64,000 nt of DNA from Paracoccaceae bacterium (GTDB lineage: Bacteria; Pseudomonadota; Alphaproteobacteria; Rhodobacterales; Rhodobacteraceae), in NCBI GenBank assembly GCA_029244725.1, contig JAQWQJ010000089.1, positions 248,001-312,000 on the forward strand, in the 5' to 3' direction. A program made the position numbers and the translations under genes. A model generated the notes under the pieces. It searched no databases and was not told the origin of the DNA. It worked only from the letters and a program-made list of their open reading frames with translations. Position 1 is the first letter of the stretch; every line of letters begins with the position of its first letter. This document shows positions 1 to 64,000 of this stretch, piece after piece.

Positions 1-176
1 TTTATCCACTCACGCTCTTTAACCAACAGACTGGCAAGATAGGGGCTGCAACCTGCGGTGCCTGCGACCAAACCTTGAAGTTCAGTCGAGCAATCGAAAT
101 ACAATTCCCGTATATCACTCGCCTTTTCGGTGTTAAAAGGACGGGGAGAACGGGTAATGCGGGCTTCGAAACTCAT
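1..176 (-). CDS. glnE: Glutamine synthetase adenylyltransferase GlnE, N-terminal fragment
   Basis: Only the first 58 codons lie in the window; the gene continues leftward past base 1. Translation of the reverse strand from the ATG at 176 begins MSFEARITRSPRPF and contains AGTAGCSPYLASLL, which I recognise as the N-terminal block of GlnE, the enzyme that adenylylates and deadenylylates glutamine synthetase in response to nitrogen status. The assignment rests on this short block alone. The gene is divergent from the ybaK-type gene at 259, so bases 177-258 carry both promoters. Confidence 0.7.
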   Translation of the reverse strand, partial: MSFEARITRSPRPFNTEKASDIRELYFDCSTELQGLVAGTAGCSPYLASLLVKEREWI

Positions 177-258
177 GACCAAAACATGCTCTTCGCACGG
201 CAGATGGTCAAGAAGCACAGAGCTTAAAAACTACGTATAATATAATAATGAGACCCAG

Positions 259-738
259 ATGAGCAAAAGCCTTAAACGCGTAAAACAAGCTTTAGACGAT
301 TTTGGTGTCACAACCGAAATCCGCGAAACTGGCGAGGCGCGCACTGCCCAAATGGCAGCCGACGAACTGGGGGTAGACGTAGACCAGATTGCAAAGTCTA
401 TCATCTTCAAAGGTGAAACCTCTGGCAAAGCTGTTCTATTCCTGACCGCAGGCGGCAATCAAGTCGATGTCAAAAAAGCCTCGGATCTTGCGGGTGAACA
501 GCTTGGCAAAGCTGACGCAGCGCTCGTTCGGTCGCAAACTGGTTTTGCAATTGGGGGCGTTTCCCCAATTGGGCATAAGTCGCCAATCCGTTGTTGGCTA
601 GACCCTCACTTGACCAATTTTCCTGAAATATGGGCCGCTGCAGGTACACCCCATCATGTGTTCAGTTCCTCAGCTGACCAGCTGTCAGAAATGTCTGGCG
701 CAATAACTGCTGATTTTACCCTCAAGAAAATAATGTAA
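259..738 (+). CDS. YbaK/EbsC-family aminoacyl-tRNA deacylase
   Basis: A 159-residue single-domain protein of the YbaK/ProX family, which hydrolyses misacylated tRNAs such as Cys-tRNA(Pro) in trans. Lys46 sits where the family has its essential lysine (QIAKSIIF), and the conserved GFAIGGVSPIGH block spans residues 95-106. Length is normal for the family. The ATG at 259 lies only about 18 bases after a TATAAT hexamer (236-241); if that is the -10 element the mRNA would have a very short leader, which fits the weak Shine-Dalgarno sequence. Substrate specificity within the family cannot be told from sequence. Confidence 0.92.
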   Translation: MSKSLKRVKQALDDFGVTTEIRETGEARTAQMAADELGVDVDQIAKSIIFKGETSGKAVLFLTAGGNQVDVKKASDLAGEQLGKADAALVRSQTGFAIGGVSPIGHKSPIRCWLDPHLTNFPEIWAAAGTPHHVFSSSADQLSEMSGAITADFTLKKIM

Positions 739-831
739 AAAACTTTTACATTGGCCCTTGCATTTCGATGGCAGAACTCCAATCTTGGTAATGTGAAGGG
801 AATTCACATTACGCCAAAAACGGAGTTAGTA

Positions 832-1311
832 ATGACAAGTTATGCCAATTCATCCCAGTCCACCTCGAACGAGGCTTGGGGTAACAGCAGCGAGGCATGG
901 TTCGATAGCAAAGGCAAACATTGGCCTGCGCGCGCCGAAGCATGGCTTGACCGCAAAGGTAAAGGCGCATGGATCGCAGCAGCGGTACTTGGCTTTATCT
1001 TCTTCTGGCCAGTTGGACTGGCCCTGATGATTTACATGATCTGGAGCAAAGAAATGTTCTCAAAAAACTGCACAAAACGTAGCCACAAAATGCACTCAAC
1101 ATTCCGTTCATCAGGCAACACTGCCTTTGATGCATACAAATCGGATACCCTGCGCCGCTTGCAGGATGAGCAGGACAACTTTGAAAACTTCCTTGAGCGC
1201 CTTCGTGCAGCGAAAGACAAAAACGAATTTGATCAGTTCATGGATGAGCGTGCGAAAGCACCGGCTGCTGAAACAGCGCCTACATCTGACAGTGAAAGCG
1301 CACCTGCGTAA
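832..1311 (+). CDS. DUF2852 family membrane protein (copy 1)
   Basis: A 159-residue protein with one hydrophobic segment at about residues 47-72, containing the family signature WPVGLALMIYMIWS, followed by a charged helical tail with FENFLERLRAAKDK and EFDQFMDER (about 117-140). This matches DUF2852, an alphaproteobacterial family of unknown function. I chose the ATG at 832 because GGAG lies about 8 bases upstream; an upstream in-frame ATG at 751 would add residues with no family character. The N-terminus repeats a short EAW motif several times. A second family member follows at 1376, separated by a terminator-like hairpin. Confidence 0.85.
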   Translation: MTSYANSSQSTSNEAWGNSSEAWFDSKGKHWPARAEAWLDRKGKGAWIAAAVLGFIFFWPVGLALMIYMIWSKEMFSKNCTKRSHKMHSTFRSSGNTAFDAYKSDTLRRLQDEQDNFENFLERLRAAKDKNEFDQFMDERAKAPAAETAPTSDSESAPA

Positions 1312-1330
1312 AAACTGAGCTACAATCAAA

Positions 1331-1359
1331 GGATCGGCACAATTGCCGGTCCGCTTTTT
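1331..1359 (+). terminator. Intrinsic terminator between the DUF2852 copies
   Basis: Nine-base-pair stem (1331-1339 with 1344-1352, one G-U pair) closed by a CAAT loop and followed by TTTTT at 1355-1359. It lies after copy 1 and just before the AGGAG of copy 2, so it may uncouple the two genes. Confidence 0.6.
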
Positions 1360-1375
1360 CTAACAGGAGAGAACC

Positions 1376-1867
1376 ATGACTATGTCCACACCTAGTGATT
1401 ATCAAACATTCGCGGACGGTCATCACGCCCATATGGACAATTCCGCGCAAAACGAAACCCCGCCCCTGCCCGTTCAAATCCTTAGTGTGATTGGTTTCGG
1501 TGTCTTTAGCATCGTCGGTGTTTCGCTAGCCTTTAGCGCCCATTGGGTTGCAGGATTGGCTGTAGCAGCCATCATCACCAGCACTTGGGCTGGAAACCGC
1601 ACTTTCGGCGGCAAAGGCTACAGCAAAAAAGCACGCGCCAAGAAAGTGGCGTCCGTGGTTCCTAGTTTCCATGCGGAATCTTCGTCAGGAAACGCAAGTT
1701 TTGACGCATACCGTTCAGATATGTTGGCCCGACTAGAACGCGAAAGCCGTGACTTTGACGCTTTCCTTATTCGTCTTCGCGATGCAAGAGACTCGTCAGA
1801 GTTTGACCAGTTTATGAATGATCGTGCGAACGGCGCTAAGCCAATCAACGACGAACCAAACAGTTAA
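1376..1867 (+). CDS. DUF2852-related membrane protein (copy 2)
   Basis: A 163-residue paralogue of the preceding gene. The cytoplasmic tail is shared: SGNASFDAYRSDMLARLE and EFDQFMNDRA (about 104-151) align with residues 94-141 of copy 1. The membrane part has diverged: two hydrophobic stretches at about 32-54 and 57-71 and no WPVGLALM signature. A basic segment (about 79-92) follows the membrane region. Start supported by AGGAG six bases upstream of the ATG at 1376; a second ATG two codons later is possible. Function unknown. The conserved tail suggests a shared partner, the divergent membrane part a different setting; this is inference. Confidence 0.78.
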   Translation: MTMSTPSDYQTFADGHHAHMDNSAQNETPPLPVQILSVIGFGVFSIVGVSLAFSAHWVAGLAVAAIITSTWAGNRTFGGKGYSKKARAKKVASVVPSFHAESSSGNASFDAYRSDMLARLERESRDFDAFLIRLRDARDSSEFDQFMNDRANGAKPINDEPNS

Positions 1868-1871
1868 AAAA

Positions 1872-1894
1872 CGCCGGTCGCTAAATGACCGGCG
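1872..1894 (+). terminator. GC-rich hairpin after DUF2852 copy 2
   Basis: Perfect 8-bp stem CGCCGGTC/GACCGGCG with a 7-base loop, a few bases after the stop codon. The following T-tract is poor (GGTTACCCTT), so termination strength is uncertain. Confidence 0.4.
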
Positions 1895-1924
1895 GTTACC
1901 CTTAGCCATAAGAAATTCGGATCA

Positions 1925-2368
1925 ATGACATACACCGCGCTTCCCGACCCTATCCTGCAAGAAGATTTCTACGCAGACACGCCTATGAAACGGCTATTCG
2001 CCTGGATCGTCGACTTGATAATTATCGTGTTGCTTAGTGCGGCGGTGGTGCCATTTACAGCCTTTACCGGCGTGTTCTTTTTCCCATTGCTTGTGTTGGT
2101 CATCGGCTTTGCCTATCGCGTCATCACGCTGACCGGTGGTTCCGCAACAATCGGAATGCGGTTGCTTTCTATCCAATTGCGCAATCAGCACGGTGAAAAA
2201 TTCGGGTTGGGCGAAGCTGCTTTACATACGCTAGGTTACTCCTTTTCTATGGGTATGCCGCTCATCCAAGTCGTCTCAATTGTCTTGATGCTTACAACGT
2301 CCAGAAAGCAGGGACTGACTGATTTGATTATGGGAAGTGTCGTGATCAACAAACCGGCCCGTCACTAA
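1925..2368 (+). CDS. RDD family membrane protein
   Basis: A 147-residue membrane protein with the RDD family residues: Arg23 and Asp30 in the first part (KRLFAWIVDLIIIVLL) and Asp133 near the end (RKQGLTDLIMG). Hydrophobic segments lie at about 30-46, 50-68 and 108-124. RDD proteins are small integral inner-membrane proteins, some linked to ion or solute transport, but no specific role can be assigned. It sits 68 bases upstream of bpt on the same strand. Confidence 0.85.
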   Translation: MTYTALPDPILQEDFYADTPMKRLFAWIVDLIIIVLLSAAVVPFTAFTGVFFFPLLVLVIGFAYRVITLTGGSATIGMRLLSIQLRNQHGEKFGLGEAALHTLGYSFSMGMPLIQVVSIVLMLTTSRKQGLTDLIMGSVVINKPARH

Positions 2369-2436
2369 TCAGTCGCAAATCGGGTTGGCGGCCCGAGGTT
2401 CTCTTGTTATCGTCCAATTAACGAGTGAACGGATAG

Positions 2437-3255
2437 ATGAGACACACACTTCAACTGGCACCGCAGTTCTATGTGACTGCCCCCCAAGAATGCCCCTATC
2501 TTGAAGGGCGTAAAGAGCGAAAGCTTTTCACCGCCCTACAAGGAGATTCGGCAAACGAATTGAACAGTTCGCTATCCAAGCAAGGCTTTCGCCGTTCACA
2601 AAACGTCCTTTATCGCCCGTCTTGCGCAGATTGCAGCGCCTGTATTTCAGCAAGAATTGACGTACGGCGCTTTTCCGCATCAAAGAGCCAACGCAGAGTC
2701 GAGCGTAAAAACGCTTTTTTGGAACGGCGCACGAACTCCCCTTGGGCCACGGAAGATCAATACGATTTGTTTCGCCGATATTTGTCGTCTCGCCATGCAA
2801 ATGGAGGCATGGCGGATATGGATGTTTTCGAGTTCGCCAACATGATTGAAGAAACACCAATCAAGACACGTGTGATCGAGTATTCTTCGCGCGAAAGTCG
2901 GGAACTTGCGGCTGTTTGCCTAACGGATGTTCTCGATGATGGTGTCAGTATGGTATATTCGTTCTTCGATCCAGAGTTGGCTGGCAACAGCCTCGGAACT
3001 TACGTAATCCTAGATCATATCCGCATCGCGCAAGAGGTCGATTTGCCCTACGTCTATTTGGGGTATTGGGTCCCTGGCTCCACCAAAATGGGCTACAAGG
3101 CAAATTTCTCGGGGCTGGAAATTTATCGCGGCCAACAATGGGAAGCGATCGAGGAACCTAGCCAATTAGAGGCCGCCACACACCCGCTTGCCGTTGAACC
3201 TATTGCCGAGCAAGTGGCCAACATAAAAATTCCTGGCGTTCACACAGTTAAATAG
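2437..3255 (+). CDS. bpt: Aspartate/glutamate leucyltransferase (bacterial N-degron pathway)
   Basis: A 272-residue protein of the Ate1/Bpt family. The N-terminal half has the family cysteines and turn motifs: CPYL (19-22), [14 protein letters not shown] (50-63) and the CADCSAC cluster (Cys63, Cys66, Cys69). The C-terminal half carries [18 protein letters not shown], the acyltransferase (GNAT-like) core. Bpt transfers leucine from Leu-tRNA to proteins beginning with Asp or Glu, marking them for ClpS/ClpAP degradation. Length is normal. A strong bidirectional hairpin follows the stop codon. Confidence 0.93.
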
Positions 3256-3256
3256 C

Positions 3257-3282
3257 AAAGGCCGGGCAATCGCCCGGCCTTT
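3257..3282. terminator. Bidirectional intrinsic terminator between bpt and the TRAP operon
   Basis: Perfect 11-bp stem (3257-3267 with 3272-3282) with an AATC loop, starting with AAA and ending in TTT. It lies between converging genes, so it can serve both bpt and the TRAP large-permease gene. Confidence 0.8.
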
Positions 3283-3304
3283 CGCATTTCGATGAGTTCC
3301 TAAA

Positions 3305-5659
3305 TCAGTTCCCAATCAACGCCGGCACAATCGTCACGATTGCAGGGAAGAACCAGAGCAGCCCCAAACCAACAACTTGGATCAGCACGAATGGCACCAC
3401 ACCGCGATAGATATGGGCCGTGGTGACCTCCTTGGGGGCAACACCGCGTAGATAGAACAACGCGAACCCAAACGGAGGCGTTAGGAAAGACGTCTGCAGA
3501 TTGACTGCGATCATGATCGTGACCCATTTAGGATCAAACGTGCCGCCGTAGATCACTGGGCCCACGATTGGGATCACGATGTAAATAATCTCAAGGAAAT
3601 CGAGAACAAACCCAAGTACGAACAGCACCAACATCACGATCAAAAAGACCGTAAATTCGCTGTCAAAACTCTTGAGGAACAGTTGAATATAATGCTCGCC
3701 ACCAAATGAAATCACAACAAGGTTCAACAATTGCGAGCCTATTAGGATGGTAAAAACCATCGACGTGACCTTGGCCGTTTCTCTGACAACCGGACTGAGA
3801 ACCCCGGTTCGAAACAAGACGTAACACGAATAAATCAACCCAAATGCAGCGTAGAGATACGCCGCTTGCGCAAAGAAGAACGCGATCCAGCTTTCAACGC
3901 TAACCGAAGATACGTTGATGCGCAGGTCAAAATTGACACCGATCAGGATCATGATCACGACGGCGAAGGTTGAGTTCAGAATGATTTTACCTGAACCGCC
4001 CTCATCTTGAAGTTTGCGATAGGCTGCCAGCATTATTGCACCGGCGGCGCCAAGAGCTGCGGCCGGTGTAGGGTTGGTAATGCCGCCCAATATCGAACCT
4101 AGAACCGCGATGATTAGAACCAAAGGTGGAAAAACAACTTTGATAAGCTCATTCTGAGACATGCGGATCGCGGCCTCTTTACAGCCATACAAAGCAATCA
4201 AACTTGGTATCAGCAAGAAGACGACGGTCATCGATGCGCTGGTCTGCGGACCAATCAACAATAGATCCACGACAATCATTAACGCGACACCCGCGATGCC
4301 AATTAAAATGGGTTCGTGATTGGCAGACGGTTTCACGCCCCTACCTGTGGTTAGAGTCAGCGCCATTAAGATAGCTAGAACAGCAACGCCGGTGCCGATT
4401 GGTGGAGCATCCGAAACCTTCTGGGCGATTGCAGTGGCGATTTCTTCGTCTGTAAGCTTGCGACTTTCTTCAACTCCGCCGGAAGCGTCGATATCAAGTT
4501 GTTGGTTGATCGCAAAATCCCAAGCATCTTGGCCATGTAGATCGATCATAGATTCCTGACAATCAGCACTTACGTTCGTGCGAAGTGTCGCCGCTTGGCC
4601 AATGTCCGAATAGCTGCCGACCGCAACCGATTGCGAGCCAATAACGCCAGCAGACGACAACATCATCGCGCCTGCGATCAATGCAACCGGCATACCAATG
4701 AACCAGGTGAAACCTTCGCGCCGCGTTATAACCTCAGCCGATCCAGAACCCATCGCAACCGCCGGGGCTTTGTCTGGGTTCATCATCGCATAACCAAACG
4801 CATATAGGGCATAGAGCCCCGCAAGCATAATACCGGGTAACAAAGCCGCTTGGAACAATGTGCCAACAGAAACAACCGCGGGCTCACCCAAATAGGTCAG
4901 CGCATCAGTACATCCAGCCTCAATCGCGCGGCCCTCTTGAGCGGCAGAATAGAGATCACCCGCCAAAGTGCCCAAAAGCACAATCACGATTGACGGTGGA
5001 ATGATCTGGCCAAGAGTTCCTGATGCCGCAATGACGCCAGTCGAAAGCTCCGGCGAATATCCGTTTCGCAGCATCGTTGGAAGGGAAAGCAAACCCATCG
5101 TAACAACAGTCGCCCCAACAATGCCGGTGGATGCAGCCAGAAATGCACCAACAACCACGACTGAAACAGCCAAACCACCCGGAAGCGGGCCAAAAACCCG
5201 TGCCATCGTGGTCAAAAGATCGTTCGCAATCTTGGACCGTTCAAGCGTTATGCCCATTAAAACAAACATCAACACGGCAAGCAGCGTCTCAATCGACTGA
5301 CCTGCCAAAACGCGTTCATTCATTCGGTTGACAATAAAGCTTATGTTGCGATCCAGCGCAGTTTCCCAACCGCGCGTGAACACGGGTTCAGCATATGTCG
5401 GCAAATCCGGGTATCGGAATACCGATATGATTTCCTCTTTCACACCGCTTGCCACCAGCGCGTTATAGGCATCAGAAGACGTGTCTATAGCGTGGTGCAC
5501 CAGCATTCCTGCGCTGTCCAAGACAGCTATGATCCCGAATGATATGACCCCTGCACCACCGATTGCGAACGCAACAGGAAAGCCGGATAAAATACCCCCG
5601 AAGAGGCATAGGAATACGATGATCAGGCCGATTTCGACGCCATCAAGTCCAAAAAGCAT
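3305..5659 (-). CDS. dctM: TRAP transporter large permease (DctM type, extended)
   Basis: The large membrane subunit of a tripartite ATP-independent periplasmic transporter, which moves an organic acid inward with sodium. It has 784 residues against about 430 in typical DctM. The core is clear: an early LCLFGGILSGFPVAFAIG, the signature GTLGQIIPPSIVIVLLG (about 215-230) and a C-terminal FLDFLEIIYIVIPIVGP. The extra length comes from hydrophilic insertions at about 50-120 and 340-420, the second looking periplasmic, and extra helices in the middle. An 18-base gap separates it from the small-permease gene, so the two are cotranscribed. Substrate is inferred from the neighbouring receptor. Confidence 0.92.
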   Translation of the reverse strand: MLFGLDGVEIGLIIVFLCLFGGILSGFPVAFAIGGAGVISFGIIAVLDSAGMLVHHAIDTSSDAYNALVASGVKEEIISVFRYPDLPTYAEPVFTRGWETALDRNISFIVNRMNERVLAGQSIETLLAVLMFVLMGITLERSKIANDLLTTMARVFGPLPGGLAVSVVVVGAFLAASTGIVGATVVTMGLLSLPTMLRNGYSPELSTGVIAASGTLGQIIPPSIVIVLLGTLAGDLYSAAQEGRAIEAGCTDALTYLGEPAVVSVGTLFQAALLPGIMLAGLYALYAFGYAMMNPDKAPAVAMGSGSAEVITRREGFTWFIGMPVALIAGAMMLSSAGVIGSQSVAVGSYSDIGQAATLRTNVSADCQESMIDLHGQDAWDFAINQQLDIDASGGVEESRKLTDEEIATAIAQKVSDAPPIGTGVAVLAILMALTLTTGRGVKPSANHEPILIGIAGVALMIVVDLLLIGPQTSASMTVVFLLIPSLIALYGCKEAAIRMSQNELIKVVFPPLVLIIAVLGSILGGITNPTPAAALGAAGAIMLAAYRKLQDEGGSGKIILNSTFAVVIMILIGVNFDLRINVSSVSVESWIAFFFAQAAYLYAAFGLIYSCYVLFRTGVLSPVVRETAKVTSMVFTILIGSQLLNLVVISFGGEHYIQLFLKSFDSEFTVFLIVMLVLFVLGFVLDFLEIIYIVIPIVGPVIYGGTFDPKWVTIMIAVNLQTSFLTPPFGFALFYLRGVAPKEVTTAHIYRGVVPFVLIQVVGLGLLWFFPAIVTIVPALIGN

Positions 5660-5677
5660 TGTTTTACTGCCCCTAAA

Positions 5678-6604
5678 TTAGTGTGTGCCTTCGAAGGCTT
5701 CTTCGCCATCACCCAGCGTATCTTTATCGAGATACTTGTTTTCACTCGCCTCACCTTCTTTGCGCTCAAGATAAGAGCGCCAGAAAAAGGCCCATGCATG
5801 TAAGAACACCATTCCGGCAAAGGCTACGAGTAGGATTTTGAATAAGAAATAAGCCGTGAACCCGTTCGGTGAAAAGCCGATCGTTTCAACGTTCCAACGC
5901 ATTGCACGAGATTTCAAAAGTAAGCGTTCAATCGTATCTGAAGCAGACGGCTTTGGCACGATTAGGTGGCGCCACATGAAGAACCAGCCATACATCCAGA
6001 TTAACGTTGCTGTTGGGATCATAAAGAAAAGCGATCCGAACATATCGATCACCTTTTTCGTACGAAACCGCACCGCCGAATAAACTAGGTCTACCCGCAC
6101 ATGGCCGCCCTGTACAAACGTGTACGTGGCACAAAGAGCGACGACTAAAGCATTGTAAAGTTTAAGTTCTTCCGCATACCAGCTGATGTCGAACTGCAAT
6201 GGTACACCGAACCCAATAACAATATCTGGGCGCGTAAATATCCGCTGCATAAAAACGATAATAACTTGCTGCAGAACCATGGCCAAACCAGCCCACGCGA
6301 AGAAGCGGCCTACAGTATTGGCCACGCCCTCAAGCGTGCGAACAGCCCGCCACAAAAATCGGTTAGAAATGATGCCGATTATCGTAAGGATCAGGAAAAA
6401 AGTGAAAACAACAAAGAAGAACTCGATTGATCCGCCATAATATACGAAACGCATCACTGCCTGTTTGTCCGACCAATCCAGCCAAAGCTGAGGTTGGGAC
6501 ACGGCACTACCAAAGTTGATGAATGCCGACAGGATGTTCTGAAACACCCAAAGTACACCGTCTAACAGCGCACCGAAGAAGCCGACCGACCCTTCTTCTT
6601 GCAT
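5678..6604 (-). CDS. dctQ: TRAP transporter small permease (DctQ type)
   Basis: A 308-residue membrane protein, longer than the usual 160-230 of DctQ. Several hydrophobic helices are visible and the family motif GGHVRVDLVYS lies in the middle, preceded by a helix starting NALVVALCATYTF. The N-terminal 75 residues form an extra hydrophobic part and the last 30 residues are an acidic tail. The oversized DctQ paired with an oversized DctM is a recognised TRAP subgroup that usually goes with TakP-like receptors. It lies between the receptor gene and dctM on the same strand. Confidence 0.9.
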   Translation of the reverse strand: MQEEGSVGFFGALLDGVLWVFQNILSAFINFGSAVSQPQLWLDWSDKQAVMRFVYYGGSIEFFFVVFTFFLILTIIGIISNRFLWRAVRTLEGVANTVGRFFAWAGLAMVLQQVIIVFMQRIFTRPDIVIGFGVPLQFDISWYAEELKLYNALVVALCATYTFVQGGHVRVDLVYSAVRFRTKKVIDMFGSLFFMIPTATLIWMYGWFFMWRHLIVPKPSASDTIERLLLKSRAMRWNVETIGFSPNGFTAYFLFKILLVAFAGMVFLHAWAFFWRSYLERKEGEASENKYLDKDTLGDGEEAFEGTH

Positions 6605-6659
6605 GATAATCCCCCACGGAACCCTATTTCGGGCTTATTGTTACGGCGCGGTGCGCCGA

Positions 6660-6684
6660 AGGGCCCCGAATATATCGGAGCCCT
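6660..6684 (-). terminator. Hairpin between dctP and dctQ
   Basis: Ten-base-pair stem (6675-6684 with 6660-6669, one G-U pair) with a 5-base loop, about 20 bases after the receptor stop codon. No U-tract follows, so it more likely stabilises the upstream receptor mRNA or attenuates partially than terminates. That would give more receptor than permease. Confidence 0.45.
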
Positions 6685-6704
6685 CAAGTTCATGCTTAAC
6701 GCAA

Positions 6705-7790
6705 TTAACCGCCAAGAACACGGTTACGCTGAGAAACGTAGTAACCGTCTGATTTGTTGATCCAAGATGACGAAGCCGCCATTGAAGCCTCAAACGAAGC
6801 ACGAACGTCCGCAAACAGCGAGTCACCCATGTTTTCGTCCATAACTTCCGCAGAAGCAGCACCGAATGCGTCCCATACATCATCGCTGAACTGCAGAACT
6901 TTGACGCCCTGAGCTTGTAGACGTGCAAGTGCAGCACCGTTGTTGGACAGCGTTTCGGACAACTGAATATGTGTTGTAGCCATCGAAGCGTTGCGCAGGA
7001 TTGCTTGGTGCTGACCGCTTAGATCATTCCAAACGTCGAGGTTAACCGACGATGCAAGACCCGAGCCAGGCTCGTGGAAGCCAGCAGCGTAGTAGATTTT
7101 CGCTACTTCTTGGAAGCCGGCGCGTTCGTCAGCCATTGGGCCAACCCACTCAAGGCCGTCAAGAGCACCAGAAGACAGCGCCTGATACAGTTCGCCACCT
7201 GGGATGTTCTGAACAGATGCGCCCAGTTTACCAAGCACTTTACCGCCAAGACCTGGCATACGGAATTTAAGGCCGTTAAAGTCGTCAGCGCTGTTGATTT
7301 CCTTACGGAACCAACCACCAGACTGCGAGCCCGAGTTACCTGCCAAAAGGCCTTTTAGGTTGAAGATTTGGCCCAACTCATCGTGAAGCTGCTCACCACC
7401 ACCGTGGTAATACCAGTTTGTCAGCTCTTGCGCGGTGCCACCGAATGGTACGGCAGTGAAATACGCATATGCTGGATGCTGGCCGATGAAATAGTAGTCA
7501 GCCGAGTGGTACATATCAGCTTGGCCCGAAGACACAGCGTCAAATACTTCTAGCGCGCCCACAAGTTCGCCCGGTGCTTTCTTGTCGATGGTCAAAGTGC
7601 CATCTGACATATCCGCAACCATTTTTTCCATGTAGCTAGCAGCGTCATCAAGAACAGCAAAGCCACGCGGCCATGACTGAACCATAGTCAACGTGCGCTT
7701 ACCTTGTGCGTAAGCCGGTGCAGCTAGTGTAGTTGCCGCAGCAGCGGTACCACCGAATGCTGATGTTTTAAGGAATGAACGACGATCCAT
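6705..7790 (-). CDS. dctP: TRAP transporter substrate-binding protein, TakP-like
   Basis: A 361-residue periplasmic receptor with a Tat-type signal peptide: Arg3-Arg4 in RRSFLK, an alanine-rich stretch and probable cleavage after AYA at residue 28. The mature part is DctP-like. FRMPGLGGKVL carries the conserved Arg177 that binds the substrate carboxylate, and GGELYQALSSGALDGLEWVG contains Glu214-Trp215, which in TakP-type receptors lie at the cation and 2-oxo-acid site. A 2-oxo or 2-hydroxy monocarboxylate such as pyruvate or lactate is therefore likely, but this is inference. Gene order dctP-dctQ-dctM is standard. The sensor kinase and regulator at 8011-10088 face away from it. Confidence 0.9.
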   Translation of the reverse strand: MDRRSFLKTSAFGGTAAAATTLAAPAYAQGKRTLTMVQSWPRGFAVLDDAASYMEKMVADMSDGTLTIDKKAPGELVGALEVFDAVSSGQADMYHSADYYFIGQHPAYAYFTAVPFGGTAQELTNWYYHGGGEQLHDELGQIFNLKGLLAGNSGSQSGGWFRKEINSADDFNGLKFRMPGLGGKVLGKLGASVQNIPGGELYQALSSGALDGLEWVGPMADERAGFQEVAKIYYAAGFHEPGSGLASSVNLDVWNDLSGQHQAILRNASMATTHIQLSETLSNNGAALARLQAQGVKVLQFSDDVWDAFGAASAEVMDENMGDSLFADVRASFEASMAASSSWINKSDGYYVSQRNRVLGG

Positions 7791-7811
7791 TAAATCCTCC
7801 CATAGATGTCA

Positions 7812-7834
7812 GCACAGAGAGAATCGCCCTGTGC
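7812..7834. promoter_or_regulatory. Inverted repeat upstream of dctP
   Basis: GCACAG-N11-CTGTGC, perfect 6-bp arms, about 22 bases before the dctP start codon and in the intergenic region shared with the divergent kinase gene. It could be an operator for the NarL-type regulator encoded nearby or an mRNA leader hairpin. Confidence 0.35.
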
Positions 7835-8010
7835 GGATCGTTTCGAGTGGCACAACGCTAGCCAGCGGATTGCGTTCTGAAAATACCCACAAACACGTAG
7901 ATTGTTAAAATGGCTATGCTTCCTTACCAATATTGACGTCCAACCCCATCCATGCATTCTAATCGCGCTCCACTCTTTCAAGCCGCAATTTAGTTGACGA
8001 ATTAGGCCAA

Positions 8011-9444
8011 ATGCTTCGTAGACTCAGAGAACTCAGACCAAGCTACAGTCAAAAAATATCGCTTCTCGCGACGTTGCCAATGATCATTGCTGTGGCTGCG
8101 ATCTCGGTTCTTGTTGCCGTTCAATCCAGCGAAATGGCGGAACGTGAAATCCAATCGCTTGAGGCCGAGCTTATCGAAGCAAAAAAGGCTGAGCTTAGAA
8201 ACTACGTCACCCAAGCAAAGAATGGTTTTTACTATATATACGGCAACGCAGCGCCAGATGATGAAGAAGCAAAGAAGCAGGTCATGCAAATTCTGGCGGC
8301 GATGATCTACGGCGACGAAGGTTTTTTCTTTGTGTACGAATATGACGGCACAAATATCGTCAGCCCAAGGCAAACCGAATTCATCAACAACAATTGGATT
8401 GATCTTACTGACAGTCAAGGAACTAAAGTAGTTGATAAATTGATCAAGACCGCCCGCCAAGGTGCTGGATATGTTGAACATTTATGGCCAAAACCTACCA
8501 CAGGTGAAGAGGCCGAGATGGTATCATATGTCACCGGCTTCCAAAGTTGGCGTTGGGCTGTGGGGACCGGTGTTTTCATTGACGATGTCCTCGCAAGTGG
8601 CGCCGCCGCCCGTGCCGAGGTTGAAGCACGTGTGCAAAGAACCTTCTACTACATCGGTGCTATTACCGTGGGCGCAATCCTTTTGGTCTTTGGTTCAGGC
8701 TTGTTTTTGAACATCCGAGAGCGTCGATTGGCCGACGCCAAACTAAAAGAACTCACTCAACGGGTTTTTGATGCTCAGGAAGAAGAGCGCGGCCGTGTTG
8801 CACGTGAACTTCACGATGGTATTTCTCAGAATATCGTTGGCGTTCGATATGCGCTGGAAATTGCCAAACGTCGCATGATTTCTGGCGATGAACGTGCCGT
8901 CGAAAATTTGAATAAAGGCATCGACAATTTAGCGACTGCGGCACTGGAAGTGCGCAGGATCAGCCACGATCTTCGTCCCGGAGTTCTCGACGATCTTGGC
9001 CTTGGACCCGCAATCAAAACTCTAGCTGAAGAGTTTTCAAATCGAACCGGCATAAAGGTTTCTGTGGACACGGTGGTGTTTCGTAACCGGCTTGACCAAG
9101 ATTCCAAAATCGCGCTTTTCCGTATCGCACAAGAAGCACTGACGAATATCGAACGACATTCAGATGCGACTTCTGTTGTTATTGACGTCCGCGGTAATCG
9201 CAGTGGCGCGTTATTGCGCGTGTCTGACAACGGGAAAGGTATGAAAGTCGGTAAAACTGGCGGAGCCCCGACGACCGGCATCGGCCTTAAAAACATGCAG
9301 GAACGCATCGAGCAGCTTGAGGGAACGTTGAAAATCTCGTCGTCAAGCCGCGGAACTGTCATTGATGCGCGCGTTCCCCTTAGCCATATGCTATCGCCGA
9401 CGAGCGACAGTGTATCCACAAACATTGAAAGCGCTGCAGAATGA
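8011..9444 (+). CDS. Cache-domain sensor histidine kinase (HisKA_3 type)
   Basis: A 477-residue membrane kinase. TM1 lies at about 18-38 and TM2 at about 213-235. Between them is a periplasmic single-Cache domain with the usual blocks GDEGFFFVYEYDGTNIVSP and YVTGFQSWRWAVGTGVFIDD. The cytoplasmic part has a NarX/DegS-type dimerisation box ARELHDGISQN with phospho-acceptor His268, and an HATPase domain with an N-box (AQEALTNIERHS), a G1 box (SDNGKGM) and a G2 box (GIGLKNMQERI). Single-Cache domains often bind small carboxylates, which fits control of the divergent TRAP operon (inference). The stop overlaps the regulator start as ATGA, so the two are translationally coupled. Confidence 0.93.
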   Translation: MLRRLRELRPSYSQKISLLATLPMIIAVAAISVLVAVQSSEMAEREIQSLEAELIEAKKAELRNYVTQAKNGFYYIYGNAAPDDEEAKKQVMQILAAMIYGDEGFFFVYEYDGTNIVSPRQTEFINNNWIDLTDSQGTKVVDKLIKTARQGAGYVEHLWPKPTTGEEAEMVSYVTGFQSWRWAVGTGVFIDDVLASGAAARAEVEARVQRTFYYIGAITVGAILLVFGSGLFLNIRERRLADAKLKELTQRVFDAQEEERGRVARELHDGISQNIVGVRYALEIAKRRMISGDERAVENLNKGIDNLATAALEVRRISHDLRPGVLDDLGLGPAIKTLAEEFSNRTGIKVSVDTVVFRNRLDQDSKIALFRIAQEALTNIERHSDATSVVIDVRGNRSGALLRVSDNGKGMKVGKTGGAPTTGIGLKNMQERIEQLEGTLKISSSSRGTVIDARVPLSHMLSPTSDSVSTNIESAAE

Positions 9445-10088
9445 CCCAGAAGATCAGACTTATCATTGTAGACGATCACCCAATGGTGGCTGAAGGCATT
9501 GAGGCACTGCTGGAAAGCTATGACGACATTGATGTTTTGGCGACACTCAGTGACGGAAAACAGGCTGTTCAAGTTGCTACTGAATTGCAGCCAGATGTCA
9601 TTTTGATGGACTTAAACATGCCAAAAGTCAGCGGGCTGGCGGCGACCGAGATGATCTTGGAAACTTGTCCTGACACACGGGTGCTGATCTTATCGATGCA
9701 CGACTCGCCGGAATACATATCTACCGCCCTTAACCACGGCGCGATGGGGTACATTCTAAAAGACGTGCCAACCGAGGAAATCAAACTGGCAGTAGATACA
9801 GTCGCCGCGGGAACACGGTACTTATGTGAAGGTGCCAAAAATTCGATAGCGCCCAACGAAGATGAAACTGAACGCGAACCGCTAACCAACCGTGAGCAAA
9901 ATATCCTTTTGCAATTGGCCCAAGGCATGTCCAACAAAGAGGTTGCCCTAAAGCTAGAAATCTCAGTCCGGACCGTTGAAACCCATCGGCGTAACATTAA
10001 GCGCAAGCTTGGAATTTCCTCGACCGCAGGGCTGACCCGTTATGCGCTAGAGCATGGTGTGCTTCAGGGAACCGGCGTCGACATCTAG
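9441..10088 (+). CDS. NarL/FixJ-type response regulator
   Basis: A 215-residue regulator. The receiver domain has the acidic pair Asp11-Asp12 and phospho-acceptor Asp57 (ILMDLNMPKVSG), with the switch lysine in YILKDVP. The C-terminal LuxR-type helix-turn-helix is clear: LTNREQNILLQLAQGMSNKE and ISVRTVETHRRNIKRKLG. It is the partner of the upstream Cache kinase, with a 4-base overlap. The pair probably controls the dctPQM-like operon on the opposite strand. The last 4 bases overlap the end of the convergent oxygenase gene. Confidence 0.94.
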   Translation: MTQKIRLIIVDDHPMVAEGIEALLESYDDIDVLATLSDGKQAVQVATELQPDVILMDLNMPKVSGLAATEMILETCPDTRVLILSMHDSPEYISTALNHGAMGYILKDVPTEEIKLAVDTVAAGTRYLCEGAKNSIAPNEDETEREPLTNREQNILLQLAQGMSNKEVALKLEISVRTVETHRRNIKRKLGISSTAGLTRYALEHGVLQGTGVDI

Positions 10089-10932
10089 TCGATCAAGTTA
10101 TCTTCGCGAAGGCCTGCCCTGTCGCAATGATGCTTTAATACTCGGCCATATAACTGTCGTGTTCGTTCAACACTTCCGCACATTCCTTCGCGCTCGACGA
10201 ACGAAAAGATGCCAACATACCTTCGCCGATCACCTTGAACTGGGTTCACTTTGTGGAGCGAATATCTGCCTTTGAAAATCTGTAAGTCGCCTGGCTCTAG
10301 CACCAACTGTGTCACCCGTGTTCTATCGCCATTCAACACCTCGCTAACGTCGTCAAAACGCTCGTCAGTCGGGGTGCGCAGCATAGGCACGTATTCAAAT
10401 TCTCCGCCCGATTGGGCGTTTTGTATGCCAAGTGTTACCGTGAAATTGTTGGTGTCGTAATGCCAAGGAAAGCCGTCACCACCTTCGACCATATTAATGA
10501 TCACATCAGCCAATGGATCGTCATATCGGAAAAACCTGTCCTCAGGCTCTTCAAGCGCATTTCGAATGAATGGCATGAAATGCTCCCATTCATAGATATT
10601 CCGTAAAGGGCTTTTCTTGCCAAAATTATCGGCGGGTATGAAACCATTTGAGCGATCAAGAATTGCCGCAAAGGATGTGTCGAAGGCAAAGATGGATCGT
10701 CCTTGGTAAACGACACATTGGTTCTGTTGAAAGATCGATGCGCTTTGTGCGCAACGCTGTCCCCTTCGGCGGCAAGAATCTCAACCCCTTTTTCATGGAC
10801 AAACCCTTTGAGAACGGCGCATCCGTCTTTGTTTATTTGCGTGTGAATATTGGCCAACAAATCTGCATAAGACTTGCTGGTAGGAAGATCCAAAGGATAG
10901 CGGCCCAAGTCTACAAGCGAACTAATATGCAT
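10085..10932 (-). pseudogene. Fe(II)/2-oxoglutarate oxygenase, split by a frameshift
   Basis: Two overlapping reading frames together make one oxygenase of about 280 residues. The first (from an ATG at 10932, with GGAAGGA upstream) encodes the N-terminal half up to DDPSLPSTHPLR. The second frame, offset by -1 near base 10660, continues with ILDRSNGFIPADNFG and runs to 10085. The C-terminal half has the iron triad: HxD in GFPWHYDTNNF and the distal His in SLHKVNPVQGDRRRYVG, whose Arg would hold 2-oxoglutarate. GGEFEYVP and the overall pattern resemble the BesD-like amino-acid halogenase/hydroxylase superfamily; the intact Asp argues for hydroxylation. A single missing base, natural or a sequencing error, explains the break. 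Translation from the internal ATG at 10576 would keep the triad but lose the N-terminus. Confidence 0.75.
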
Positions 10933-11131
10933 TTGCAACGATCCTTCCCCGTTTAGAAATCATCGAAACAGTGAATCAAACATGGTTCTATTCCATAAAA
11001 GACCACCCTAGTCGCTTTCAAACGACCCAATTGCGACGGCGATTTTTGCCAAAATTCTGTTTTATGCCCAAAATTTGTAAGAAAAGTACAAAATTACGCC
11101 ATCAAACGACACTTATATAGAAATATCCCTG

Positions 11132-11160
11132 TTGACGCTCTCTGGCGCCGGCAATAGTGT
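11132..11160 (+). promoter_or_regulatory. Probable sigma-70 promoter of the ilv operon
   Basis: TTGACG (11132-11137), 17-base spacer, TAGTGT (11155-11160). This would start transcription near 11167, about 20 bases before the leader-peptide start codon. Confidence 0.55.
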
Positions 11161-11186
11161 GCCGCACAGCAGCAAGGAGAAGCAAT

Positions 11187-11234
11187 TTGACCAAACTTGT
11201 GGTCATTGTCGAAAAATCGCGCATGGGCCGGTAA
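11187..11234 (+). CDS. Branched-chain amino acid leader peptide of the ilvIH attenuator
   Basis: A 15-codon reading frame starting with TTG and preceded by AAGGAG at 7-base spacing. The peptide is MTKLVVIVEKSRMGR: a run of Leu-Val-Val-Ile-Val (codons 4-8), the three amino acids made through acetolactate synthase. It is followed by mutually exclusive RNA pairings and a terminator ahead of ilvI. This is the classical attenuation layout: ribosomes stall at the control codons when charged Leu, Val or Ile tRNA is scarce. It is too short for ordinary ORF calling. Supported by codons, ribosome binding site and context; no homology is claimed. Confidence 0.75.
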   Translation: MTKLVVIVEKSRMGR

Positions 11235-11288
11235 CGGATCCCTTAGAGGAAACCATGCGCCCCCGAAATTGAACGGGGGCTTTTTTTT
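11219..11288 (+). terminator. ilvIH attenuator: terminator and competing stem
   Basis: The terminator is a 7-bp GC stem (11259-11265 with 11274-11280) with an 8-base loop and a run of eight T (11281-11288). An alternative 8-bp pairing, GCGCATGG (11219-11226) with CCATGCGC (11253-11260), overlaps the base of the terminator stem and uses sequence at the end of the leader peptide frame. Ribosome position on the leader peptide can therefore choose between the structures. Which pairing acts as antiterminator would need folding analysis. Confidence 0.75.
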
Positions 11289-11346
11289 GAGGCTAAACTG
11301 AAACGAATTCTGCGAAATGCAGGGTGTCATAAATTTGGAGATCACA

Positions 11347-13098
11347 ATGACACGTCAGATGACCGGAGCGAAAATGGTAGTACAGGCCCTTAAAGATCAG
11401 GGCGTGGACGTCGTATTCGGATACCCCGGGGGCGCGGTCCTACCGATTTACGATGAAATATTTCAGCAAAATGATATTCAACATATTTTAGTGCGTCACG
11501 AACAGGGCGCGGTTCACGCGGCCGAGGGCTACGCACGTTCGACGGGCAAACCCGGTGTTGTTCTTGTGACTTCTGGTCCAGGTGCGACGAATGCTGTGAC
11601 CGGCCTGACCGACGCGTTGCTCGACTCTATCCCTATCGTTGTTCTGACGGGTCAAGTTCCGACCTTTATGATCGGTTCTGATGCGTTTCAGGAAGCCGAC
11701 ACCGTTGGCATCACGCGCCCATGCACCAAACACAATTGGCTTGTGAAAGAAACGTCGCGCCTTGCAGGTACGATCCACGAGGCATTCCATGTCGCGACTT
11801 CGGGTCGTCCGGGGCCGGTTCTGATCGACATTCCAAAAGACGTTCAATTTGCCACTGACGAATACACCACCCCAACACCTGCACGCAGCCACTATCAGCC
11901 TCAGGTTAAGGGCGATATGGCTACAATCACCGATTTGGTCGAGGCCATGGAAAAGGCTGAACGTCCGGTGTTCTACACAGGTGGCGGCGTGATCAACTCT
12001 GGCAATTCCGCCAGCATCTTGTTGCGCGAAATAGTCGAGGCTACAGGCTTTCCCATCACGTCCACCCTCATGGGACTTGGCGCATATCCTGCGTCTGGCA
12101 AAAAATGGATCGGCATGCTGGGGATGCACGGTCTCTATGAGGCCAACATGGCCATGCATGGTTGTGATCTTATGATCAACATCGGTGCTCGATTTGACGA
12201 TCGGATCACGGGTCTGCTCGACGCGTTTAGCCCGAACTCTAAAAAGGCGCACATCGACATCGATCCCTCGTCGATCAACAAGGTTATTCGCGTAGATTTC
12301 CCAATCGTCGGCGACGTTGCGCATGTTCTTGAAGATATGTTGAACATTTGGAAGGCACGTGGACGCAAAACCAACTCGTCGGCTGTCGCTAAATGGTGGT
12401 CTCAGATTGAAGAGTGGCAAAGCGTTGATTGTCTTGCTTACAAGCAGGCGCCTGGCACAATTCGCCCGCAGCACGCATTGGCGCGTCTTGAAGCACTTAC
12501 GAAAGACCACGACCGTTATATCTGCACCGAAGTTGGTCAACACCAAATGTGGGCGGCGCAATACCTCAACTTTGAAGACCCCAACCGCTTTATGACTTCG
12601 GGTGGTCTTGGCACAATGGGATATGGCTTTCCTTCATCTGTTGGCGTTCAAATGGCACACCGCGACTCTTTGGTGATCAACGTTGCTGGTGAGGCGTCTT
12701 GGCTGATGAACATGCAGGAAATGGGCACGGCCGTTCAGTACCGCCTGCCCGTCAAACAGTTCATTTTGAACAACGAGCGTCTTGGTATGGTCCGCCAATG
12801 GCAGGAACTTTTGCACGGTGAGCGTTATTCGCAATCTTGGTCAGAAGCGCTGCCTGACTTCGTAAAATTGGCCGAGGCTTTTGGGGCCAAAGGTATCCTT
12901 TGCGACAACGAAGCCGATCTTGATGAAGCGATCCTTGAGATGATTAATCACGATGGTCCAGTAATCTTTGATTGCTTGGTCGAAAAGCATGAGAACTGCC
13001 TGCCGATGATCCCGTCAGGGGAACCTCATAACAAGATGCTTTTGCCCAATGCGAGCACACAAGACGCTATCGGTTCGTCTGGCGCGGTTATGGTTTAA
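11347..13098 (+). CDS. ilvI: Acetolactate synthase large (catalytic) subunit
   Basis: The 583-residue thiamine-diphosphate enzyme makes acetolactate and acetohydroxybutyrate, the first common step to Val, Leu and Ile. It has FGYPGGAVLPIYDEIF at the N-terminus, the catalytic Glu in RHEQGAVHAAEGYA, the central FAD domain region (LGMLGMHG) and the C-terminal ThDP domain with SGGLGTMGYGFP. The usual GDGSF of the ThDP site reads GEASW here, a variant I recall from Rhodobacteraceae. Start chosen at the ATG at 11347 with GGAG upstream; a frame-compatible ATG at 11317 has no ribosome site. Controlled by the upstream attenuator. The small subunit gene follows only after an intervening ATP-grasp gene. 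Confidence 0.95.
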   Translation: MTRQMTGAKMVVQALKDQGVDVVFGYPGGAVLPIYDEIFQQNDIQHILVRHEQGAVHAAEGYARSTGKPGVVLVTSGPGATNAVTGLTDALLDSIPIVVLTGQVPTFMIGSDAFQEADTVGITRPCTKHNWLVKETSRLAGTIHEAFHVATSGRPGPVLIDIPKDVQFATDEYTTPTPARSHYQPQVKGDMATITDLVEAMEKAERPVFYTGGGVINSGNSASILLREIVEATGFPITSTLMGLGAYPASGKKWIGMLGMHGLYEANMAMHGCDLMINIGARFDDRITGLLDAFSPNSKKAHIDIDPSSINKVIRVDFPIVGDVAHVLEDMLNIWKARGRKTNSSAVAKWWSQIEEWQSVDCLAYKQAPGTIRPQHALARLEALTKDHDRYICTEVGQHQMWAAQYLNFEDPNRFMTSGGLGTMGYGFPSSVGVQMAHRDSLVINVAGEASWLMNMQEMGTAVQYRLPVKQFILNNERLGMVRQWQELLHGERYSQSWSEALPDFVKLAEAFGAKGILCDNEADLDEAILEMINHDGPVIFDCLVEKHENCLPMIPSGEPHNKMLLPNASTQDAIGSSGAVMV

Positions 13099-13110
13099 GC
13101 AGCTGAGCTG

Positions 13111-14424
13111 ATGTCCGAGCCGTTTACACTATCAGGCCCGCGTGGCGAAAATGAATCCCCAGAGGAATATTCACTTCGGGGCCAATATCTGCTGAGTGCA
13201 GGGAAGTTTGAAGAAGCTATCACGATACTTCAGGAAGCAGCAGAGCTGCTTCCAAACAACCGTAAAACCCAGTTGGCCTTTGCAGGTCTATTGACGAAAT
13301 TCAAACATTCAAAGGCTGCGCGGGATTCTTATCGTGCGTTTGTGGAACGGAATCCGCTGGGCGTTGCCCCCAAAGGTCGACACGAAAAGGATCCGCTGCT
13401 GTTGGTTGTGCGAGGTTTTGACAAAACCCGCCCGACTATCGGATTACGATCAAGCGGTGAGTACAAACCAAAACTACGTGGCGGTCATTATACGATCCAG
13501 TATCTTCTGCCCCGCGAAGCTGTTCCACGCCAGGCATTTACGATTCCAGGTAAATTGGGCGTCGACGAAGCATTGCTGCCAGATTTCGACGTAATGCTAA
13601 ACACCATCGCTGAACCCGATATTGAAGGTGCCTCGCTTACATCACTGCAAAACTATTTGGATCAAAACCCAACGACGACCATTATCAACTCACCAGAGCC
13701 GGTTTGGCAAACAGCGCGTGATCGAAACTATGAGCGCCTCGATGGGCTTGCGGATTTCACATTCCCAAAGACCGTCCGCTTCAAAGTCAAAAACGCAGGG
13801 CCCGGTGAATTCGCTGAAAACCTGAATAGGCTTGAAATGACAACGCCCGTGATTGTTCGTCGTGTGGGTACTCAAACAGGTCGAACGACACAGTTGATTA
13901 CCGGCGGTCATGACCTGATGAACTATGCCCGAAAGCCACTATCGGGTGAGTTCTATGCCATTTCCTATCGAGAAATCCTTTGGCAGAATGAGTACTTTCG
14001 CAAACTTCGTTTGTTTTGCATCGACGGCGAATATTACCCAGTCGTATGCCATCTAGATAAAGTCTGGAACGTACACGGCGGCAATCGCAAAGAGATCATG
14101 CGCGGCGACGAAGGTCTGCAGGCGCAGGAAAAGGCATTTTTGGCCAATTGGAAGGATTACGTCGGGCAAGGCAACGCCGACATCCTCTATAAAATTGCAG
14201 AAGCTACCAATCTCGAGTTTTTTGGCATCGACTTCACGGTCGACAATGACGGTAAGATCTTCATCTACGAATTGAACCCGTCAATGCGTCACAGCTTTGA
14301 TCACGCCAGAAACTTTCCGTATAAAATGCCATATGATCAAGCAACGTCAGATGCGTTTGAGAAAATGGTCTTGGATCGCGTCAAAACCGCTTACATATCT
14401 AAAAGAGGTTTAAATGCGCGATAA
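13111..14424 (+). CDS. TPR plus ATP-grasp domain protein between ilvI and ilvH
   Basis: A 437-residue protein whose gene starts 12 bases after ilvI. Residues about 20-85 form two or three tetratricopeptide-like helices (LRGQYLLSAGKFEEAITILQ, then ELLPNNRKTQLAFAGLL). The C-terminal half looks like an ATP-grasp fold: VIVRRVGTQTGRTTQLI, a strand with RLFCIDGEYYPVVCHL, FFGIDFTVDNDGKIFIYE and the metal-binding ELNPSMR (387-393). ATP-grasp enzymes form acyl-phosphate intermediates and join them to amines or thiols, but substrates cannot be read from the sequence. Its place inside the acetolactate synthase operon is conspicuous. It could be an amino-acid or peptide ligase or an operon passenger. Confidence 0.75.
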   Translation: MSEPFTLSGPRGENESPEEYSLRGQYLLSAGKFEEAITILQEAAELLPNNRKTQLAFAGLLTKFKHSKAARDSYRAFVERNPLGVAPKGRHEKDPLLLVVRGFDKTRPTIGLRSSGEYKPKLRGGHYTIQYLLPREAVPRQAFTIPGKLGVDEALLPDFDVMLNTIAEPDIEGASLTSLQNYLDQNPTTTIINSPEPVWQTARDRNYERLDGLADFTFPKTVRFKVKNAGPGEFAENLNRLEMTTPVIVRRVGTQTGRTTQLITGGHDLMNYARKPLSGEFYAISYREILWQNEYFRKLRLFCIDGEYYPVVCHLDKVWNVHGGNRKEIMRGDEGLQAQEKAFLANWKDYVGQGNADILYKIAEATNLEFFGIDFTVDNDGKIFIYELNPSMRHSFDHARNFPYKMPYDQATSDAFEKMVLDRVKTAYISKRGLNAR

Positions 14425-14507
14425 TCACTCAACGCTTTCTACGGACGGCAAAATATCCGATAAAACTCTAAGAATTCAACACTTTAAGTCCCACAAGGAA
14501 TGATCCC

Positions 14508-15071
14508 ATGGCTGCACTACACATAAAAAAAGGCTCCAACAAACATTCCGCGTATAATTTACGCCCAAACTTTAGTGACACTCAGGAAAGCCACACGCTA
14601 GCGGTCATCGTTGAGAATGAGCCGGGTGTCCTTGCGAGGGTCATAGGGCTATTCTCGGGACGTGGGTACAACATCGACAGCTTAACAGTTGCTGAAGTTG
14701 ATCACACAGGCCACCTTTCCCGCATCACCGTTGTGACAACTGGAACACCTCAAGTGATTGAGCAGATCAAAGCGCAGCTAACGCGTATCGTATCTGTTCA
14801 CGAAGTCCATGATCTTACGGTTGAGGGTGCTGCCGTTGAACGAGAGTTGGCATTAATCAAAGTTGCCGGCACTGGCGAAAAACGGGTTGAGGCTTTGAGA
14901 TTGGCTGACATCTTTCGTGCCAGCGTCGTCGACAGCACCCTTCAGAGCTTTGTCTTCGAACTAACCGGCACGCCTGATAAAATTGACGCGTTTTCTGATC
15001 TTATGCGCCCGCTAGGGCTGCAAGAGGTCGCACGGACCGGGGTTGCGGCGCTTTCGCGCGGAACGGAATAA
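14508..15071 (+). CDS. ilvH: Acetolactate synthase small (regulatory) subunit
   Basis: A 187-residue regulatory subunit with an N-terminal ACT domain (HTLAVIVENEPGVLARVIG and RGYNIDSLTVAEVDH, about 29-66), which binds valine for feedback inhibition, and the typical C-terminal domain (ELALIKVAG, LADIFRASVVDST, ELTGTPDKIDAF, GVAALSRG). It activates IlvI. An AAGGA-type ribosome site precedes the ATG at 14508. An 83-base gap follows the ATP-grasp gene, so it is probably in the same transcript. Its last 71 bases are overlapped by an antisense gene. Confidence 0.95.
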   Translation: MAALHIKKGSNKHSAYNLRPNFSDTQESHTLAVIVENEPGVLARVIGLFSGRGYNIDSLTVAEVDHTGHLSRITVVTTGTPQVIEQIKAQLTRIVSVHEVHDLTVEGAAVERELALIKVAGTGEKRVEALRLADIFRASVVDSTLQSFVFELTGTPDKIDAFSDLMRPLGLQEVARTGVAALSRGTE

Positions 15072-15366
15072 TCTCAGCACCTTCATCTCTGATCGGCACG
15101 GAACTGGTTTTGTGCTGATCATTGTCGGATCTCAATGTTTCGTTCAGACCTTGATACCCGTTTTCCTCAACTACTTTGAGATTCTCTGCAAATCGCAAAC
15201 GACTTTGCATACGCAAACTAAAGCTCACCAAATCGCCCGCCTCGAGATCAAGATCAGAACAAATTTCCGCCTGATCACCAGTGACATAGGCTAATTTACC
15301 CTGATCCTCACACCAGATCACAGCCTTACCAACTTGTTGGTCACTCCACAAAACTACACCCATCAT
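15001..15366 (-). CDS. Small OB-fold/cold-shock-like protein
   Basis: A 121-residue frame with a strong ribosome site (GGAGGG, 8 bases from the ATG at 15366). The N-terminal 70 residues look like a remote cold-shock or OB domain: GVVLWSDQQVGKAVIWC, then LAYVTGD and LEAGDLVSFSLRMQ, with the spacing of beta strands in CspA but without the aromatic RNP motifs. The rest is basic and proline-rich, ending in a hydrophobic tail. Its final 71 bases run antisense through the end of ilvH. I believe similar small proteins exist in Rhodobacteraceae, but no name applies. The coding call rests on ribosome site and composition. Confidence 0.6.
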   Translation of the reverse strand: MMGVVLWSDQQVGKAVIWCEDQGKLAYVTGDQAEICSDLDLEAGDLVSFSLRMQSRLRFAENLKVVEENGYQGLNETLRSDNDQHKTSSVPIRDEGAEIIPFRAKAPQPRSVRPLAALAGA

Positions 15367-15484
15367 CTTGCCTGCCCTCCATCTTGGTCGCTGGTTAATG
15401 ATGTCCTACGATTATCTGTTTGAAAATTATGAGTTCCGCGTCTTCGCTCTTGAATTTGTGTCGAACAAAGTGAATGGTGTAGCT

Positions 15485-15528
15485 AATTAGCGCCACTCAT
15501 GACGCCAATTAGCACCACTCACGGCGCA
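15485..15528. repeat. Tandem 22-bp repeat upstream of the XRE regulator
   Basis: Two adjacent 22-base units (15485-15506, 15507-15528) match at 18 of 22 positions, each beginning AATTAGC and containing CCACTCA. They lie about 60 bases before the regulator start and could be operator half-sites for autoregulation. Confidence 0.5.
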
Positions 15529-15588
15529 TACCTACCAATTCGGGCAATTTTAGCTTGGATAGTACGACATAACAGATCTGGAGAAATC

Positions 15589-16404
15589 GTGACAAACACG
15601 GTCAAAACCACAAAATCGCCGAGTCCAACGGAACTTCGCGAAGTTTTCGGAGAGAATCTCCGTAAGCTATCGAAATCGCACGATTCGATTGCCGGCTTAT
15701 GCCGCGAACTGCAAATAAACCGCACCCAATTCAATCGTTACCTATCAGGTGAAAGCTTCCCACGGCCCGATATTCTGCATCGTATCGCGACTTTTTTTGG
15801 ATGTGACGCAAGAATACTCTTAGAGCCCGTTGATGACATTGATCACCCTTCTCAAGATCTTTTACATCATCCAGTTTTGAATGATTTCTTCGGACAGCAG
15901 ATTACCAATGTTCCCGAAACGATGTTCCCAAATGGGTTTTACAGGTTTTCACGTCCCAGTTTTGTTGAGCCTAACCAGTTTATTCAGGCCCTCGTCATGG
16001 TATGGCGCGTCGATGGTTTTTGCTTTGTGCGCGGCCTTGAAGCTAAGGCTGCGTTTAAGCAACAAGGCCTACCGTGGGACGTGAAATCACGCGAATATCG
16101 CGGGACAGTTATGATGCAAGAAGAGGGCATCACCATGCTTTCGTCGCGCCGAAACGCGACCACGTGTTCCTTCGGATTTCTCAACAAGGTGCCGTCGTTC
16201 CAAAGCAATTTCTGGGTCGGGTTTGCGACCCGTACAGTACAGGAAGGGATCGACGGAAGCCGCGCGGTTCGCATGGTGTTTGAACACTTAGATCGCGATA
16301 CCGGACTTATCCTCAACGCTGCGCGCCACATCGGTTTTTGCACTGAGGACGACCTACCCCCATTCCATAAACGCCTGTTGCGCACCAATGAGGCATTTAA
16401 GTAG
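15589..16404 (+). CDS. XRE family transcriptional regulator
   Basis: With the GTG start at 15589 (GGAG five bases upstream) the protein has 271 residues; an upstream ATG at 15499 overlaps the tandem repeats and is less likely. A helix-turn-helix of the Cro/CI type covers about residues 20-78 (LREVFGENLRKLSK, LCRELQINRTQFNRYLSG, DILHRIATFFG). The remaining 190 residues have no domain I recognise and may bind an effector. The gene is immediately upstream of the Rieske oxygenase on the same strand, 91 bases away, so control of that oxygenase is plausible (inference). Confidence 0.8.
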   Translation: MTNTVKTTKSPSPTELREVFGENLRKLSKSHDSIAGLCRELQINRTQFNRYLSGESFPRPDILHRIATFFGCDARILLEPVDDIDHPSQDLLHHPVLNDFFGQQITNVPETMFPNGFYRFSRPSFVEPNQFIQALVMVWRVDGFCFVRGLEAKAAFKQQGLPWDVKSREYRGTVMMQEEGITMLSSRRNATTCSFGFLNKVPSFQSNFWVGFATRTVQEGIDGSRAVRMVFEHLDRDTGLILNAARHIGFCTEDDLPPFHKRLLRTNEAFK

Positions 16405-16495
16405 AATTCGGCCACACCGACATTTTGGTCGCAAAAATGATATTCGCTATAGCCTGCCTGACTTACCGTTTTCGTGAAGTCAGGAGATTCTTGCA

Positions 16496-17653
16496 ATGGT
16501 TACAACTACCGATTTATCCGCTGTTCGCCAAAGCGTAGATAAGGCAAACGGCCTTCCAAATGCCCACTACATCGACCCAGATATATTTCAAGAAGAGCGT
16601 GACGCGCTTTTGTTTTCACAGTGGTCTGGATTAGCCGTTGCCGCGGATGTGCCTGACGTTGGTGATGCGGTTCCATTGGATTTCCTTGGCATGCCAATGC
16701 TTTTGGTTCGGGATCGCGACAACCAAGTGCGTGTTTATCAAAACATCTGCCGTCACCGCGGCATGATCCTCGTTGAGGAACCACGAAAAATTGAGGGCGC
16801 AATTCGATGCCCTTACCATTCTTGGTGCTATGGTCTTGATGGACGTCTGGTTTCAACGCCACACGTCGGTGGACCGGGCCAAAACACGCACGAAAGCGTC
16901 GATCGCAAACAACTTGGTCTTATCGAAGTCCGTAGCAAAGTCTGGCGTGACGTGGTTTGGATCAATGTCTCTGGCGATGCACCAGAATTCGAAGACGCCA
17001 TGCGCGAAGTTATCCACCGCTGGTCTGAATTCGATCAACCGATGTACCACGGAGGCGCAGACAGTAAGTTTTCTCTAGAAGTTAACTGCAACTGGAAGCT
17101 CGCTGTCGAAAACTACTGCGAAAGTTATCACCTTCCGTGGATCCATCCGGGCTTAAACAGCTATTCACGTCTTGAAGATCACTACCACATTGAAAAGCCG
17201 AAACATCACTCGGGTCAGGGCACGTTGGTCTACCGACAGCTTCAAGGTGACAATGGCGCAATGTTTCCTGACTTCTCAGACCTATCTGAGAAATGGAACA
17301 CGTCGGCAGAATATATTGCCTGCTACCCCAATGTATTGCTCGGCGTTCACCGTGACCACGCATTTGCGATTATCTTGACGCCAAATCAGCAGGGCAAGAC
17401 CACTGAATACGTACACCTATACTATGCGACGCCGGAAACCGATGATGCTTTGCGCGTTAAAAATGTAGTGCAATGGAAAGAGGTCTTCATCGAGGACATC
17501 GGCGTCGTCGAAGGCATGCAACGTGGACGTCACGCAATCGGATTTGATGGTGGGCATTTCTCGCCTGTTATGGACAGCCCAACGCATTGTTTTCATGACT
17601 GGTGTGCCACACAAATAGATGCACACCGCGCCACAAAAAAGGCCGCTGAATGA
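16496..17653 (+). CDS. Rieske non-heme iron oxygenase, catalytic subunit
   Basis: A 385-residue alpha subunit of the aromatic-ring-hydroxylating type. The Rieske [2Fe-2S] ligands are Cys85 and His87 (ICRHRGM) and Cys105 and His108 (CPYHSW). The mononuclear iron site shows ENYCESYHLPWIHPG with His212 and His217, and the electron-relay acid Glu209. The family includes enzymes that demethylate quaternary amines or oxidise choline or betaine as well as ring dioxygenases; this one lacks an adjacent reductase or beta subunit, so its substrate is open. The stop overlaps the next small gene as ATGA. Confidence 0.9.
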   Translation: MVTTTDLSAVRQSVDKANGLPNAHYIDPDIFQEERDALLFSQWSGLAVAADVPDVGDAVPLDFLGMPMLLVRDRDNQVRVYQNICRHRGMILVEEPRKIEGAIRCPYHSWCYGLDGRLVSTPHVGGPGQNTHESVDRKQLGLIEVRSKVWRDVVWINVSGDAPEFEDAMREVIHRWSEFDQPMYHGGADSKFSLEVNCNWKLAVENYCESYHLPWIHPGLNSYSRLEDHYHIEKPKHHSGQGTLVYRQLQGDNGAMFPDFSDLSEKWNTSAEYIACYPNVLLGVHRDHAFAIILTPNQQGKTTEYVHLYYATPETDDALRVKNVVQWKEVFIEDIGVVEGMQRGRHAIGFDGGHFSPVMDSPTHCFHDWCATQIDAHRATKKAAE

Positions 17654-17865
17654 TCGACACGCTCGATCAAGAGCTTTTAAATGCACACGAACGCGGGGAT
17701 AAATCCGCGCTCGTAACACTTTACTCGCAAGCCGCCGAAGCCGCGACGTCTGACGACGCCAAATATTTTTACATGACGCACGCCTTTATTTTTGCGCTTG
17801 ACGTTGGGCACCCAAATGCAAACCTCCTGCGCGCCGAACTCATTGCTGCGGGGCGTGAAGCCTAA
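17650..17865 (+). CDS. Small helical protein coupled to the Rieske oxygenase
   Basis: A 71-residue acidic, alanine-rich, probably all-helical protein (LDQELLNAHERGDKSALVTL, then AKYFYMTHAFIFALDVG). Its ATG overlaps the oxygenase stop codon (ATGA), which implies translational coupling. It has no signal peptide, membrane segment or cysteine. I do not recognise a family. It resembles half of a TPR-like helical hairpin pair. Coupling suggests a role in oxygenase assembly or electron delivery, but nothing in the sequence proves it. Confidence 0.6.
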   Translation: MIDTLDQELLNAHERGDKSALVTLYSQAAEAATSDDAKYFYMTHAFIFALDVGHPNANLLRAELIAAGREA

Positions 17866-17925
17866 AAAATTATTCTGTCCAAAAATATCCCAACCGCTTG
17901 CCCGCCCTGAGCAAGCACGACCTGT

Positions 17926-17941
17926 GGCGCCGCAAGGCGCC
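17926..17941 (+). other. GCAA-loop hairpin after the Rieske operon
   Basis: GGCGCC-GCAA-GGCGCC: a 6-bp stem with a GNRA tetraloop, about 60 bases after the small gene. There is no T-tract, so it is an mRNA end-stabilising hairpin or weak terminator at best. Confidence 0.35.
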
Positions 17942-17967
17942 CCCGCCAAATTAACCCGTACCCCGAG

Positions 17968-17999
17968 AAAAGAAAAAGGAGCGCCGTGAGGGGCGCTCC
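17968..17999 (-). terminator. Intrinsic terminator of nrdJ
   Basis: Read on the reverse strand: an 8-bp stem (17992-17999 with 17978-17985) with a 6-base loop, then TTTTTCTTTT. It lies about 100 bases beyond the nrdJ stop codon. Confidence 0.75.
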
Positions 18000-18100
18000 A
18001 GTATCGCTTATCAGGCTCATCGTTAATTACCGCTCGATGAATTATTTATTGCCTGCGGCCTGATCCGCGTCAGGGGCGAGCGCACCCGCCCCGTTGACCC

Positions 18101-21100
18101 TTAGGAGCAACCTGAAGTTGATCCGCAGGTATTACATTTCATGCAAGTGCCGTTACGCACCAACGTGTAGTTTCCACAGTCACCACAAGGATCGCCTTCG
18201 TAGCCCTGCATTTTAGCTTTCACTCGGACGTCCATCTTGACCGTGCCGGTTGCAAGCGCTGTATCGGGTGCTGCCGTCTTGGTTTCTGGTATCAGCGTTT
18301 GAAGTGCCGCCTCTGGGTCCATCGCACCGTCAAGTGCGACTGCACCCATGGTTTGACCGCCTTGCAGGACAACCAATTCTTGTGGAACACGCTTTCGCAG
18401 GTACCCAGACGAGCTGACTTGTTTCAGCATTTCCAAAGACTTAGATGCTGCATTCTCACTAACGCTAGAGACGTTTGATTTGCCTTCTTCTTCGCCACGA
18501 CCAAGGTCATCGAACGAAGCGCCTTCTGGCTTAACATGCGCCAAGTCAGTGCGGTCGAGGTAAGACACCGCCAATTCACGGAAGATATAGTCTAGGATCG
18601 ACGTGGCGTTTTTGATGCTGTCGTTCCCTTGAACCATTCCGGCTGGTTCGAACTTGGTAAACGTGAATGCGTCGACGAACTCTTCCAGCGGCACGCCGTA
18701 CTGAAGCCCAACCGACACCGCGATGGCGAAGTTATTCATCATCGCACGGAAACCCGCGCCCTCTTTGTGCATGTCGATGAAAATCTCACCGAGGTTGCCA
18801 TCCGAATATTCGCCAGTACGCAGGTACACTTTGTGGCCGCCAACGATGGCCTTTTGTGTGTAACCTTTGCGGCGTTCAGGCATCTTTTCACGATGGTTGC
18901 GAATGATCTCTTTGACGATAACCTTCTCAACAATCTTTTCAGCAAGTACGGCAGCTTTTTCCTGTGTCGAGCCGCTTTCAAGAACTTCCAGCGCCTCGTC
19001 GTCGTCTTCAATCAATGCCGACGCCAAAGGCTGAGAAAGTTTTGAGCCGTCACGATAAAGCGCGTTCGCTTTGATTCCCAACGTCCAGCTTAGTTCATAG
19101 GCTTTTTGACAATCCTCGATCGTCGCGTTGTTCGGCATGTTGATCGTCTTTGAAATCGCACCCGAGATAAACGACTGCGCCGCTGCCATCATCGTGATGT
19201 GGCTGTTGACCGACAAAAAGCGCTTTCCGGTTTTGCCGCATGCGTTGGCGCAATCGAAAATGTGGTAATGCTCTTCCTTCAGGTGCGGTGCACCTTCAAG
19301 CGTCATCGTTCCACAAACATGCTCGTTCGCTGCGTCAATGTCGCGACGGCTGTAGCCAAGGTGGCGAAGCAGATCAAAGGTCGGATCATTCAGTTTGGCA
19401 GCTGGGATGCCTAGGATTTCGGTGCAGAAAGCCTCGCCCAGGGTCCATTGGTTGAACACAAAGCGGATATCGAACGCAGTTCCTAGCGCTGCCTCAACCT
19501 TGTCGATCTCAGTTTGACGGAAGCCGTGACCAACCAACGACGTGTGGTTGATGCCTGGTGCATTGCCCATCGTTCCGTGACCGACGGCATAAGCGATGAT
19601 CTCTTCAATCTGTGCCGGTCCGTAGCCCTGCTTTTCAAGCGCACCAGGAACCGAGCGGTTGATTATCTTGAAGTATCCGCCACCAGCGAGCTTTTTGAAC
19701 TTAACCAGCGCGAAGTCAGGCTCGATACCTGTCGTGTCGCAATCCATGACCAGACCTATGGTGCCTGTTGGGGCAATTACGGTCGACTGGGCGTTACGAT
19801 AGCCGTGCTGCTCGCCTAGTTTTAGTGCATCGTCCCAACAGGATTTGGAAATAGATACAAGACGTTGGTCAGGGCAGTTCGCGTGATCAAGCGCAACCGG
19901 CTTGATTGGCAGATCTTCATAGCCGTCGGTGTTGCCATAGGCTGCATTGCGGTGATTGCGCATAACACGAAGCATGTGCTTAGCGTTGCGATCGTAACTT
20001 GGGAACGGACCCAACTCTCCGGCCATCTCGGCTGAGGTGGTGTATGCTACGCCGGTCATAATCGCGGTCAATGCACCTGTCAGGGCACGGCCTTCATCGC
20101 TGTCATATCCAAAGCCCATATTCATCAGCAGGCCGCCAATGTTGGCATAACCAAGACCAAGCGTGCGGAAATCATACGACAGCTGGGCGATCTCTTTCGA
20201 CGGGAACTGCGCCATCATCACAGAGATTTCCAGCGTGATCGTCCAAAGACGCGATACATGCATGTAGTCTTCGACTTGGAATTCACCGTCCTTGAGGAAC
20301 GTCAGCAAGTTCATCGAAGCAAGGTTACACGCAGTGTCATCTAGGAACATGTATTCTGAACAAGGGTTCGAACCACGGATCTCACCGTCTTCTGGGCACG
20401 TGTGCCACGCGTTGACGGTATCGTGGTACTGAATGCCAGGGTCTGCACAGGCCCAAGCCGCATGACCGATATCTTCCCACAAATCACGGGCTTTGATGGT
20501 CTTAGCGACCGAGCCATCTGTACGACGGATCAATTCCCAGTCTGAGTCACTTTTGACGGCCTCAAGGAAGGCATCTGTCACACGAACCGAGTTGTTTGAG
20601 TTTTGGCCTGAAACAGACGCGTAGGCCTCAGAGTCCCAATCTGTATCGTAGGTTGGGAATTCAATGCTGCCGTAACCCTGCCTTGCATAGTCCAAAACGC
20701 GTTTTACGTAAGTCTCTGGGATCGCAACTTTTTTGGCTCCACGAATGGCATCTTTCAGCTGAGGGTTTTTCTTCGGGTCAACCGAATCCTCAGTGCTGCC
20801 GTCCCAAGCTTTGATGGCGCCAAATATTGCGTTCAGCTTCTCTTCGTGCATCTTTGAGCCCGCGACGATTGAAGCAACCTTTTGCTCTTCTTTGACCTTC
20901 CAATTGATGTACTCTTCTACATCAGGATGATCGGCATCAACGATGACCATCTTAGCCGCGCGACGCGTGGTGCCACCCGATTTTATCGCACCAGCAGCGC
21001 GGTCACCAATTTTTAGGAAGCCCATGAGGCCAGACGACTTACCGCCACCCGACAGCGCTTCGTTGTTTGCGCGAAGGGACGAAAAGTTGGTGCCAGTGCC

Positions 21101-21766
21101 AGAGCCGTATTTGAACAAACGCGCTTCACGGACCCAAAGGTCCATGATGCCGCCCTCGCCCACTAGATCATCTGAAACAGACTGAATGAAGCAAGCATGC
21201 GGTTGTGGATGTTCGTAGCTAGACTTTGATTTTGTCAGCTTGGCGGTTTTGTGATCCACGTAATAGTGGCCCTGCGCCGGACCATCGATGCCATAAGCCC
21301 AGTGAAGGCCTGTGTTAAACCATTGCGGGCTATTCGGCGCGGCGCGCTGAGTTGCCAACATGTGGCGCATTTCATCGAAATAGGCTTGTGCGTCTGCTTC
21401 TGTAGTGAAGTAGCCGCCTTTCCAGCCCCAGTAGGTCCATGCGCCAGCCAAACGATCAAACACTTGCTTGGCACTGATTTCGCCCGTCTTAGGGGTATTG
21501 TCATTGGCTGGAACGGAACGCCAAAGGAACTCAGGAACACCCTTTTCCTTAACCTTCTTCAGCTCAGTCGGAACACCAGCCTTGCGGAAATACTTTTGGG
21601 CGATGACATCAGATGCAACCTGGCTCCAACTTGCCGGGACCTCAACATCATCAAGCTTAAAGACAATTGACCCGTCCGGATTACGAATCTCAGACGACGT
21701 CGTCACAAAATCCAGTTCTGCGTATGCATCCCTGCCGGCCGATGTGAATTTTCTATCAATCTTCAT
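18101..21766 (-). CDS. nrdJ: Adenosylcobalamin-dependent (class II) ribonucleotide reductase
   Basis: A 1221-residue reductase that makes deoxyribonucleotides with vitamin B12 as radical source, independent of oxygen. Recognisable blocks are [26 protein letters not shown], the active-site [17 protein letters not shown] and [15 protein letters not shown]. The C-terminus is the cysteine-rich tail [13 protein letters not shown] then CMKCNTCG, which re-reduces the active site or binds zinc. Length is normal for the long alphaproteobacterial form. The ATG at 21766 has GAGG nine bases upstream. Two pairs of NrdR-like boxes lie 154-480 bases upstream; no B12 riboswitch was found there. Confidence 0.96.
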
Positions 21767-21919
21767 TTGGCTGCCTCATTCCCAGCGTTTCGTTTTTTTG
21801 ACCGTCGTTGCGATCTTGCCGAGCATGAAACGAGAACAATCCGTTCTTGGATGAGTGTTATCCAAGTCTTAAAACGCTAAACGTTATGGTTGTTCGTAGT
21901 CCCCATTTGCTTAGGCGCT

Positions 21920-21966
21920 CCACTATATTTAGTGGTTACCCCTTCGGCCTGCACAAGGTGGCGTAT
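21920..21966. promoter_or_regulatory. nrdJ: NrdR-like box pair, nrdJ-proximal
   Basis: Two 16-base sites 31 bases apart start to start (21920-21935 and 21951-21966), the spacing known for NrdR box pairs. The first, CCACTATATTTAGTGG, fits the ACACWATATMTWGTGT consensus at about 13 of 16 positions; the second is weaker, about 10 of 16. They lie 154-200 bases upstream of nrdJ and may overlap its promoter. Confidence 0.6.
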
Positions 21967-22201
21967 TTAGGCATATCGGGTCAACGAAAATATTGACGAA
22001 AAATTAAGAAAAAAAACTTGACCAGATGCCAGTTCAGGGGGCGGATATATCGGCTCCGATTCCTGCTGAGATTGCACAATAAATACTGAACGGACAAAAT
22101 TCATTATTTACGACAACTTAGCGGCTCATCTTAAGGGAAACTCTACCTCTGGATGCCTGATCGGATGTGCCGAAAGGCGTTAAAAAACCGACTTACCCGC
22201 A

Positions 22202-22248
22202 CAAAAAAATATTGTGTGATTAGCAGCGCCCACCACTACATATAGTGA
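22202..22248. promoter_or_regulatory. NrdR-like box pair, nrdJ-distal
   Basis: Two 16-base sites, again 31 bases apart (22202-22217 and 22233-22248). The second, CCACTACATATAGTGA, matches about 13 of 16 consensus positions and the first about 12. NrdR represses ribonucleotide reductase genes in its dATP-bound form. The pair is about 440 bases from nrdJ, which suggests a second promoter or a separate transcript. Confidence 0.6.
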
Positions 22249-22349
22249 TTTGTTGGCGCGTTATGCGATATTGCCACAATTTGTAGCATTCGCATAAGAA
22301 TCGTCGACCGCGCCAAAGGCGCTAATTCTTTTAACAGATTTGTGGAAAG

Positions 22350-22426
22350 TGGTCGGGACGGCAAGATTCGAACTTGCGACCCCCTGTACCCAAAACAGGT
22401 GCGCTACCAGGCTGCGCTACGCCCCG
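22350..22426 (-). tRNA. tRNA-Pro (anticodon TGG)
   Basis: A 77-nt cloverleaf with encoded CCA. The acceptor arm CGGGGCG pairs with CGTCCCG (one G-U), followed by discriminator A and CCA. The D arm contains AGCGCAGCCTGGTAGCG, the anticodon stem-loop is CCTGT-TTTGGGT-ACAGG with anticodon TGG, and the T arm has the GTTCGAATC loop. Confidence 0.97.
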
Positions 22427-22496
22427 ACTGAGGCGCTGTCTAAACTTGGTTGGCGTGAATGAAAAGCCCAAAATGGGCGTAACTTTACTATTTCTT

Positions 22497-22961
22497 TCAG
22501 CAGCCCCATTCAGCTTTTTCTGCGGGAATACTTGGGTGCCTGATCTGGGTTCCTTCGGTGATACCAAACAGCGCGCTGAGACCACCGTTGATCTCAAGAA
22601 CATACTTAATGCTTTCGCCGCCATAGATTGGGGTTTCATCTAGTGGTATCGCATTTTGGTGAATCTTGGTGATCACGCCACTGTCCGTTGCAAACAGCAT
22701 GTCCAATGGGATCAAGGTATTGCGCATCCAAAACCCAACCGCTTTTGGATGATCGAACACAAACAGCATTCCATCTTGGCGGGGCATCGAAGGACGGTGC
22801 ATCAATCCAAGGGCGCGCTTTTCTCCGGTGTCAGCGATTTCGACGTTAAAGGCCGCCTGCCCCCAGTCACCGCGAAGTGTCAGCTTGTCGAAAGAGCATT
22901 CGTCAGCCGTTGCCGATTGCGCAAAAAGCATCACAACGAAACTTAATAAAACTCGAAACAC
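22497..22961 (-). CDS. DUF192 family exported protein
   Basis: A 154-residue protein starting at the GTG at 22961, four bases after the cold-shock stop codon, with GGAG seven bases upstream. Residues 1-20 form a signal peptide ending SATA. The mature part has the DUF192 pattern: [35 protein letters not shown], and a C-terminal YVLEINGG. The family is small and extracytoplasmic in Proteobacteria, with no settled function. An upstream in-frame ATG at 23030 would overlap the cold-shock gene and bury the signal peptide. It is very probably cotranscribed with that gene. Confidence 0.88.
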
Positions 22962-22965
22962 CCGA

Positions 22966-23499
22966 CTACTCCGCTTGCTGGCCGGCCTCCCAAGCGCAAA
23001 CTTCGGCAGCCATCTTACCGCGTCGACCATCTATGACGCGTATCGAGATTGCCTCACCTGGCATCAAGTTTGCAAGTCCAGAGCGACGCAACACTTCAAT
23101 GTGAATGAAAATGTCGTCAGAGCTTCCGAACGTATTTGCAAAACCAAAGCCTTTGATTTTGTCGAACCATTTAACTCTGGCCGGCGAAATAGGTGCCGCC
23201 GCGATTTCCTCAGGTGGAAAATCAGTGAAGTCTTCAAGAGGAGGCGCCTGCGAAGCACCCTCCATCCAGATGTCGATAACTTCGGTTGCCTGCACACCCT
23301 TAGCGGTAGCTTGAACATTCAGTTCAATACTTACGCCGTCAGCGACGGAGCTTTGTCCGAAATTCCGTAACACGTTCGCATGAAGTAAAATATCTGGCCC
23401 GCCGTCTTCAGAGACTACGAAGCCAAAGCCCTTTGCAGGGTCAAACCATTTTACTCGTCCAGATACGCGGTTAAGCCCATCTTCGATTGCCAATTCCAT
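22966..23499 (-). CDS. Double cold-shock-domain protein
   Basis: A 177-residue protein with two cold-shock domains. The first (about 12-75) has GRVKWFDPAKGFGFV and ILLHANVL; the second (about 105-170) has ARVKWFDKIKGFGFA and DIFIHIEVLRR. These are the RNP1 and RNP2 motifs that bind single-stranded RNA or DNA. A proline- and acid-rich linker joins them. Two-domain Csp proteins of this size are common in alphaproteobacteria. DUF192 follows four bases downstream, forming a two-gene unit. Confidence 0.93.
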   Translation of the reverse strand: MELAIEDGLNRVSGRVKWFDPAKGFGFVVSEDGGPDILLHANVLRNFGQSSVADGVSIELNVQATAKGVQATEVIDIWMEGASQAPPLEDFTDFPPEEIAAAPISPARVKWFDKIKGFGFANTFGSSDDIFIHIEVLRRSGLANLMPGEAISIRVIDGRRGKMAAEVCAWEAGQQAE

Positions 23500-23625
23500 A
23501 TTCCATTAATCTCATCCCAACTTTATTCCTCACAAGAGTTGGTGTCAGATGCAAGCTTAAATATATGTTTAAGAACCACTTTTCCACTCACGATACGCGA
23601 ATGAATAGTCAAAATGTTAACAAAA

Positions 23626-24231
23626 TTAGGGGTTTAACCGAATTACATCCCAATCTGAGGACGCGTCATTTTTTGTCCATTTAAAGCGATCATGCAGCCT
23701 AAACGCACCGTCCGCCCAGAATTCGATCTCAACCGGTGTTATCCGATAACCACCCCAAAACGGTGGTCTCGACGGAGAAGTTCCGTGAACCGCGGTAATT
23801 TTTGCGACCTCTGCCACCAATGAAGACCGCGACGATAGCGGCTGAGATTGCTTTGATGCCCAAGCGCCCAATCTACTTTTGAGCGATCTAGAGGCGTAGT
23901 ATTCATCAGCTGCATTGCCGTCTTCACGCGCAACGATACCGCGCACGCGGATCTGTCGACGCAGAGATTTCCAGTGTATTACGAACGCCGCTTTCCCCGC
24001 TTGTTCGATTTCCTCGGCCTTTGCGCTGCCATAGTTTGTATAGAAAACAAAGCTATCAACATCGATGGATTTCAGCAGGACCATTCGGACATTAGGTAAT
24101 CCGTCAGCATCAACCGTGGAAAGAGCCATTGCATTTGGATCGTTCGGTTCGGCTTCAGCCGCCTCACGCAACCAGCGTTGCGCAATTTCGAACGGGTTGT
24201 CACCTGCAAGAATTCCATCACGATCTGCCAT
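23626..24231 (-). CDS. pdxH: Pyridoxamine 5'-phosphate oxidase
   Basis: A 201-residue FMN enzyme that oxidises pyridoxamine or pyridoxine phosphate to pyridoxal phosphate. Family blocks are [52 protein letters not shown] and the C-terminal [16 protein letters not shown]. The protein ends DVIRLNP, slightly different from the usual RLAP or RLSP. It is divergent from fabI at 24349. Confidence 0.95.
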
Positions 24232-24348
24232 TCGTCACCTTTTGTCGATGCGCCCAGTTAGGGCCGGTTTGTGGTCCAAAGGCTTGAAGGCAAAATGCCA
24301 ATCGCCTAAAGAATATTTAAATGAATTCTAATGGCGCAGGGAAGCGGG

Positions 24349-25155
24349 ATGTCAACACAACTTATGCAGGGCAAACGAGGCCTGATAATGGGTCTGGCCA
24401 ATGACAAATCGATCGCTTGGGGAATTGCCAAAGCATGTGCAGACGCTGGCGCCGAACTTGCTTTCTCTTACCAGGGAGACGCTCTGAAGAAGCGAGTTGA
24501 TCCACTGGCCGCTCAATTAGGAAGCAACATCGTGCTTCCTTGTGATGTGGGCGACGAGGGTTCAATTGATACATTGTTCGATGCCCTTGAAGAAAAATGG
24601 GGTAAACTCGATTTTGTCGTTCACGCTATTGGATTTTCCGACAAAGGAGAGCTTCGTGGCCGTTATGTCGACACGACGCGTGACAACTTCACAATGACCA
24701 TGGATATCTCAGTATATAGCTTCACCGCAGTGATGCAGCGTGCTGAAAAGATGATGAAAGACGGCGGCAGCGCGATCACTATGACGTATTATGGTGCCGA
24801 GCGTATTATGCCCCATTATAACGTCATGGGTGTTGCAAAGGCTGCACTTGAAGCATCCGTTCGGTACATGGCCGAAGATTTGGGCAAGGATGGGATTCGT
24901 GTGAACGCAATATCCGCCGGCCCAATCAAAACACTCGCCGCATCAGGAATTGGCGATTTTCGCTACATTATGAAGTGGAACGAATACAACTCGCCTCTGC
25001 GTCGCAACGTGACCATTGACGATGTTGGTAAATCAGCGCTTTATCTTCTATCTGATCTTGGTTCTGGTGTTACCGGCGAAACGCATCACGTTGATGCTGG
25101 ATATCACGTCGTGGGCATGAAAGCCGTCGACGCACCGGACATGTCGAAAGGTTAA
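24349..25155 (+). CDS. fabI: Enoyl-[acyl-carrier-protein] reductase (NADH)
   Basis: A 268-residue reductase that performs the last step of each fatty-acid elongation cycle. The N-terminal nucleotide fold reads [20 protein letters not shown]; the catalytic Tyr and Lys lie in [15 protein letters not shown] (Tyr-x6-Lys); [17 protein letters not shown] forms the substrate loop. I prefer the ATG at 24349 ([16 protein letters not shown] upstream) to the ATG at 24331, because FabI proteins normally begin close to this point. gpt follows two bases after the stop codon. Confidence 0.95.
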
Positions 25156-25157
25156 TC

Positions 25158-25673
25158 ATGGATCGTTTACCTCACGAAAAGGGCTTCCACGTCAGCTGGG
25201 ACCAACTGCACCGGGATGCGCGTGCACTTGCATGGCGTCTTGACGGCCGCGGACCAGATGACGGCGCTTGGAAAGCCGTAGTTGCTATCACCCGTGGTGG
25301 CATGGCGCCTGGAATGATCGTCGCGCGCGAGCTTGATATTCGCACCGTCGATACGGTGTCAGTTAAATCTTACCATTCCGGCGGTGGAAAAGCAGATGAA
25401 CGTCGCAATGCCGAGGTTTTGAAATCTCCAAATGCGGAAATGATGGGCGATGGCACGGGTATTTTGATCGTCGACGATCTTGTGGACAGCGGGAAAACGC
25501 TTGAACTTGTTCGTTCGCTTTATCCAAACGCTCACTTCGCTTGCGTCTACGCCAAGCCAGAGGGTGAAAAGCAGGCAGACACTTATATAACGTCTGTTAG
25601 TCAAGATACTTGGATCTTCTTCCCTTGGGACATGGCACTTCAATACGTTGAGCCGTATCGCGGAACAGACTGA
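25158..25673 (+). CDS. gpt: Xanthine-guanine phosphoribosyltransferase
   Basis: A 171-residue purine salvage enzyme that joins guanine or xanthine to PRPP. It has the type I phosphoribosyltransferase PRPP loop [15 protein letters not shown] and an N-terminal [18 protein letters not shown]. The end shows [18 protein letters not shown]. It starts two bases after fabI and is followed by an intrinsic terminator, so fabI-gpt is a two-gene operon. Confidence 0.94.
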
Positions 25674-25720
25674 TATTTGGCCAACCAAATATCGTTATTG
25701 AAAGAACGCCATTTGGCGAC

Positions 25721-25747
25721 AGGGGGCAGTTTGCCCCCTATTTTTTT
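25721..25747 (+). terminator. gpt: Intrinsic terminator after gpt
   Basis: An 8-bp stem AGGGGGCA/TGCCCCCT with a 3-base GTT loop followed by A and TTTTTTT. It ends the fabI-gpt transcript. Confidence 0.85.
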
Positions 25748-25776
25748 GAGATCACCAACAAAAGCATGGCCGCAGC

Positions 25777-26952
25777 ATGATTGATACCAGAACCCGCGCA
25801 ACGTTTTCGCCACCAATTCTAGAAGCAAAGCTGATGGCGCAATCAACGGTGCTGCCCGACGACTTGTCTCTGCTTGATTTTTCGCAAGCTGCGCCAGCGA
25901 CACCTCCGCCAGCTTCAATGCTTGAGGTTCTCGGAGAGGCTGTAAAAGACACTGCAAGCTTGCATTTGTATGGGCCGGTTCTCGGCCAACCTAACCTGCG
26001 AGAAGCCGTGGCTGAGAAAACTGCTCAGTTATACAACGGGGTTATCCGCGCCGATCAGATAGCAATTACATCCGGCTGTAATCAGGCATTCGCCGCTACG
26101 ATCGCTGCTTTGACGACGCAAGGGGATGAAGTTATCATCCCAACCCCTTGGTATTTCAATCATAAAATGTGGCTCGATATGAGTGGTGTCACGGCCGTGC
26201 CACTTAATGTAGACACCACTTTCCTTCCCGACCCGGAAATAGCGCGTGGGCTGATAAGCCAGAAAACCCGCGCGATTGCTTTGGTTTCCCCAAACAACCC
26301 AACAGGCGTCGAGTACCCAGCCGAGTTGATTGAGGCGTTCTATCTTCTTGCCCGAGAATTCAATATTTCTCTGATCTTAGACGAAACCTACCGAGATTTT
26401 CGCATTTCAGACGCGCGTGCGCATGACCTGTTCGCCGATCCCGATTGGCCAGATGCCCTAATCCATCTCTATTCGTTTTCGAAGTCCTTCCACATGGCAG
26501 GACACCGTCTGGGCGTCATCGCAAGTTCTGCCGCGAACCTATCTGAGATCGGCAAGTTTTTGGACACTGTCACCATCTGCCCGTCAGGCGTTGGTCAGGC
26601 AGGCGCTCTCTGGGGGCTGAAAAATCTAGACACATGGTTAGAAGACGAACGTCAAGAGATCCTTTTGCGGGGCAAAACGGTTCGAGATGTTTTTCAATCG
26701 CTCAAGGCTCAGGGTTGGATTTTGCATACAAGCGGTGCCTATTTTGCTTACGTCGAACACCCTGATGCGGCAAAACACGAAAATCCTGCGCAGCATATCC
26801 TTAGCAAAACCGGAATATTAATGCTGCCAGCGTCAATGTTCAGACCAGAGGCTCAGGATGGTGGTAAAACCCAGTTTAGGGTCGCGTTCGCCAATTTGGG
26901 TTCAGACAAAATTCGCGAAATGGGCGATAGATTGGCTGATTTCAGCTTCTAG
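25777..26952 (+). CDS. PLP-dependent aminotransferase, class I/II
   Basis: A 391-residue fold-type I aminotransferase. PLP contacts are visible: SPNNPTG (171-177, Asn174), LDETYRDFR (Asp202, Tyr205), SFSKSFHMAGHRLG with Schiff-base Lys236 and phosphate-binding Arg244. Closest in feel to the aspartate/aromatic aminotransferase group, but the substrate cannot be assigned. It starts 30 bases after the gpt terminator and is followed by the PpiD-like gene. The first 30 residues are variable and the true start could be a later codon. Confidence 0.9.
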   Translation: MIDTRTRATFSPPILEAKLMAQSTVLPDDLSLLDFSQAAPATPPPASMLEVLGEAVKDTASLHLYGPVLGQPNLREAVAEKTAQLYNGVIRADQIAITSGCNQAFAATIAALTTQGDEVIIPTPWYFNHKMWLDMSGVTAVPLNVDTTFLPDPEIARGLISQKTRAIALVSPNNPTGVEYPAELIEAFYLLAREFNISLILDETYRDFRISDARAHDLFADPDWPDALIHLYSFSKSFHMAGHRLGVIASSAANLSEIGKFLDTVTICPSGVGQAGALWGLKNLDTWLEDERQEILLRGKTVRDVFQSLKAQGWILHTSGAYFAYVEHPDAAKHENPAQHILSKTGILMLPASMFRPEAQDGGKTQFRVAFANLGSDKIREMGDRLADFSF

Positions 26953-27014
26953 CTTGCCCCCTTTACGATCAACGCGTAGACACCAATCCTGAAACAACAA
27001 CAAAGGGTTCAGGG

Positions 27015-28859
27015 ATGGCTAAGAAAGTCGGCTCCAAGGTGTTTGTCTGGATATTGCTAGGCATGATCATCGTTGGCTTGATAGGTTTCGGATCGACCAA
27101 TTTGGGTGGCACTTTGCGATCAATTGGAACCGTCGGAGATAAAGACCTATCCATAAACGGCTACGCCCGCGCGCTTCAGTCCGAATTACGTGCATTAGAA
27201 GCACAAACCGGCCAGCAGATCTCCTTTTCTCAGGCCCAGTTGTTTGGTGTCGATCAACAAGTTCTATCTCGGATCGTAACATCGCGTTTGTTAGATGCAG
27301 AAGCTGCGCGCCTCGGCATTTCCGTCGGCGATGAAACTCTGCGTAGACAGTTGCTTCAAGTCTCAAGTTTTCAGGGTATTGACGGTCAATTCGACCGCAA
27401 CACGTATCAGTTGGCACTAGAAAATGCTGGCGTGGACGAGCGCGAGTATGAAGCTCAATTGCGCGATGAAATCTCAAGCTCGTTGTTGCAGACAGCACTT
27501 CTAGGCAATTTGAACACCAATCCAGTGTATGCAGAAAGCTTTGCAAGCTACCTGACTGAAACGCGAAGCGTGACTTGGGCACCTGTTGAAGCGAGCCAAT
27601 TGGATGAAGTGGTCCCTTCCCCATCCGAAGCTGACCTCAAAACGTTCTACGACGACAATATCGCAAGCTATACCTTGCCTGAAACGCGCCAAATTACCTA
27701 TGCGTGGATCACGCCAGAAATGTTGATCGATACCGTTGATGTCGACGAGCAGAGCCTTCAAGACGCCTATGCCCGACGCGAGTCTGAGTTTAACACGCCC
27801 GAACGTCGTTTAGTTGAACGTCTGATTTTCGGCTCTGAGGCGGATGCGCAAGCTGCTGCTAATCGTCTAGCCGCGAATACTGCGACATTCAAAGAGCTGG
27901 TCACTGAACGGGGTCTTGAACTGAGCGATATTGATCTTGGTGATGTGTCTGTTAGCCAATTAGGCTCAGCGGGCGAAACTGTTTTTGCAAGTGATGCTCT
28001 TGGAGTTGTAGGCCCAGTAAATGTCGATCTTGGTGCTGCATTGTTCCGTGTTAATGGAATTTTAGCCGCTCAATCTACCACCTTCGAAGAAGCGTTGCCT
28101 CTGTTGCGCGACGAACTGGCCGCCGACCGTGCGCGCCGTGTCATCGACGCTCAAGTCTCTGATCTTGAAGACTTGCTGGCGGCAGGTGCAACACTTGAGG
28201 ACCTCGCAGCTGACACTGAAATGGAGTTGGCGCAAATTGGCTGGCACAGTGCGATATTTGATGGCATCGCTGGTTATGCGGCCTTCCGCAGTGAAGCCGG
28301 TGTGGTTCGTCTTGACGATTTTCCTGCAATCGCGAACCTCGGCGACGGCGGTGTATTTGCACTACGCCTCGACGGTATTGATGCCGCACGTCCAGAAGAT
28401 TTTGACGCGGTACGTGATCAAGTTGAGCAAGGTTGGGCACAGCAGAAAGAAACCGAGCTGCTTGTAGAAAAAGCAACCGCGTTCAAGGCATCTCTGGATT
28501 CTGGCGGATCGTTTGAAAGTCTTGGCCTGACGGCGAATGTTGAATCGGGTCTAAGCCTTCGTGGACGCCCTGCAGGCGTACCTGCGGATGTATCAGTTGT
28601 TGCGTTTGAGCTGCGCGACAATGGTGAAATTAAGGTTTCTGACACGCTTGAGGGCATTTTCGTCGTGCGTTTGGATGAAATCGTCGCTGCAGATATGGCG
28701 TCTGAGGATACTCAATCGCTTATCGAAGCAATTGAACAACAGACATCCTCGGCCGTTGATCAAGATGTGTTTGCAGCCTTCGCCGAAGCAGTGCGTCTTC
28801 GTACAGACATCGAAGTGAACCAGCAGGCAGTCAATGCCGTGCATGCCAACTTTCAATAG
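27015..28859 (+). CDS. PpiD/SurA-like membrane-anchored peptidyl-prolyl isomerase
   Basis: A 614-residue inner-membrane chaperone with one N-terminal anchor (FVWILLGMIIVGLIGFG, about 10-26) and a large periplasmic part. The SurA_N-like domain follows at about 40-160 (NGYARALQSELRALEAQ, VLSRIVTSRLLDAEAARLG). A parvulin-type domain around 255-360 is degenerate, so prolyl isomerase activity is uncertain. Such proteins help fold exported outer-membrane proteins. The gene ends 11 bases before trpE, so trpE is probably read from the same transcript, an arrangement I recall in Rhodobacteraceae. Confidence 0.88.
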   Translation: MAKKVGSKVFVWILLGMIIVGLIGFGSTNLGGTLRSIGTVGDKDLSINGYARALQSELRALEAQTGQQISFSQAQLFGVDQQVLSRIVTSRLLDAEAARLGISVGDETLRRQLLQVSSFQGIDGQFDRNTYQLALENAGVDEREYEAQLRDEISSSLLQTALLGNLNTNPVYAESFASYLTETRSVTWAPVEASQLDEVVPSPSEADLKTFYDDNIASYTLPETRQITYAWITPEMLIDTVDVDEQSLQDAYARRESEFNTPERRLVERLIFGSEADAQAAANRLAANTATFKELVTERGLELSDIDLGDVSVSQLGSAGETVFASDALGVVGPVNVDLGAALFRVNGILAAQSTTFEEALPLLRDELAADRARRVIDAQVSDLEDLLAAGATLEDLAADTEMELAQIGWHSAIFDGIAGYAAFRSEAGVVRLDDFPAIANLGDGGVFALRLDGIDAARPEDFDAVRDQVEQGWAQQKETELLVEKATAFKASLDSGGSFESLGLTANVESGLSLRGRPAGVPADVSVVAFELRDNGEIKVSDTLEGIFVVRLDEIVAADMASEDTQSLIEAIEQQTSSAVDQDVFAAFAEAVRLRTDIEVNQQAVNAVHANFQ

Positions 28860-28870
28860 AGGCTAGACCC

Positions 28871-30379
28871 GTGGCGTTAACACCATCGTTTGAAGAGTTT
28901 CGCACAGGTTATGACGCCGGTAAAAATCAGGTGGTCTATGCACGGCTTGCCGCAGATCTAGACACGCCGGTTTCTCTGATGATGCGTCTTACCGCCGGGC
29001 AAAAAGACAGTTTTGTCTTGGAATCGGTTACCGGTGGCGAAGTCCGTGGTCGCTATTCAATCATCGGCATGAAGCCTGATATCCTATGGCGTTGCCATGG
29101 CGAAGAAGCCGCGATCAATCGCCAAGCGCGATTTGAACCTGATGGATATGTTCAGGTTGACGAAGACCCGCTTGCGTCGCTTCGCTCGTTAATCGAGGAA
29201 AGCCATATCGACTTGCCCAGCGATCTTCCTGCCGCCAGCGCGGGTTTGTTCGGATATCTGGGTTATGACATGATCCGCTTGGTCGAAGAGCTGCCAAACG
29301 TGAACCCTGATCCACTTGGTCTGCCCGACGCTGTCTTGATGCGTCCTAGTGTTGTGGCTGTGCTTGACGGCGTCAAAGGTGAAGTGACCATCGTGTCGCC
29401 GGCATGGCTAGAAGACGGTCAATCAGCCCGCGCCGCCTATGCACAAGCGGCTGAACGCGTCATGGATGCACTCCGCGATCTCGACCGTCCTTTGCCTGCT
29501 GACAATCGTGAATTTGGGTCCGCAGAACCACTGCCGGATCCCGTCTCGAATTTTACGCATCAGGGCTATCTCGACGCGGTCGAAAAAGCGAAAGAATACA
29601 TCCGTGCCGGTGACATTTTTCAGGTCGTTCCTTCTCAGAGGTGGACACAGGAATTTCCACACCCGCCTCTGGCGCTCTATCGATCATTGCGCCGAACAAA
29701 CCCATCGCCGTTTATGTTCTTTTTCAACTTTGGTGGCTTTCAAGTTGTTGGGGCAAGTCCCGAAATCCTCGTCAGGGTTTTTGGTAACGAAGTGACTATT
29801 CGCCCAATTGCAGGCACCCGTCCCCGTGGAAAAACACCAGAACAAGACAAAGCGTTGGAAGAAGACTTGTTGGCGGATGCAAAAGAGTTGGCAGAGCATC
29901 TAATGTTGCTGGATCTCGGCCGAAACGATACTGGCAAAGTTTCAAAAATTGGAACTGTTCGCCCAACTGAAGAATTCATTATCGAACGCTACAGCCACGT
30001 CATGCACATCGTTTCCAATGTAATAGGTGAGCTGGCCGACGACCAAGACGCTTTGTCTGCACTGCTGTCAGGCCTGCCTGCTGGCACAGTCTCTGGCGCC
30101 CCTAAAGTCCGCGCGATGGAGATCATCGACGAGCTAGAACCTGAAAAACGTGGCGTCTATGGCGGTGGGGTTGGATATTTCAGCGCAGGCGGCGATATGG
30201 ATATGTGTATCGCTTTGCGTACTGCAGTTGTGAAAGATGCAAAGCTTTACGTTCAGGCTGGTGGCGGTGTTGTTTGCGACAGCGATCCAGAAAGCGAATT
30301 CATGGAAACTATCAATAAATCCAAAGCTTTACGCGCCGCAGCCGAAGACGCAGCGCGATTTATTAACAGTTCTAACTAG
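28871..30379 (+). CDS. trpE: Anthranilate synthase component I
   Basis: The 502-residue chorismate-using subunit, first enzyme of tryptophan synthesis. The N-terminal feedback domain has TPVSLMMRL and SFVLESVTGGEVRGRYS. The catalytic domain has IRAGDIFQVVPSQRW, NPSPFMFFFNF, IRPIAGTRPRGKT and LLDLGRNDTGKVSKIG. It starts 11 bases after the PpiD-like gene, leaving no room for a trp leader peptide. Its glutaminase partner trpG lies beyond a reverse-strand gene. The stop is 4 bases from the convergent YibQ-like stop. Confidence 0.96.
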   Translation: MALTPSFEEFRTGYDAGKNQVVYARLAADLDTPVSLMMRLTAGQKDSFVLESVTGGEVRGRYSIIGMKPDILWRCHGEEAAINRQARFEPDGYVQVDEDPLASLRSLIEESHIDLPSDLPAASAGLFGYLGYDMIRLVEELPNVNPDPLGLPDAVLMRPSVVAVLDGVKGEVTIVSPAWLEDGQSARAAYAQAAERVMDALRDLDRPLPADNREFGSAEPLPDPVSNFTHQGYLDAVEKAKEYIRAGDIFQVVPSQRWTQEFPHPPLALYRSLRRTNPSPFMFFFNFGGFQVVGASPEILVRVFGNEVTIRPIAGTRPRGKTPEQDKALEEDLLADAKELAEHLMLLDLGRNDTGKVSKIGTVRPTEEFIIERYSHVMHIVSNVIGELADDQDALSALLSGLPAGTVSGAPKVRAMEIIDELEPEKRGVYGGGVGYFSAGGDMDMCIALRTAVVKDAKLYVQAGGGVVCDSDPESEFMETINKSKALRAAAEDAARFINSSN

Positions 30380-30383
30380 CGCT

Positions 30384-31601
30384 CTATTGCTGCCAAATCG
30401 TAGAAACCGGCGTCAAAGCGACACTGGTTGCGCGGTCCTGTAAACCCCACAAAAGCAACGCGGAAATCGTGGCTGGACGTAAGCGACCTACCATAACAAC
30501 TGACCCTTCTTGCCGCGCTTTAAAGGCCGCTTGATCAAGAAAGCGTCGAATAACCGAAGCGTTCTGACCACTAGCATCAAAGTCACGGAACAACGTCGCC
30601 ACGGGCAGATCCCTCCCATCAGCCTGTTGTTGCGCTGCATTCAATCCCTTTGAGCGAAGAACCAATCCGTTGCCGGTGTCCTCAACCATTTTCAGAACTG
30701 CCTCGGCCAGTTCCATATTGCCCTGAAGACCGCCGTTCGTACCCTCAAGGAAACCAACCGCACCTGGAATGCTTTCAATGGTCGGCGCAAGGGCAATTTC
30801 GGCCAAGGATGCATCACCGCTTTCTGGTAAGTCTGCCGTAACGAGCAGCTCAAACCCTTTGCTACGATACCTTTCTGCTGCTTCAAGCGCATCGTCCCGA
30901 AGGGGATCTATTGCGAAAGAAATCGGATAAGGGAAGCTCGCGAGCGCCTCAGGGCCAATATTGTATTCGCCGGTGTCGATCAAAATGATGGCCATTAACG
31001 GGCGATCGTCTATCGCTTCAGGTTCAGTCATCGGTTCTTGCAGTGCATCATCGCTCGAAGTTTCACCGCTAATCGTTGGAAGACGATTTGTGACGACGGT
31101 CGTATCTTCTGCCAAAGGCGCGTCCGGTGACAACGTCTTACTTTCCTCAATCAAAACTTCCGAAATCGCGGTCGTGGCCACTGCATTCTGCACTGGCTCT
31201 GTCGACTCAGTTGCTATCGACAGATTGGTTTCTGCCTCTGGCGCTGCAGGGGCTACGGTAGTCGATGTATCGACCATCGGTTGATTGTCTTCAGAAACTT
31301 CAGGCAGGCTTTCATTCTCATCGCTGACTTCGGCAAGGTTGCTTTCAGCGTCGCCTGTCGTGGGCACTATTGCCGAGGTCGTCTCAGCAAGCGCAGGTGC
31401 ATCTTCAATGGTGGGCGATGCCATCTGAGGCGTAGGCGTAGGATCTTCCACAGGCATTGTAGGCGCCACAGTCACTTGCGGCTCAGGGGCCATGATTTCT
31501 GCGTTGGGGTCAGGCATTGGCGCCAGCAAAGATACGGCTGCCAAAAACAGGGCCGTGAACAGTCCGCCACAAATGATACCAAATAATAGTCCGCGTGCCA
31601 C
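30384..31601 (-). CDS. Divergent polysaccharide deacetylase (YibQ-like)
   Basis: A 405-residue protein using the GTG start at 31601, with GGGAG upstream; a TTG at 31667 would add residues without a ribosome site. An N-terminal membrane anchor (LFGIICGGLFTALFLAAVSL) is followed by a long low-complexity linker rich in Pro, Thr, Glu and Ala (about 30-180). The C-terminal domain belongs to the divergent polysaccharide deacetylase (DUF610) group: IILIDTGEYNIGPEALASFP, PISFAIDPLRDDALEAA, GAVGFLEGTNGG. The Asp that binds metal in true deacetylases is partly kept. Substrate unknown. The gene separates trpE from trpG. Confidence 0.82.
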   Translation of the reverse strand: MARGLLFGIICGGLFTALFLAAVSLLAPMPDPNAEIMAPEPQVTVAPTMPVEDPTPTPQMASPTIEDAPALAETTSAIVPTTGDAESNLAEVSDENESLPEVSEDNQPMVDTSTTVAPAAPEAETNLSIATESTEPVQNAVATTAISEVLIEESKTLSPDAPLAEDTTVVTNRLPTISGETSSDDALQEPMTEPEAIDDRPLMAIILIDTGEYNIGPEALASFPYPISFAIDPLRDDALEAAERYRSKGFELLVTADLPESGDASLAEIALAPTIESIPGAVGFLEGTNGGLQGNMELAEAVLKMVEDTGNGLVLRSKGLNAAQQQADGRDLPVATLFRDFDASGQNASVIRRFLDQAAFKARQEGSVVMVGRLRPATISALLLWGLQDRATSVALTPVSTIWQQ

Positions 31602-31727
31602 TCGATCGCTCCCGACTAGGGTTCTTTGTTTTTTGGTATAATGCGCCCTCTTGACGGTCCGGCGCAACCCTGAGCATGTATATCCCGACTATACAGATAA
31701 CAAATACACAAAAACGCGGAAAATCCG

Positions 31728-32309
31728 ATGCTTCTCCTGATCGATAACTACGATAGTTTTACGTATAATCTTGTTCATTACCTCGGTGAACTAGGAACCG
31801 AGGTGGTCGTGCGCAGAAACGATGCCATCGACGTCCAAGAAGCGATGGCCATGAATCCCGCAGGTATTTTGCTTTCCCCCGGCCCGTGTGACCCAGATCA
31901 GGCCGGAATTTGTTTGGCGATCACAGAAGCTGCTGCCGAAGCGAAGACGCCATTAATGGGCGTTTGCTTAGGTCATCAGACAATCGGGCAGGTGTTTGGT
32001 GGCAATGTGATCCGCTGTCATGAAATTGTTCACGGTAAAATGGGCATGATGCATCACACCGGCAAAGGGTTATTCAAAGACCTGCCGACCCCTTTTGAAG
32101 CCACTCGCTACCACTCACTGGTTGTTGAGCGCGAATCTCTTCCCGAGTGTCTTGAGATCACCGCTGAACTTGAGGATGGTTTGATCATGGGGCTTCAACA
32201 CAAAGAACTTCCGATCCACGGTGTCCAATTCCACCCGGAATCTATCGCAAGCCAACATGGTCATGCCCTGTTGCAAAACTTTTTGAATGAATTGAAGGTG
32301 CCCGCATGA
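31728..32309 (+). CDS. trpG: Anthranilate synthase glutaminase component
   Basis: A 193-residue class I glutamine amidotransferase supplying ammonia to TrpE. Catalytic Cys80 lies in [11 protein letters not shown], and His169 and Glu171 in [11 protein letters not shown]. The N-terminus has the usual [17 protein letters not shown]. It overlaps trpD by ATGA. It opens the trpGDC-moaC-moeA run. A possible -35 hexamer TTGACG lies at 31651-31656, with no good -10. Confidence 0.96.
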
Positions 32310-33322
32310 GCGATGCCATGAAGCCAATCATCAACGTCGCTAGCGAAGGCCCCCTATCACGCGACCAAGCCGAATCTGCATTCCAAATCCTGTTCGAAGG
32401 CGAGGCGACGCCGTCCCAAATCGGCGGTCTGCTTATGGCAATGCGCACACGTGGCGAAACCGTTGATGAATATGCAGCGGCAGCGGCAGTGATGCGCGCC
32501 AAATGCTTGCCTGTAAATGCCCCTGTGGGTGCCATGGATATCGTTGGTACTGGCGGCGATGGAAAACACACGCTCAATATCTCAACCGCCACGGCATTCG
32601 TCACGGCCGGTGCAGGTGTCGTCGTTGCAAAACACGGCAATAAAAACCTCAGCTCGAAATCTGGTACTGCGGACGTGCAAACACAAATGGGCGTCAACGT
32701 TATGGTCGGACCGGAAATCGTACAGAAGGCGCTTGATGAATGCGGTATCGCATTCATGATGGCCCCAATGCACCACCCGGCAGTGAAATATGTAATGCCT
32801 GTGCGTCAAGAACTTGGGTGTCGAACGATGTTCAATATCCTCGGCCCCTTGACCAATCCTGCGGGCGTGAAACGCCAACTTACAGGTGCCTTCTCAAAAG
32901 ATCTGATCCGCCCGATGGCAGAAACGCTCGGTCAATTGGGTAGCGAGCGCGCTTGGTTGGTCCATGGCTCAGATGGCACTGACGAACTGACGATCACCGG
33001 TATTTCATGGGTTGCAGCCCTGGAAGAGGAGGGTTCGGTCAAAGAAATCGAACTTCACCCCGAAGACGCGGGCCTGCCTGTGCATCCGTTTGAAGCCATC
33101 ATCGGAGGCACGCCCGAGGAAAACGCCACTGCTTTCCGTGCACTCCTCAACGGCCAGCCATCAGCTTACCGTGATGCAGTTTTGTTGAACTCAGCAGCAG
33201 CAATCGTCGTGGCCGGCAAAACTGATGATCTGAAAGAGGCGCGTGACATGGCAATCGAAAGCATCGACAGCGGGGCAGCCTTGTCTAAAATCAAAGCGTT
33301 GGCCAAAATCACCAACCTCTGA
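32306..33322 (+). CDS. trpD: Anthranilate phosphoribosyltransferase
   Basis: A 338-residue enzyme that transfers phosphoribose to anthranilate. It has the PRPP-binding [15 protein letters not shown], then [18 protein letters not shown], and [13 protein letters not shown]. Four-base overlap with trpG. A palindromic spacer separates it from trpC. Confidence 0.96.
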
Positions 33323-33351
33323 ACTTTATCTTGCTCAAAATACCTCGGGGT

Positions 33352-33368
33352 TTGGGGCAGCGCCCCAA
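33352..33368. repeat. Palindromic intergenic element between trpD and trpC
   Basis: TTGGGGC-AGC-GCCCCAA, a 7-bp stem inside a G/C-rich spacer that begins TTGCTCAAAATACCTCGGGG. I recognise this as the sort of palindromic spacer found many times in Rhodobacteraceae genomes after genes. It has no T-tract and probably acts as an mRNA stabiliser within the operon. Confidence 0.5.
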
Positions 33369-33412
33369 TCCCTGCCCTTTCCCCAGTCCCATCGATTAGT
33401 TAAACAGACCAC

Positions 33413-34222
33413 ATGACACAGACAGCACTCGACCGTATCAAATCCTACAAGCTGGATGAAATCCAAGCCGACAAGCGCACGACCCCATTGGCCGAAGTTG
33501 AGGCTGCAGCAAAGGCTGCAAGCCCAACACGCGGTTTTGCGTCGGCACTGATGAAAGCCAGCAAGACAGGTTATGGCCTGATTGCCGAAGTCAAAAAGGC
33601 TTCGCCGTCAAAGGGTTTGATCCGTGCTGATTTTGAGCCTGCAAGCCTTGCCAAAGCGTATGAGAGCGGCGGTGCAACCTGCCTCTCGGTCTTGACCGAT
33701 ACCCCAAGCTTTCAAGGCGCAAAGCCCTTCCTGAATGCCGCCCGCTCAGCAACCTCGCTACCCGCATTACGCAAGGACTTCATGTACGATACATATCAAG
33801 TCGCCGAAGCGCGCGCACTAGGCGCGGATTGCATCTTGATAATCATGGCAAGCGTAACTGATCTACAAGCGCAGGAGCTTGAAGATGCTGCTTTTTCTTG
33901 GGGAATGGACGTGCTGATTGAATCGCATGACGCGCCTGAACTTGAGCGCGCATTAAAGCTGAAATCGCCCCTGATCGGCGTCAACAATCGCAACTTGAAA
34001 ACCTTTGAGACAACTTTGGATACGACACGTCAACTGGCAAAAATCGTGCCAGACGACCGTATCTTGATTTCTGAAAGCGGTCTTTCGACCCCTGAAGATT
34101 TAGCCGCAATGACGGAGCACGGTGCCCGATGCTTCTTGATCGGTGAAAGCCTGATGCGCCAAGAGAACGTCGAAATAGCTACCCGTGAGTTGCTGGCAAA
34201 CCCAATGGCGGGAGCTGCATAA
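33413..34222 (+). CDS. trpC: Indole-3-glycerol phosphate synthase
   Basis: A 269-residue TIM-barrel enzyme that closes the indole ring. Hallmarks: [52 protein letters not shown] and [12 protein letters not shown]. Its TAA stop overlaps the moaC ATG by one base. Confidence 0.96.
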
Positions 34223-34698
34223 TGTCTGGACTTAGCCATTTTGATCAGGACGGAAACGCCCACATGGTCGATGTTTCAGATAAGGCCGTTACCGACCGCA
34301 TTGCGACGGCTGAAGGTTGGGTGAAAATGGCGGCTGAAACCTTTGACGTTATTGCAGAGGGTCGCGCTAAAAAGGGTGATGTCATTGGCGTTGCCCGTCT
34401 CGCAGGCATCATGGGTGCTAAGAAAACCCCTGATCTGATCCCGCTTTGCCATCCTCTTCCTGTCACCAAGGTCGCAGTTGACCTGACGCTTGATCCCGAT
34501 CTGCCGGGGCTGCATTTGTCTGCAACTGTAAAAACTTCTGGCCAAACCGGGGTCGAGATGGAGGCTTTGACAGCCGTCTCTGTGACCGCCTTAACCGTCT
34601 ACGACATGGCAAAAGCTGTCGACAAATCGATGGAAATTGGCGGCATCCGCGTCACACTGAAAGATGGTGGGAAATCTGGGCGTTACGAGGCGTCATGA
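34222..34698 (+). CDS. moaC: Cyclic pyranopterin monophosphate synthase
   Basis: A 158-residue enzyme that converts the MoaA product to cyclic pyranopterin monophosphate in molybdenum cofactor synthesis. Motifs: [41 protein letters not shown] and [14 protein letters not shown], followed by [11 protein letters not shown]. It overlaps trpC by one base and moeA by four, so trpC-moaC-moeA is tightly coupled. Confidence 0.96.
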
Positions 34699-35861
34699 TA
34701 ACTGTTGACGAGGCTCTGTCGCATCTTTTCAGCCTCGCCGACCCGCAGGGAACTGAATGCGTTCCTCTAGCGAAATCTGTCGGGCGGGTTCTGGCTACCG
34801 CTGCTAAGGCAACACGCAATCAACCACCATTTTCTGCCTCTGCCATGGATGGTTACGCCGTTGCAGGAACCGCCGAAAAGGGTGCTCAGTACAACGTCAT
34901 AGGCGAGTCTGCCGCCGGAACTGGATACAATGATTCAGTCAGATCCGGCCAAGCCATCCGCATTTTCACAGGCGCGCCGGTGCCTGAGGGTTGTGACACT
35001 GTCGTCATCCAAGAGGACGTGACCTGTATTGGCGACCAGATCACGGTTACGGGCGACCACCGTGGCAGCAACATTCGACCCGCTGGTGGTGATTTCAAAA
35101 TTGGCCAAACATTGACGACCCCCAGACTGCTTTCGGCCAATGACATAGCACTTCTTGCCTCAATGAATATTCCAACGATCGAGGTTTTTCGTAAGCCCGA
35201 CGTGGCCCTGATTTCGACTGGCAACGAACTTGTAATGCCGGGGGAAACCCCGGGCCCGGACCAAATTATCGCCTCCAACACGTTTGGCCTTAAAGCATTG
35301 CTTGAAAGTCATGGCGCAAAGGTTCGAATTCTACCCATCGCTCGTGACAACGTCGCCTCACTTGAACAGGTGTTTGATTTAGCAGCGGATGCTGACCTTA
35401 TCGTGACGATTGGCGGGGCCTCTGTTGGCGATCATGATCTCGTCGGCAAAGTCGCGCAGCAAAAAGGCATGGAGCAAAGCTTTTACAAAATCGCAATGCG
35501 CCCCGGTAAGCCTTTAATGGCTGGTCGAATGGGTGACGCTATGATGGTCGGTCTTCCCGGCAATCCTGTGTCTGCAATGGTGTGTGGTCATGTGTTTTTA
35601 ATACCAGTCATTCAAGCGATGCTTGGACTTGGCAACAACAAGCGACAATCACTTTCTGCGGTTCTCGCAAATTCGATTGGTGCCAACGGCCCACGCGAAC
35701 ATTATATGCGCGCGGTTGTGCAAAACGGGCAGTTAACAGTTTTTGAAAAACAAGACAGCTCACTGTTAACGGTTTTGGCAGATGCTAATGCATTGTTAAT
35801 TCGACCGGTGAACGGTGTTGCGCTAACTGCTGGTGCTCAGATTCAATATTTGCCCATTTAG
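34695..35861 (+). CDS. moeA: Molybdopterin molybdenumtransferase
   Basis: A 388-residue enzyme that inserts molybdate into adenylylated molybdopterin. Features include [42 protein letters not shown], the MPT-binding [12 protein letters not shown] and [11 protein letters not shown], and [13 protein letters not shown]. Last gene of the trpGDC-moaC-moeA run; the lexA promoter begins about 30 bases after its stop. Confidence 0.95.
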
Positions 35862-35891
35862 CGGTCCGACTAAACAACATATCGAAGATTG

Positions 35892-35920
35892 TTGACACAA
35901 AACAAGAACAGCAATAGAAC
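35892..35920 (+). promoter_or_regulatory. lexA: lexA promoter with SOS box
   Basis: TTGACA (35892-35897), 17-base spacer, TAGAAC (35915-35920). The LexA site GAAC-AGCAATA-GAAC (35906-35920) is the complement of the alphaproteobacterial SOS motif GTTC-N7-GTTC and covers the -10 element, so LexA binding would block its own gene. Confidence 0.8.
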
Positions 35921-35953
35921 AAAAGGGAACACTTCGATCTAAGGAGTCCCAGA

Positions 35954-36646
35954 ATGTTGACGAAAAAACAACTCGATCTGCTGGATTTTATTAATAAACG
36001 GCTACACCGCGACGGCGTACCGCCAAGTTTTGACGAGATGAAAGAGCATCTCGATTTACGGTCAAAATCCGGCATCCACCGCTTGATTACTGCACTCGAG
36101 GAGCGTGGATTCATTCGTCGTTTGCCGCATAAAGCACGCGCCATTGAGATTGTGAAGCTGCCTGAAAGCCTTGGGTCCTCGCCCGCTGGATTTGTCCCAC
36201 GCGTCATTGAGGGCGATGCCAGCCCACACCCACGGGCCGCAAACTCCGACCTGGTAAGTCAAGTCGCCAATCTTCCGGTCATGGGTAGCATTGCCGCTGG
36301 TGTCCCTATTGAGGCTATTAGCCAGGTTTCTAGCCACATCGCGGTCCCGGGCTCTATGCTAAGTGGCGCAGGCGAGCATTTCGCGCTTGAGGTCAAAGGC
36401 GAGTCGATGATCGACGCGGGTATCAACGACGGTGATGTGGTTATCATCCGAGAAGCCGAAACGGCGGACAACGGTGACATCGTTGTCGCATTGGTTGAGG
36501 ACCACGAAGCAACACTGAAACGTTTTCGCAGACAAGGCGGCGCAATCGCGCTCGAAGCTGCAAACCCGGCATATGAAACACGTGTCTTCCCCGAGGACAA
36601 AGTGCGCGTTCAAGGACGTCTTGTCGGTCTCATTCGCAATTATTGA
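35954..36646 (+). CDS. lexA: SOS repressor LexA
   Basis: A 230-residue repressor-protease. The N-terminal winged helix (about 1-68) is typical ([20 protein letters not shown]). The self-cleavage bond is Ala115-Gly116 in [12 protein letters not shown], with the dyad Ser151 (KGESMIDAG) and Lys189 (EATLKRFRR). AAGGAG precedes the ATG. The gene has its own SOS-box promoter downstream of moeA. The last 7 bases overlap the convergent comEC end. Confidence 0.97.
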
Positions 36647-38631
36647 TTTTCAGTCCACGGATGCCACATACGCTCTCCGTGGACCTGACGACTGGTACGA
36701 ATATCCCCGGTTTGTGAGATCGTGATACTGCCCGTTTCGCGCAAGTATTTTGGGGATATTACCAGACAAGGTAGTTCGTGAAGTGGTTCTGCATTGACCA
36801 CCAGAATCGCGCTTCCACCGCACTTTTCTAGTTTTTCAACTATCTTCCTGCCAGTCACGTGGCCGACTTGTTGTTTCCATCTGGTGTTGGCGTCGACCTG
36901 AGACGCCGCGTCACCGTCATTCTCAAGCCAAACGCCGGCGACAAAGCCGCTGCCACGTGGTTTTGATAATGCCCTGCCCCCCTCATGCATGACGCCAACT
37001 AATCCGCCATTATCCGAAATTAGTATGTAGGGACGCTCAGTTTTACTCCAAAGAACTGCAGCCAATGAAAATGCAACGACGCCCAAATTCCGGGCGTGCC
37101 CTTGCCAAAAAGCCGTCCACAATGCCCCCAAAGCGAACAACGGCAATACCCAGCGATTTGGTTGAGGCACCATTCGGACGGAATAATTAAAACCAGAAAC
37201 CCAATCCGAGATCATCATGATCCAGTCCAAGCCAAAACCCATGATATTCAATCCAATCCATGACCCACCAAACGGTGAAAGAAGTGCCGCTAGGACGCCG
37301 CCAGGAACCACAATTATTCCCATAGCGGGCACCGAAAGTACGTTAGCGATAAGGCCCATCTGTGAAATTTGATTGAAATGCGCCGCGCCAAACGGTGCCG
37401 TTGCCAACCCTGCAATAGCCGAGGACAGAATGGTGGCGATAATCGGGCGGAGCCATTTGGGGCCAAAAATCCACTCCCGGTCACGAATTTCGGTAAATAC
37501 AGCAACCAAAGCCGTGGTGGCGGCAAACGACATTTGAAAGCCCGGGCTTACAAGTGCCCCGGGCGTCAGAATCAATACAACCAACGCCGCGACGGCCACC
37601 GCGCGCAAACTTATCGCACGCCGATCGAGTAGAATGGCTATCAATGCAACGGCAACCATAATATAGGCCCGCTCGGTCGCTATCGCGCCGCCGGACAATG
37701 CCAAATATCCGCTCGCAACAACCAGTGCAGATACAGCGGCACATTTCTTGGCGGGAACGCGCATTGAAATCACCGGAAACAACGCCAACCCGCCGCGAAC
37801 AAGGGCAAAAATGAACCCCGTCAGCATTCCCATGTGCAGCCCCGAAATGGCCAAAAGATGCGCGAGATTTGAATCGCGCAAGCTGTCTAGGCTCGACTGA
37901 TCGATGCCTGATCGATCCCCAGTCACAACGGCAGCTGCAAAGCCACCGGAATTATCTGGTAAAGTAAGGCGTATGTGATTGGATATTTGCTGCCGAATAC
38001 GAGAAATCACCAAACTGTCATTGGCCGGCAAAAGCACCATGATTGGGCTGCGCGTATACCCAACAGCACCAAGCTTTTGGAACCATGCGTGCCGTTGAAA
38101 GTCAAATCCGCCAGGCTCAACTGGACCAGAAGGAGGGCTGAGGTGGGCTGCTAAAACAATGGTTTCACCGATCAACGGTTCGAAGTGTTCTTGATCCCCA
38201 TGCAAAGCGACACGAATTCGGGTTGGCGTCCGCGCGGGCGACATGTCAAACAGCACAACTCGGTCCAAGCTCAGCCTAACTGCATCCGATGCACTTCGGT
38301 CTATTCCAACAATCCGCCCCTCAACCGGTCCATAGTACCGAAACCCCAAACGCGTTTCGGCGACGGAATGGCTGCGCACCGACGCCAAAACGAAACCGAC
38401 AGCCATGGCCAAGATCCCGATAATCAGCGCTCGTCCGACGAACTGAAACCGCTTGACGATTAACAAAGCCACGAATGCAGACAGGGCAGCCCAATAAACA
38501 CTGGCCTGCGGTTCAATCCTCAGCGAGAAAAAGCCCCCGATCCCAATGGCAAAACAAACAGGCACCCACAGGAACAAATGCCCCTGCTGGGATAGGATCA
38601 TCGCGGAAATAAACGAGGTAACGCGGGGCAC
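36640..38631 (-). CDS. comEC: ComEC/Rec2 family DNA-uptake channel protein
   Basis: A 663-residue polytopic membrane protein. The N-terminal DUF4131-type part is followed by the competence domain with the signature [19 protein letters not shown] and about ten further helices including [21 protein letters not shown]. The tail after about residue 545 is soluble but much shorter than the metallo-beta-lactamase-like domain of Bacillus ComEC and has no HxHxDH motif. ComEC transports single-stranded DNA inward during transformation and is needed for gene-transfer-agent DNA uptake in Rhodobacter. Start at a GTG (38631) is uncertain for want of a good ribosome site. Confidence 0.88.
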
Positions 38632-38705
38632 TTGTTCTTACCCATACGGACAGCTAGACAGGCCGAAATCTATCCCATCTTTGGTTTCCGAAAGGTAAAG
38701 ACCCG

Positions 38706-40118
38706 ATGTCTGACGCCGTTGTTACGCGCTTCGCCCCTTCCCCCACTGGCTACCTGCATATAGGCGGTGCGCGCACTGCCTTGTTCAATTGGCTTTACGC
38801 GCGTGGTCGCGGTGGCAAATTTTTGTTGCGTATCGAAGATACCGATCGCGAGCGCTCTACGCCTGAAGCGACAAAAGCAATTCTCAAAGGCTTGGAGTGG
38901 TTGGGGTTGGATCACGACGGCGACGCCGTTAGCCAATTTGAAAGCGCCGATCGGCATCGTGAAGTTGCACTTCAATTACTGGCAGAGGGCAAAGCTTACA
39001 AATGCTTCTCAACCCAAGACGAAATTCAGGCATTCCGCGACACGGCTAAGGCCGAAGGTAAATCGACTTTGTTCAAATCCCCGTGGCGCGATTCTGCTAC
39101 AACGGATCATCCTAATCTTCCTTTTGTAGTGAGGATTAAAGCGCCTCAGGAAGGCTCAACTGTCATCAGCGATGAAGTGCAGGGCGATGTTACCATTAAC
39201 AACAAACAGTTAGATGACATGGTGTTGTTGCGTTCTGGCGGCACGCCAGTATACATGTTGGCCGTTGTGGTTGACGATCACGATATGGGTGTCACCCATG
39301 TCATTCGCGGCGACGATCATTTGAACAACGCAGCACGTCAAATGATGATCTACACAGCCATGGGTTGGAATGTCCCTGTATGGGCACATATACCGCTTAT
39401 CCATGGACCGGATGGCAAGAAACTGTCCAAGCGTCACGGTGCGCTTGGTGTCGAAGAATATCAGGCGATGGGCTACCCAGCATCCGGTATGCGAAACTAC
39501 TTGGCCCGTTTGGGTTGGAGCCATGGTGACGACGAGTTTTTCTCGGATGCACAGGCGAAAGAATGGTTCGGATTTGACGGAATCGGCAAGTCTCCGGCGC
39601 GTTTTGATTTTAAGAAACTTGAAAATCTCTGTGGGCAACAAATAGCTGATTCAGAAAATGCTGCACTGCTGCGTGAACTTGAGGAATTTTTTGCCGTTAC
39701 GGGTGCGCCATCACTAAGTGACGAAAAGAAACAGCTTTTGACTGACGGCATGTATTGCCTTAAAGAACGGGCTAAAACATATCCAGAACTCATTGATAAA
39801 GCAGAGTTTATTCTTGTTGATCGCCCAGTAATACCTGATGAAAAGTCATCGAAAAATCTGGATAATGTATCCCGTGGTATACTGAATGAATTGACGCCGC
39901 ACCTGCAAAATGCTAGCTGGGATCGAGAAAATCTTGAGGCTGCAACAAACACCGTTGCAGAGGCAAACGAGATAAAATTCGGCAAGCTTGCCGGGCCAAT
40001 GCGGGCAGCTCTTGCTGGTCGCGCGGCGACGCCAAGCGTGTTCGATATGATCCTAGTGTTGGGTAAAGAAGAAACCATTGCCCGACTAAATGACGCGGCC
40101 GAAGTTGAAGAAGGTTAA
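38706..40118 (+). CDS. gltX: Glutamyl-tRNA synthetase
   Basis: A 470-residue class I synthetase. The HIGH motif is HIGG (18-21) in [19 protein letters not shown], and the KMSKS equivalent is KLSKR (239-243) in [15 protein letters not shown]. Length is normal. Many Rhodobacteraceae have two GltX proteins, and whether this one charges tRNA-Glu, tRNA-Gln or both cannot be read from sequence. It is divergent from comEC and followed by gltA after a 74-base gap. Confidence 0.95.
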
Positions 40119-40192
40119 TCTTTCGTCAGCCTTGGCCGTTCAACCATTGCCCAGCAGATCCGCTGCCTGGGCTGCGAACAGGAGACAACACC

Positions 40193-41488
40193 ATGGCTGA
40201 CACGAAACGAACTGCTAAGCTAACAATTGACGGCAATGACTATGAACTGCCGATCTTTTCACCAACAGCTGGTCCAGATGTTCTCGATATTCGCAAACTC
40301 TATGCGCAAGCGGGCGTCTTTACATACGATCCGGGCTTCACGTCCACCGCTAGCTGCGACAGCACGATTACGTATATCGACGGTGGCAAAGGCGAACTTT
40401 GGCATCGCGGTTACCCTATCGACCAGCTCGCTGGCAAATCCCACTACCTAGAAGTCTGCTTTTTGCTGCTCTACGGATATCTACCAACAGCCGACGAACT
40501 TGAAGATTTTGAGTCTCTCGTGACGCGCCACACAATGGTCCACGAGCAGATGATTAACTTTTTCCGTGGTTTCCGTCGCGATGCACATCCAATGGCCATT
40601 ATGGTCGGCGTGATCGGTGCGATGTCAGCATTCTATCACGACTCGACGGACATTTCAGACCCGTGGCAACGCGAAGTTGCCTCAATTCGTCTGATTGCAA
40701 AACTACCAACAATCGCGGCAATGGCGTATAAATACACCATCGGTCAGCCGTTCGTTTACCCACGAAACGACCTTGATTACGCGTCAAACTTCCTTCGCAT
40801 GTGCTTTGCGGTGCCTTGCGAGGACTATGAAGTGAACCCAATCCTTGCCCGCGCAATGGATCGCATCTTCACATTACACGCAGATCATGAACAAAACGCA
40901 TCCACGTCAACTGTGCGTCTTGCATCGTCATCGGGCGCCAACCCGTTTGCCTGTATCGCTGCAGGTGTTGCCTGTCTTTGGGGTCCTGCCCACGGTGGTG
41001 CTAACCAAGCTTGCCTTGAGATGCTGAAAGAGATTGGCACCGTCGATCGCATCCCAGAATACATCGCCCGCGCGAAGGATAAGGACGATCCGTTCCGCCT
41101 GATGGGCTTTGGCCATCGCGTGTACAAGAACACTGATCCTCGGGCGACTGTGCTAAAGCAATCGGCTGATGAAGTGCTTGAATTGCTGGGAGTTGAGAAC
41201 AATCCTCTTCTACAGGTTGCCAAAGAACTAGAAAAAGTTGCCTTGAGTGATCCGTACTTCGTTGAGAAAAAACTGTTCCCAAACGTGGATTTTTACTCTG
41301 GTATCATCCTTGAGGCGATGGGCTTCCCTACCTCAATGTTCACGCCGATCTTTGCTTTGTCTCGCACAGTTGGATGGATCTCTCAGTGGAAAGAAATGAT
41401 CTCAGATCCTCAGATGAAAATTGGGCGCCCACGCCAGCTGTACCAAGGTAGTACGTTGCGCGACTACATGGACATTGAAGATAGATAA
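40193..41488 (+). CDS. gltA: Citrate synthase (type II)
   Basis: A 431-residue hexameric-type citrate synthase, entry to the TCA cycle. Active-site blocks: [33 protein letters not shown] and [15 protein letters not shown]; the end has [20 protein letters not shown] good AGGAG ribosome site precedes the ATG. An intrinsic terminator follows. Confidence 0.97.
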
Positions 41489-41522
41489 AATATCATAACG
41501 ATAATATTTGTTGCGATAATGG

Positions 41523-41553
41523 AAACGCCCGGTATCAGTGATGCTGGGCGTTT
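41523..41553 (+). terminator. gltA: Intrinsic terminator after gltA
   Basis: An 8-bp outer stem AAACGCCC/GGGCGTTT, with an inner ATCA-G-TGAT stem in the loop. The T-tract is short (TTT within the stem). Confidence 0.6.
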
Positions 41554-41681
41554 GCTTGTATCCGTTTAGGAAACAGCTTGTATACCAATGAGTTAGCCCG
41601 GATAAGTTGACTAAAAGTAGCTCAATTTGATAATGTGTCCTTGGTGTGGCGGCATTACGACTGCTTAAAGGTTAATGAGTT

Positions 41682-42905
41682 ATGGCTGGAGATGTTACTC
41701 CGATTCCGGACAAAGTGTCCGATGCATTTATTGTTGGGTGCGATCCGCAGGTTCACATTCGCATTGTAGAAGACCACGGCAATCTCTTTGTTAAGATGAC
41801 TTCGTTGGATAACAACGGTGACATCGGAGATTTGGACGCAGTCTTCTTTAATTTCACAGATCCAAGTATTGTTGGAAGCATTCATGCATGGATGCCCGAC
41901 GGTACGGGCGCAGAATTTGTTGATGACGGCATCAACTCTCTCTCTGATGGTACAGAGTTGAGGGGCGATTACGACGCACGCATTGAATTTAGTGATACTG
42001 ACAGTGGTGTAGAGGGCAACGTCGACAAAACTTGCTTTACGCTATGGTGCGACGACCGTCCGCTTACCATCGAAGACTTCGACCTAGAGAGCTTCGCCAT
42101 GGTTGTGGATACAGAATCCAGCGCTGGCAACGTTCTAACCCACAATGCTGACGCCGACGCTCAACACGAGATGTACGATTTCAAGTATGGAGACTGGCAT
42201 CCAGACGGAAATGGTGGCTGGGAATTCGTTGGCGGTGACGAAGTCGATGAAGATCCAGCATCCAGATCATTTACCGTTTTGGGCGATGTAAACGTCGAAG
42301 TCACCATGCTCGAGCTAGACAATGGCGACATGCAAGTCGATCTAGAAGTTTTAGGTGACACTGGCCAAATCGGTGATCTGCGTGGCTTTTTCTTTGCTTT
42401 GAACGATGACACGCTCGCGGACGACATTGACGTTGTCGGTGACGATGTAACCCGTTCGAAGTTTGACGATGATAAGGTCGATAAACTGGGCCGTGACGTC
42501 AAATTGCCTAAGGACATCAAAGACTTCTTTGGTAAGTTTGATGGCGGTGTTGAGATAGGGTCAAAAGGCTTGGAGGAAGGTCATCACGATGATGACGACG
42601 ACGATGATGAAGACGGATATGATGATATCCGGTTCACATCCTTTACGCTAAGCCATGATAGCGAAGCATTGACCCACGAAGACTTTGAGGGTCAGCCGGT
42701 TGTTATCAATATCGACTCTGTTGGCGAAGAAGGCGGAGATCGTGACGACGACGCTGTCATTATGGGCGCCGTTTCTTGGGAAGAAGATTGCGATCCTCAG
42801 TACGTTCTTGGCGAAGTCGAGGAAGAAGAAGATGACGTAGAATTCATCGAAGACGCGGATGACGACGATGACGATGGATGGGATTTCAGCTTCTGGCTGT
42901 TCTAA
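41682..42905 (+). CDS. Highly acidic, internally duplicated protein of unknown function
   Basis: A 407-residue, extremely Asp/Glu-rich protein made of two diverged copies of one unit. Copy 1 spans about residues 24-146 and copy 2 about 204-347. Each starts with a strand-rich block ending GDIGDLDAVFF or GQIGDLRGFFF and ends with CFTLWCDDRPLTIEDF or SFTLSHDSEALTHEDF. Asp clusters (303-310, 393-398) could bind calcium. There is no N-terminal signal peptide. The C-terminus, acidic then DGWDFSFWLF, looks like type I secretion substrates, which end in a short hydrophobic tail after acidic residues. I know no named family. A secreted Ca2+-binding beta protein is my best guess. It stands alone, flanked by terminators. 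Confidence 0.75.
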   Translation: MAGDVTPIPDKVSDAFIVGCDPQVHIRIVEDHGNLFVKMTSLDNNGDIGDLDAVFFNFTDPSIVGSIHAWMPDGTGAEFVDDGINSLSDGTELRGDYDARIEFSDTDSGVEGNVDKTCFTLWCDDRPLTIEDFDLESFAMVVDTESSAGNVLTHNADADAQHEMYDFKYGDWHPDGNGGWEFVGGDEVDEDPASRSFTVLGDVNVEVTMLELDNGDMQVDLEVLGDTGQIGDLRGFFFALNDDTLADDIDVVGDDVTRSKFDDDKVDKLGRDVKLPKDIKDFFGKFDGGVEIGSKGLEEGHHDDDDDDDEDGYDDIRFTSFTLSHDSEALTHEDFEGQPVVINIDSVGEEGGDRDDDAVIMGAVSWEEDCDPQYVLGEVEEEEDDVEFIEDADDDDDDGWDFSFWLF

Positions 42906-42910
42906 AAAAC

Positions 42911-42938
42911 AAAGGCAGGGTTTTGACCCTGCCTTTTT
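42911..42938. terminator. Bidirectional terminator after the acidic protein
   Basis: An 11-bp perfect stem (42911-42921 with 42926-42936) with a TTTG loop, a T-tract on the forward side and A-rich sequence (AAAAAACAAA) on the other. It serves the acidic-protein gene and the convergent PaaG-like gene. Confidence 0.85.
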
Positions 42939-42940
42939 CG

Positions 42941-43717
42941 TTAACGTCCTTCGTATTCTGCTGGACGCTTATCCAAAAAGGCCATGACGCCTTCGGTAAA
43001 ATCGCGGGTCTTGCCGCAAGCGCCTTGCAGGCGGGCCTCTAATAACAGCTGTTCTTCTAGGCTATTGTTTTGCGACGCGCCCAAAGCCTCTTTCACGTGC
43101 TGATATGCAACGGTTGGTCCTGAAGCCAATTGCTTTGCGCGTTTCTGCCAATGTGCGTTGAACAGTTCGTCCTCAATCGCCTCCCAGATCATGCCCCAGG
43201 ATTCGGCTTTTCTAGCAGAAATCGGCTCTGCGAATAGCGACGCACCCATCGCACGTGGCATCCCAACCTGTCGTGGCAGTAAATAGGTGCCACCCGCATC
43301 AGGGATAAGACCAATGCGTGTGAACGCCTGCAAAAAGACTGCGCGTTCAGTCGCAATCACCACGTCACATGCCAACGCTAAATTTGCACCAGCTCCGGCC
43401 GCTGCACCGTTTACCGCGGCAATGACGGGAATTGGACAATCGTTGATCGCACGAATCATAGGCACGTATTCGTCTCGAAGAACCCTTTCGAGATCAATGT
43501 TTGCGGCATTGCCTCCATCGCCAAGGTCCTGGCCCGAACAAAACGCTTTGCCTGCACCGGTTACGACCAATACGCGCGCTTCTTTGGCCGCGGCTTTAAC
43601 TGCATGCAAGACCTCTGCACGCATTAGGGCGTTCATGGCATTCATAACGTCTGGACGGTTTAGCGTCAGAACAGCGATGTCATCTGAGACTTGGTAAGCA
43701 ATTGTTTCGTAAATCAC
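42941..43717 (-). CDS. paaG: Enoyl-CoA hydratase/isomerase, PaaG-like
   Basis: A 258-residue crotonase-fold protein starting at the GTG at 43717, with AAGGAG eight bases upstream; an ATG at 43756 gives a longer frame without such a site. The oxyanion-hole segments are GAGKAFCSGQDLG and AAVNGAAAGAGANLALACD. FTRIGLIPDAGGTYLLPR carries the catalytic Asp seen in PaaG, the ring-1,2-epoxyphenylacetyl-CoA isomerase of phenylacetate breakdown. No other paa gene is nearby, so a general fatty-acid or CoA-ester role is equally possible. It lies downstream of ccmH on the same strand. Confidence 0.8.
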   Translation of the reverse strand: MIYETIAYQVSDDIAVLTLNRPDVMNAMNALMRAEVLHAVKAAAKEARVLVVTGAGKAFCSGQDLGDGGNAANIDLERVLRDEYVPMIRAINDCPIPVIAAVNGAAAGAGANLALACDVVIATERAVFLQAFTRIGLIPDAGGTYLLPRQVGMPRAMGASLFAEPISARKAESWGMIWEAIEDELFNAHWQKRAKQLASGPTVAYQHVKEALGASQNNSLEEQLLLEARLQGACGKTRDFTEGVMAFLDKRPAEYEGR

Positions 43718-43786
43718 GGTTGGCGCTCCTTGTTTGGTTGCGCAAGATGTAGTCACGCATTTCTGTGGTCCAAGGGAAACCTAACG

Positions 43787-44245
43787 TCAATCGTTCATAA
43801 TCTCGGCAAGGCGCGCTTTTTCGTCTTCGCTCAGGACTTCCGGCATGGCGCCGGTGGCCTTGGCCGAATTTCGCTGGCGTAGAAACCCCCATCCAATGCC
43901 AAAACCAAGCAACAGCATAATCGGACCTGCGTACCATAGAAGCGTATTCGAACCGCCCTTTTGGGGTTCCATCAACACGTATTCTCCATAGCGCACGACG
44001 AAGAACTCAAGCACTTGTTGGTCTGAATAGCCGTCAGTCAGTAATTGACGCAACAAAATCCGCGCATCCGCTGCCCATGCCGCGTTTGAGGACGCCAGAG
44101 CCTCGGACTGGCACTTCACGCACCGCAACTGCGTATCGAGAACCTGAGCGCGGGCCTCAAGCGCTGGATCATCTAGCATCTCATGAGGTTCGACCGCCAT
44201 AAGTGGGGTTGCCAGAAGACAGAGGATAAGGATCAAATGTTTCAT
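43787..44245 (-). CDS. ccmH: Cytochrome c maturation protein CcmH
   Basis: A 152-residue protein with signal peptide (1-17) and a periplasmic thioredoxin-like redox motif Cys42-Val-Lys-Cys45 (QLRCVKCQSEAL; the usual form is LRCLVCQNQ), followed by DARILLRQLLTDGYSDQQVL and a C-terminal membrane anchor (about 107-124). CcmH reduces or holds apocytochrome c during heme attachment with CcmF. The start overlaps the ccmF stop by four bases. Confidence 0.93.
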   Translation of the reverse strand: MKHLILILCLLATPLMAVEPHEMLDDPALEARAQVLDTQLRCVKCQSEALASSNAAWAADARILLRQLLTDGYSDQQVLEFFVVRYGEYVLMEPQKGGSNTLLWYAGPIMLLLGFGIGWGFLRQRNSAKATGAMPEVLSEDEKARLAEIMND

Positions 44246-46209
44246 TCTGCCGGCACCCCTGCCCTAGGCGATTTTCTGGCACCTGCGGCGACTCGGTAGC
44301 GACGGTCAGACAGGCTAAGCAAGCCACCTAGCGCCATGATTATGGTTCCAGCCCATATCCAGTTCGCCAAGGGTTTCACGTGGCTTCGTAAAGCCCACCC
44401 ACCGTTTTGCTGAGCATCCCCGATGACGACATAAATGTCGCGAAACAACCCGTTATCAATCGCAGCTTCAGTGGTTGGCATTGCTTGGACTGGATAAACA
44501 CGCTTCTCCGGCTTCAGAACGCTGACAATCCGACCTTCGTTTCTGACTTCAACCGTCGCAGTGGTGGACATGTAATTAGGACCCGGCAATCGTTCGACAC
44601 TGGTCAACGTCAGTTGATAGTCACCGATCTCAATACTTTCTCCGACGGTCGTGACGCTGATATCCTCAAGCTCCCAAGCCATCAGACCAGCGATCCCGAA
44701 CATCGTGATCCCAAGACCCGCGTGCGCGACAGATTTACCCCAATCAGCCCTTGGCAGTCGCATTAAACGTCCGAGGCGATTGCCTTTTTTTCCGGTGCGT
44801 TGCCAAATGTCGGTCATGGCCCCAAAAACCAACCAAGCTGCAAGAAACAAACCAATTGGACCCATCAAAGACCTTCCGGTTTGCCAAACATATGCCAGCA
44901 ACCCGAGGGCCACAGCCACAAGCAGCGCTGGAATCAACTGTTTAAAGGCCCGCCCAACGTTTGCTCGTTTCCATGGAAGCATTGCACCGATGGGCATTAC
45001 CGCACCTAGTGCGATCATAAACGGTGTGAATGCCTGATTGAAAAACGGAGCCCCAACCGAGAGTTTCCGATCAAAGAACATCTCGGCAATTAATGGCCAA
45101 ATGGTTCCGATGAACACGACGAAGCATGCGACTGCCAGCAGGATGTTATTTAAGATCAACCCGCTTTCTCGGCTTACAGTGCTGAACACACCTTTGGACT
45201 GCATAACGTTGGCGCGTGCAGCGAACAGTATCAATGCGCCTCCGACAAAGAACGCTAGAATGAATAGGATGAGAACACCCCTCTCAGGGTCCGACGCGAA
45301 TGCGTGTACCGACGTCAGAACGCCTGAACGCACGATAAACGTGCCAATCAGTGAAAATCCAAACGCGAGGATTGCCAATAAGATCGTCCAACTTTTCAGG
45401 CTTTCTCGTTTTTCAACGACCACGGCTGAATGCAGTAAGGCTGCACCCAACAACCAAGGCATGAAGCTAGCGTTTTCCACAGGATCCCAGAACCAGAACC
45501 CGCCCCAGCCGAGTTCGTAATAGGCCCACCAACTGCCAAGGCCGATCCCGATCGTCAAAAACAACCATGCGGCCAACGTCCATGGACGCACCCATCTGCC
45601 CCAAGCCGCATCGACGCGGCCTTCCAACAGCGCTGCGACCGCGAAAGAGAACGACATACTCAGCCCGACGTAGCCCAGGTATAAAAACGGAGGGTGAAAC
45701 GCCAAACCAGGGTCTTGTAGTAACGGGTTCAAATCACGGCCATCAAAAGGTGGAGCAGAAAGCCGAACAAACGGGTTTGAAGTAAAGATAATGAAGCCAA
45801 AAAATGCAACTGCCACAGCAGATTGAACCGAAAGAACGCGGGCCTTCATTGTCGGTGGCAGATTACCGCCAAACCATGCAGCCATAGCGCCGAACAAGGT
45901 CAAAATAAGCACCCACAAAAGCATCGAGCCTTCGTGGTTCCCCCAAACACCGGACACTTTATAGAGCATCGGTTTGGCGGTGTGCGAATTCATCACCACC
46001 AGTTTTAGCGAAAAGTCCGACGTCACGAATGCGTAAGTCAGCGCACCAAATGCCGTCGCTGTCAGAACAAACTGCGCTGTTGCAGCAGGTTCAGCTACTG
46101 CCATCCAGCCTGGCCAACGGTAGTGCGCCCCGATCAAGGGAACGATGGCCTGCACTATGGCTACGCAAAGGGCAAGAATGAGGGCGAAGTGACCGAGTTC
46201 AACTATCAT
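44242..46209 (-). CDS. ccmF: Cytochrome c heme lyase CcmF
   Basis: A 655-residue polytopic protein that takes heme from CcmE and attaches it to apocytochrome c. The tryptophan-rich heme-handling segment GSWWAYYELGWGGFWFWDPV and NSHTAKPMLYKVSGVWGNHE are diagnostic; the C-terminal periplasmic domain ends with an anchor. Four-base overlap with ccmH. Upstream on the same strand are the holin and endolysin genes and then ccmE, so the maturation operon is interrupted. Confidence 0.96.
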   Translation of the reverse strand: MIVELGHFALILALCVAIVQAIVPLIGAHYRWPGWMAVAEPAATAQFVLTATAFGALTYAFVTSDFSLKLVVMNSHTAKPMLYKVSGVWGNHEGSMLLWVLILTLFGAMAAWFGGNLPPTMKARVLSVQSAVAVAFFGFIIFTSNPFVRLSAPPFDGRDLNPLLQDPGLAFHPPFLYLGYVGLSMSFSFAVAALLEGRVDAAWGRWVRPWTLAAWLFLTIGIGLGSWWAYYELGWGGFWFWDPVENASFMPWLLGAALLHSAVVVEKRESLKSWTILLAILAFGFSLIGTFIVRSGVLTSVHAFASDPERGVLILFILAFFVGGALILFAARANVMQSKGVFSTVSRESGLILNNILLAVACFVVFIGTIWPLIAEMFFDRKLSVGAPFFNQAFTPFMIALGAVMPIGAMLPWKRANVGRAFKQLIPALLVAVALGLLAYVWQTGRSLMGPIGLFLAAWLVFGAMTDIWQRTGKKGNRLGRLMRLPRADWGKSVAHAGLGITMFGIAGLMAWELEDISVTTVGESIEIGDYQLTLTSVERLPGPNYMSTTATVEVRNEGRIVSVLKPEKRVYPVQAMPTTEAAIDNGLFRDIYVVIGDAQQNGGWALRSHVKPLANWIWAGTIIMALGGLLSLSDRRYRVAAGARKSPRAGVPAE

Positions 46210-46267
46210 ATCTCGGTTATAAGATGTCTTTTTGGGACGTCCAATCAGAATTCGCGCTTAAACTCGA

Positions 46268-46759
46268 TCACTTTGTCGCGTGTATGCGCCATTCCTCAAG
46301 TGCAGGATTATCATCGGAAACTGCATCAGGCACAGAAACCCGTGCGACGGTTTCAGCAACCGACCGTCGAAACTCCATCCCTTTGGTCTGATGACGCGCA
46401 CCAAAATAAAAGCTCACAATCGCGCCTAACAGCCACCACAGGGGCTCTGGAACCAATGCAACCCCATGCATTCGCTCAGAAAACCATACTGGATTGACGG
46501 CGGCTGAAACAAACAGGCCAATTACTCCAAAGGCCATTACTGGACGCGGCAGACGGTTCAGACCATCAACAAACTGATCAAACCACCCCTGCCACGCCCC
46601 GCCGAATTCGGCTGCGAATTGCGCCAACGCTGCGTGTGAAGCCTCAGATTCCCTCTGAGCTTGCGCCTCGGCATTGACGCGAAAAACTTCTGCCGTTTCT
46701 GCAACGACGTTCCGGCCGCCCCCAAAAACCGACCCAAAAACCTCGGTTACTACGCCCAT
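46268..46759 (-). CDS. GTA-type holin (three-TM family)
   Basis: A 163-residue protein matching the holin family found with gene transfer agents. It has a charged N-terminal helix, then hydrophobic segments at about 73-90 (PVMAFGVIGLFVSAAVNPVW) and 104-121 (PEPLWWLLGAIVSFYFGAR). In Rhodobacter capsulatus the corresponding holin permeabilises the inner membrane so that GTA particles are released. It overlaps the endolysin gene by 10 bases, a normal lysis cassette. The GTA structural cluster is not in the window. Confidence 0.82.
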   Translation of the reverse strand: MGVVTEVFGSVFGGGRNVVAETAEVFRVNAEAQAQRESEASHAALAQFAAEFGGAWQGWFDQFVDGLNRLPRPVMAFGVIGLFVSAAVNPVWFSERMHGVALVPEPLWWLLGAIVSFYFGARHQTKGMEFRRSVAETVARVSVPDAVSDDNPALEEWRIHATK

Positions 46760-47361
46760 TGCGCAATCCTTTCTCGAAATTGTCTGGCACTCATATGAAA
46801 GCGCGGCGAAATAAACTCCTCGGCCCGACGGATCCAGCCGCCCTTACCACCACTGCGATTGCGGCAATATTTTCGGGACGACGGGCGCCGGTCAGCAAGT
46901 CCAAAATAGTAGTTTCTGCGTTCAATCCCGTAGGCATCTACAAAGTGATCTGACGCCTGATCAAAGGCAGCTTGAACTGCGGCAAGCGTTTTGGGGCCGA
47001 TGACACCATCGGCGGAACACAAATGCCCCATTGAAGAAACGAGGCGTTGTAGAATTCGAACCGCCTGCGTGCCAGAGTTCACCTGCATGTCAAAAACTGT
47101 TGCCTGCAATGGTGTCGGAAGTCTGTCGATACGCGGTCTTTCAAAATACTCGCGAACGAAAACTTCTTCGGCAAGCTCAATTGAAACATGCTGAACGTCT
47201 TGGCGATCAACATCACCGTCCTGATCAAGGTCCAACCCCAAACGACGCATCGTGTGTATGGTTATACCGTGCTTAGTCGCCCCACCGGGATCGTCGGGAT
47301 CATCTACAAACCCACCCTCACGCTTGACGATTTCACGGGCAATTTCTCGTACATTTGGCAT
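46750..47361 (-). CDS. GTA-type endolysin (glycoside hydrolase 108)
   Basis: A 203-residue muramidase starting at the ATG at 47361, with GGGGA upstream. The N-terminal glycoside hydrolase 108 domain has the catalytic Glu15 in KREGGFVDDPDDPGGATKHG, and the C-terminal part is a peptidoglycan-binding type 3 domain (SADGVIGPKTLAAVQAA, YGIERRNYYFGLADRR). DLDQDGDVDRQD inside the first domain looks like an EF-hand or dockerin calcium loop. No signal peptide is seen, so it needs the holin to reach the wall. It starts about 70 bases after the ccmE stop on the same strand. Confidence 0.85.
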   Translation of the reverse strand: MPNVREIAREIVKREGGFVDDPDDPGGATKHGITIHTMRRLGLDLDQDGDVDRQDVQHVSIELAEEVFVREYFERPRIDRLPTPLQATVFDMQVNSGTQAVRILQRLVSSMGHLCSADGVIGPKTLAAVQAAFDQASDHFVDAYGIERRNYYFGLADRRPSSRKYCRNRSGGKGGWIRRAEEFISPRFHMSARQFRERIAQWA

Positions 47362-47431
47362 TGATTTTCCCCGTCTCAAAGATAGGGACAGATCAACGCT
47401 ACATAGTTAAGAATGTCTTTTCGCTGCGAAC

Positions 47432-47878
47432 TCAGCTGTCCTCGGGGGCTTGATAAACACCCTGTGCTTTCAATGCGTCGACGACTTCTTTGGGCATATA
47501 AGTTTCATCATGTTTTGCAAGTATTTCAGAGGCTTCGAATACACCGTTAATGTATTTTCCGGTACCCACCATGCCTTGGTTTTCTTCAAATAAATCTGGC
47601 AGAACGCCTGTGTAAATCACAGGAACCGTCGCCCCGCCATCTGTCACCGAAAAGCTAACAGTTTCGCCTTGTCCACGCACCACGCTGCCATCTTCAACCA
47701 GCCCGCCAATGCGGAACACCTCTGTCGAAATCGGTGGTTCTGCAATCACTTCTGATGGTGACCGGAAAAAATTGATGCCGTCCTTAAACGCAGTGCCAAT
47801 TAACACGCCCGAGATCGTCAACGCGACAAACGCGGCAATGATTACCTGAATTCTGCGTTTCTTTTTAAGAGACTTCAT
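47432..47878 (-). CDS. ccmE: Cytochrome c maturation heme chaperone CcmE
   Basis: A 148-residue membrane-anchored OB-fold protein. Its heme-binding histidine lies in ILAKHDETYMP (His123 from this start), with the conserved Tyr four residues later. RIGGLVEDGSVVRG and YTGVLPDLFEENQGMV are family blocks, after an N-terminal anchor (about 10-30). I prefer the ATG at 47878 (AGGG upstream) to the GTG at 47884. CcmE passes heme to CcmF, whose gene lies beyond the lysis genes. Confidence 0.95.
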   Translation of the reverse strand: MKSLKKKRRIQVIIAAFVALTISGVLIGTAFKDGINFFRSPSEVIAEPPISTEVFRIGGLVEDGSVVRGQGETVSFSVTDGGATVPVIYTGVLPDLFEENQGMVGTGKYINGVFEASEILAKHDETYMPKEVVDALKAQGVYQAPEDS

Positions 47879-47951
47879 CGCCACACCCTAGTTCGCTTGA
47901 CTGTCACCTAACATCAAATTCCAAAAAATCAATACGTCGATACCACCTAGG

Positions 47952-48764
47952 CTAAGCAGCTTCGAAAACGATCTTTCGTTTAAGGAAGTTTGTAGCATGG
48001 ACCGATACCTTTTCAGGATCGCCCGTCGTCAGAAATTTGCTTTCAGTTCCTTCACCGATCATCTGCGGGTGGCGTTCAAGATAATCTGCTAGACTATTTG
48101 CAACCAAGTTTGCTTGCGAGAAAACTTTCACGTCTTCGCCCAAAGCAGTTTGAAATTCGCGCTCCATCAACGGGTAATGTGTGCACCCAAGGATTGCCGC
48201 GTCAGGCTTTGGCATCTTTCGCATCAATGCATCCGCATGGCTTTTGACCAAAGCTTCCGCCAAAATCATGTCGCCATCTTCGATTGCATCGACCAACCCA
48301 CCACAGGCTTGCGCTTCAACATCCACACCGATCGCCCGAAATGCCAGCTCGCGTTGAAACGCACGACTTGAGACTGTCGAGGGCGTTGCGAACAAAGCGA
48401 CACGCTTCACGCCGACCTCTTTGGGGGGGCTGTTGTCGCCCCAATTCCGCTCGGTCAGGGCTTCGATTAAAGGCACAAACACCCCTAACGCGCGCTTTTC
48501 AGGCGGCAACCAGCTCTCTTGCATCCTGCGTAACGCCGCTGCACTTGCTGTGTTGCAGGCCAAAACAACCAAGTCGCATCCTGCCTCCCAAAGCCGTTCG
48601 GTGGCTTTGGTCGTCAAATCATAGACGTCTTGCGCATCACGCACACCGTAGGGGGCGTGGGCGTTGTCGCCTAGGTACACAAAAGGAACGTCAGGCAACC
48701 GTTTGGAAACCGCGTTCAAAACAGTCAGTCCACCAAGACCAGAGTCAAATACGCCTACTGCCAT
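47952..48764 (-). CDS. murI: Glutamate racemase
   Basis: A 270-residue enzyme that makes D-glutamate for peptidoglycan. The two catalytic cysteines are Cys70 (VLACNTASA) and Cys194 (LGCTHYPLM), with Asp7-Ser8 in [13 protein letters not shown]. Its ATG directly follows the acyltransferase stop codon with no gap, so the two are translationally coupled. Confidence 0.95.
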
Positions 48765-49643
48765 TTAATTCTTATAACGGTTTTCAAATTCATAACCGTT
48801 CTCCAAGTTTTTCAGGGGTTTAGGGGATAGTCTATACGTTGATTTGCGCAAGAACGCCATCATCTCGCGTGCGTCATGAGAGCGCTTTTGCAATTCTTCG
48901 CGCGCAATCGGCGTTCCAACAACGATTTTTACAGGCGCGTCGACGCGCTTTTTGAACTCTTTGATGAACAGCCCCAATCGCAGTGTGTTGTGTAAATGGC
49001 TGGCAATCTGAAATAAACGAGATGTGTGCCCGTCAAAATAAATGGGAACGACAGTTGCGTTGGATTTAGCCACCATACGCGCCGTGAAACTGCGCCAGCT
49101 TGGGTCCATCGGATGCGAAAACGGCTTAGCTGCAGTTGAAACTGTCCCGCCAGGGAAAATTCCGATGGCGCCACCGTCATTGAGATAACGCAGAGACTCT
49201 TTTCGAGTTTCAAGATTTTGCTTAACCGCCTCTTTCGTCTCATCAAAGCTAATTGGAAGTATAGTCCGGTTCAAAGTTTCTGACTTATGAAACACGCTGT
49301 TGGCCAAAATTCGAAAGTCACCGCGAATATTGGATAAGATATGTCCCATGATCAGGCCGTCGAGAATTCCGTATGGGTGGTTCGCGATCAGGATCAGCGG
49401 TCCATCGGTTGGAATACTGCTCAGACCTTCGCCTGAAACCTCAAGCGACAGGCCGTACTTTTCGATCATCACGTCCCAGAAATCTCTACCTTTTTTGACT
49501 TCCTGCTCGTAACCATTTGCTCGTTTGATTAATGCAATCCGGCCCGTCGCGTTTTCCAAAACGCGGACCATCGCCCGACCACCTTTTGTGGTCGCCGAAT
49601 GCGCATAACTAATATCGCGTGCAACTTCTCTTTGCGATGTCAT
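48765..49643 (-). CDS. Lysophospholipid acyltransferase family protein
   Basis: A 292-residue PlsC-like acyltransferase. The acceptor motif reads NHPYGILDG (His89, Asp95), an H-x5-D spacing rather than H-x4-D, and the later block is GIFPGGTVSTA. This NHPxGxxDG variant is found in a subgroup of uncertain substrate, including hemolysin-linked and ornithine-lipid acyltransferases. No strong membrane helix is evident. Coupled to murI. Confidence 0.85.
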   Translation of the reverse strand: MTSQREVARDISYAHSATTKGGRAMVRVLENATGRIALIKRANGYEQEVKKGRDFWDVMIEKYGLSLEVSGEGLSSIPTDGPLILIANHPYGILDGLIMGHILSNIRGDFRILANSVFHKSETLNRTILPISFDETKEAVKQNLETRKESLRYLNDGGAIGIFPGGTVSTAAKPFSHPMDPSWRSFTARMVAKSNATVVPIYFDGHTSRLFQIASHLHNTLRLGLFIKEFKKRVDAPVKIVVGTPIAREELQKRSHDAREMMAFLRKSTYRLSPKPLKNLENGYEFENRYKN

Positions 49644-49720
49644 ATCTGGCTCCGTGATCGAACCAATTTATTAGCCGTATGGTGCAAGGGTATCCACCTA
49701 AATGACAGTCACAATTGAAT

Positions 49721-52700
49721 TTACTCTGCCGCTACTTTTTGACCTTCATCGCCCGCTCGGATGACCGCCAACAATGCCTCGCGCCGCTTTTCAGCTTTAG
49801 CAGCATTGCCGAGCTTGATCGGCCCAAAACCACGAATAGTCGTAGGCAACAAAGCAAGCTCCATGAACGCGCTTTTGTTTGTGTGTGTCACCAAAGGCAA
49901 AAGTATTTCTATGTCGCGTTCGTATTGAACAATCAGATCACGTTCCATCTTACGTTCATTCGAACGAGAGAACGGATCAAACGCACTGCCTCTCAATATT
50001 TTGAAGCGTGCAAGTAACGATATGGCACCGCCAAACCAACTTTTGAATTCGCGTTTTATCGGACGTCCATTCGGTCCGTCCTTAGAAAATATCGGGGGCG
50101 CCATGTGAAAGCGCATCTTAAAATCACCCTCAAAAACCGCCGTAGCCTTCGTGCGGGTTTCTCGGTGCAAACGCGCAACTTCGTACTCATCCTTGTAGGC
50201 AAGTACTTTGTGGTACCCGACAGCAAGGGCCTCTTGGATGTCCTTGTCCTCGGACTTCATAACAAACTTGCGATATTTTCGTGCCAATCGCTTGCTCTGA
50301 TATTTCCTAAGATGGTTGGCTCTGAAATCAATTTTTCCGTCAAGTGTCTCAACTTTACCGTCAGTATCGACCGGCAAGTGCTTTGCCACCTCATCAGGAT
50401 AAAGCATTGCCCAGCGCCCAATCTCAAACGCCCTCAGATTACGTTCAACAGCGGTTCCGTTAAGACGAATCGCGCTTTGAAGCGCTTCGTAACTGATTGG
50501 CACCAATCCTTTTTGCCAAGCTGCCCCGAACACCATCATGTTTGAGAATATGCTATCCCCCAGCATAACACGGCTGATTAGCGTTGAGTCGAACAAGGTA
50601 AGGCTGTTCTTTATCCGCGCTTCTAGAGAAAGTTCTAAACGTTCTTTTGGAATGCGGAAATCAATATCTCGGGTAAAATCGCCTGTGACAATATCATGAG
50701 AGTTCACAACCGCGCCCGTACGCCCGAGTGAGGTCAGCCCTAAAGTTTTTGACCCTGCCGAGACCACCAAATCGCCGCCGATAAGCGCGTCGCATTCACC
50801 CGTTGCAACGCGAATAGCATTAATGTCATCGGGCGAGTTACCGATCCGACAATGCACCATTACAGCGCCACCCTTCTGTGCGAGGCCGGACATCTCCATC
50901 ACCCCAGCGCCCTTGCCATCCATCTGAGCAGCTTGAGCAAGGATCGCGCCGATAGTCACAACGCCCGTTCCACCGACGCCTGTGATGACGGTGTTATAAG
51001 TGCCTTTGATTTCGGGCAGCGTAGGTCGGGGCATTTCGGGCAGGTCAAAGTCTTTAGCCCGCTCCCTTCGAACCGTGGCGCCTTCAAGCGTCACAAACGA
51101 AGGGCAAAACCCTTCCAGACAAGAGAAATCTTTGTTGCAGGCTGATTGATCAATTGCCCGCTTCCGCCCCAGCTCAGTCTCAACTGGTACGATCGCAACG
51201 CAGTTGGACTGAATACCGCAATCCCCACAGCCTTCGCAAATATCAGTGTTAATGAACACGCGTTTATCTGGATCAGGGAAAGCACCCCGTTTGCGTCTAC
51301 GACGTTTTTCTGCCGCACATGTCTGCACATAAAGAATTGCCGTCACGCCTTCGATTAATTGAAGCCGCTCTTGAACTGCGTTCAGCTGATCGCGCGGCTG
51401 TAACTCGACATCCTTGGGGAAATCCTTTGGATCAATATCTTCCTTTTCATCGTAAACAACGACCAATTCTTTTACACCAACCGCAACCAATTCGGCCGCC
51501 AGTTTGGGTGCATCAAGCCCACCGTCGTTGCCCTGCCCGCCGGTCATGGCAACCGCATCGTTAAAAAGGATTTTATATGTAATCGAGGTGTTGGTTGAGA
51601 CTGCTGCGCGCACAGCCTGAATTCCCGAGTGATTATAGGTCCCGTCTCCTAAATTCTGAAACACATGTTTGCGCTCTGAAAACAGAGATTCACCGATCCA
51701 ATTCGCACCTTCAGCGCCCATATGCGTGAAACCAACGGTATCGCGGTCCATCCATTGCACAAGATAGTGGCACCCAATCCCAGCATAGGCACGTGCGCCG
51801 TCTGGAAGCTTGGTTGAGCTGTTGTGTGGGCAGCCCGCGCAGAAATAAGGTACTCGCGTCGCCGAATCTTCGGCGTTGTCAGCCTTTTGGGCCTCTTGCA
51901 CCTTTTGGAGGCCAGCTTTGACAGCGTCAGTACCACGACCCTCTTCACAGAGAATGTCGCCCAGTTTGTTGGCAATCAAAATAGGGTTTAGATCGCCGCG
52001 CGTTGGAAACAATTCTACCCCATTTTTGTACCATCCATAAACTCGGCGTCCACGGCGATCATCAAAGATGGCTTCCTTGACCTGCACTTCAATCAATTTG
52101 CGCTTTTCTTCAACGACAACGATCAGATCAAGCCCCTCGGCCCAATCATGAAAGCCTTTCATATCCAGCGGCCAAACCTGCCCAACTTTGTATGTGGTAA
52201 TCCCCAGACGTTCAGCCTCGTGCACATCCAGCCCCAGCAACGACATCGCGTGTTGCAAATCGAGCCAGTTTTTCCCAGCAGCCACAAAACCAATTTTAGC
52301 GCCGGGCTTACCCCAAACACGCTTATCGAGCTTGTTGGCATGCGAGAACGCTTCTGCGGCGAAGCGTTTGTAGTCGATCATCCGCGCTTCTTGGGCTGTA
52401 GGTGTGTCGACAACCCGGATGTTCAAACCACCGTCGGGCATATCAAAATCGGGCGTCACGATTTTCATGCGATCTGGTGAACCATCGACCACAGCAGTGG
52501 CCTCAATCGTGTCTTTCATCGTCTTTAGGCCTACCCAAACACCGGCAAAACGGGAAAGCGCAAAGCCATAGGCTCCGTAGTCTAGGACTTCCTGCACCCC
52601 AGCAGGGCTGACGATCGGCATATAGGCGTCAACCAATGCCCATTCGCTTTGGTGTAGCACAGTCGAACTTTCGCCGGTGTGATCGTCCCCCATCGCCATA

Positions 52701-53122
52701 AGGACACCGCCCAATGGGCTGGTCCCGGCCATGTTTGCGTGGCGCATCACGTCGCCGGAACGATCGACACCAGGTCCTTTTCCATACCAAAGACCGAAGA
52801 CGCCGTCGTATTTCCCTTCGCCCCGCAATTCGGCTTGCTGTGCGCCCCAATGTGCCGTTGCAGCTAAATCTTCGTTTAGGCCAAACTGAAACGTCACATT
52901 GCTTTCAGACAATTGCTTTTCAGCCCGCTGCATTTGGGTATCAACAGCCCCAAGCGGCGATCCACGATAGCCCGAGACAAATCCAGCAGTGTTATGTCCT
53001 GCAGTCTTGTCACGTGCATGCTGGTTGAGCATCAGACGAACAAGGGCCTGAGAGCCATTTAACAACAAGTTGTCCTTGGTCAGATCAAAGCGATCTTCAA
53101 GTAGAATTGGACGAACAGTCAC
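49721..53122 (-). CDS. Indolepyruvate:ferredoxin oxidoreductase, fused subunits
   Basis: A 1133-residue fusion of the alpha (thiamine-diphosphate) and gamma-type domains. It converts arylpyruvates from amino-acid breakdown to aryl-acetyl-CoA, reducing ferredoxin. Start at the GTG at 53122, with GGAGGG upstream; the frame is open to 53137. Iron-sulfur ligands are visible in FCAGCPHNSS (about 430), CEGCGDCGIQSNC (about 630) and the CNKDFSCLEGFCPSF region (about 665). The C-terminal gamma domain begins near VITGVGGTGVVTIGAILAQA. This one-chain form is common in Alpha- and Betaproteobacteria. A LysR regulator is divergent. Confidence 0.92.
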   Translation of the reverse strand: MTVRPILLEDRFDLTKDNLLLNGSQALVRLMLNQHARDKTAGHNTAGFVSGYRGSPLGAVDTQMQRAEKQLSESNVTFQFGLNEDLAATAHWGAQQAELRGEGKYDGVFGLWYGKGPGVDRSGDVMRHANMAGTSPLGGVLMAMGDDHTGESSTVLHQSEWALVDAYMPIVSPAGVQEVLDYGAYGFALSRFAGVWVGLKTMKDTIEATAVVDGSPDRMKIVTPDFDMPDGGLNIRVVDTPTAQEARMIDYKRFAAEAFSHANKLDKRVWGKPGAKIGFVAAGKNWLDLQHAMSLLGLDVHEAERLGITTYKVGQVWPLDMKGFHDWAEGLDLIVVVEEKRKLIEVQVKEAIFDDRRGRRVYGWYKNGVELFPTRGDLNPILIANKLGDILCEEGRGTDAVKAGLQKVQEAQKADNAEDSATRVPYFCAGCPHNSSTKLPDGARAYAGIGCHYLVQWMDRDTVGFTHMGAEGANWIGESLFSERKHVFQNLGDGTYNHSGIQAVRAAVSTNTSITYKILFNDAVAMTGGQGNDGGLDAPKLAAELVAVGVKELVVVYDEKEDIDPKDFPKDVELQPRDQLNAVQERLQLIEGVTAILYVQTCAAEKRRRRKRGAFPDPDKRVFINTDICEGCGDCGIQSNCVAIVPVETELGRKRAIDQSACNKDFSCLEGFCPSFVTLEGATVRRERAKDFDLPEMPRPTLPEIKGTYNTVITGVGGTGVVTIGAILAQAAQMDGKGAGVMEMSGLAQKGGAVMVHCRIGNSPDDINAIRVATGECDALIGGDLVVSAGSKTLGLTSLGRTGAVVNSHDIVTGDFTRDIDFRIPKERLELSLEARIKNSLTLFDSTLISRVMLGDSIFSNMMVFGAAWQKGLVPISYEALQSAIRLNGTAVERNLRAFEIGRWAMLYPDEVAKHLPVDTDGKVETLDGKIDFRANHLRKYQSKRLARKYRKFVMKSEDKDIQEALAVGYHKVLAYKDEYEVARLHRETRTKATAVFEGDFKMRFHMAPPIFSKDGPNGRPIKREFKSWFGGAISLLARFKILRGSAFDPFSRSNERKMERDLIVQYERDIEILLPLVTHTNKSAFMELALLPTTIRGFGPIKLGNAAKAEKRREALLAVIRAGDEGQKVAAE

Positions 53123-53155
53123 ACCGCGCCCTCCCAAAAGTGATACGGATAGTCT

Positions 53156-53188
53156 ACCTGTAGGTTAGGTCCTAAATGCTGACCTAAC
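53156..53188. promoter_or_regulatory. Palindromic operator between the oxidoreductase and LysR genes
   Basis: Perfect 8-bp inverted repeat GTTAGGTC-N9-GACCTAAC (53164-53188), overlapped on its left by a second palindrome ACCT-GT-AGGT (53156-53165). The three ACCT/AGGT half-sites resemble a LysR recognition plus activation site. It lies about 35 bases upstream of the oxidoreductase start and about 90 upstream of the LysR start. Confidence 0.55.
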
Positions 53189-53276
53189 AAGAATTTTTCT
53201 AAGTATTTTCAATCTCACGCTCGAGCCGCTCTTATTTTTTTGGAAATATCATTTATGGTCCACATATGAATCGAAA

Positions 53277-54191
53277 GTGAGCGAGATGGACTGGGATAAA
53301 CTAAGAATATTTCACGCGGTTGCTGATGCAGGTAGCCTTACCCATGCTGGGGACACCCTTCACCTGTCGCAATCTGCGGTCAGCAGGCAGATTCGTGCCT
53401 TGGAAGAAAGCCTCAATACGATTCTGTTTCACCGCCACGCACGTGGATTGATTCTCACCGAACAAGGCGAACTGTTGTTTGATGCAACGTCGGCGATGAT
53501 AAAACGACTGGATGCCGCCGCTGCGCGCATTCGTGACAGCGAAGAAGAGGTTTTCGGTGATCTACGCGTCACTACAACAATTGGGTTTGGATCGCTCTGG
53601 CTCGCGCCGCGTTTAGACAAGTTATACGAAAAGTATCCTGATCTCCGCATTGATCTAATGCTTGAAGAAAAAGTATTGGACCTGCCGATGCGCGAGGCAG
53701 ATGTTGCCATCCGCATGAAAGAACCTTCACAGGCTGATCTCATCCGCAAACGCCTTATGAGCGTGCGCATGCGCCTTTATGCTTCCAAAGAATACATTGA
53801 GCAAAACGGAGAAATTGCCAGCGTTGAAGACTTGAAAAATCATCGTCTGATTTGCCAAAACACGACCTCTGCACAAGTTTCGGCCGGCGCCCAATTGGTT
53901 CAAAGCCTGCAAGCACAAGGCGTTAAATCTATGCTGACCGTCAACAACTACTACGGTGTGCTGCAAGCCGTGCGTCATAATCTAGGGGTTGGCGTTCTTC
54001 CGGACTATCTAATCGAAGATTTCCCAGACATGAATCGCGTTTTGCCTGAACTTGAGTCGAGTGAAGTTCCCGTCTATTTGGCCTACCCCGAGGAACTTCG
54101 CCATTCACAACGGATTCATGCCTTCCGAGACTTCGTTCAAGACGAGGTCATCGCTCATCGGAAAAAGCTGAAAAAAGAAGGCCTTAGCTAA
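53277..54191 (+). CDS. LysR family transcriptional regulator
   Basis: A 304-residue regulator: an N-terminal winged helix-turn-helix (about 4-63, FHAVADAGSLTHAGDTLHLS, SAVSRQIRALEESL) and a periplasmic-binding-like effector domain. Start is the GTG at 53277 or the ATG at 53286. It is divergent from the indolepyruvate oxidoreductase, and a strong palindrome lies between, so it probably controls that gene and itself. The effector is unknown; an arylpyruvate or aromatic amino acid would fit. Confidence 0.92.
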   Translation: MSEMDWDKLRIFHAVADAGSLTHAGDTLHLSQSAVSRQIRALEESLNTILFHRHARGLILTEQGELLFDATSAMIKRLDAAAARIRDSEEEVFGDLRVTTTIGFGSLWLAPRLDKLYEKYPDLRIDLMLEEKVLDLPMREADVAIRMKEPSQADLIRKRLMSVRMRLYASKEYIEQNGEIASVEDLKNHRLICQNTTSAQVSAGAQLVQSLQAQGVKSMLTVNNYYGVLQAVRHNLGVGVLPDYLIEDFPDMNRVLPELESSEVPVYLAYPEELRHSQRIHAFRDFVQDEVIAHRKKLKKEGLS

Positions 54192-54240
54192 GGGTTGCAC
54201 TAAGCGCATAACGGGTATGCTGCATTATTGATGTATTTTT

Positions 54241-54269
54241 CTTGAACGAGTCGCTCGGCAATACTATCT
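54241..54269 (+). promoter_or_regulatory. Candidate promoter of the small RNA
   Basis: CTTGAA (54241-54246), 17-base spacer, CTATCT (54264-54269). This resembles heat-shock sigma (RpoH) promoters more than sigma-70. It points at the hairpin-ended transcript described next. Confidence 0.4.
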
Positions 54270-54275
54270 CAATTC

Positions 54276-54360
54276 TCGAAGGCAGTGATCGAGATACTCT
54301 CTCGTTGTCTTCACCTCCCTGTTGGACTTAGGCCGAGCTTCGTGCTCGGCCATTTTTTTT
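54276..54360 (+). ncRNA. Candidate anti-Shine-Dalgarno small RNA
   Basis: An 85-base segment with no reading frame between lysR and purL. A 5' hairpin (CTCGA 54275-54279 with TCGAG 54289-54293) is followed by a pyrimidine-rich single-stranded stretch with CACCTCCCT (54312-54320), complementary to ribosome binding sites. A strong Rho-independent terminator follows (GGCCGAGC-TTCGT-GCTCGGCC, 54331-54351, then A and TTTTTTTT). This architecture is known from alphaproteobacterial sRNAs with CUCCC motifs, such as the rhizobial alpha-r families and CcsR RNAs of Rhodobacter. I cannot assign it to a named family. Confidence 0.5.
54331..54360 (+). terminator. Strong intrinsic terminator upstream of purL
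   Basis: An 8-bp stem (54331-54338 with 54344-54351) and a 5-base loop followed by A and eight T. It ends either the lysR transcript or, more likely, the small RNA proposed at 54276. Confidence 0.85.
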
Positions 54361-54482
54361 GCACAAAGCAAAATTAACTGCGGCATTCGATGCATTTTGC
54401 CAGCTTTACCTCTTCTCCCCTTCCCCCCAAGCAATCATTGCCCTAAAAGCAGCGCCAATCAGCACTCTGGGGACTTTCTGTT

Positions 54483-56642
54483 ATGCAAGATCCGGCGATC
54501 ACGCCCGAACTGATTGAGGCCCATGGCCTTAAGCCTGAAGAATACAAAGAGATTATCCGCATCTTGAACCGCGATCCGAACTTCACTGAGCTCGGTATTT
54601 TCTCGGCGATGTGGAACGAGCACTGCTCGTATAAGTCCTCAAAGAAGTGGCTTCGCACCCTACCGACCGAAGGTCCACAAGTTATCTGCGGCCCTGGCGA
54701 AAACGCTGGAATTGTCGATATCGGTGACGGCCAATGCGTGGTATTCAAAATGGAAAGCCACAACCACCCATCCTATATCGAACCTTACCAGGGCGCAGCC
54801 ACCGGAGTCGGCGGCATCTTGCGCGATGTATTCACAATGGGTGCCCGTCCTGTTGCCGCCATGAACTCACTTTCATTCGGTGAAAAAGACCACCACAAAA
54901 CGCGTCAGCTTGTACATGGTGTTGTCGAAGGTGTTGGCGGGTACGGCAATTGCTTTGGTGTTCCAACGGTCGGCGGCGAAGTTCGTTTTGATCCGGCCTA
55001 CAACGGCAACTGCCTTGTAAATGCTTTTGCCGCAGGCTTGGCGGACACAGACAAGATTTTCTACTCGGCTGCTTCGGGCGTTGGTATGCCTGTCGTTTAC
55101 CTTGGCGCTAAAACCGGACGCGATGGCGTTGGCGGCGCAACTATGGCCTCGGCTGAGTTTGACGAGACGATCGAAGAGAAACGCCCCACTGTCCAAGTTG
55201 GTGATCCGTTCACTGAAAAACGTCTGATGGAAGCAACGCTTGAGTTGATGCAGACTGGCGCTGTTATATCCATCCAAGACATGGGCGCTGCTGGCCTTAC
55301 TTGCTCGGCGGTTGAAATGGGCGACAAGGGCAAACTAGGCATTTTGTTGAATCTTGAAGATGTTCCTCAGCGTGAGCAGGATATGACTGCCTACGAAATG
55401 ATGCTGTCAGAATCCCAAGAACGCATGTTGATGGTTCTAAAGCCCGAAAAAGAGGCCGAAGCCCGCGCTGTGTTCGACAAATGGGACCTCGACTTTGCTA
55501 TCGTTGGCGAAACTATCGCCGAAGATCGCTTTCTGATTATGCACAACGGGATGTGCAAAGCTGACCTTCCCCTTTCGACACTTGCGTCTTCTGCACCAGA
55601 ATATGACCGTCCTTGGGTTGCGACGGAAGTGAACGCTGACATGGACGACGTGCCAGAGATCGATGCAATAGACGGTCTCAAGGCGCTGATAGGCAGTGTA
55701 AATTACTGCTCACGCCAGTGGGTCTATGAACAATATGACCAAATGGTTATGGCTGACACAGCCCGCGCACCTGGTTTGGGTTCAGGCGTCATTCGTGTTC
55801 ACGGTACAGATAAATTGCTGGCCTTCACCAGCGACGTGACACCACGATACGTCAAAGCCAACCCAATTGAGGGCGGCAAACAAGCCGTGGCCGAGGCGTA
55901 TCGCAATCTAACAGCCGTAGGCGCAACCCCACTAGCGACCACAGACAACCTGAACTTTGGAAACCCAGAAAAGCCAGAAATCATGGGCCAATTCGTCGGC
56001 GCCATCCAAGGCATCGGCGAAGCGGTTGCTGCGCTGGACGTTCCTATCGTTTCCGGCAACGTCTCACTTTACAATGAAACCGATGGGCACGGCATTTTGC
56101 CAACGCCAACGATCGGCGCTGTCGGGTTAATCTTATCCGAGGACAAAATGATCGGCCGCGAAGTTCGCGACGGTCATGTTGCCCTATTGATCGGCGAAAC
56201 AAACGGTCATTTGGGCCAATCAGCATTGCTTGCCGAAGTCTTTAATCGCGAAGACGGCGACGCACCTGCCGTTGACCTAGCCGCCGAAAAACTCAACGGG
56301 GATTTCATTCGTGACAACCACGAATGGATTACGGCTTGTACAGATTTATCAGACGGTGGCCTTGCCCTCGCTGCGTTCGAATTGGCAGAATCCGCAGGCG
56401 TTGGCGTCCACCTAGACGATGCCGACACAGCAACACTGTTCGGCGAAGATCAGGCCCGCTACTTGGTTGCGTGCAACTTTGATCAAGCCGAGGCTTTGAT
56501 GTTGGCAGCGGGACAAGCGCGCGTAACGCTTACGTCGGTCGGTCGTTTTACAGGCGACAGTGTGAAACTTGGGAATTCCGAAGCTTCACTTGAAGAGCTT
56601 TCCACTATCTTCCGTGGCTCGTTCAGCGAAGCATTTGCATAA
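54483..56642 (+). CDS. purL: Phosphoribosylformylglycinamidine synthase subunit PurL
   Basis: A 719-residue small-type PurL, the synthase subunit working with PurS and PurQ in the fourth step of purine synthesis. Blocks: [76 protein letters not shown] and [18 protein letters not shown]. Length is normal. The start ATG follows a short leader after the terminator at 54360. Confidence 0.97.
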
Positions 56643-56678
56643 CTAGGGTGGCGGGTCTCAGCCCGCCCTCTTAGCACT

Positions 56679-57396
56679 TCATGCAAGTTGGGATTTTAAC
56701 CCACCATTTCGCTTCGAATACGCCTTCATAACATTCGGCAACCATTCACTGAATTTCGGCGCTAATGCCTCGTATCGGGCGACAAAATCAGGTGTGTTTA
56801 GATACATATCCGCTAGCCCAGAATATGCTTCGTGTGAACATTCCCTACCCCACATCGCGGCTACCCACGCACGATGTTCTTCACACAATTCATCCGCCTG
56901 GTCAGCTCCATCCTGAAACGCCGTAACGAATGCACTTTCCAGCTGCTGCAATCGCCTCGGCCATGTCATCGCCGTAGGTTTCTACCAACCAAGTCTCATA
57001 TTCAGTCTGCTTTTCTTGTGAAAACGGTTTGTAAAGATCCTCAACGTTCATGGGCTTTCCTTTCTCTGCATGATCAATCGCATCATCTAGCGTCTCAAGC
57101 ACCTGCTCCAATCTCGAAAGTTTGGCGGACAACTCGTTGCGCTGTGCACGTAGGCGCACAACCCGATCCCCGTCGGACATCAGCTCGGCAATCTCGGCGA
57201 GGCCGAATTCCATCTCGCGCCAAGCAAGGATTTCCTGCAAACGCTCCAGATCCTCATGCCCGTAGGCACGATAGCCATTGTCGCGGACAAACGCGGGCAA
57301 CAACCCAATCTCGTCGTAATGCCTTAGCATTCTGACAGATACACCAGAGTGTTTGGCCACCTCGCCGATGGAATATGTCTTGATTCGCTTATTCAT
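56679..57396 (-). pseudogene. MerR regulator with TipAS domain, broken by a frameshift
   Basis: Two overlapping frames together make one MerR/TipAS-type regulator. The first (57396 to 56902) has the winged helix (YSIGEVAKHSGVSVRMLRHY), a coiled-coil helix and the start of the TipAS part (LYKPFSQEKQTEYETWLVET). It then goes out of frame near 56950-56965. The second frame (offset +1, from 56969) carries the rest: EEHRAWVAAMWGRECSHEAY, GLADMYLNTPDFVARYEALA, FSEWLPNVMKAY. About 30 residues usual between the halves seem missing, which suggests a small out-of-frame deletion. Its operator is intact. The first frame alone could still give a DNA-binding dimer. Confidence 0.75.
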
Positions 57397-57401
57397 ACCC
57401 C

Positions 57402-57432
57402 TTCATGCGCCCTCACATCATGTGAGGGTCAA
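57402..57432 (-). promoter_or_regulatory. MerR-type promoter and operator
   Basis: On the reverse strand TTGACC (57427-57432), a 19-base spacer and CATGAA (57402-57407). A perfect palindrome CCCTCACAT-C-ATGTGAGGG (57410-57428) fills the long spacer, as in MerR-regulated promoters. The -10 is within about 10 bases of the regulator ATG, so its mRNA would be leaderless or nearly so. Confidence 0.75.
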
Positions 57433-57495
57433 CACCCCTTGCGGCTAGGCCAATCAAACTCTACATAATTTATCAGAAATATACAGGAGTCCCCC

Positions 57496-57726
57496 ATGGC
57501 TATTGACGCCCCGAAAATCGAGAACCTGATCCGCGCCGGATTTCCCAACGCCCAGATAACGGTTCAAGGCGACGACGGCGCCCATTTCGCGGCCATGGTG
57601 ATCGACGAAAGCTTCCGCGGCAAAAGCCGTGTTCAACAACAACGCGCGGTCAACGCCACGCTGAAGGCCGAAATCGACAGCGGCAATCTTCATGCATTGG
57701 CTCTGACAACTAAAGCCCCAGAATAA
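57496..57726 (+). CDS. BolA/IbaG family protein
   Basis: A 76-residue BolA-like protein ([40 protein letters not shown]) with the class residue pattern including the conserved His in AHF. BolA proteins bind monothiol glutaredoxins and share a [2Fe-2S] cluster. The partner glutaredoxin gene starts 17 bases downstream. AGGAG precedes the ATG. Confidence 0.93.
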
Positions 57727-57743
57727 ACCCAAGGAAACGCAAA

Positions 57744-58106
57744 ATGAGTGACGCAAACACACGCATAGACGAAACCGTCAAAGGCAACGACGTGGTACTT
57801 TTCATGAAAGGCACAAAAGAGATGCCGTCTTGTGGATTTTCCAGCCGCGTGGCCGGAGTACTGAACTTCATGGGCGTCGACTTCGCCGACGTAAACGTTC
57901 TGGCTGACGACGAAGTTCGCCAAGGCATCAAGGACTATTCCGATTGGCCAACCATTCCACAGCTCTACGTCAAGGGCGAGTTTGTCGGCGGATGTGACAT
58001 CATCACTGAGATGACACTATCGGGTGAGTTGGACACGATGTTCGAAGACAACGGCGTCAGCTACGACAAAGAAGCAGCGAACAAAATTCGCGAAGCAAAC
58101 ACTTAA
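57744..58106 (+). CDS. grxD: Monothiol glutaredoxin (Grx4/Grx5 type)
   Basis: A 120-residue CGFS-type glutaredoxin: [20 protein letters not shown] with Cys30, then [20 protein letters not shown] for glutathione and cluster binding. It carries or delivers [2Fe-2S] clusters, in complex with the BolA protein encoded just upstream. The BolA-Grx pair is conserved in alphaproteobacteria. Confidence 0.96.
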
Positions 58107-58109
58107 GAC

Positions 58110-59018
58110 ATGACGGACCGGGCCGCAAAAATATCTGTAGCGGCCCGAGAATTTATGGCGGTAGCCGAGGCTGCGCCGCCTTTGCCCGATGACATTTCAA
58201 TTGAAGACATGCGCAAGCTGAACTTCGATTTCTATTCAGGTGCGGCTCGCGCCGCGATTGATGAATACAACGTCAGCCTGCAAGGCATTGAAATTGCAGG
58301 CATTCCTTGTCTTCACATTACACCGAATAATGTCACGTCTGGCCGCGTGATGCTTTACATCTTCGGCGGTGGCTTCATGGTTGGCAGCCCGTTTGAAGAT
58401 CTTCCGATCAGCGCGGCCTTAGCTGCATCTCTAAATTGCCCTGTCATTTGCCCCAAGTATCGTCTGGCCCCTGAACATCCGTTTCCTGCTGCGCTTGATG
58501 ATGTCGAGGCGGTCGCTCGCATTTTGCTCGCCAGCGACGACGAGGTAATATTTGCCGGAGAGTCTGCTGGCGGAAATCTGACGCTCGCGCTTCATCAACG
58601 TTTGCAAAACACGGCGTTCAAGCTACCTGTCGCCATTGCCGTCCTCTCACCTGCGACCGATCTCAGCGACCTCGGCGACAGTGGCCTAGCTGACCGTGAT
58701 CCGCTTCTTACGCAAGCGCGCGTTGAGGGTGTAAACGATGCCTACGTTCCAAATATGGACCTGACATCGCCTGAAATCTCACCAATCTTTGGCGTTTATG
58801 GTCCGAAAACTCCACCCACGCTGATCACAACTGGCACCCGCGATCTATTGTTGTCCAGTTGCGTTCGCCAAGAGCGCGTCATGCGCGAAGCTGGCGCGAC
58901 CGTAACTCTCCGCGTTTGGGAAGGTCAGGGGCATGTTTTTGAATACTTCCCAGACATTACAGAATCCCGCGTATCCCTGAGTGAGATCGCAGAATTTCTT
59001 TCACAGCATCTGAACTAA
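58110..59018 (+). CDS. Alpha/beta hydrolase, hormone-sensitive-lipase-like, altered oxyanion motif
   Basis: A 302-residue esterase-fold protein starting 3 bases after grxD. The catalytic triad is intact: Ser152 (FAGESAGGN), Asp245 (TGTRDLL) and His275 (GQGHVFEYF). The oxyanion-hole motif, normally HGGG, is FGGG (85-88, LYIFGGGFMVGSP), so the conserved His is Phe. YRLAPEHPFPAALDD is typical of the family. Substrate unknown. It ends 1 base before the convergent zapA stop. Confidence 0.88.
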   Translation: MTDRAAKISVAAREFMAVAEAAPPLPDDISIEDMRKLNFDFYSGAARAAIDEYNVSLQGIEIAGIPCLHITPNNVTSGRVMLYIFGGGFMVGSPFEDLPISAALAASLNCPVICPKYRLAPEHPFPAALDDVEAVARILLASDDEVIFAGESAGGNLTLALHQRLQNTAFKLPVAIAVLSPATDLSDLGDSGLADRDPLLTQARVEGVNDAYVPNMDLTSPEISPIFGVYGPKTPPTLITTGTRDLLLSSCVRQERVMREAGATVTLRVWEGQGHVFEYFPDITESRVSLSEIAEFLSQHLN

Positions 59019-59019
59019 G

Positions 59020-59394
59020 TTACGCGCGTTTTGCATCCAACTGATCGGCAAGGGCTTCCACCTTCGCAGCAGCATTGGCCAAAGCTTCTTGAACCGAAGG
59101 TGGGACAATCTCAACACGCACTTCTCGAACCTCAGCCGGAGCCGCTCCTTTTCGAAGCGCCACAAGCTCTTGTTCGGCCTGTTCGAGGCGTTCTTCCAAA
59201 CCTGCAGTTTTATCGGCCAACATTAGACCGGCCATCAGCAGCATACGCGCTTCGGGCATCCGCCCGATTTGGTTGGATAATAGACTGGCTTCGCCGTCCA
59301 ACATTTTTGCCGCCGCATGCAAATATTGCTCTTCGCCTGACTGACACGCTACTTCAAAGCTGCGTCCGCCGATTGATATGTTTACCTCTGGCAT
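59020..59394 (-). CDS. zapA: Cell division protein ZapA
   Basis: A 124-residue ZapA: MPEVNISIGGRSFEVACQSG with the short N-terminal beta domain, then the long helix (HAAAKMLDGEASLLSN, ARMLLMAGLMLADKTAGLEE) that forms the coiled coil. It bundles FtsZ filaments. Overlaps the upstream coiled-coil gene by one base. Confidence 0.93.
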   Translation of the reverse strand: MPEVNISIGGRSFEVACQSGEEQYLHAAAKMLDGEASLLSNQIGRMPEARMLLMAGLMLADKTAGLEERLEQAEQELVALRKGAAPAEVREVRVEIVPPSVQEALANAAAKVEALADQLDAKRA

Positions 59395-59810
59395 TACGCG
59401 TCCTCTCTGGCTGATTGAATCAAAGCATCGAGCGCGGCCATCGCCGCTTTCGCTTCTGCTTGTTCAACCGATCTTTGTGCCCGAAGGCTTTCAAGTTCTG
59501 TCAGCATTGCTTTGTTAATCAACGCAGCGTCCACTTGACCGGTTTCACACGCTTCTCGTAGTGCACGATTGTTGTTCTCAAGCTGAGAGTTCACCTCGCG
59601 CAAGCGTTGCAATTCTGCGTCCAAATCCGACAGTTTGTCTTGCTGGGTAGCCAAGCTACCTTGAAGCGCGGTGTTTGCATCTTGTGCTGCTTCCAGGTCC
59701 GCGGTCAGTTCGGCCAGATCTCCGCTGTCACTGTTTAGACCGGCAACACCGCTCTCTAACCGCTCAAGCGCTGCATTCAGGCGTGTTTCAAGTTCTGTTA
59801 ATTCGCTCAT
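59394..59810 (-). CDS. Coiled-coil protein upstream of zapA
   Basis: A 138-residue, almost entirely helical protein with heptad pattern (LSDLDAELQRLREVNSQLEN, ELESLRAQRSVEQAEAKAA). It has no signal peptide or membrane segment. It overlaps zapA by one base, which implies coupled expression and a division-related role. It may be a ZapB-like partner, but coiled-coil similarity alone proves nothing. Confidence 0.75.
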   Translation of the reverse strand: MSELTELETRLNAALERLESGVAGLNSDSGDLAELTADLEAAQDANTALQGSLATQQDKLSDLDAELQRLREVNSQLENNNRALREACETGQVDAALINKAMLTELESLRAQRSVEQAEAKAAMAALDALIQSAREDA

Positions 59811-59963
59811 TCAAGCCTCGTCTTACTTTGACCTATCTGCATTCCGAATCGGATTTGGTCACTTCATTAGCGAGTTTATCCAATGAGACGCAAAAATACT
59901 CCCCTTTCGCGCCTATAGCCACGCCGCAGTGCTTGAATAATGACAATGTGCTGATATTGAGCG

Positions 59964-59977
59964 TGTTAACGCAAACT
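59964..59977. promoter_or_regulatory. tkt: LacI-type (CceR-like) operator upstream of tkt
   Basis: TGTTAACGCAAACT fits the CceR-type palindrome TGNTANCGNTANCA at 8 of 10 defined positions. It lies about 21 bases before the tkt start. Similar sites are found upstream of gap. Confidence 0.45.
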
Positions 59978-59997
59978 CTGCCACAAGGACTTGATCG

Positions 59998-62016
59998 ATG
60001 GACTTAGAAGCGCTCAAAGCAGCCAATCCCGAGCATTGGATGAAAGCCGCCGCCATCCGCACACTTACTCTGGATGCAGTCGCAGCCGCCAATTCCGGCC
60101 ACTCTGGCATGCCAATGGGGATGGCCGACGTCGCAACAGTGTTGTTTGAAAAGCATCTGAAGTTCGACCCGAAAGCACCACGTTGGGAAGATCGCGATCG
60201 TTTCATTCTTTCGGCTGGCCACGGCTCGATGCTGATCTACTCGCTTTTGCACCTGACCGGCTACGAAGACGTCACGATTGAGCAGATTAAAAACTTCCGC
60301 CAGTGGGGCGCTATTACTGCAGGTCACCCAGAGTACGGCCACGTCGCTGGCGTCGAAGTAACCACGGGACCACTGGGCCAAGGCATCACCAACGCTGTTG
60401 GTTTCGCGATGGCCGAAGAAATTCAGCGCGCGCAATATGGCAAAAAGATCGTCGACCACCACACCTACGTCATCGCTGGTGACGGTTGTTTGATGGAAGG
60501 CATCAGCCAAGAGGCGCTCGGCATTGCTGGACGCCATAGCCTTGGGAAACTGGTTGTCTTTTGGGATAACAACAACATCACAATCGACGGCACAGTCGAT
60601 CTGTCAGACCGCACCAATCAGGTTCAGCGGTTCAAGGCTTCGGGCTGGCATGTTCAGGAAATCGACGGTCACAATCCAGCTGAGATCGACGCAGCCATTG
60701 CCAAAGCTAAGTCCACGAACAAACCGTCGATGATTGCGTGCAAAACGCACATCGCTTTGGGTCATGCTGCGCAGGACACTTCAAAAGGCCACGGCGCTTT
60801 AACCGACGCAGACCAACTGGCAGCTGCAAAGGCCGCCTATGGCTGGTCTGGCGAGGCATTTGAGATCCCCGCCGACATCAAAACTCAATGGGAAGCTATG
60901 GGCACACGCGGCGCTGAAGCCCGCGCCGAGTGGGAAGACCGTTTCGCCAGCATTTCGCAACGCAAGCAGGACCAGTTCAAACGCGCATACTCAGGCGAGC
61001 CTCACAAACGCTTGTCTGCCGCGATCAAGAACTTGAAAAAACAGATCAGCGAAGAGCAACCGAAAGTTGCGACGCGCAAATCATCGCAGATGGCTCTCGA
61101 TGTGATCAACCCAATCATGACTGAAACTGTTGGCGGCTCGGCCGACCTTACAGGTTCAAACAACACTCTAGCCGGTGACATGGGCGTCTTTGATACTGAC
61201 AACCGCAGCGGCCGCTATGTCTATTGGGGCATCCGTGAGCACGGCATGGCCTCGGCGATGAACGGGATGGCACTTCATGGCGGTATTCGTCCTTATGGCG
61301 GCACGTTCTTTGTTTTCACAGATTACGCCCGCCCTGCCATGCGTCTTGCGGCCCTGATGAAAATTCCAACAACGTTTGTCATGACCCACGATTCAATAGG
61401 CGTCGGCGAAGACGGTCCGACCCATCAGCCAGTCGAACACCTTGCGATCTGTCGCGCGACACCGAACACAAATGTGTTCCGCCCAGCAGATACGGTTGAG
61501 ACTGCCGAAGCTTGGGAGATCGCAATGACTTCTATGGAAACGCCGTCAGTACTGGCCCTTACCCGCCAAAACCTGCCGACCGTCCGGACTGAGCATAAGA
61601 ACATCAACCTTGTTGCCCGTGGCGCTTACGTGTTGGTAGATGCCGAAGCCAAGCGTCAGGCCATCCTGATCGCAACAGGCTCCGAGGTCGAGCTAGCGCT
61701 CAAAGCCCGCGACATGCTCGAAGCCGAAGGTATCGGTACCCGCGTTGTCTCAATGCCATGCATGGAGCTGTTTGCCGAGCAAGACGAAGCATACCGTAAA
61801 CGCGTTCTGCCAGGCGGCCCTGTCCGCGTCGGCATCGAAGCCGCGGTCCGCGATGGCGGCTGGAACCAATGGCTACTGGGCGAACGCGGCAAAGAAGCGA
61901 AAGCAGATTTCGTAGGTATGAATGGCTTTGGTGCTTCGGCCCCTGCAGGCACTCTTTACGAGAAGTTCGGCATCACAGCCGAGGCCGTGGTCGAAAAAGT
62001 CAAAGCGATGCTTTAA
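59998..62016 (+). CDS. tkt: Transketolase
   Basis: The 672-residue thiamine-diphosphate enzyme of the pentose phosphate pathway. Features: [73 protein letters not shown] and the Pyr-domain [19 protein letters not shown]. The tail shows [17 protein letters not shown]. It has an AAGGA ribosome site and a strong terminator. A LacI-type operator lies upstream. Confidence 0.97.
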
Positions 62017-62040
62017 GCGATAATCGTTTGCAAAAAGAAA

Positions 62041-62069
62041 CCGCCGTGCAGCAATGCGCGGCGGTTTTT
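62041..62069 (+). terminator. tkt: Intrinsic terminator after tkt
   Basis: A 10-bp stem (62041-62050 with 62055-62064, one G-U) with a GCAA tetraloop, followed by TTTTT. Confidence 0.85.
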
Positions 62070-62112
62070 CTTTGCAATAACGTTATCTCCATAAGAATTC
62101 CCAAGCTTTCGT

Positions 62113-63078
62113 TTATGCTTTCCCTTTAAACACGGCTTCCCAAATTGGCCCGATCACCCATGTTGCCAGGGGTATGATCAATACACCAAGCGCTACACCA
62201 AACACGCCGTCCATCGTGGCTTTGGCAGTCCATTCAGCGAATCCGGTCCACGCCTCTGGCACCATATGTCCTACGGCCGATGACCAATCATGGATTTGGT
62301 GACCCAACCAACCAAAGCCCATTTCTTCTAGACCGTGAATAATGATCGAACCACCAACCCACAGCATCGCCGCAGTACCGATCACCATCAACCAACGCAG
62401 CAGGCTTGGCATAATTTTCACAATCCCTCGGCCCAATGACCGCGTTACAGAAAGGCGTCCTTTGCTGCTCATCAAAAGGCCTAGATCATCCATCTTGACG
62501 ATTAAAGCTACGGACCCATAGACGACCGCGGTTATCCCGACAGCAACTACAGCCAACGTCGCGGCTTCCATCCAAATATTGCTTTCTGGTATCGCAGCCA
62601 GAGAGATTGTCATGATTTCAGCAGACAGAATGAAATCTGTCTTTATTGCACCGGCAACTTTCTTTTCCTCTAAATGGGCTAAATCACCTGTTTCATGTTC
62701 GGCGTGATCCCATTTGTGCTCATATGGGAAAAGGACATGCCAAATCTTCTCGGCGCCCTCAAAGCACAGATACGCCCCTCCTAACATCAACAATGGCGAG
62801 ATCATCCAAGGTGCAAACGTCGACAGCAATAGTCCGATCGGCAAAAGGATCAGTAGCTTGTTCTTTATGGATCCAAGCGCAATGCGGCCAACAATCGGCA
62901 ACTCTCGCTTGGCGTCAAAGCCTTGCACGAATTTCGGCGTCACTGCAGCGTCATCGATCACAGCACCTGCGGCCTTAGCGCCGGCTTTGGCGGCCTGACT
63001 TGCGACGTCGTCAATCGAAGCCGCCGCAACTTTGGCCAGACCGGCTATATCGTCTAACAGGGCAATCAATCCGCTCAT
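62113..63078 (-). CDS. DUF808 (YedI) family membrane protein
   Basis: A 321-residue polytopic protein of the DUF808 family. MSGLIALLDDIAGLAKVAA at the N-terminus, EHKWDHAEHETGDLAHLEEK in the loop and AIKTDFILSAEIMTISLAAI are characteristic. Start at the ATG at 63078 with GAGGA upstream; the frame is open to 63108. Function unknown, possibly transport. It converges on the tkt terminator. Confidence 0.92.
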   Translation of the reverse strand: MSGLIALLDDIAGLAKVAAASIDDVASQAAKAGAKAAGAVIDDAAVTPKFVQGFDAKRELPIVGRIALGSIKNKLLILLPIGLLLSTFAPWMISPLLMLGGAYLCFEGAEKIWHVLFPYEHKWDHAEHETGDLAHLEEKKVAGAIKTDFILSAEIMTISLAAIPESNIWMEAATLAVVAVGITAVVYGSVALIVKMDDLGLLMSSKGRLSVTRSLGRGIVKIMPSLLRWLMVIGTAAMLWVGGSIIIHGLEEMGFGWLGHQIHDWSSAVGHMVPEAWTGFAEWTAKATMDGVFGVALGVLIIPLATWVIGPIWEAVFKGKA

Positions 63079-63138
63079 GTCGCAATCCTCGCATATTTTT
63101 CGGTGCAAACTATTCGCTCCGCACAGACGTACAAGGGT

Positions 63139-63163
63139 ATTTGTTCCGTTTCAGTGAACAAAT
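63139..63163. promoter_or_regulatory. Inverted repeat upstream of the DUF808 gene
   Basis: Perfect 8-bp arms ATTTGTTC-N9-GAACAAAT, about 60 bases before the DUF808 start. It is not a LexA box, whose half-sites are direct and 7 bases apart. Probably an operator for an unidentified dimeric regulator. Confidence 0.45.
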
Positions 63164-63276
63164 GTCGCAAAGTTCTATGCGCGCTAATTGTGCAAGATCA
63201 TCAAACCCGAAGACTTTCCAAAAAGAATCACTTAGGTTTGATAAGGCGCTTCTCTTATGGATATGTTTGCGCCAGC

Positions 63277-63318
63277 GTTAGCGCCACCACTGATTATTCG
63301 GAGTAAGTTAACGCTAAC
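63277..63318. promoter_or_regulatory. Two LacI-type (CceR-like) operators upstream of gap
   Basis: GTTAACGCTAAC (63307-63318) is a near-perfect palindrome centred on CG; GTTAGCGCCACC (63277-63288) matches GTTAGCGCTAAC with two changes. Centres are 30 bases apart, about three helical turns. The motif fits the Rhodobacter regulator CceR (formerly AkgR), which controls central carbon metabolism. Confidence 0.6.
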
Positions 63319-63404
63319 ATGCCGTAAAATAAGCACTATTTCCTTTCCGCATCGCGGCATAAGCGCTATATGAACGCAAGTTTGCACGTCAGGAGATCAG
63401 AGCA

Positions 63405-64000
63405 TGACTGTCACTCTCGGTATCAATGGTTTTGGCCGTATCGGCCGTTGTACCCTAGCCCATATCGCAGAAGCCGCTAGAAATGACGTTCAAGTCGTCA
63501 AGCTGAACGCAACTGGGCCGATTGAAACCAATGCACATCTTCTGAAATATGACAGCGTTCACGGGCGCTTTGCTGGCGACGTTAAAGTCAGTGGCAATAC
63601 GATGGACCTTGGTCGCGGCCCGATGGAGGTTTTCTCGACTTATGATCCAACCGAGCTTGACTGGAGCGGGTGTGACGTTGTTTTGGAATGCTCCGGCAAA
63701 TTCAATGACGGCGAAAAAGCAAACGTCCACCTCGAGCATGGTGCAAAGTCAGTTCTGATTTCGGCCCCTGCCAAAAACGTCCAAAAAACAATCGTATATG
63801 GTGTGAACCATCGCGATCTAGTTGTTGGCGACAAGATGATTTCGAATGGGTCATGCACCACCAACTGCCTTGCGCCGCTTGCGAAAGTTCTCAACGAAGC
63901 CATCGGGATCGAGCGCGGCATCATGACTACTATCCATAGCTACACAGGCGACCAACCAACGCATGATCGCCGCCACAAGGACCTCTATCGCGCACGTGCG
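63405..64000 (+). CDS. gap: Glyceraldehyde-3-phosphate dehydrogenase, type I (3' end outside window)
   Basis: The first 198 residues lie in the window. The Rossmann start is LGINGFGRIGRCTLAHIAE; the catalytic Cys151 is in ISNGSCTTNCLAPL. The enzyme interconverts glyceraldehyde-3-phosphate and 1,3-bisphosphoglycerate. At the coenzyme site, where NAD-dependent enzymes have Asp (usually IND), this one reads KLNATGPIETNA, so the Asp is replaced by Ala. This may relax specificity toward NADP. GGAG lies about 10 bases before the ATG at 63405. Two LacI-type operators lie upstream. Confidence 0.96.

Follow-up and report, generated by a model that had tools for sequence, protein, structure and literature searches.

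A probable branched-chain amino acid attenuator before ilvI in the Rhodobacteraceae, and related elements before an MFS transporter gene

What decides whether transcription reaches ilvI, the gene for the acetolactate synthase large subunit, in this Paracoccaceae bacterium? In the window, which is the whole stretch of 64,000 nucleotides that was analysed, an earlier note had described a promoter, a leader frame behind a ribosome site, a stem of 8 bp and a terminator followed by eight T, lying in this order ahead of ilvI, and all of these parts can be read in the sequence. Between promoter and gene there is a translatable leader frame with a ribosome-binding site, carrying a run of codons for the products of the pathway that is conserved as a class, and an intrinsic terminator lies between this frame and the gene. 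We consider it very probable, from sequence comparisons, that the leader of the ilvI(H) operon is a ribosome-mediated transcription attenuator sensing charged branched-chain tRNAs. The features concerned are the following.

11132-11137, + strand: −35 element TTGACG (direct sequence reading and comparison of relatives)
11155-11160, + strand: −10 element TAGTGT, with a 17-nt spacer to the −35 element (comparison of relatives)
11174-11179, + strand: leader ribosome-binding site AAGGAG (direct sequence reading)
11187-11234, + strand: leader frame MTKLVVIVEKSRMGR of 15 codons, TTG start at 11187, stop TAA at 11232-11234 (sequence, alignment)
11196-11210, + strand: putative regulatory codons CTT GTG GTC ATT GTC, that is Leu-Val-Val-Ile-Val, codons 4-8 of the leader
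11219-11226, + strand: antiterminator 5′ arm, inside leader codons 11-14 (folding, alignment)
11228-11237, + strand: mini hairpin CCG-GUAA-CGG, whose loop contains the leader stop codon (alignment)
11253-11260, + strand: antiterminator 3′ arm, with 11259-11260 common to the terminator (folding, alignment)
11259-11280, + strand: intrinsic terminator hairpin of 7 G-C pairs (terminator scan, alignment)
11281-11288, + strand: terminator T8 tract (direct sequence reading, terminator scan)
11347-13098, + strand: ilvI, acetolactate synthase large subunit (exceeds the cut-offs of NF006581 and TIGR00118; Pfam domains TPP_enzyme N, M and C)
14508-15071, + strand: ilvH, acetolactate synthase small subunit (ALS_ss_C and ACT domains)

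The leader was compared with those of 80 relatives of ilvI, the best among at least 589. The titles of these loci name mostly Rhodobacteraceae, Paracoccaceae or genera that we take to be placed there, Ruegeria and Phaeobacter species among them; a few titles (L017, L069, L071) are broader or carry other names. An anchor pattern matched 74 of the 80 loci and L044, L072 and L073 were anchored by hand, which gives, with the window, an alignment of 78 sequences; the alignment excludes L015, where the contig ends, L048, which showed no leader, and the divergent L060. A generic scan of the window for promoters did not list TTGACG/TAGTGT, and the comparison with relatives supports this promoter. In all 78 aligned sequences TTGAC occurs no more than 110 nt ahead of the leader start, and in 74 of them it lies 51-63 nt before this start; 9% of base shuffles hold one. 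With the sequences aligned at TTGAC, the first two places of the −10 element are T in 91% and A in 95%. The core of the leader ribosome site (AGGA, GGAG, AAGG or GAGG) is present in 76 of 78.

The same comparison tested the conservation on which the earlier note had made its proposal depend, and the proposal withstood it. A leader with the same end position before the terminator is kept in 77 of the 80 loci, and codons 4-8 are all Ile, Leu or Val in 65 of the 78 sequences, with four of five in 11, three in one and two in one, so that these places hold 374 such codons out of 390. Leu, Val and Ile interchange there among relatives; it is thus the amino-acid class that is conserved and not one peptide. 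Place 1 holds a non-start codon in six alignment rows, because the leader there starts one codon earlier (16 codons), and the run of control codons is degraded in L073. In the locus of Nereida (L048), the 200 nt before ilvI keep the TTGACG promoter with no leader or terminator seen, and the attenuator has likely been lost.

The choice among synonymous codons is also unusual. Of the 87 Leu codons at places 4-9, 44 are CTA, where the ilvI genes of these loci have 1.7%; for GTA the figures are 115 of 213 Val codons and 4.5%. GTT is underrepresented (2 of the 213 Val codons; 15.5% in the ilvI genes), which argues that the bias towards rare codons is not a mere preference for A or T. GGA accounts for 44 of the 56 Gly codons at these places, all 44 at place 9, against 5.4% of Gly codons in ilvI. 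The window does not share the CTA/GTA preference of its relatives (CTT GTG GTC ATT GTC). At codon 9, which directly follows the control codons, 44 of 78 leaders have GGA and the window has GAA (11211-11213).

Folding of the window pairs 11219-11226 with 11253-11260, and this helix is paired in 92.7% of the cells of the 78-sequence alignment. The 7 pairs of the terminator are formed in every one of 546 cells. The earlier note had called the 8-bp stem "competing"; the stem is real and conserved, but the competition is partial, as only bases 11259-11260 (alignment columns 82-83) are common to stem and terminator. A third base (column 84) is shared where column 32 is G, in 33 of the 78 sequences, and the overlap reads GC or GCC. 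The 5′ arm or the terminator can hold 11259-11260, not both. In one relative in which the element precedes a transporter gene (L213), stem and terminator do not overlap.

Around the stop codon, most sequences form CCG-GUAA-CGG or CCG-GUGA-CGG with the stop codon in the loop; 93.6% of the cells of this mini hairpin are paired, and it is kept by the variants GATC/GATC (L057), GCG/CGC (L075) and CCU/AGG (L053). Covariation had been proposed as a check. All three pairs of the mini hairpin show double changes, whereas the main helix has them in a single pair, where L029 combines CAC with GTG, replacing Arg by His in the peptide and keeping the pair. Covariation is thin in the main stem as this stem hardly varies; it is imperfect in L073 and L066. 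Across both stems, double changes affect four pairs in six cells, which 0 of 500 shuffles attained, and pairing falls to 17-54% when the partners are slid by 1-3 columns. Since all these double changes are found among relatives of one family, they would count as support for the two stems and not as proof.

A covariance model, R1, was built from the element and searched for in family genomes at a match threshold of E ≤ 0.01. It found one place in the window's own genome and matched 131 of the 149 family genomes searched, which represent one genus each. In 128 of the 131 a match shares the strand of ilvI and precedes it by 24-111 nt, and in the remaining three (G291, G294 and G298) the element precedes a transporter gene. 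A weak second match in G415 (L234, L265), which no transporter follows, was discarded. G314 carries two ilvI copies (C49, C24), each with its own attenuator, as a mixed bin or a duplication would give. Of the 18 unmatched genomes 17 were inspected, together with G291 and G294; among these 19 regions upstream of ilvI, 12 hold a terminator-like site and eight a leader with at least four consecutive Ile, Leu or Val codons. Divergent attenuators are thus probably more widespread than the model shows.

These leaders bear on a different reading, in which the leader peptide or the short terminated RNA also acts in trans, like peTrpL/rnTrpL of Sinorhizobium meliloti. The C-terminal R-M-G-R of the leader is nearly invariant in the alignment, and such action is reported for the trp attenuator RNA and peptide in the sections of PMC10117765 that deal with them. 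However, R-M-G-R sits in paired RNA, and its residues change while the pairing is kept, as with the His of L029 and the compensated mini hairpins of L057 and L053; it is also absent from the further family leaders that keep a run of at least four Ile, Leu or Val codons and a terminator (8 of the 19 upstream regions). Moreover, the exchange of Leu, Val and Ile at codons 4-8 is what sensing of branched-chain tRNAs would lead one to expect, and a functional peptide would hardly tolerate it. We regard an additional action in trans as improbable.

For the attenuator in cis, we infer from the layout the following course. Transcription would start at about 11167, judging from the position of the −10 element, and a ribosome would then load on the leader. 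When Leu-, Val- and Ile-tRNA are charged, the ribosome would reach the stop codon and cover the 5′ arm 11219-11226; the 3′ arm would stay free, the terminator would close down to the U tract, and the transcript would end at about 120 nt. If one of these tRNAs is short, the ribosome would stall on codons 4-8, with its downstream edge at most at the start of the 5′ arm. This arm could then pair with the 3′ arm, taking away the bottom two G-C pairs of the terminator (three in some relatives), and the polymerase would continue into ilvI. The spacing agrees with such a course: with a ribosome footprint of the usual size, codon 8 in the A site would place the leading edge at about 11220, the start of the 5′ arm, and a ribosome at the stop codon would cover the arm. 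No hairpin sequestering the 5′ arm was seen in the window folds, which suggests that read-through might rise without translation.

How far the stem can oppose the terminator was estimated by equilibrium folding. When the 5′ arm is left free, the lowest pair of the terminator forms with a probability of 0.87 in the window and 0.77 on average over the 78 sequences; masking the arm, to mimic a ribosome at the stop codon, raises the mean to 0.98. Both stems mostly coexist at equilibrium, and a simple test for an on/off switch is passed by 11 of the 78 sequences and failed by the window. The closing of the hairpin base is the step that drives termination. Closing of the last two terminator pairs yields on average −6.3 kcal/mol (sd 0.8, 78 sequences; window −6.6) with the arm masked and −1.05 kcal/mol (sd 0.85, 78 sequences; window −1.2) with the arm free, energies that partly restate the conserved pairs. 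The alternative stem thus changes terminator closing by about 5 kcal/mol, yet is weak at equilibrium. Given this weak equilibrium competition, any switching has to come from the energy of the last pairs or from kinetics.

The strong terminator, and its coexistence with most of the stem, would also suit a plain premature termination or an upstream small RNA, with a leader frame arisen by chance and no sensing. Against this, the frame, its codon class, the choice of rare codons, the ribosome site and the position are all conserved. Dinucleotide shuffles of 11132-11346 gave a frame of 10-30 codons with a run of at least five Ile/Leu/Val codons in 15 cases out of 5000; in 3 of 5000 a ribosome site, an exact AGGAG or AAGGA, accompanied the frame. 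The ilvI leader is the sole frame satisfying the same rule in the 64 kb on both strands, and the folding of 11160-11290 has a z of −3.2. A chance origin of the leader frame with its ribosome site is unlikely, and the TTG-started frame of 15 codons with five consecutive Leu/Val/Ile codons stands as first described. We hold termination without sensing to be very improbable. Least probable of all is a riboswitch, a T-box or a protein-binding leader, which the conserved multi-hairpin fold might recall but whose conserved parts the leader codons and two stems already explain, Rfam giving over the leader no family at gathering score and, in a permissive search, chance-level matches only (best E 2.2). 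Attenuation by a translating ribosome is thus preferred, being supported by the terminator fully paired in 78 sequences, the conserved promoter, the enrichment of rare codons and precedents in Alphaproteobacteria.

Two other parts of the window can be described here. Between ilvI and ilvH, a frame of 437 aa (13111-14424) has weak Pfam tetratricopeptide matches, no NCBIfam match, and no relative by tblastn at 1e-10 in the 80 loci, which cover up to about 2.5 kb downstream of ilvI. Of these loci, selected as the best from at least 589, 72 yielded ilvH; it lies at most 109 nt from ilvI in 51 and up to 2.3 kb away in the others. At 54297-54357 there is an Rfam match to SorX (singlet oxygen resistance RNA X), at 47.6 bits for a threshold of 46.6.

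Beyond the family, R1 was searched for with stricter filters in a sample of the class and matched 11 of 289 genomes. Four of these belong to the window's family (its own genome, two before ilvI by coordinates, and G252 by its leader alone), and no match before ilvI was found outside the family in this sample. We also looked at the region upstream of ilvI in 80 of 141 matched genomes of the class, mostly one per family and none from the window's family; a scan found a terminator-like site in 9 of these 80 stretches (that of L157 is just 69 nt long). Terminators before ilvI look uncommon elsewhere in the class, with a scan that would miss differently built ones, and the known rhizobial and Caulobacter elements show that they do occur there. 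In at least one of the nine, L129, a differently built leader, MSEVLVIRHP, precedes the terminator. Frames with EILSL-like ends were considered as a shared leader and rejected, as they were read as the end of an upstream gene, presumably miaA.

Outside the family, R1 gave seven class matches. The seventh (L099, E 0.009) was a bare terminator and was set aside; the other six (L093-L098) lie directly before a gene for a transporter of the MFS type. In five of these six genomes ilvI is located elsewhere, the sixth (G287) being outside the look-up. Inside the family, the element stands before a related MFS gene at L233 (G375), L235 (G291), L264 (G298) and L244/L266 (G294). L213 (G107), another locus with the element before such a gene, was found through the transporter protein and read by eye. 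A search with this protein gave 23 matches, of which 18 could be viewed and five had the element (L209, L210, L212, L213, L215), all except L213 already found by the model. The transporter frame was read by eye in L212 and L213 and also seen in L235; L218, L219, L227, L228 and L229 were left out. Nine comparable transporters are 47-68% identical, and the one from L093, the sole one tested, exceeds the cut-off of TIGR00710, the Bcr/CflA subfamily.

Most of these leaders lean towards Val: MHILIVVVGERRLDR, MNPKSVVVVVSRRCMVR, MTVTTVVVGAWRLDR, MKLQVDVVVEGCLGR, MSFLNVVVSVRCVVR, MTKSVVVVRRRVVR, MITVVVVVMRERRVDR and MQVSVVVGRRMGKAA or a longer form; the Ile/Leu/Val runs are weak or broken in L097, L098 and L266. 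The window's own genome has two homologues of the transporter and no second R1 match. Our judgement is evenly balanced on a reading in which one attenuator family would serve two targets, ilvI in the Rhodobacteraceae and a Bcr/CflA-kind MFS transporter (TIGR00710), with mostly Val-rich leaders, in seven other sample families and four family genomes, the transporter being a starvation-induced carrier of branched-chain amino acids, most likely valine. The TIGR00710 family is named for drug efflux. Import induced by starvation would be the simplest use, export being contrary to the logic of attenuation. A thin literature search found no description of an attenuator before such a transporter.

In the trp and ilv operons of E. 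coli, a ribosome stalled on control codons selects antiterminator or terminator, as proposed here; the antiterminator there consumes most of the terminator 5′ arm, whereas that of the Rhodobacteraceae element takes 2-3 bases. Attenuation of the alphaproteobacterial ilvIH operon by branched-chain amino acids was reportedly predicted by Vitreschak et al. in 2004. The earlier note was right that attenuation of ilv operons is established in other bacteria, and alphaproteobacterial cases are in print. A table entry in a 2008 paper gives a cis-regulatory element of ilvIH in S. meliloti, with reference to the Vitreschak et al. 2004 survey (PMC2573895). Attenuation in Caulobacter via an ilvL leader ahead of ilvIH is shown in PMC4117421, which refers to Tarleton et al. 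1994, and PMC1273637 speaks of a leader peptide of alphaproteobacterial ilvB as described before. As far as these descriptions go, operon and class are the same as here, and the Caulobacter crescentus leader has tandem Ile and Val codons with a rho-independent terminator (PMC2573895, PMC4117421). The Rhodobacteraceae element has a sequence of its own (15-16 codons, R-M-G-R-stop, the stop in a GNRA-type hairpin) and is set apart by comparison of descriptions. Among the matches listed by the literature search, no instance in Rhodobacter or Roseobacter was found. The mechanism at the ilvI instance is thus established knowledge, and the novelty implied by the earlier note is small.

In its geometry, the element resembles ilvBNC of Corynebacterium glutamicum, a member of another phylum, for which the pertinent part of PMC11857589 describes a leader with Leu and Val control codons and a side-by-side terminator and antiterminator overlapping only at GCC, an arrangement with mutational support there. 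That part also proposes a third, anti-antiterminator hairpin, of which none was seen in the window folds. The Rhodobacterales cysS attenuator uORFC-8-2 (PMC8632094), likened here by its description in that source, has the same order of tandem control codons and terminator, with Cys codons and cysS instead.

A single attenuator is thus extended to a family-wide, testable element with a covariance model. The geometry of its proposed switch is defined by 2-3 shared bases, a stop codon in a GNRA-type hairpin and, in most relatives, rare CTA/GTA control codons, and the element draws attention to an MFS transporter as a possible carrier of branched-chain amino acids.
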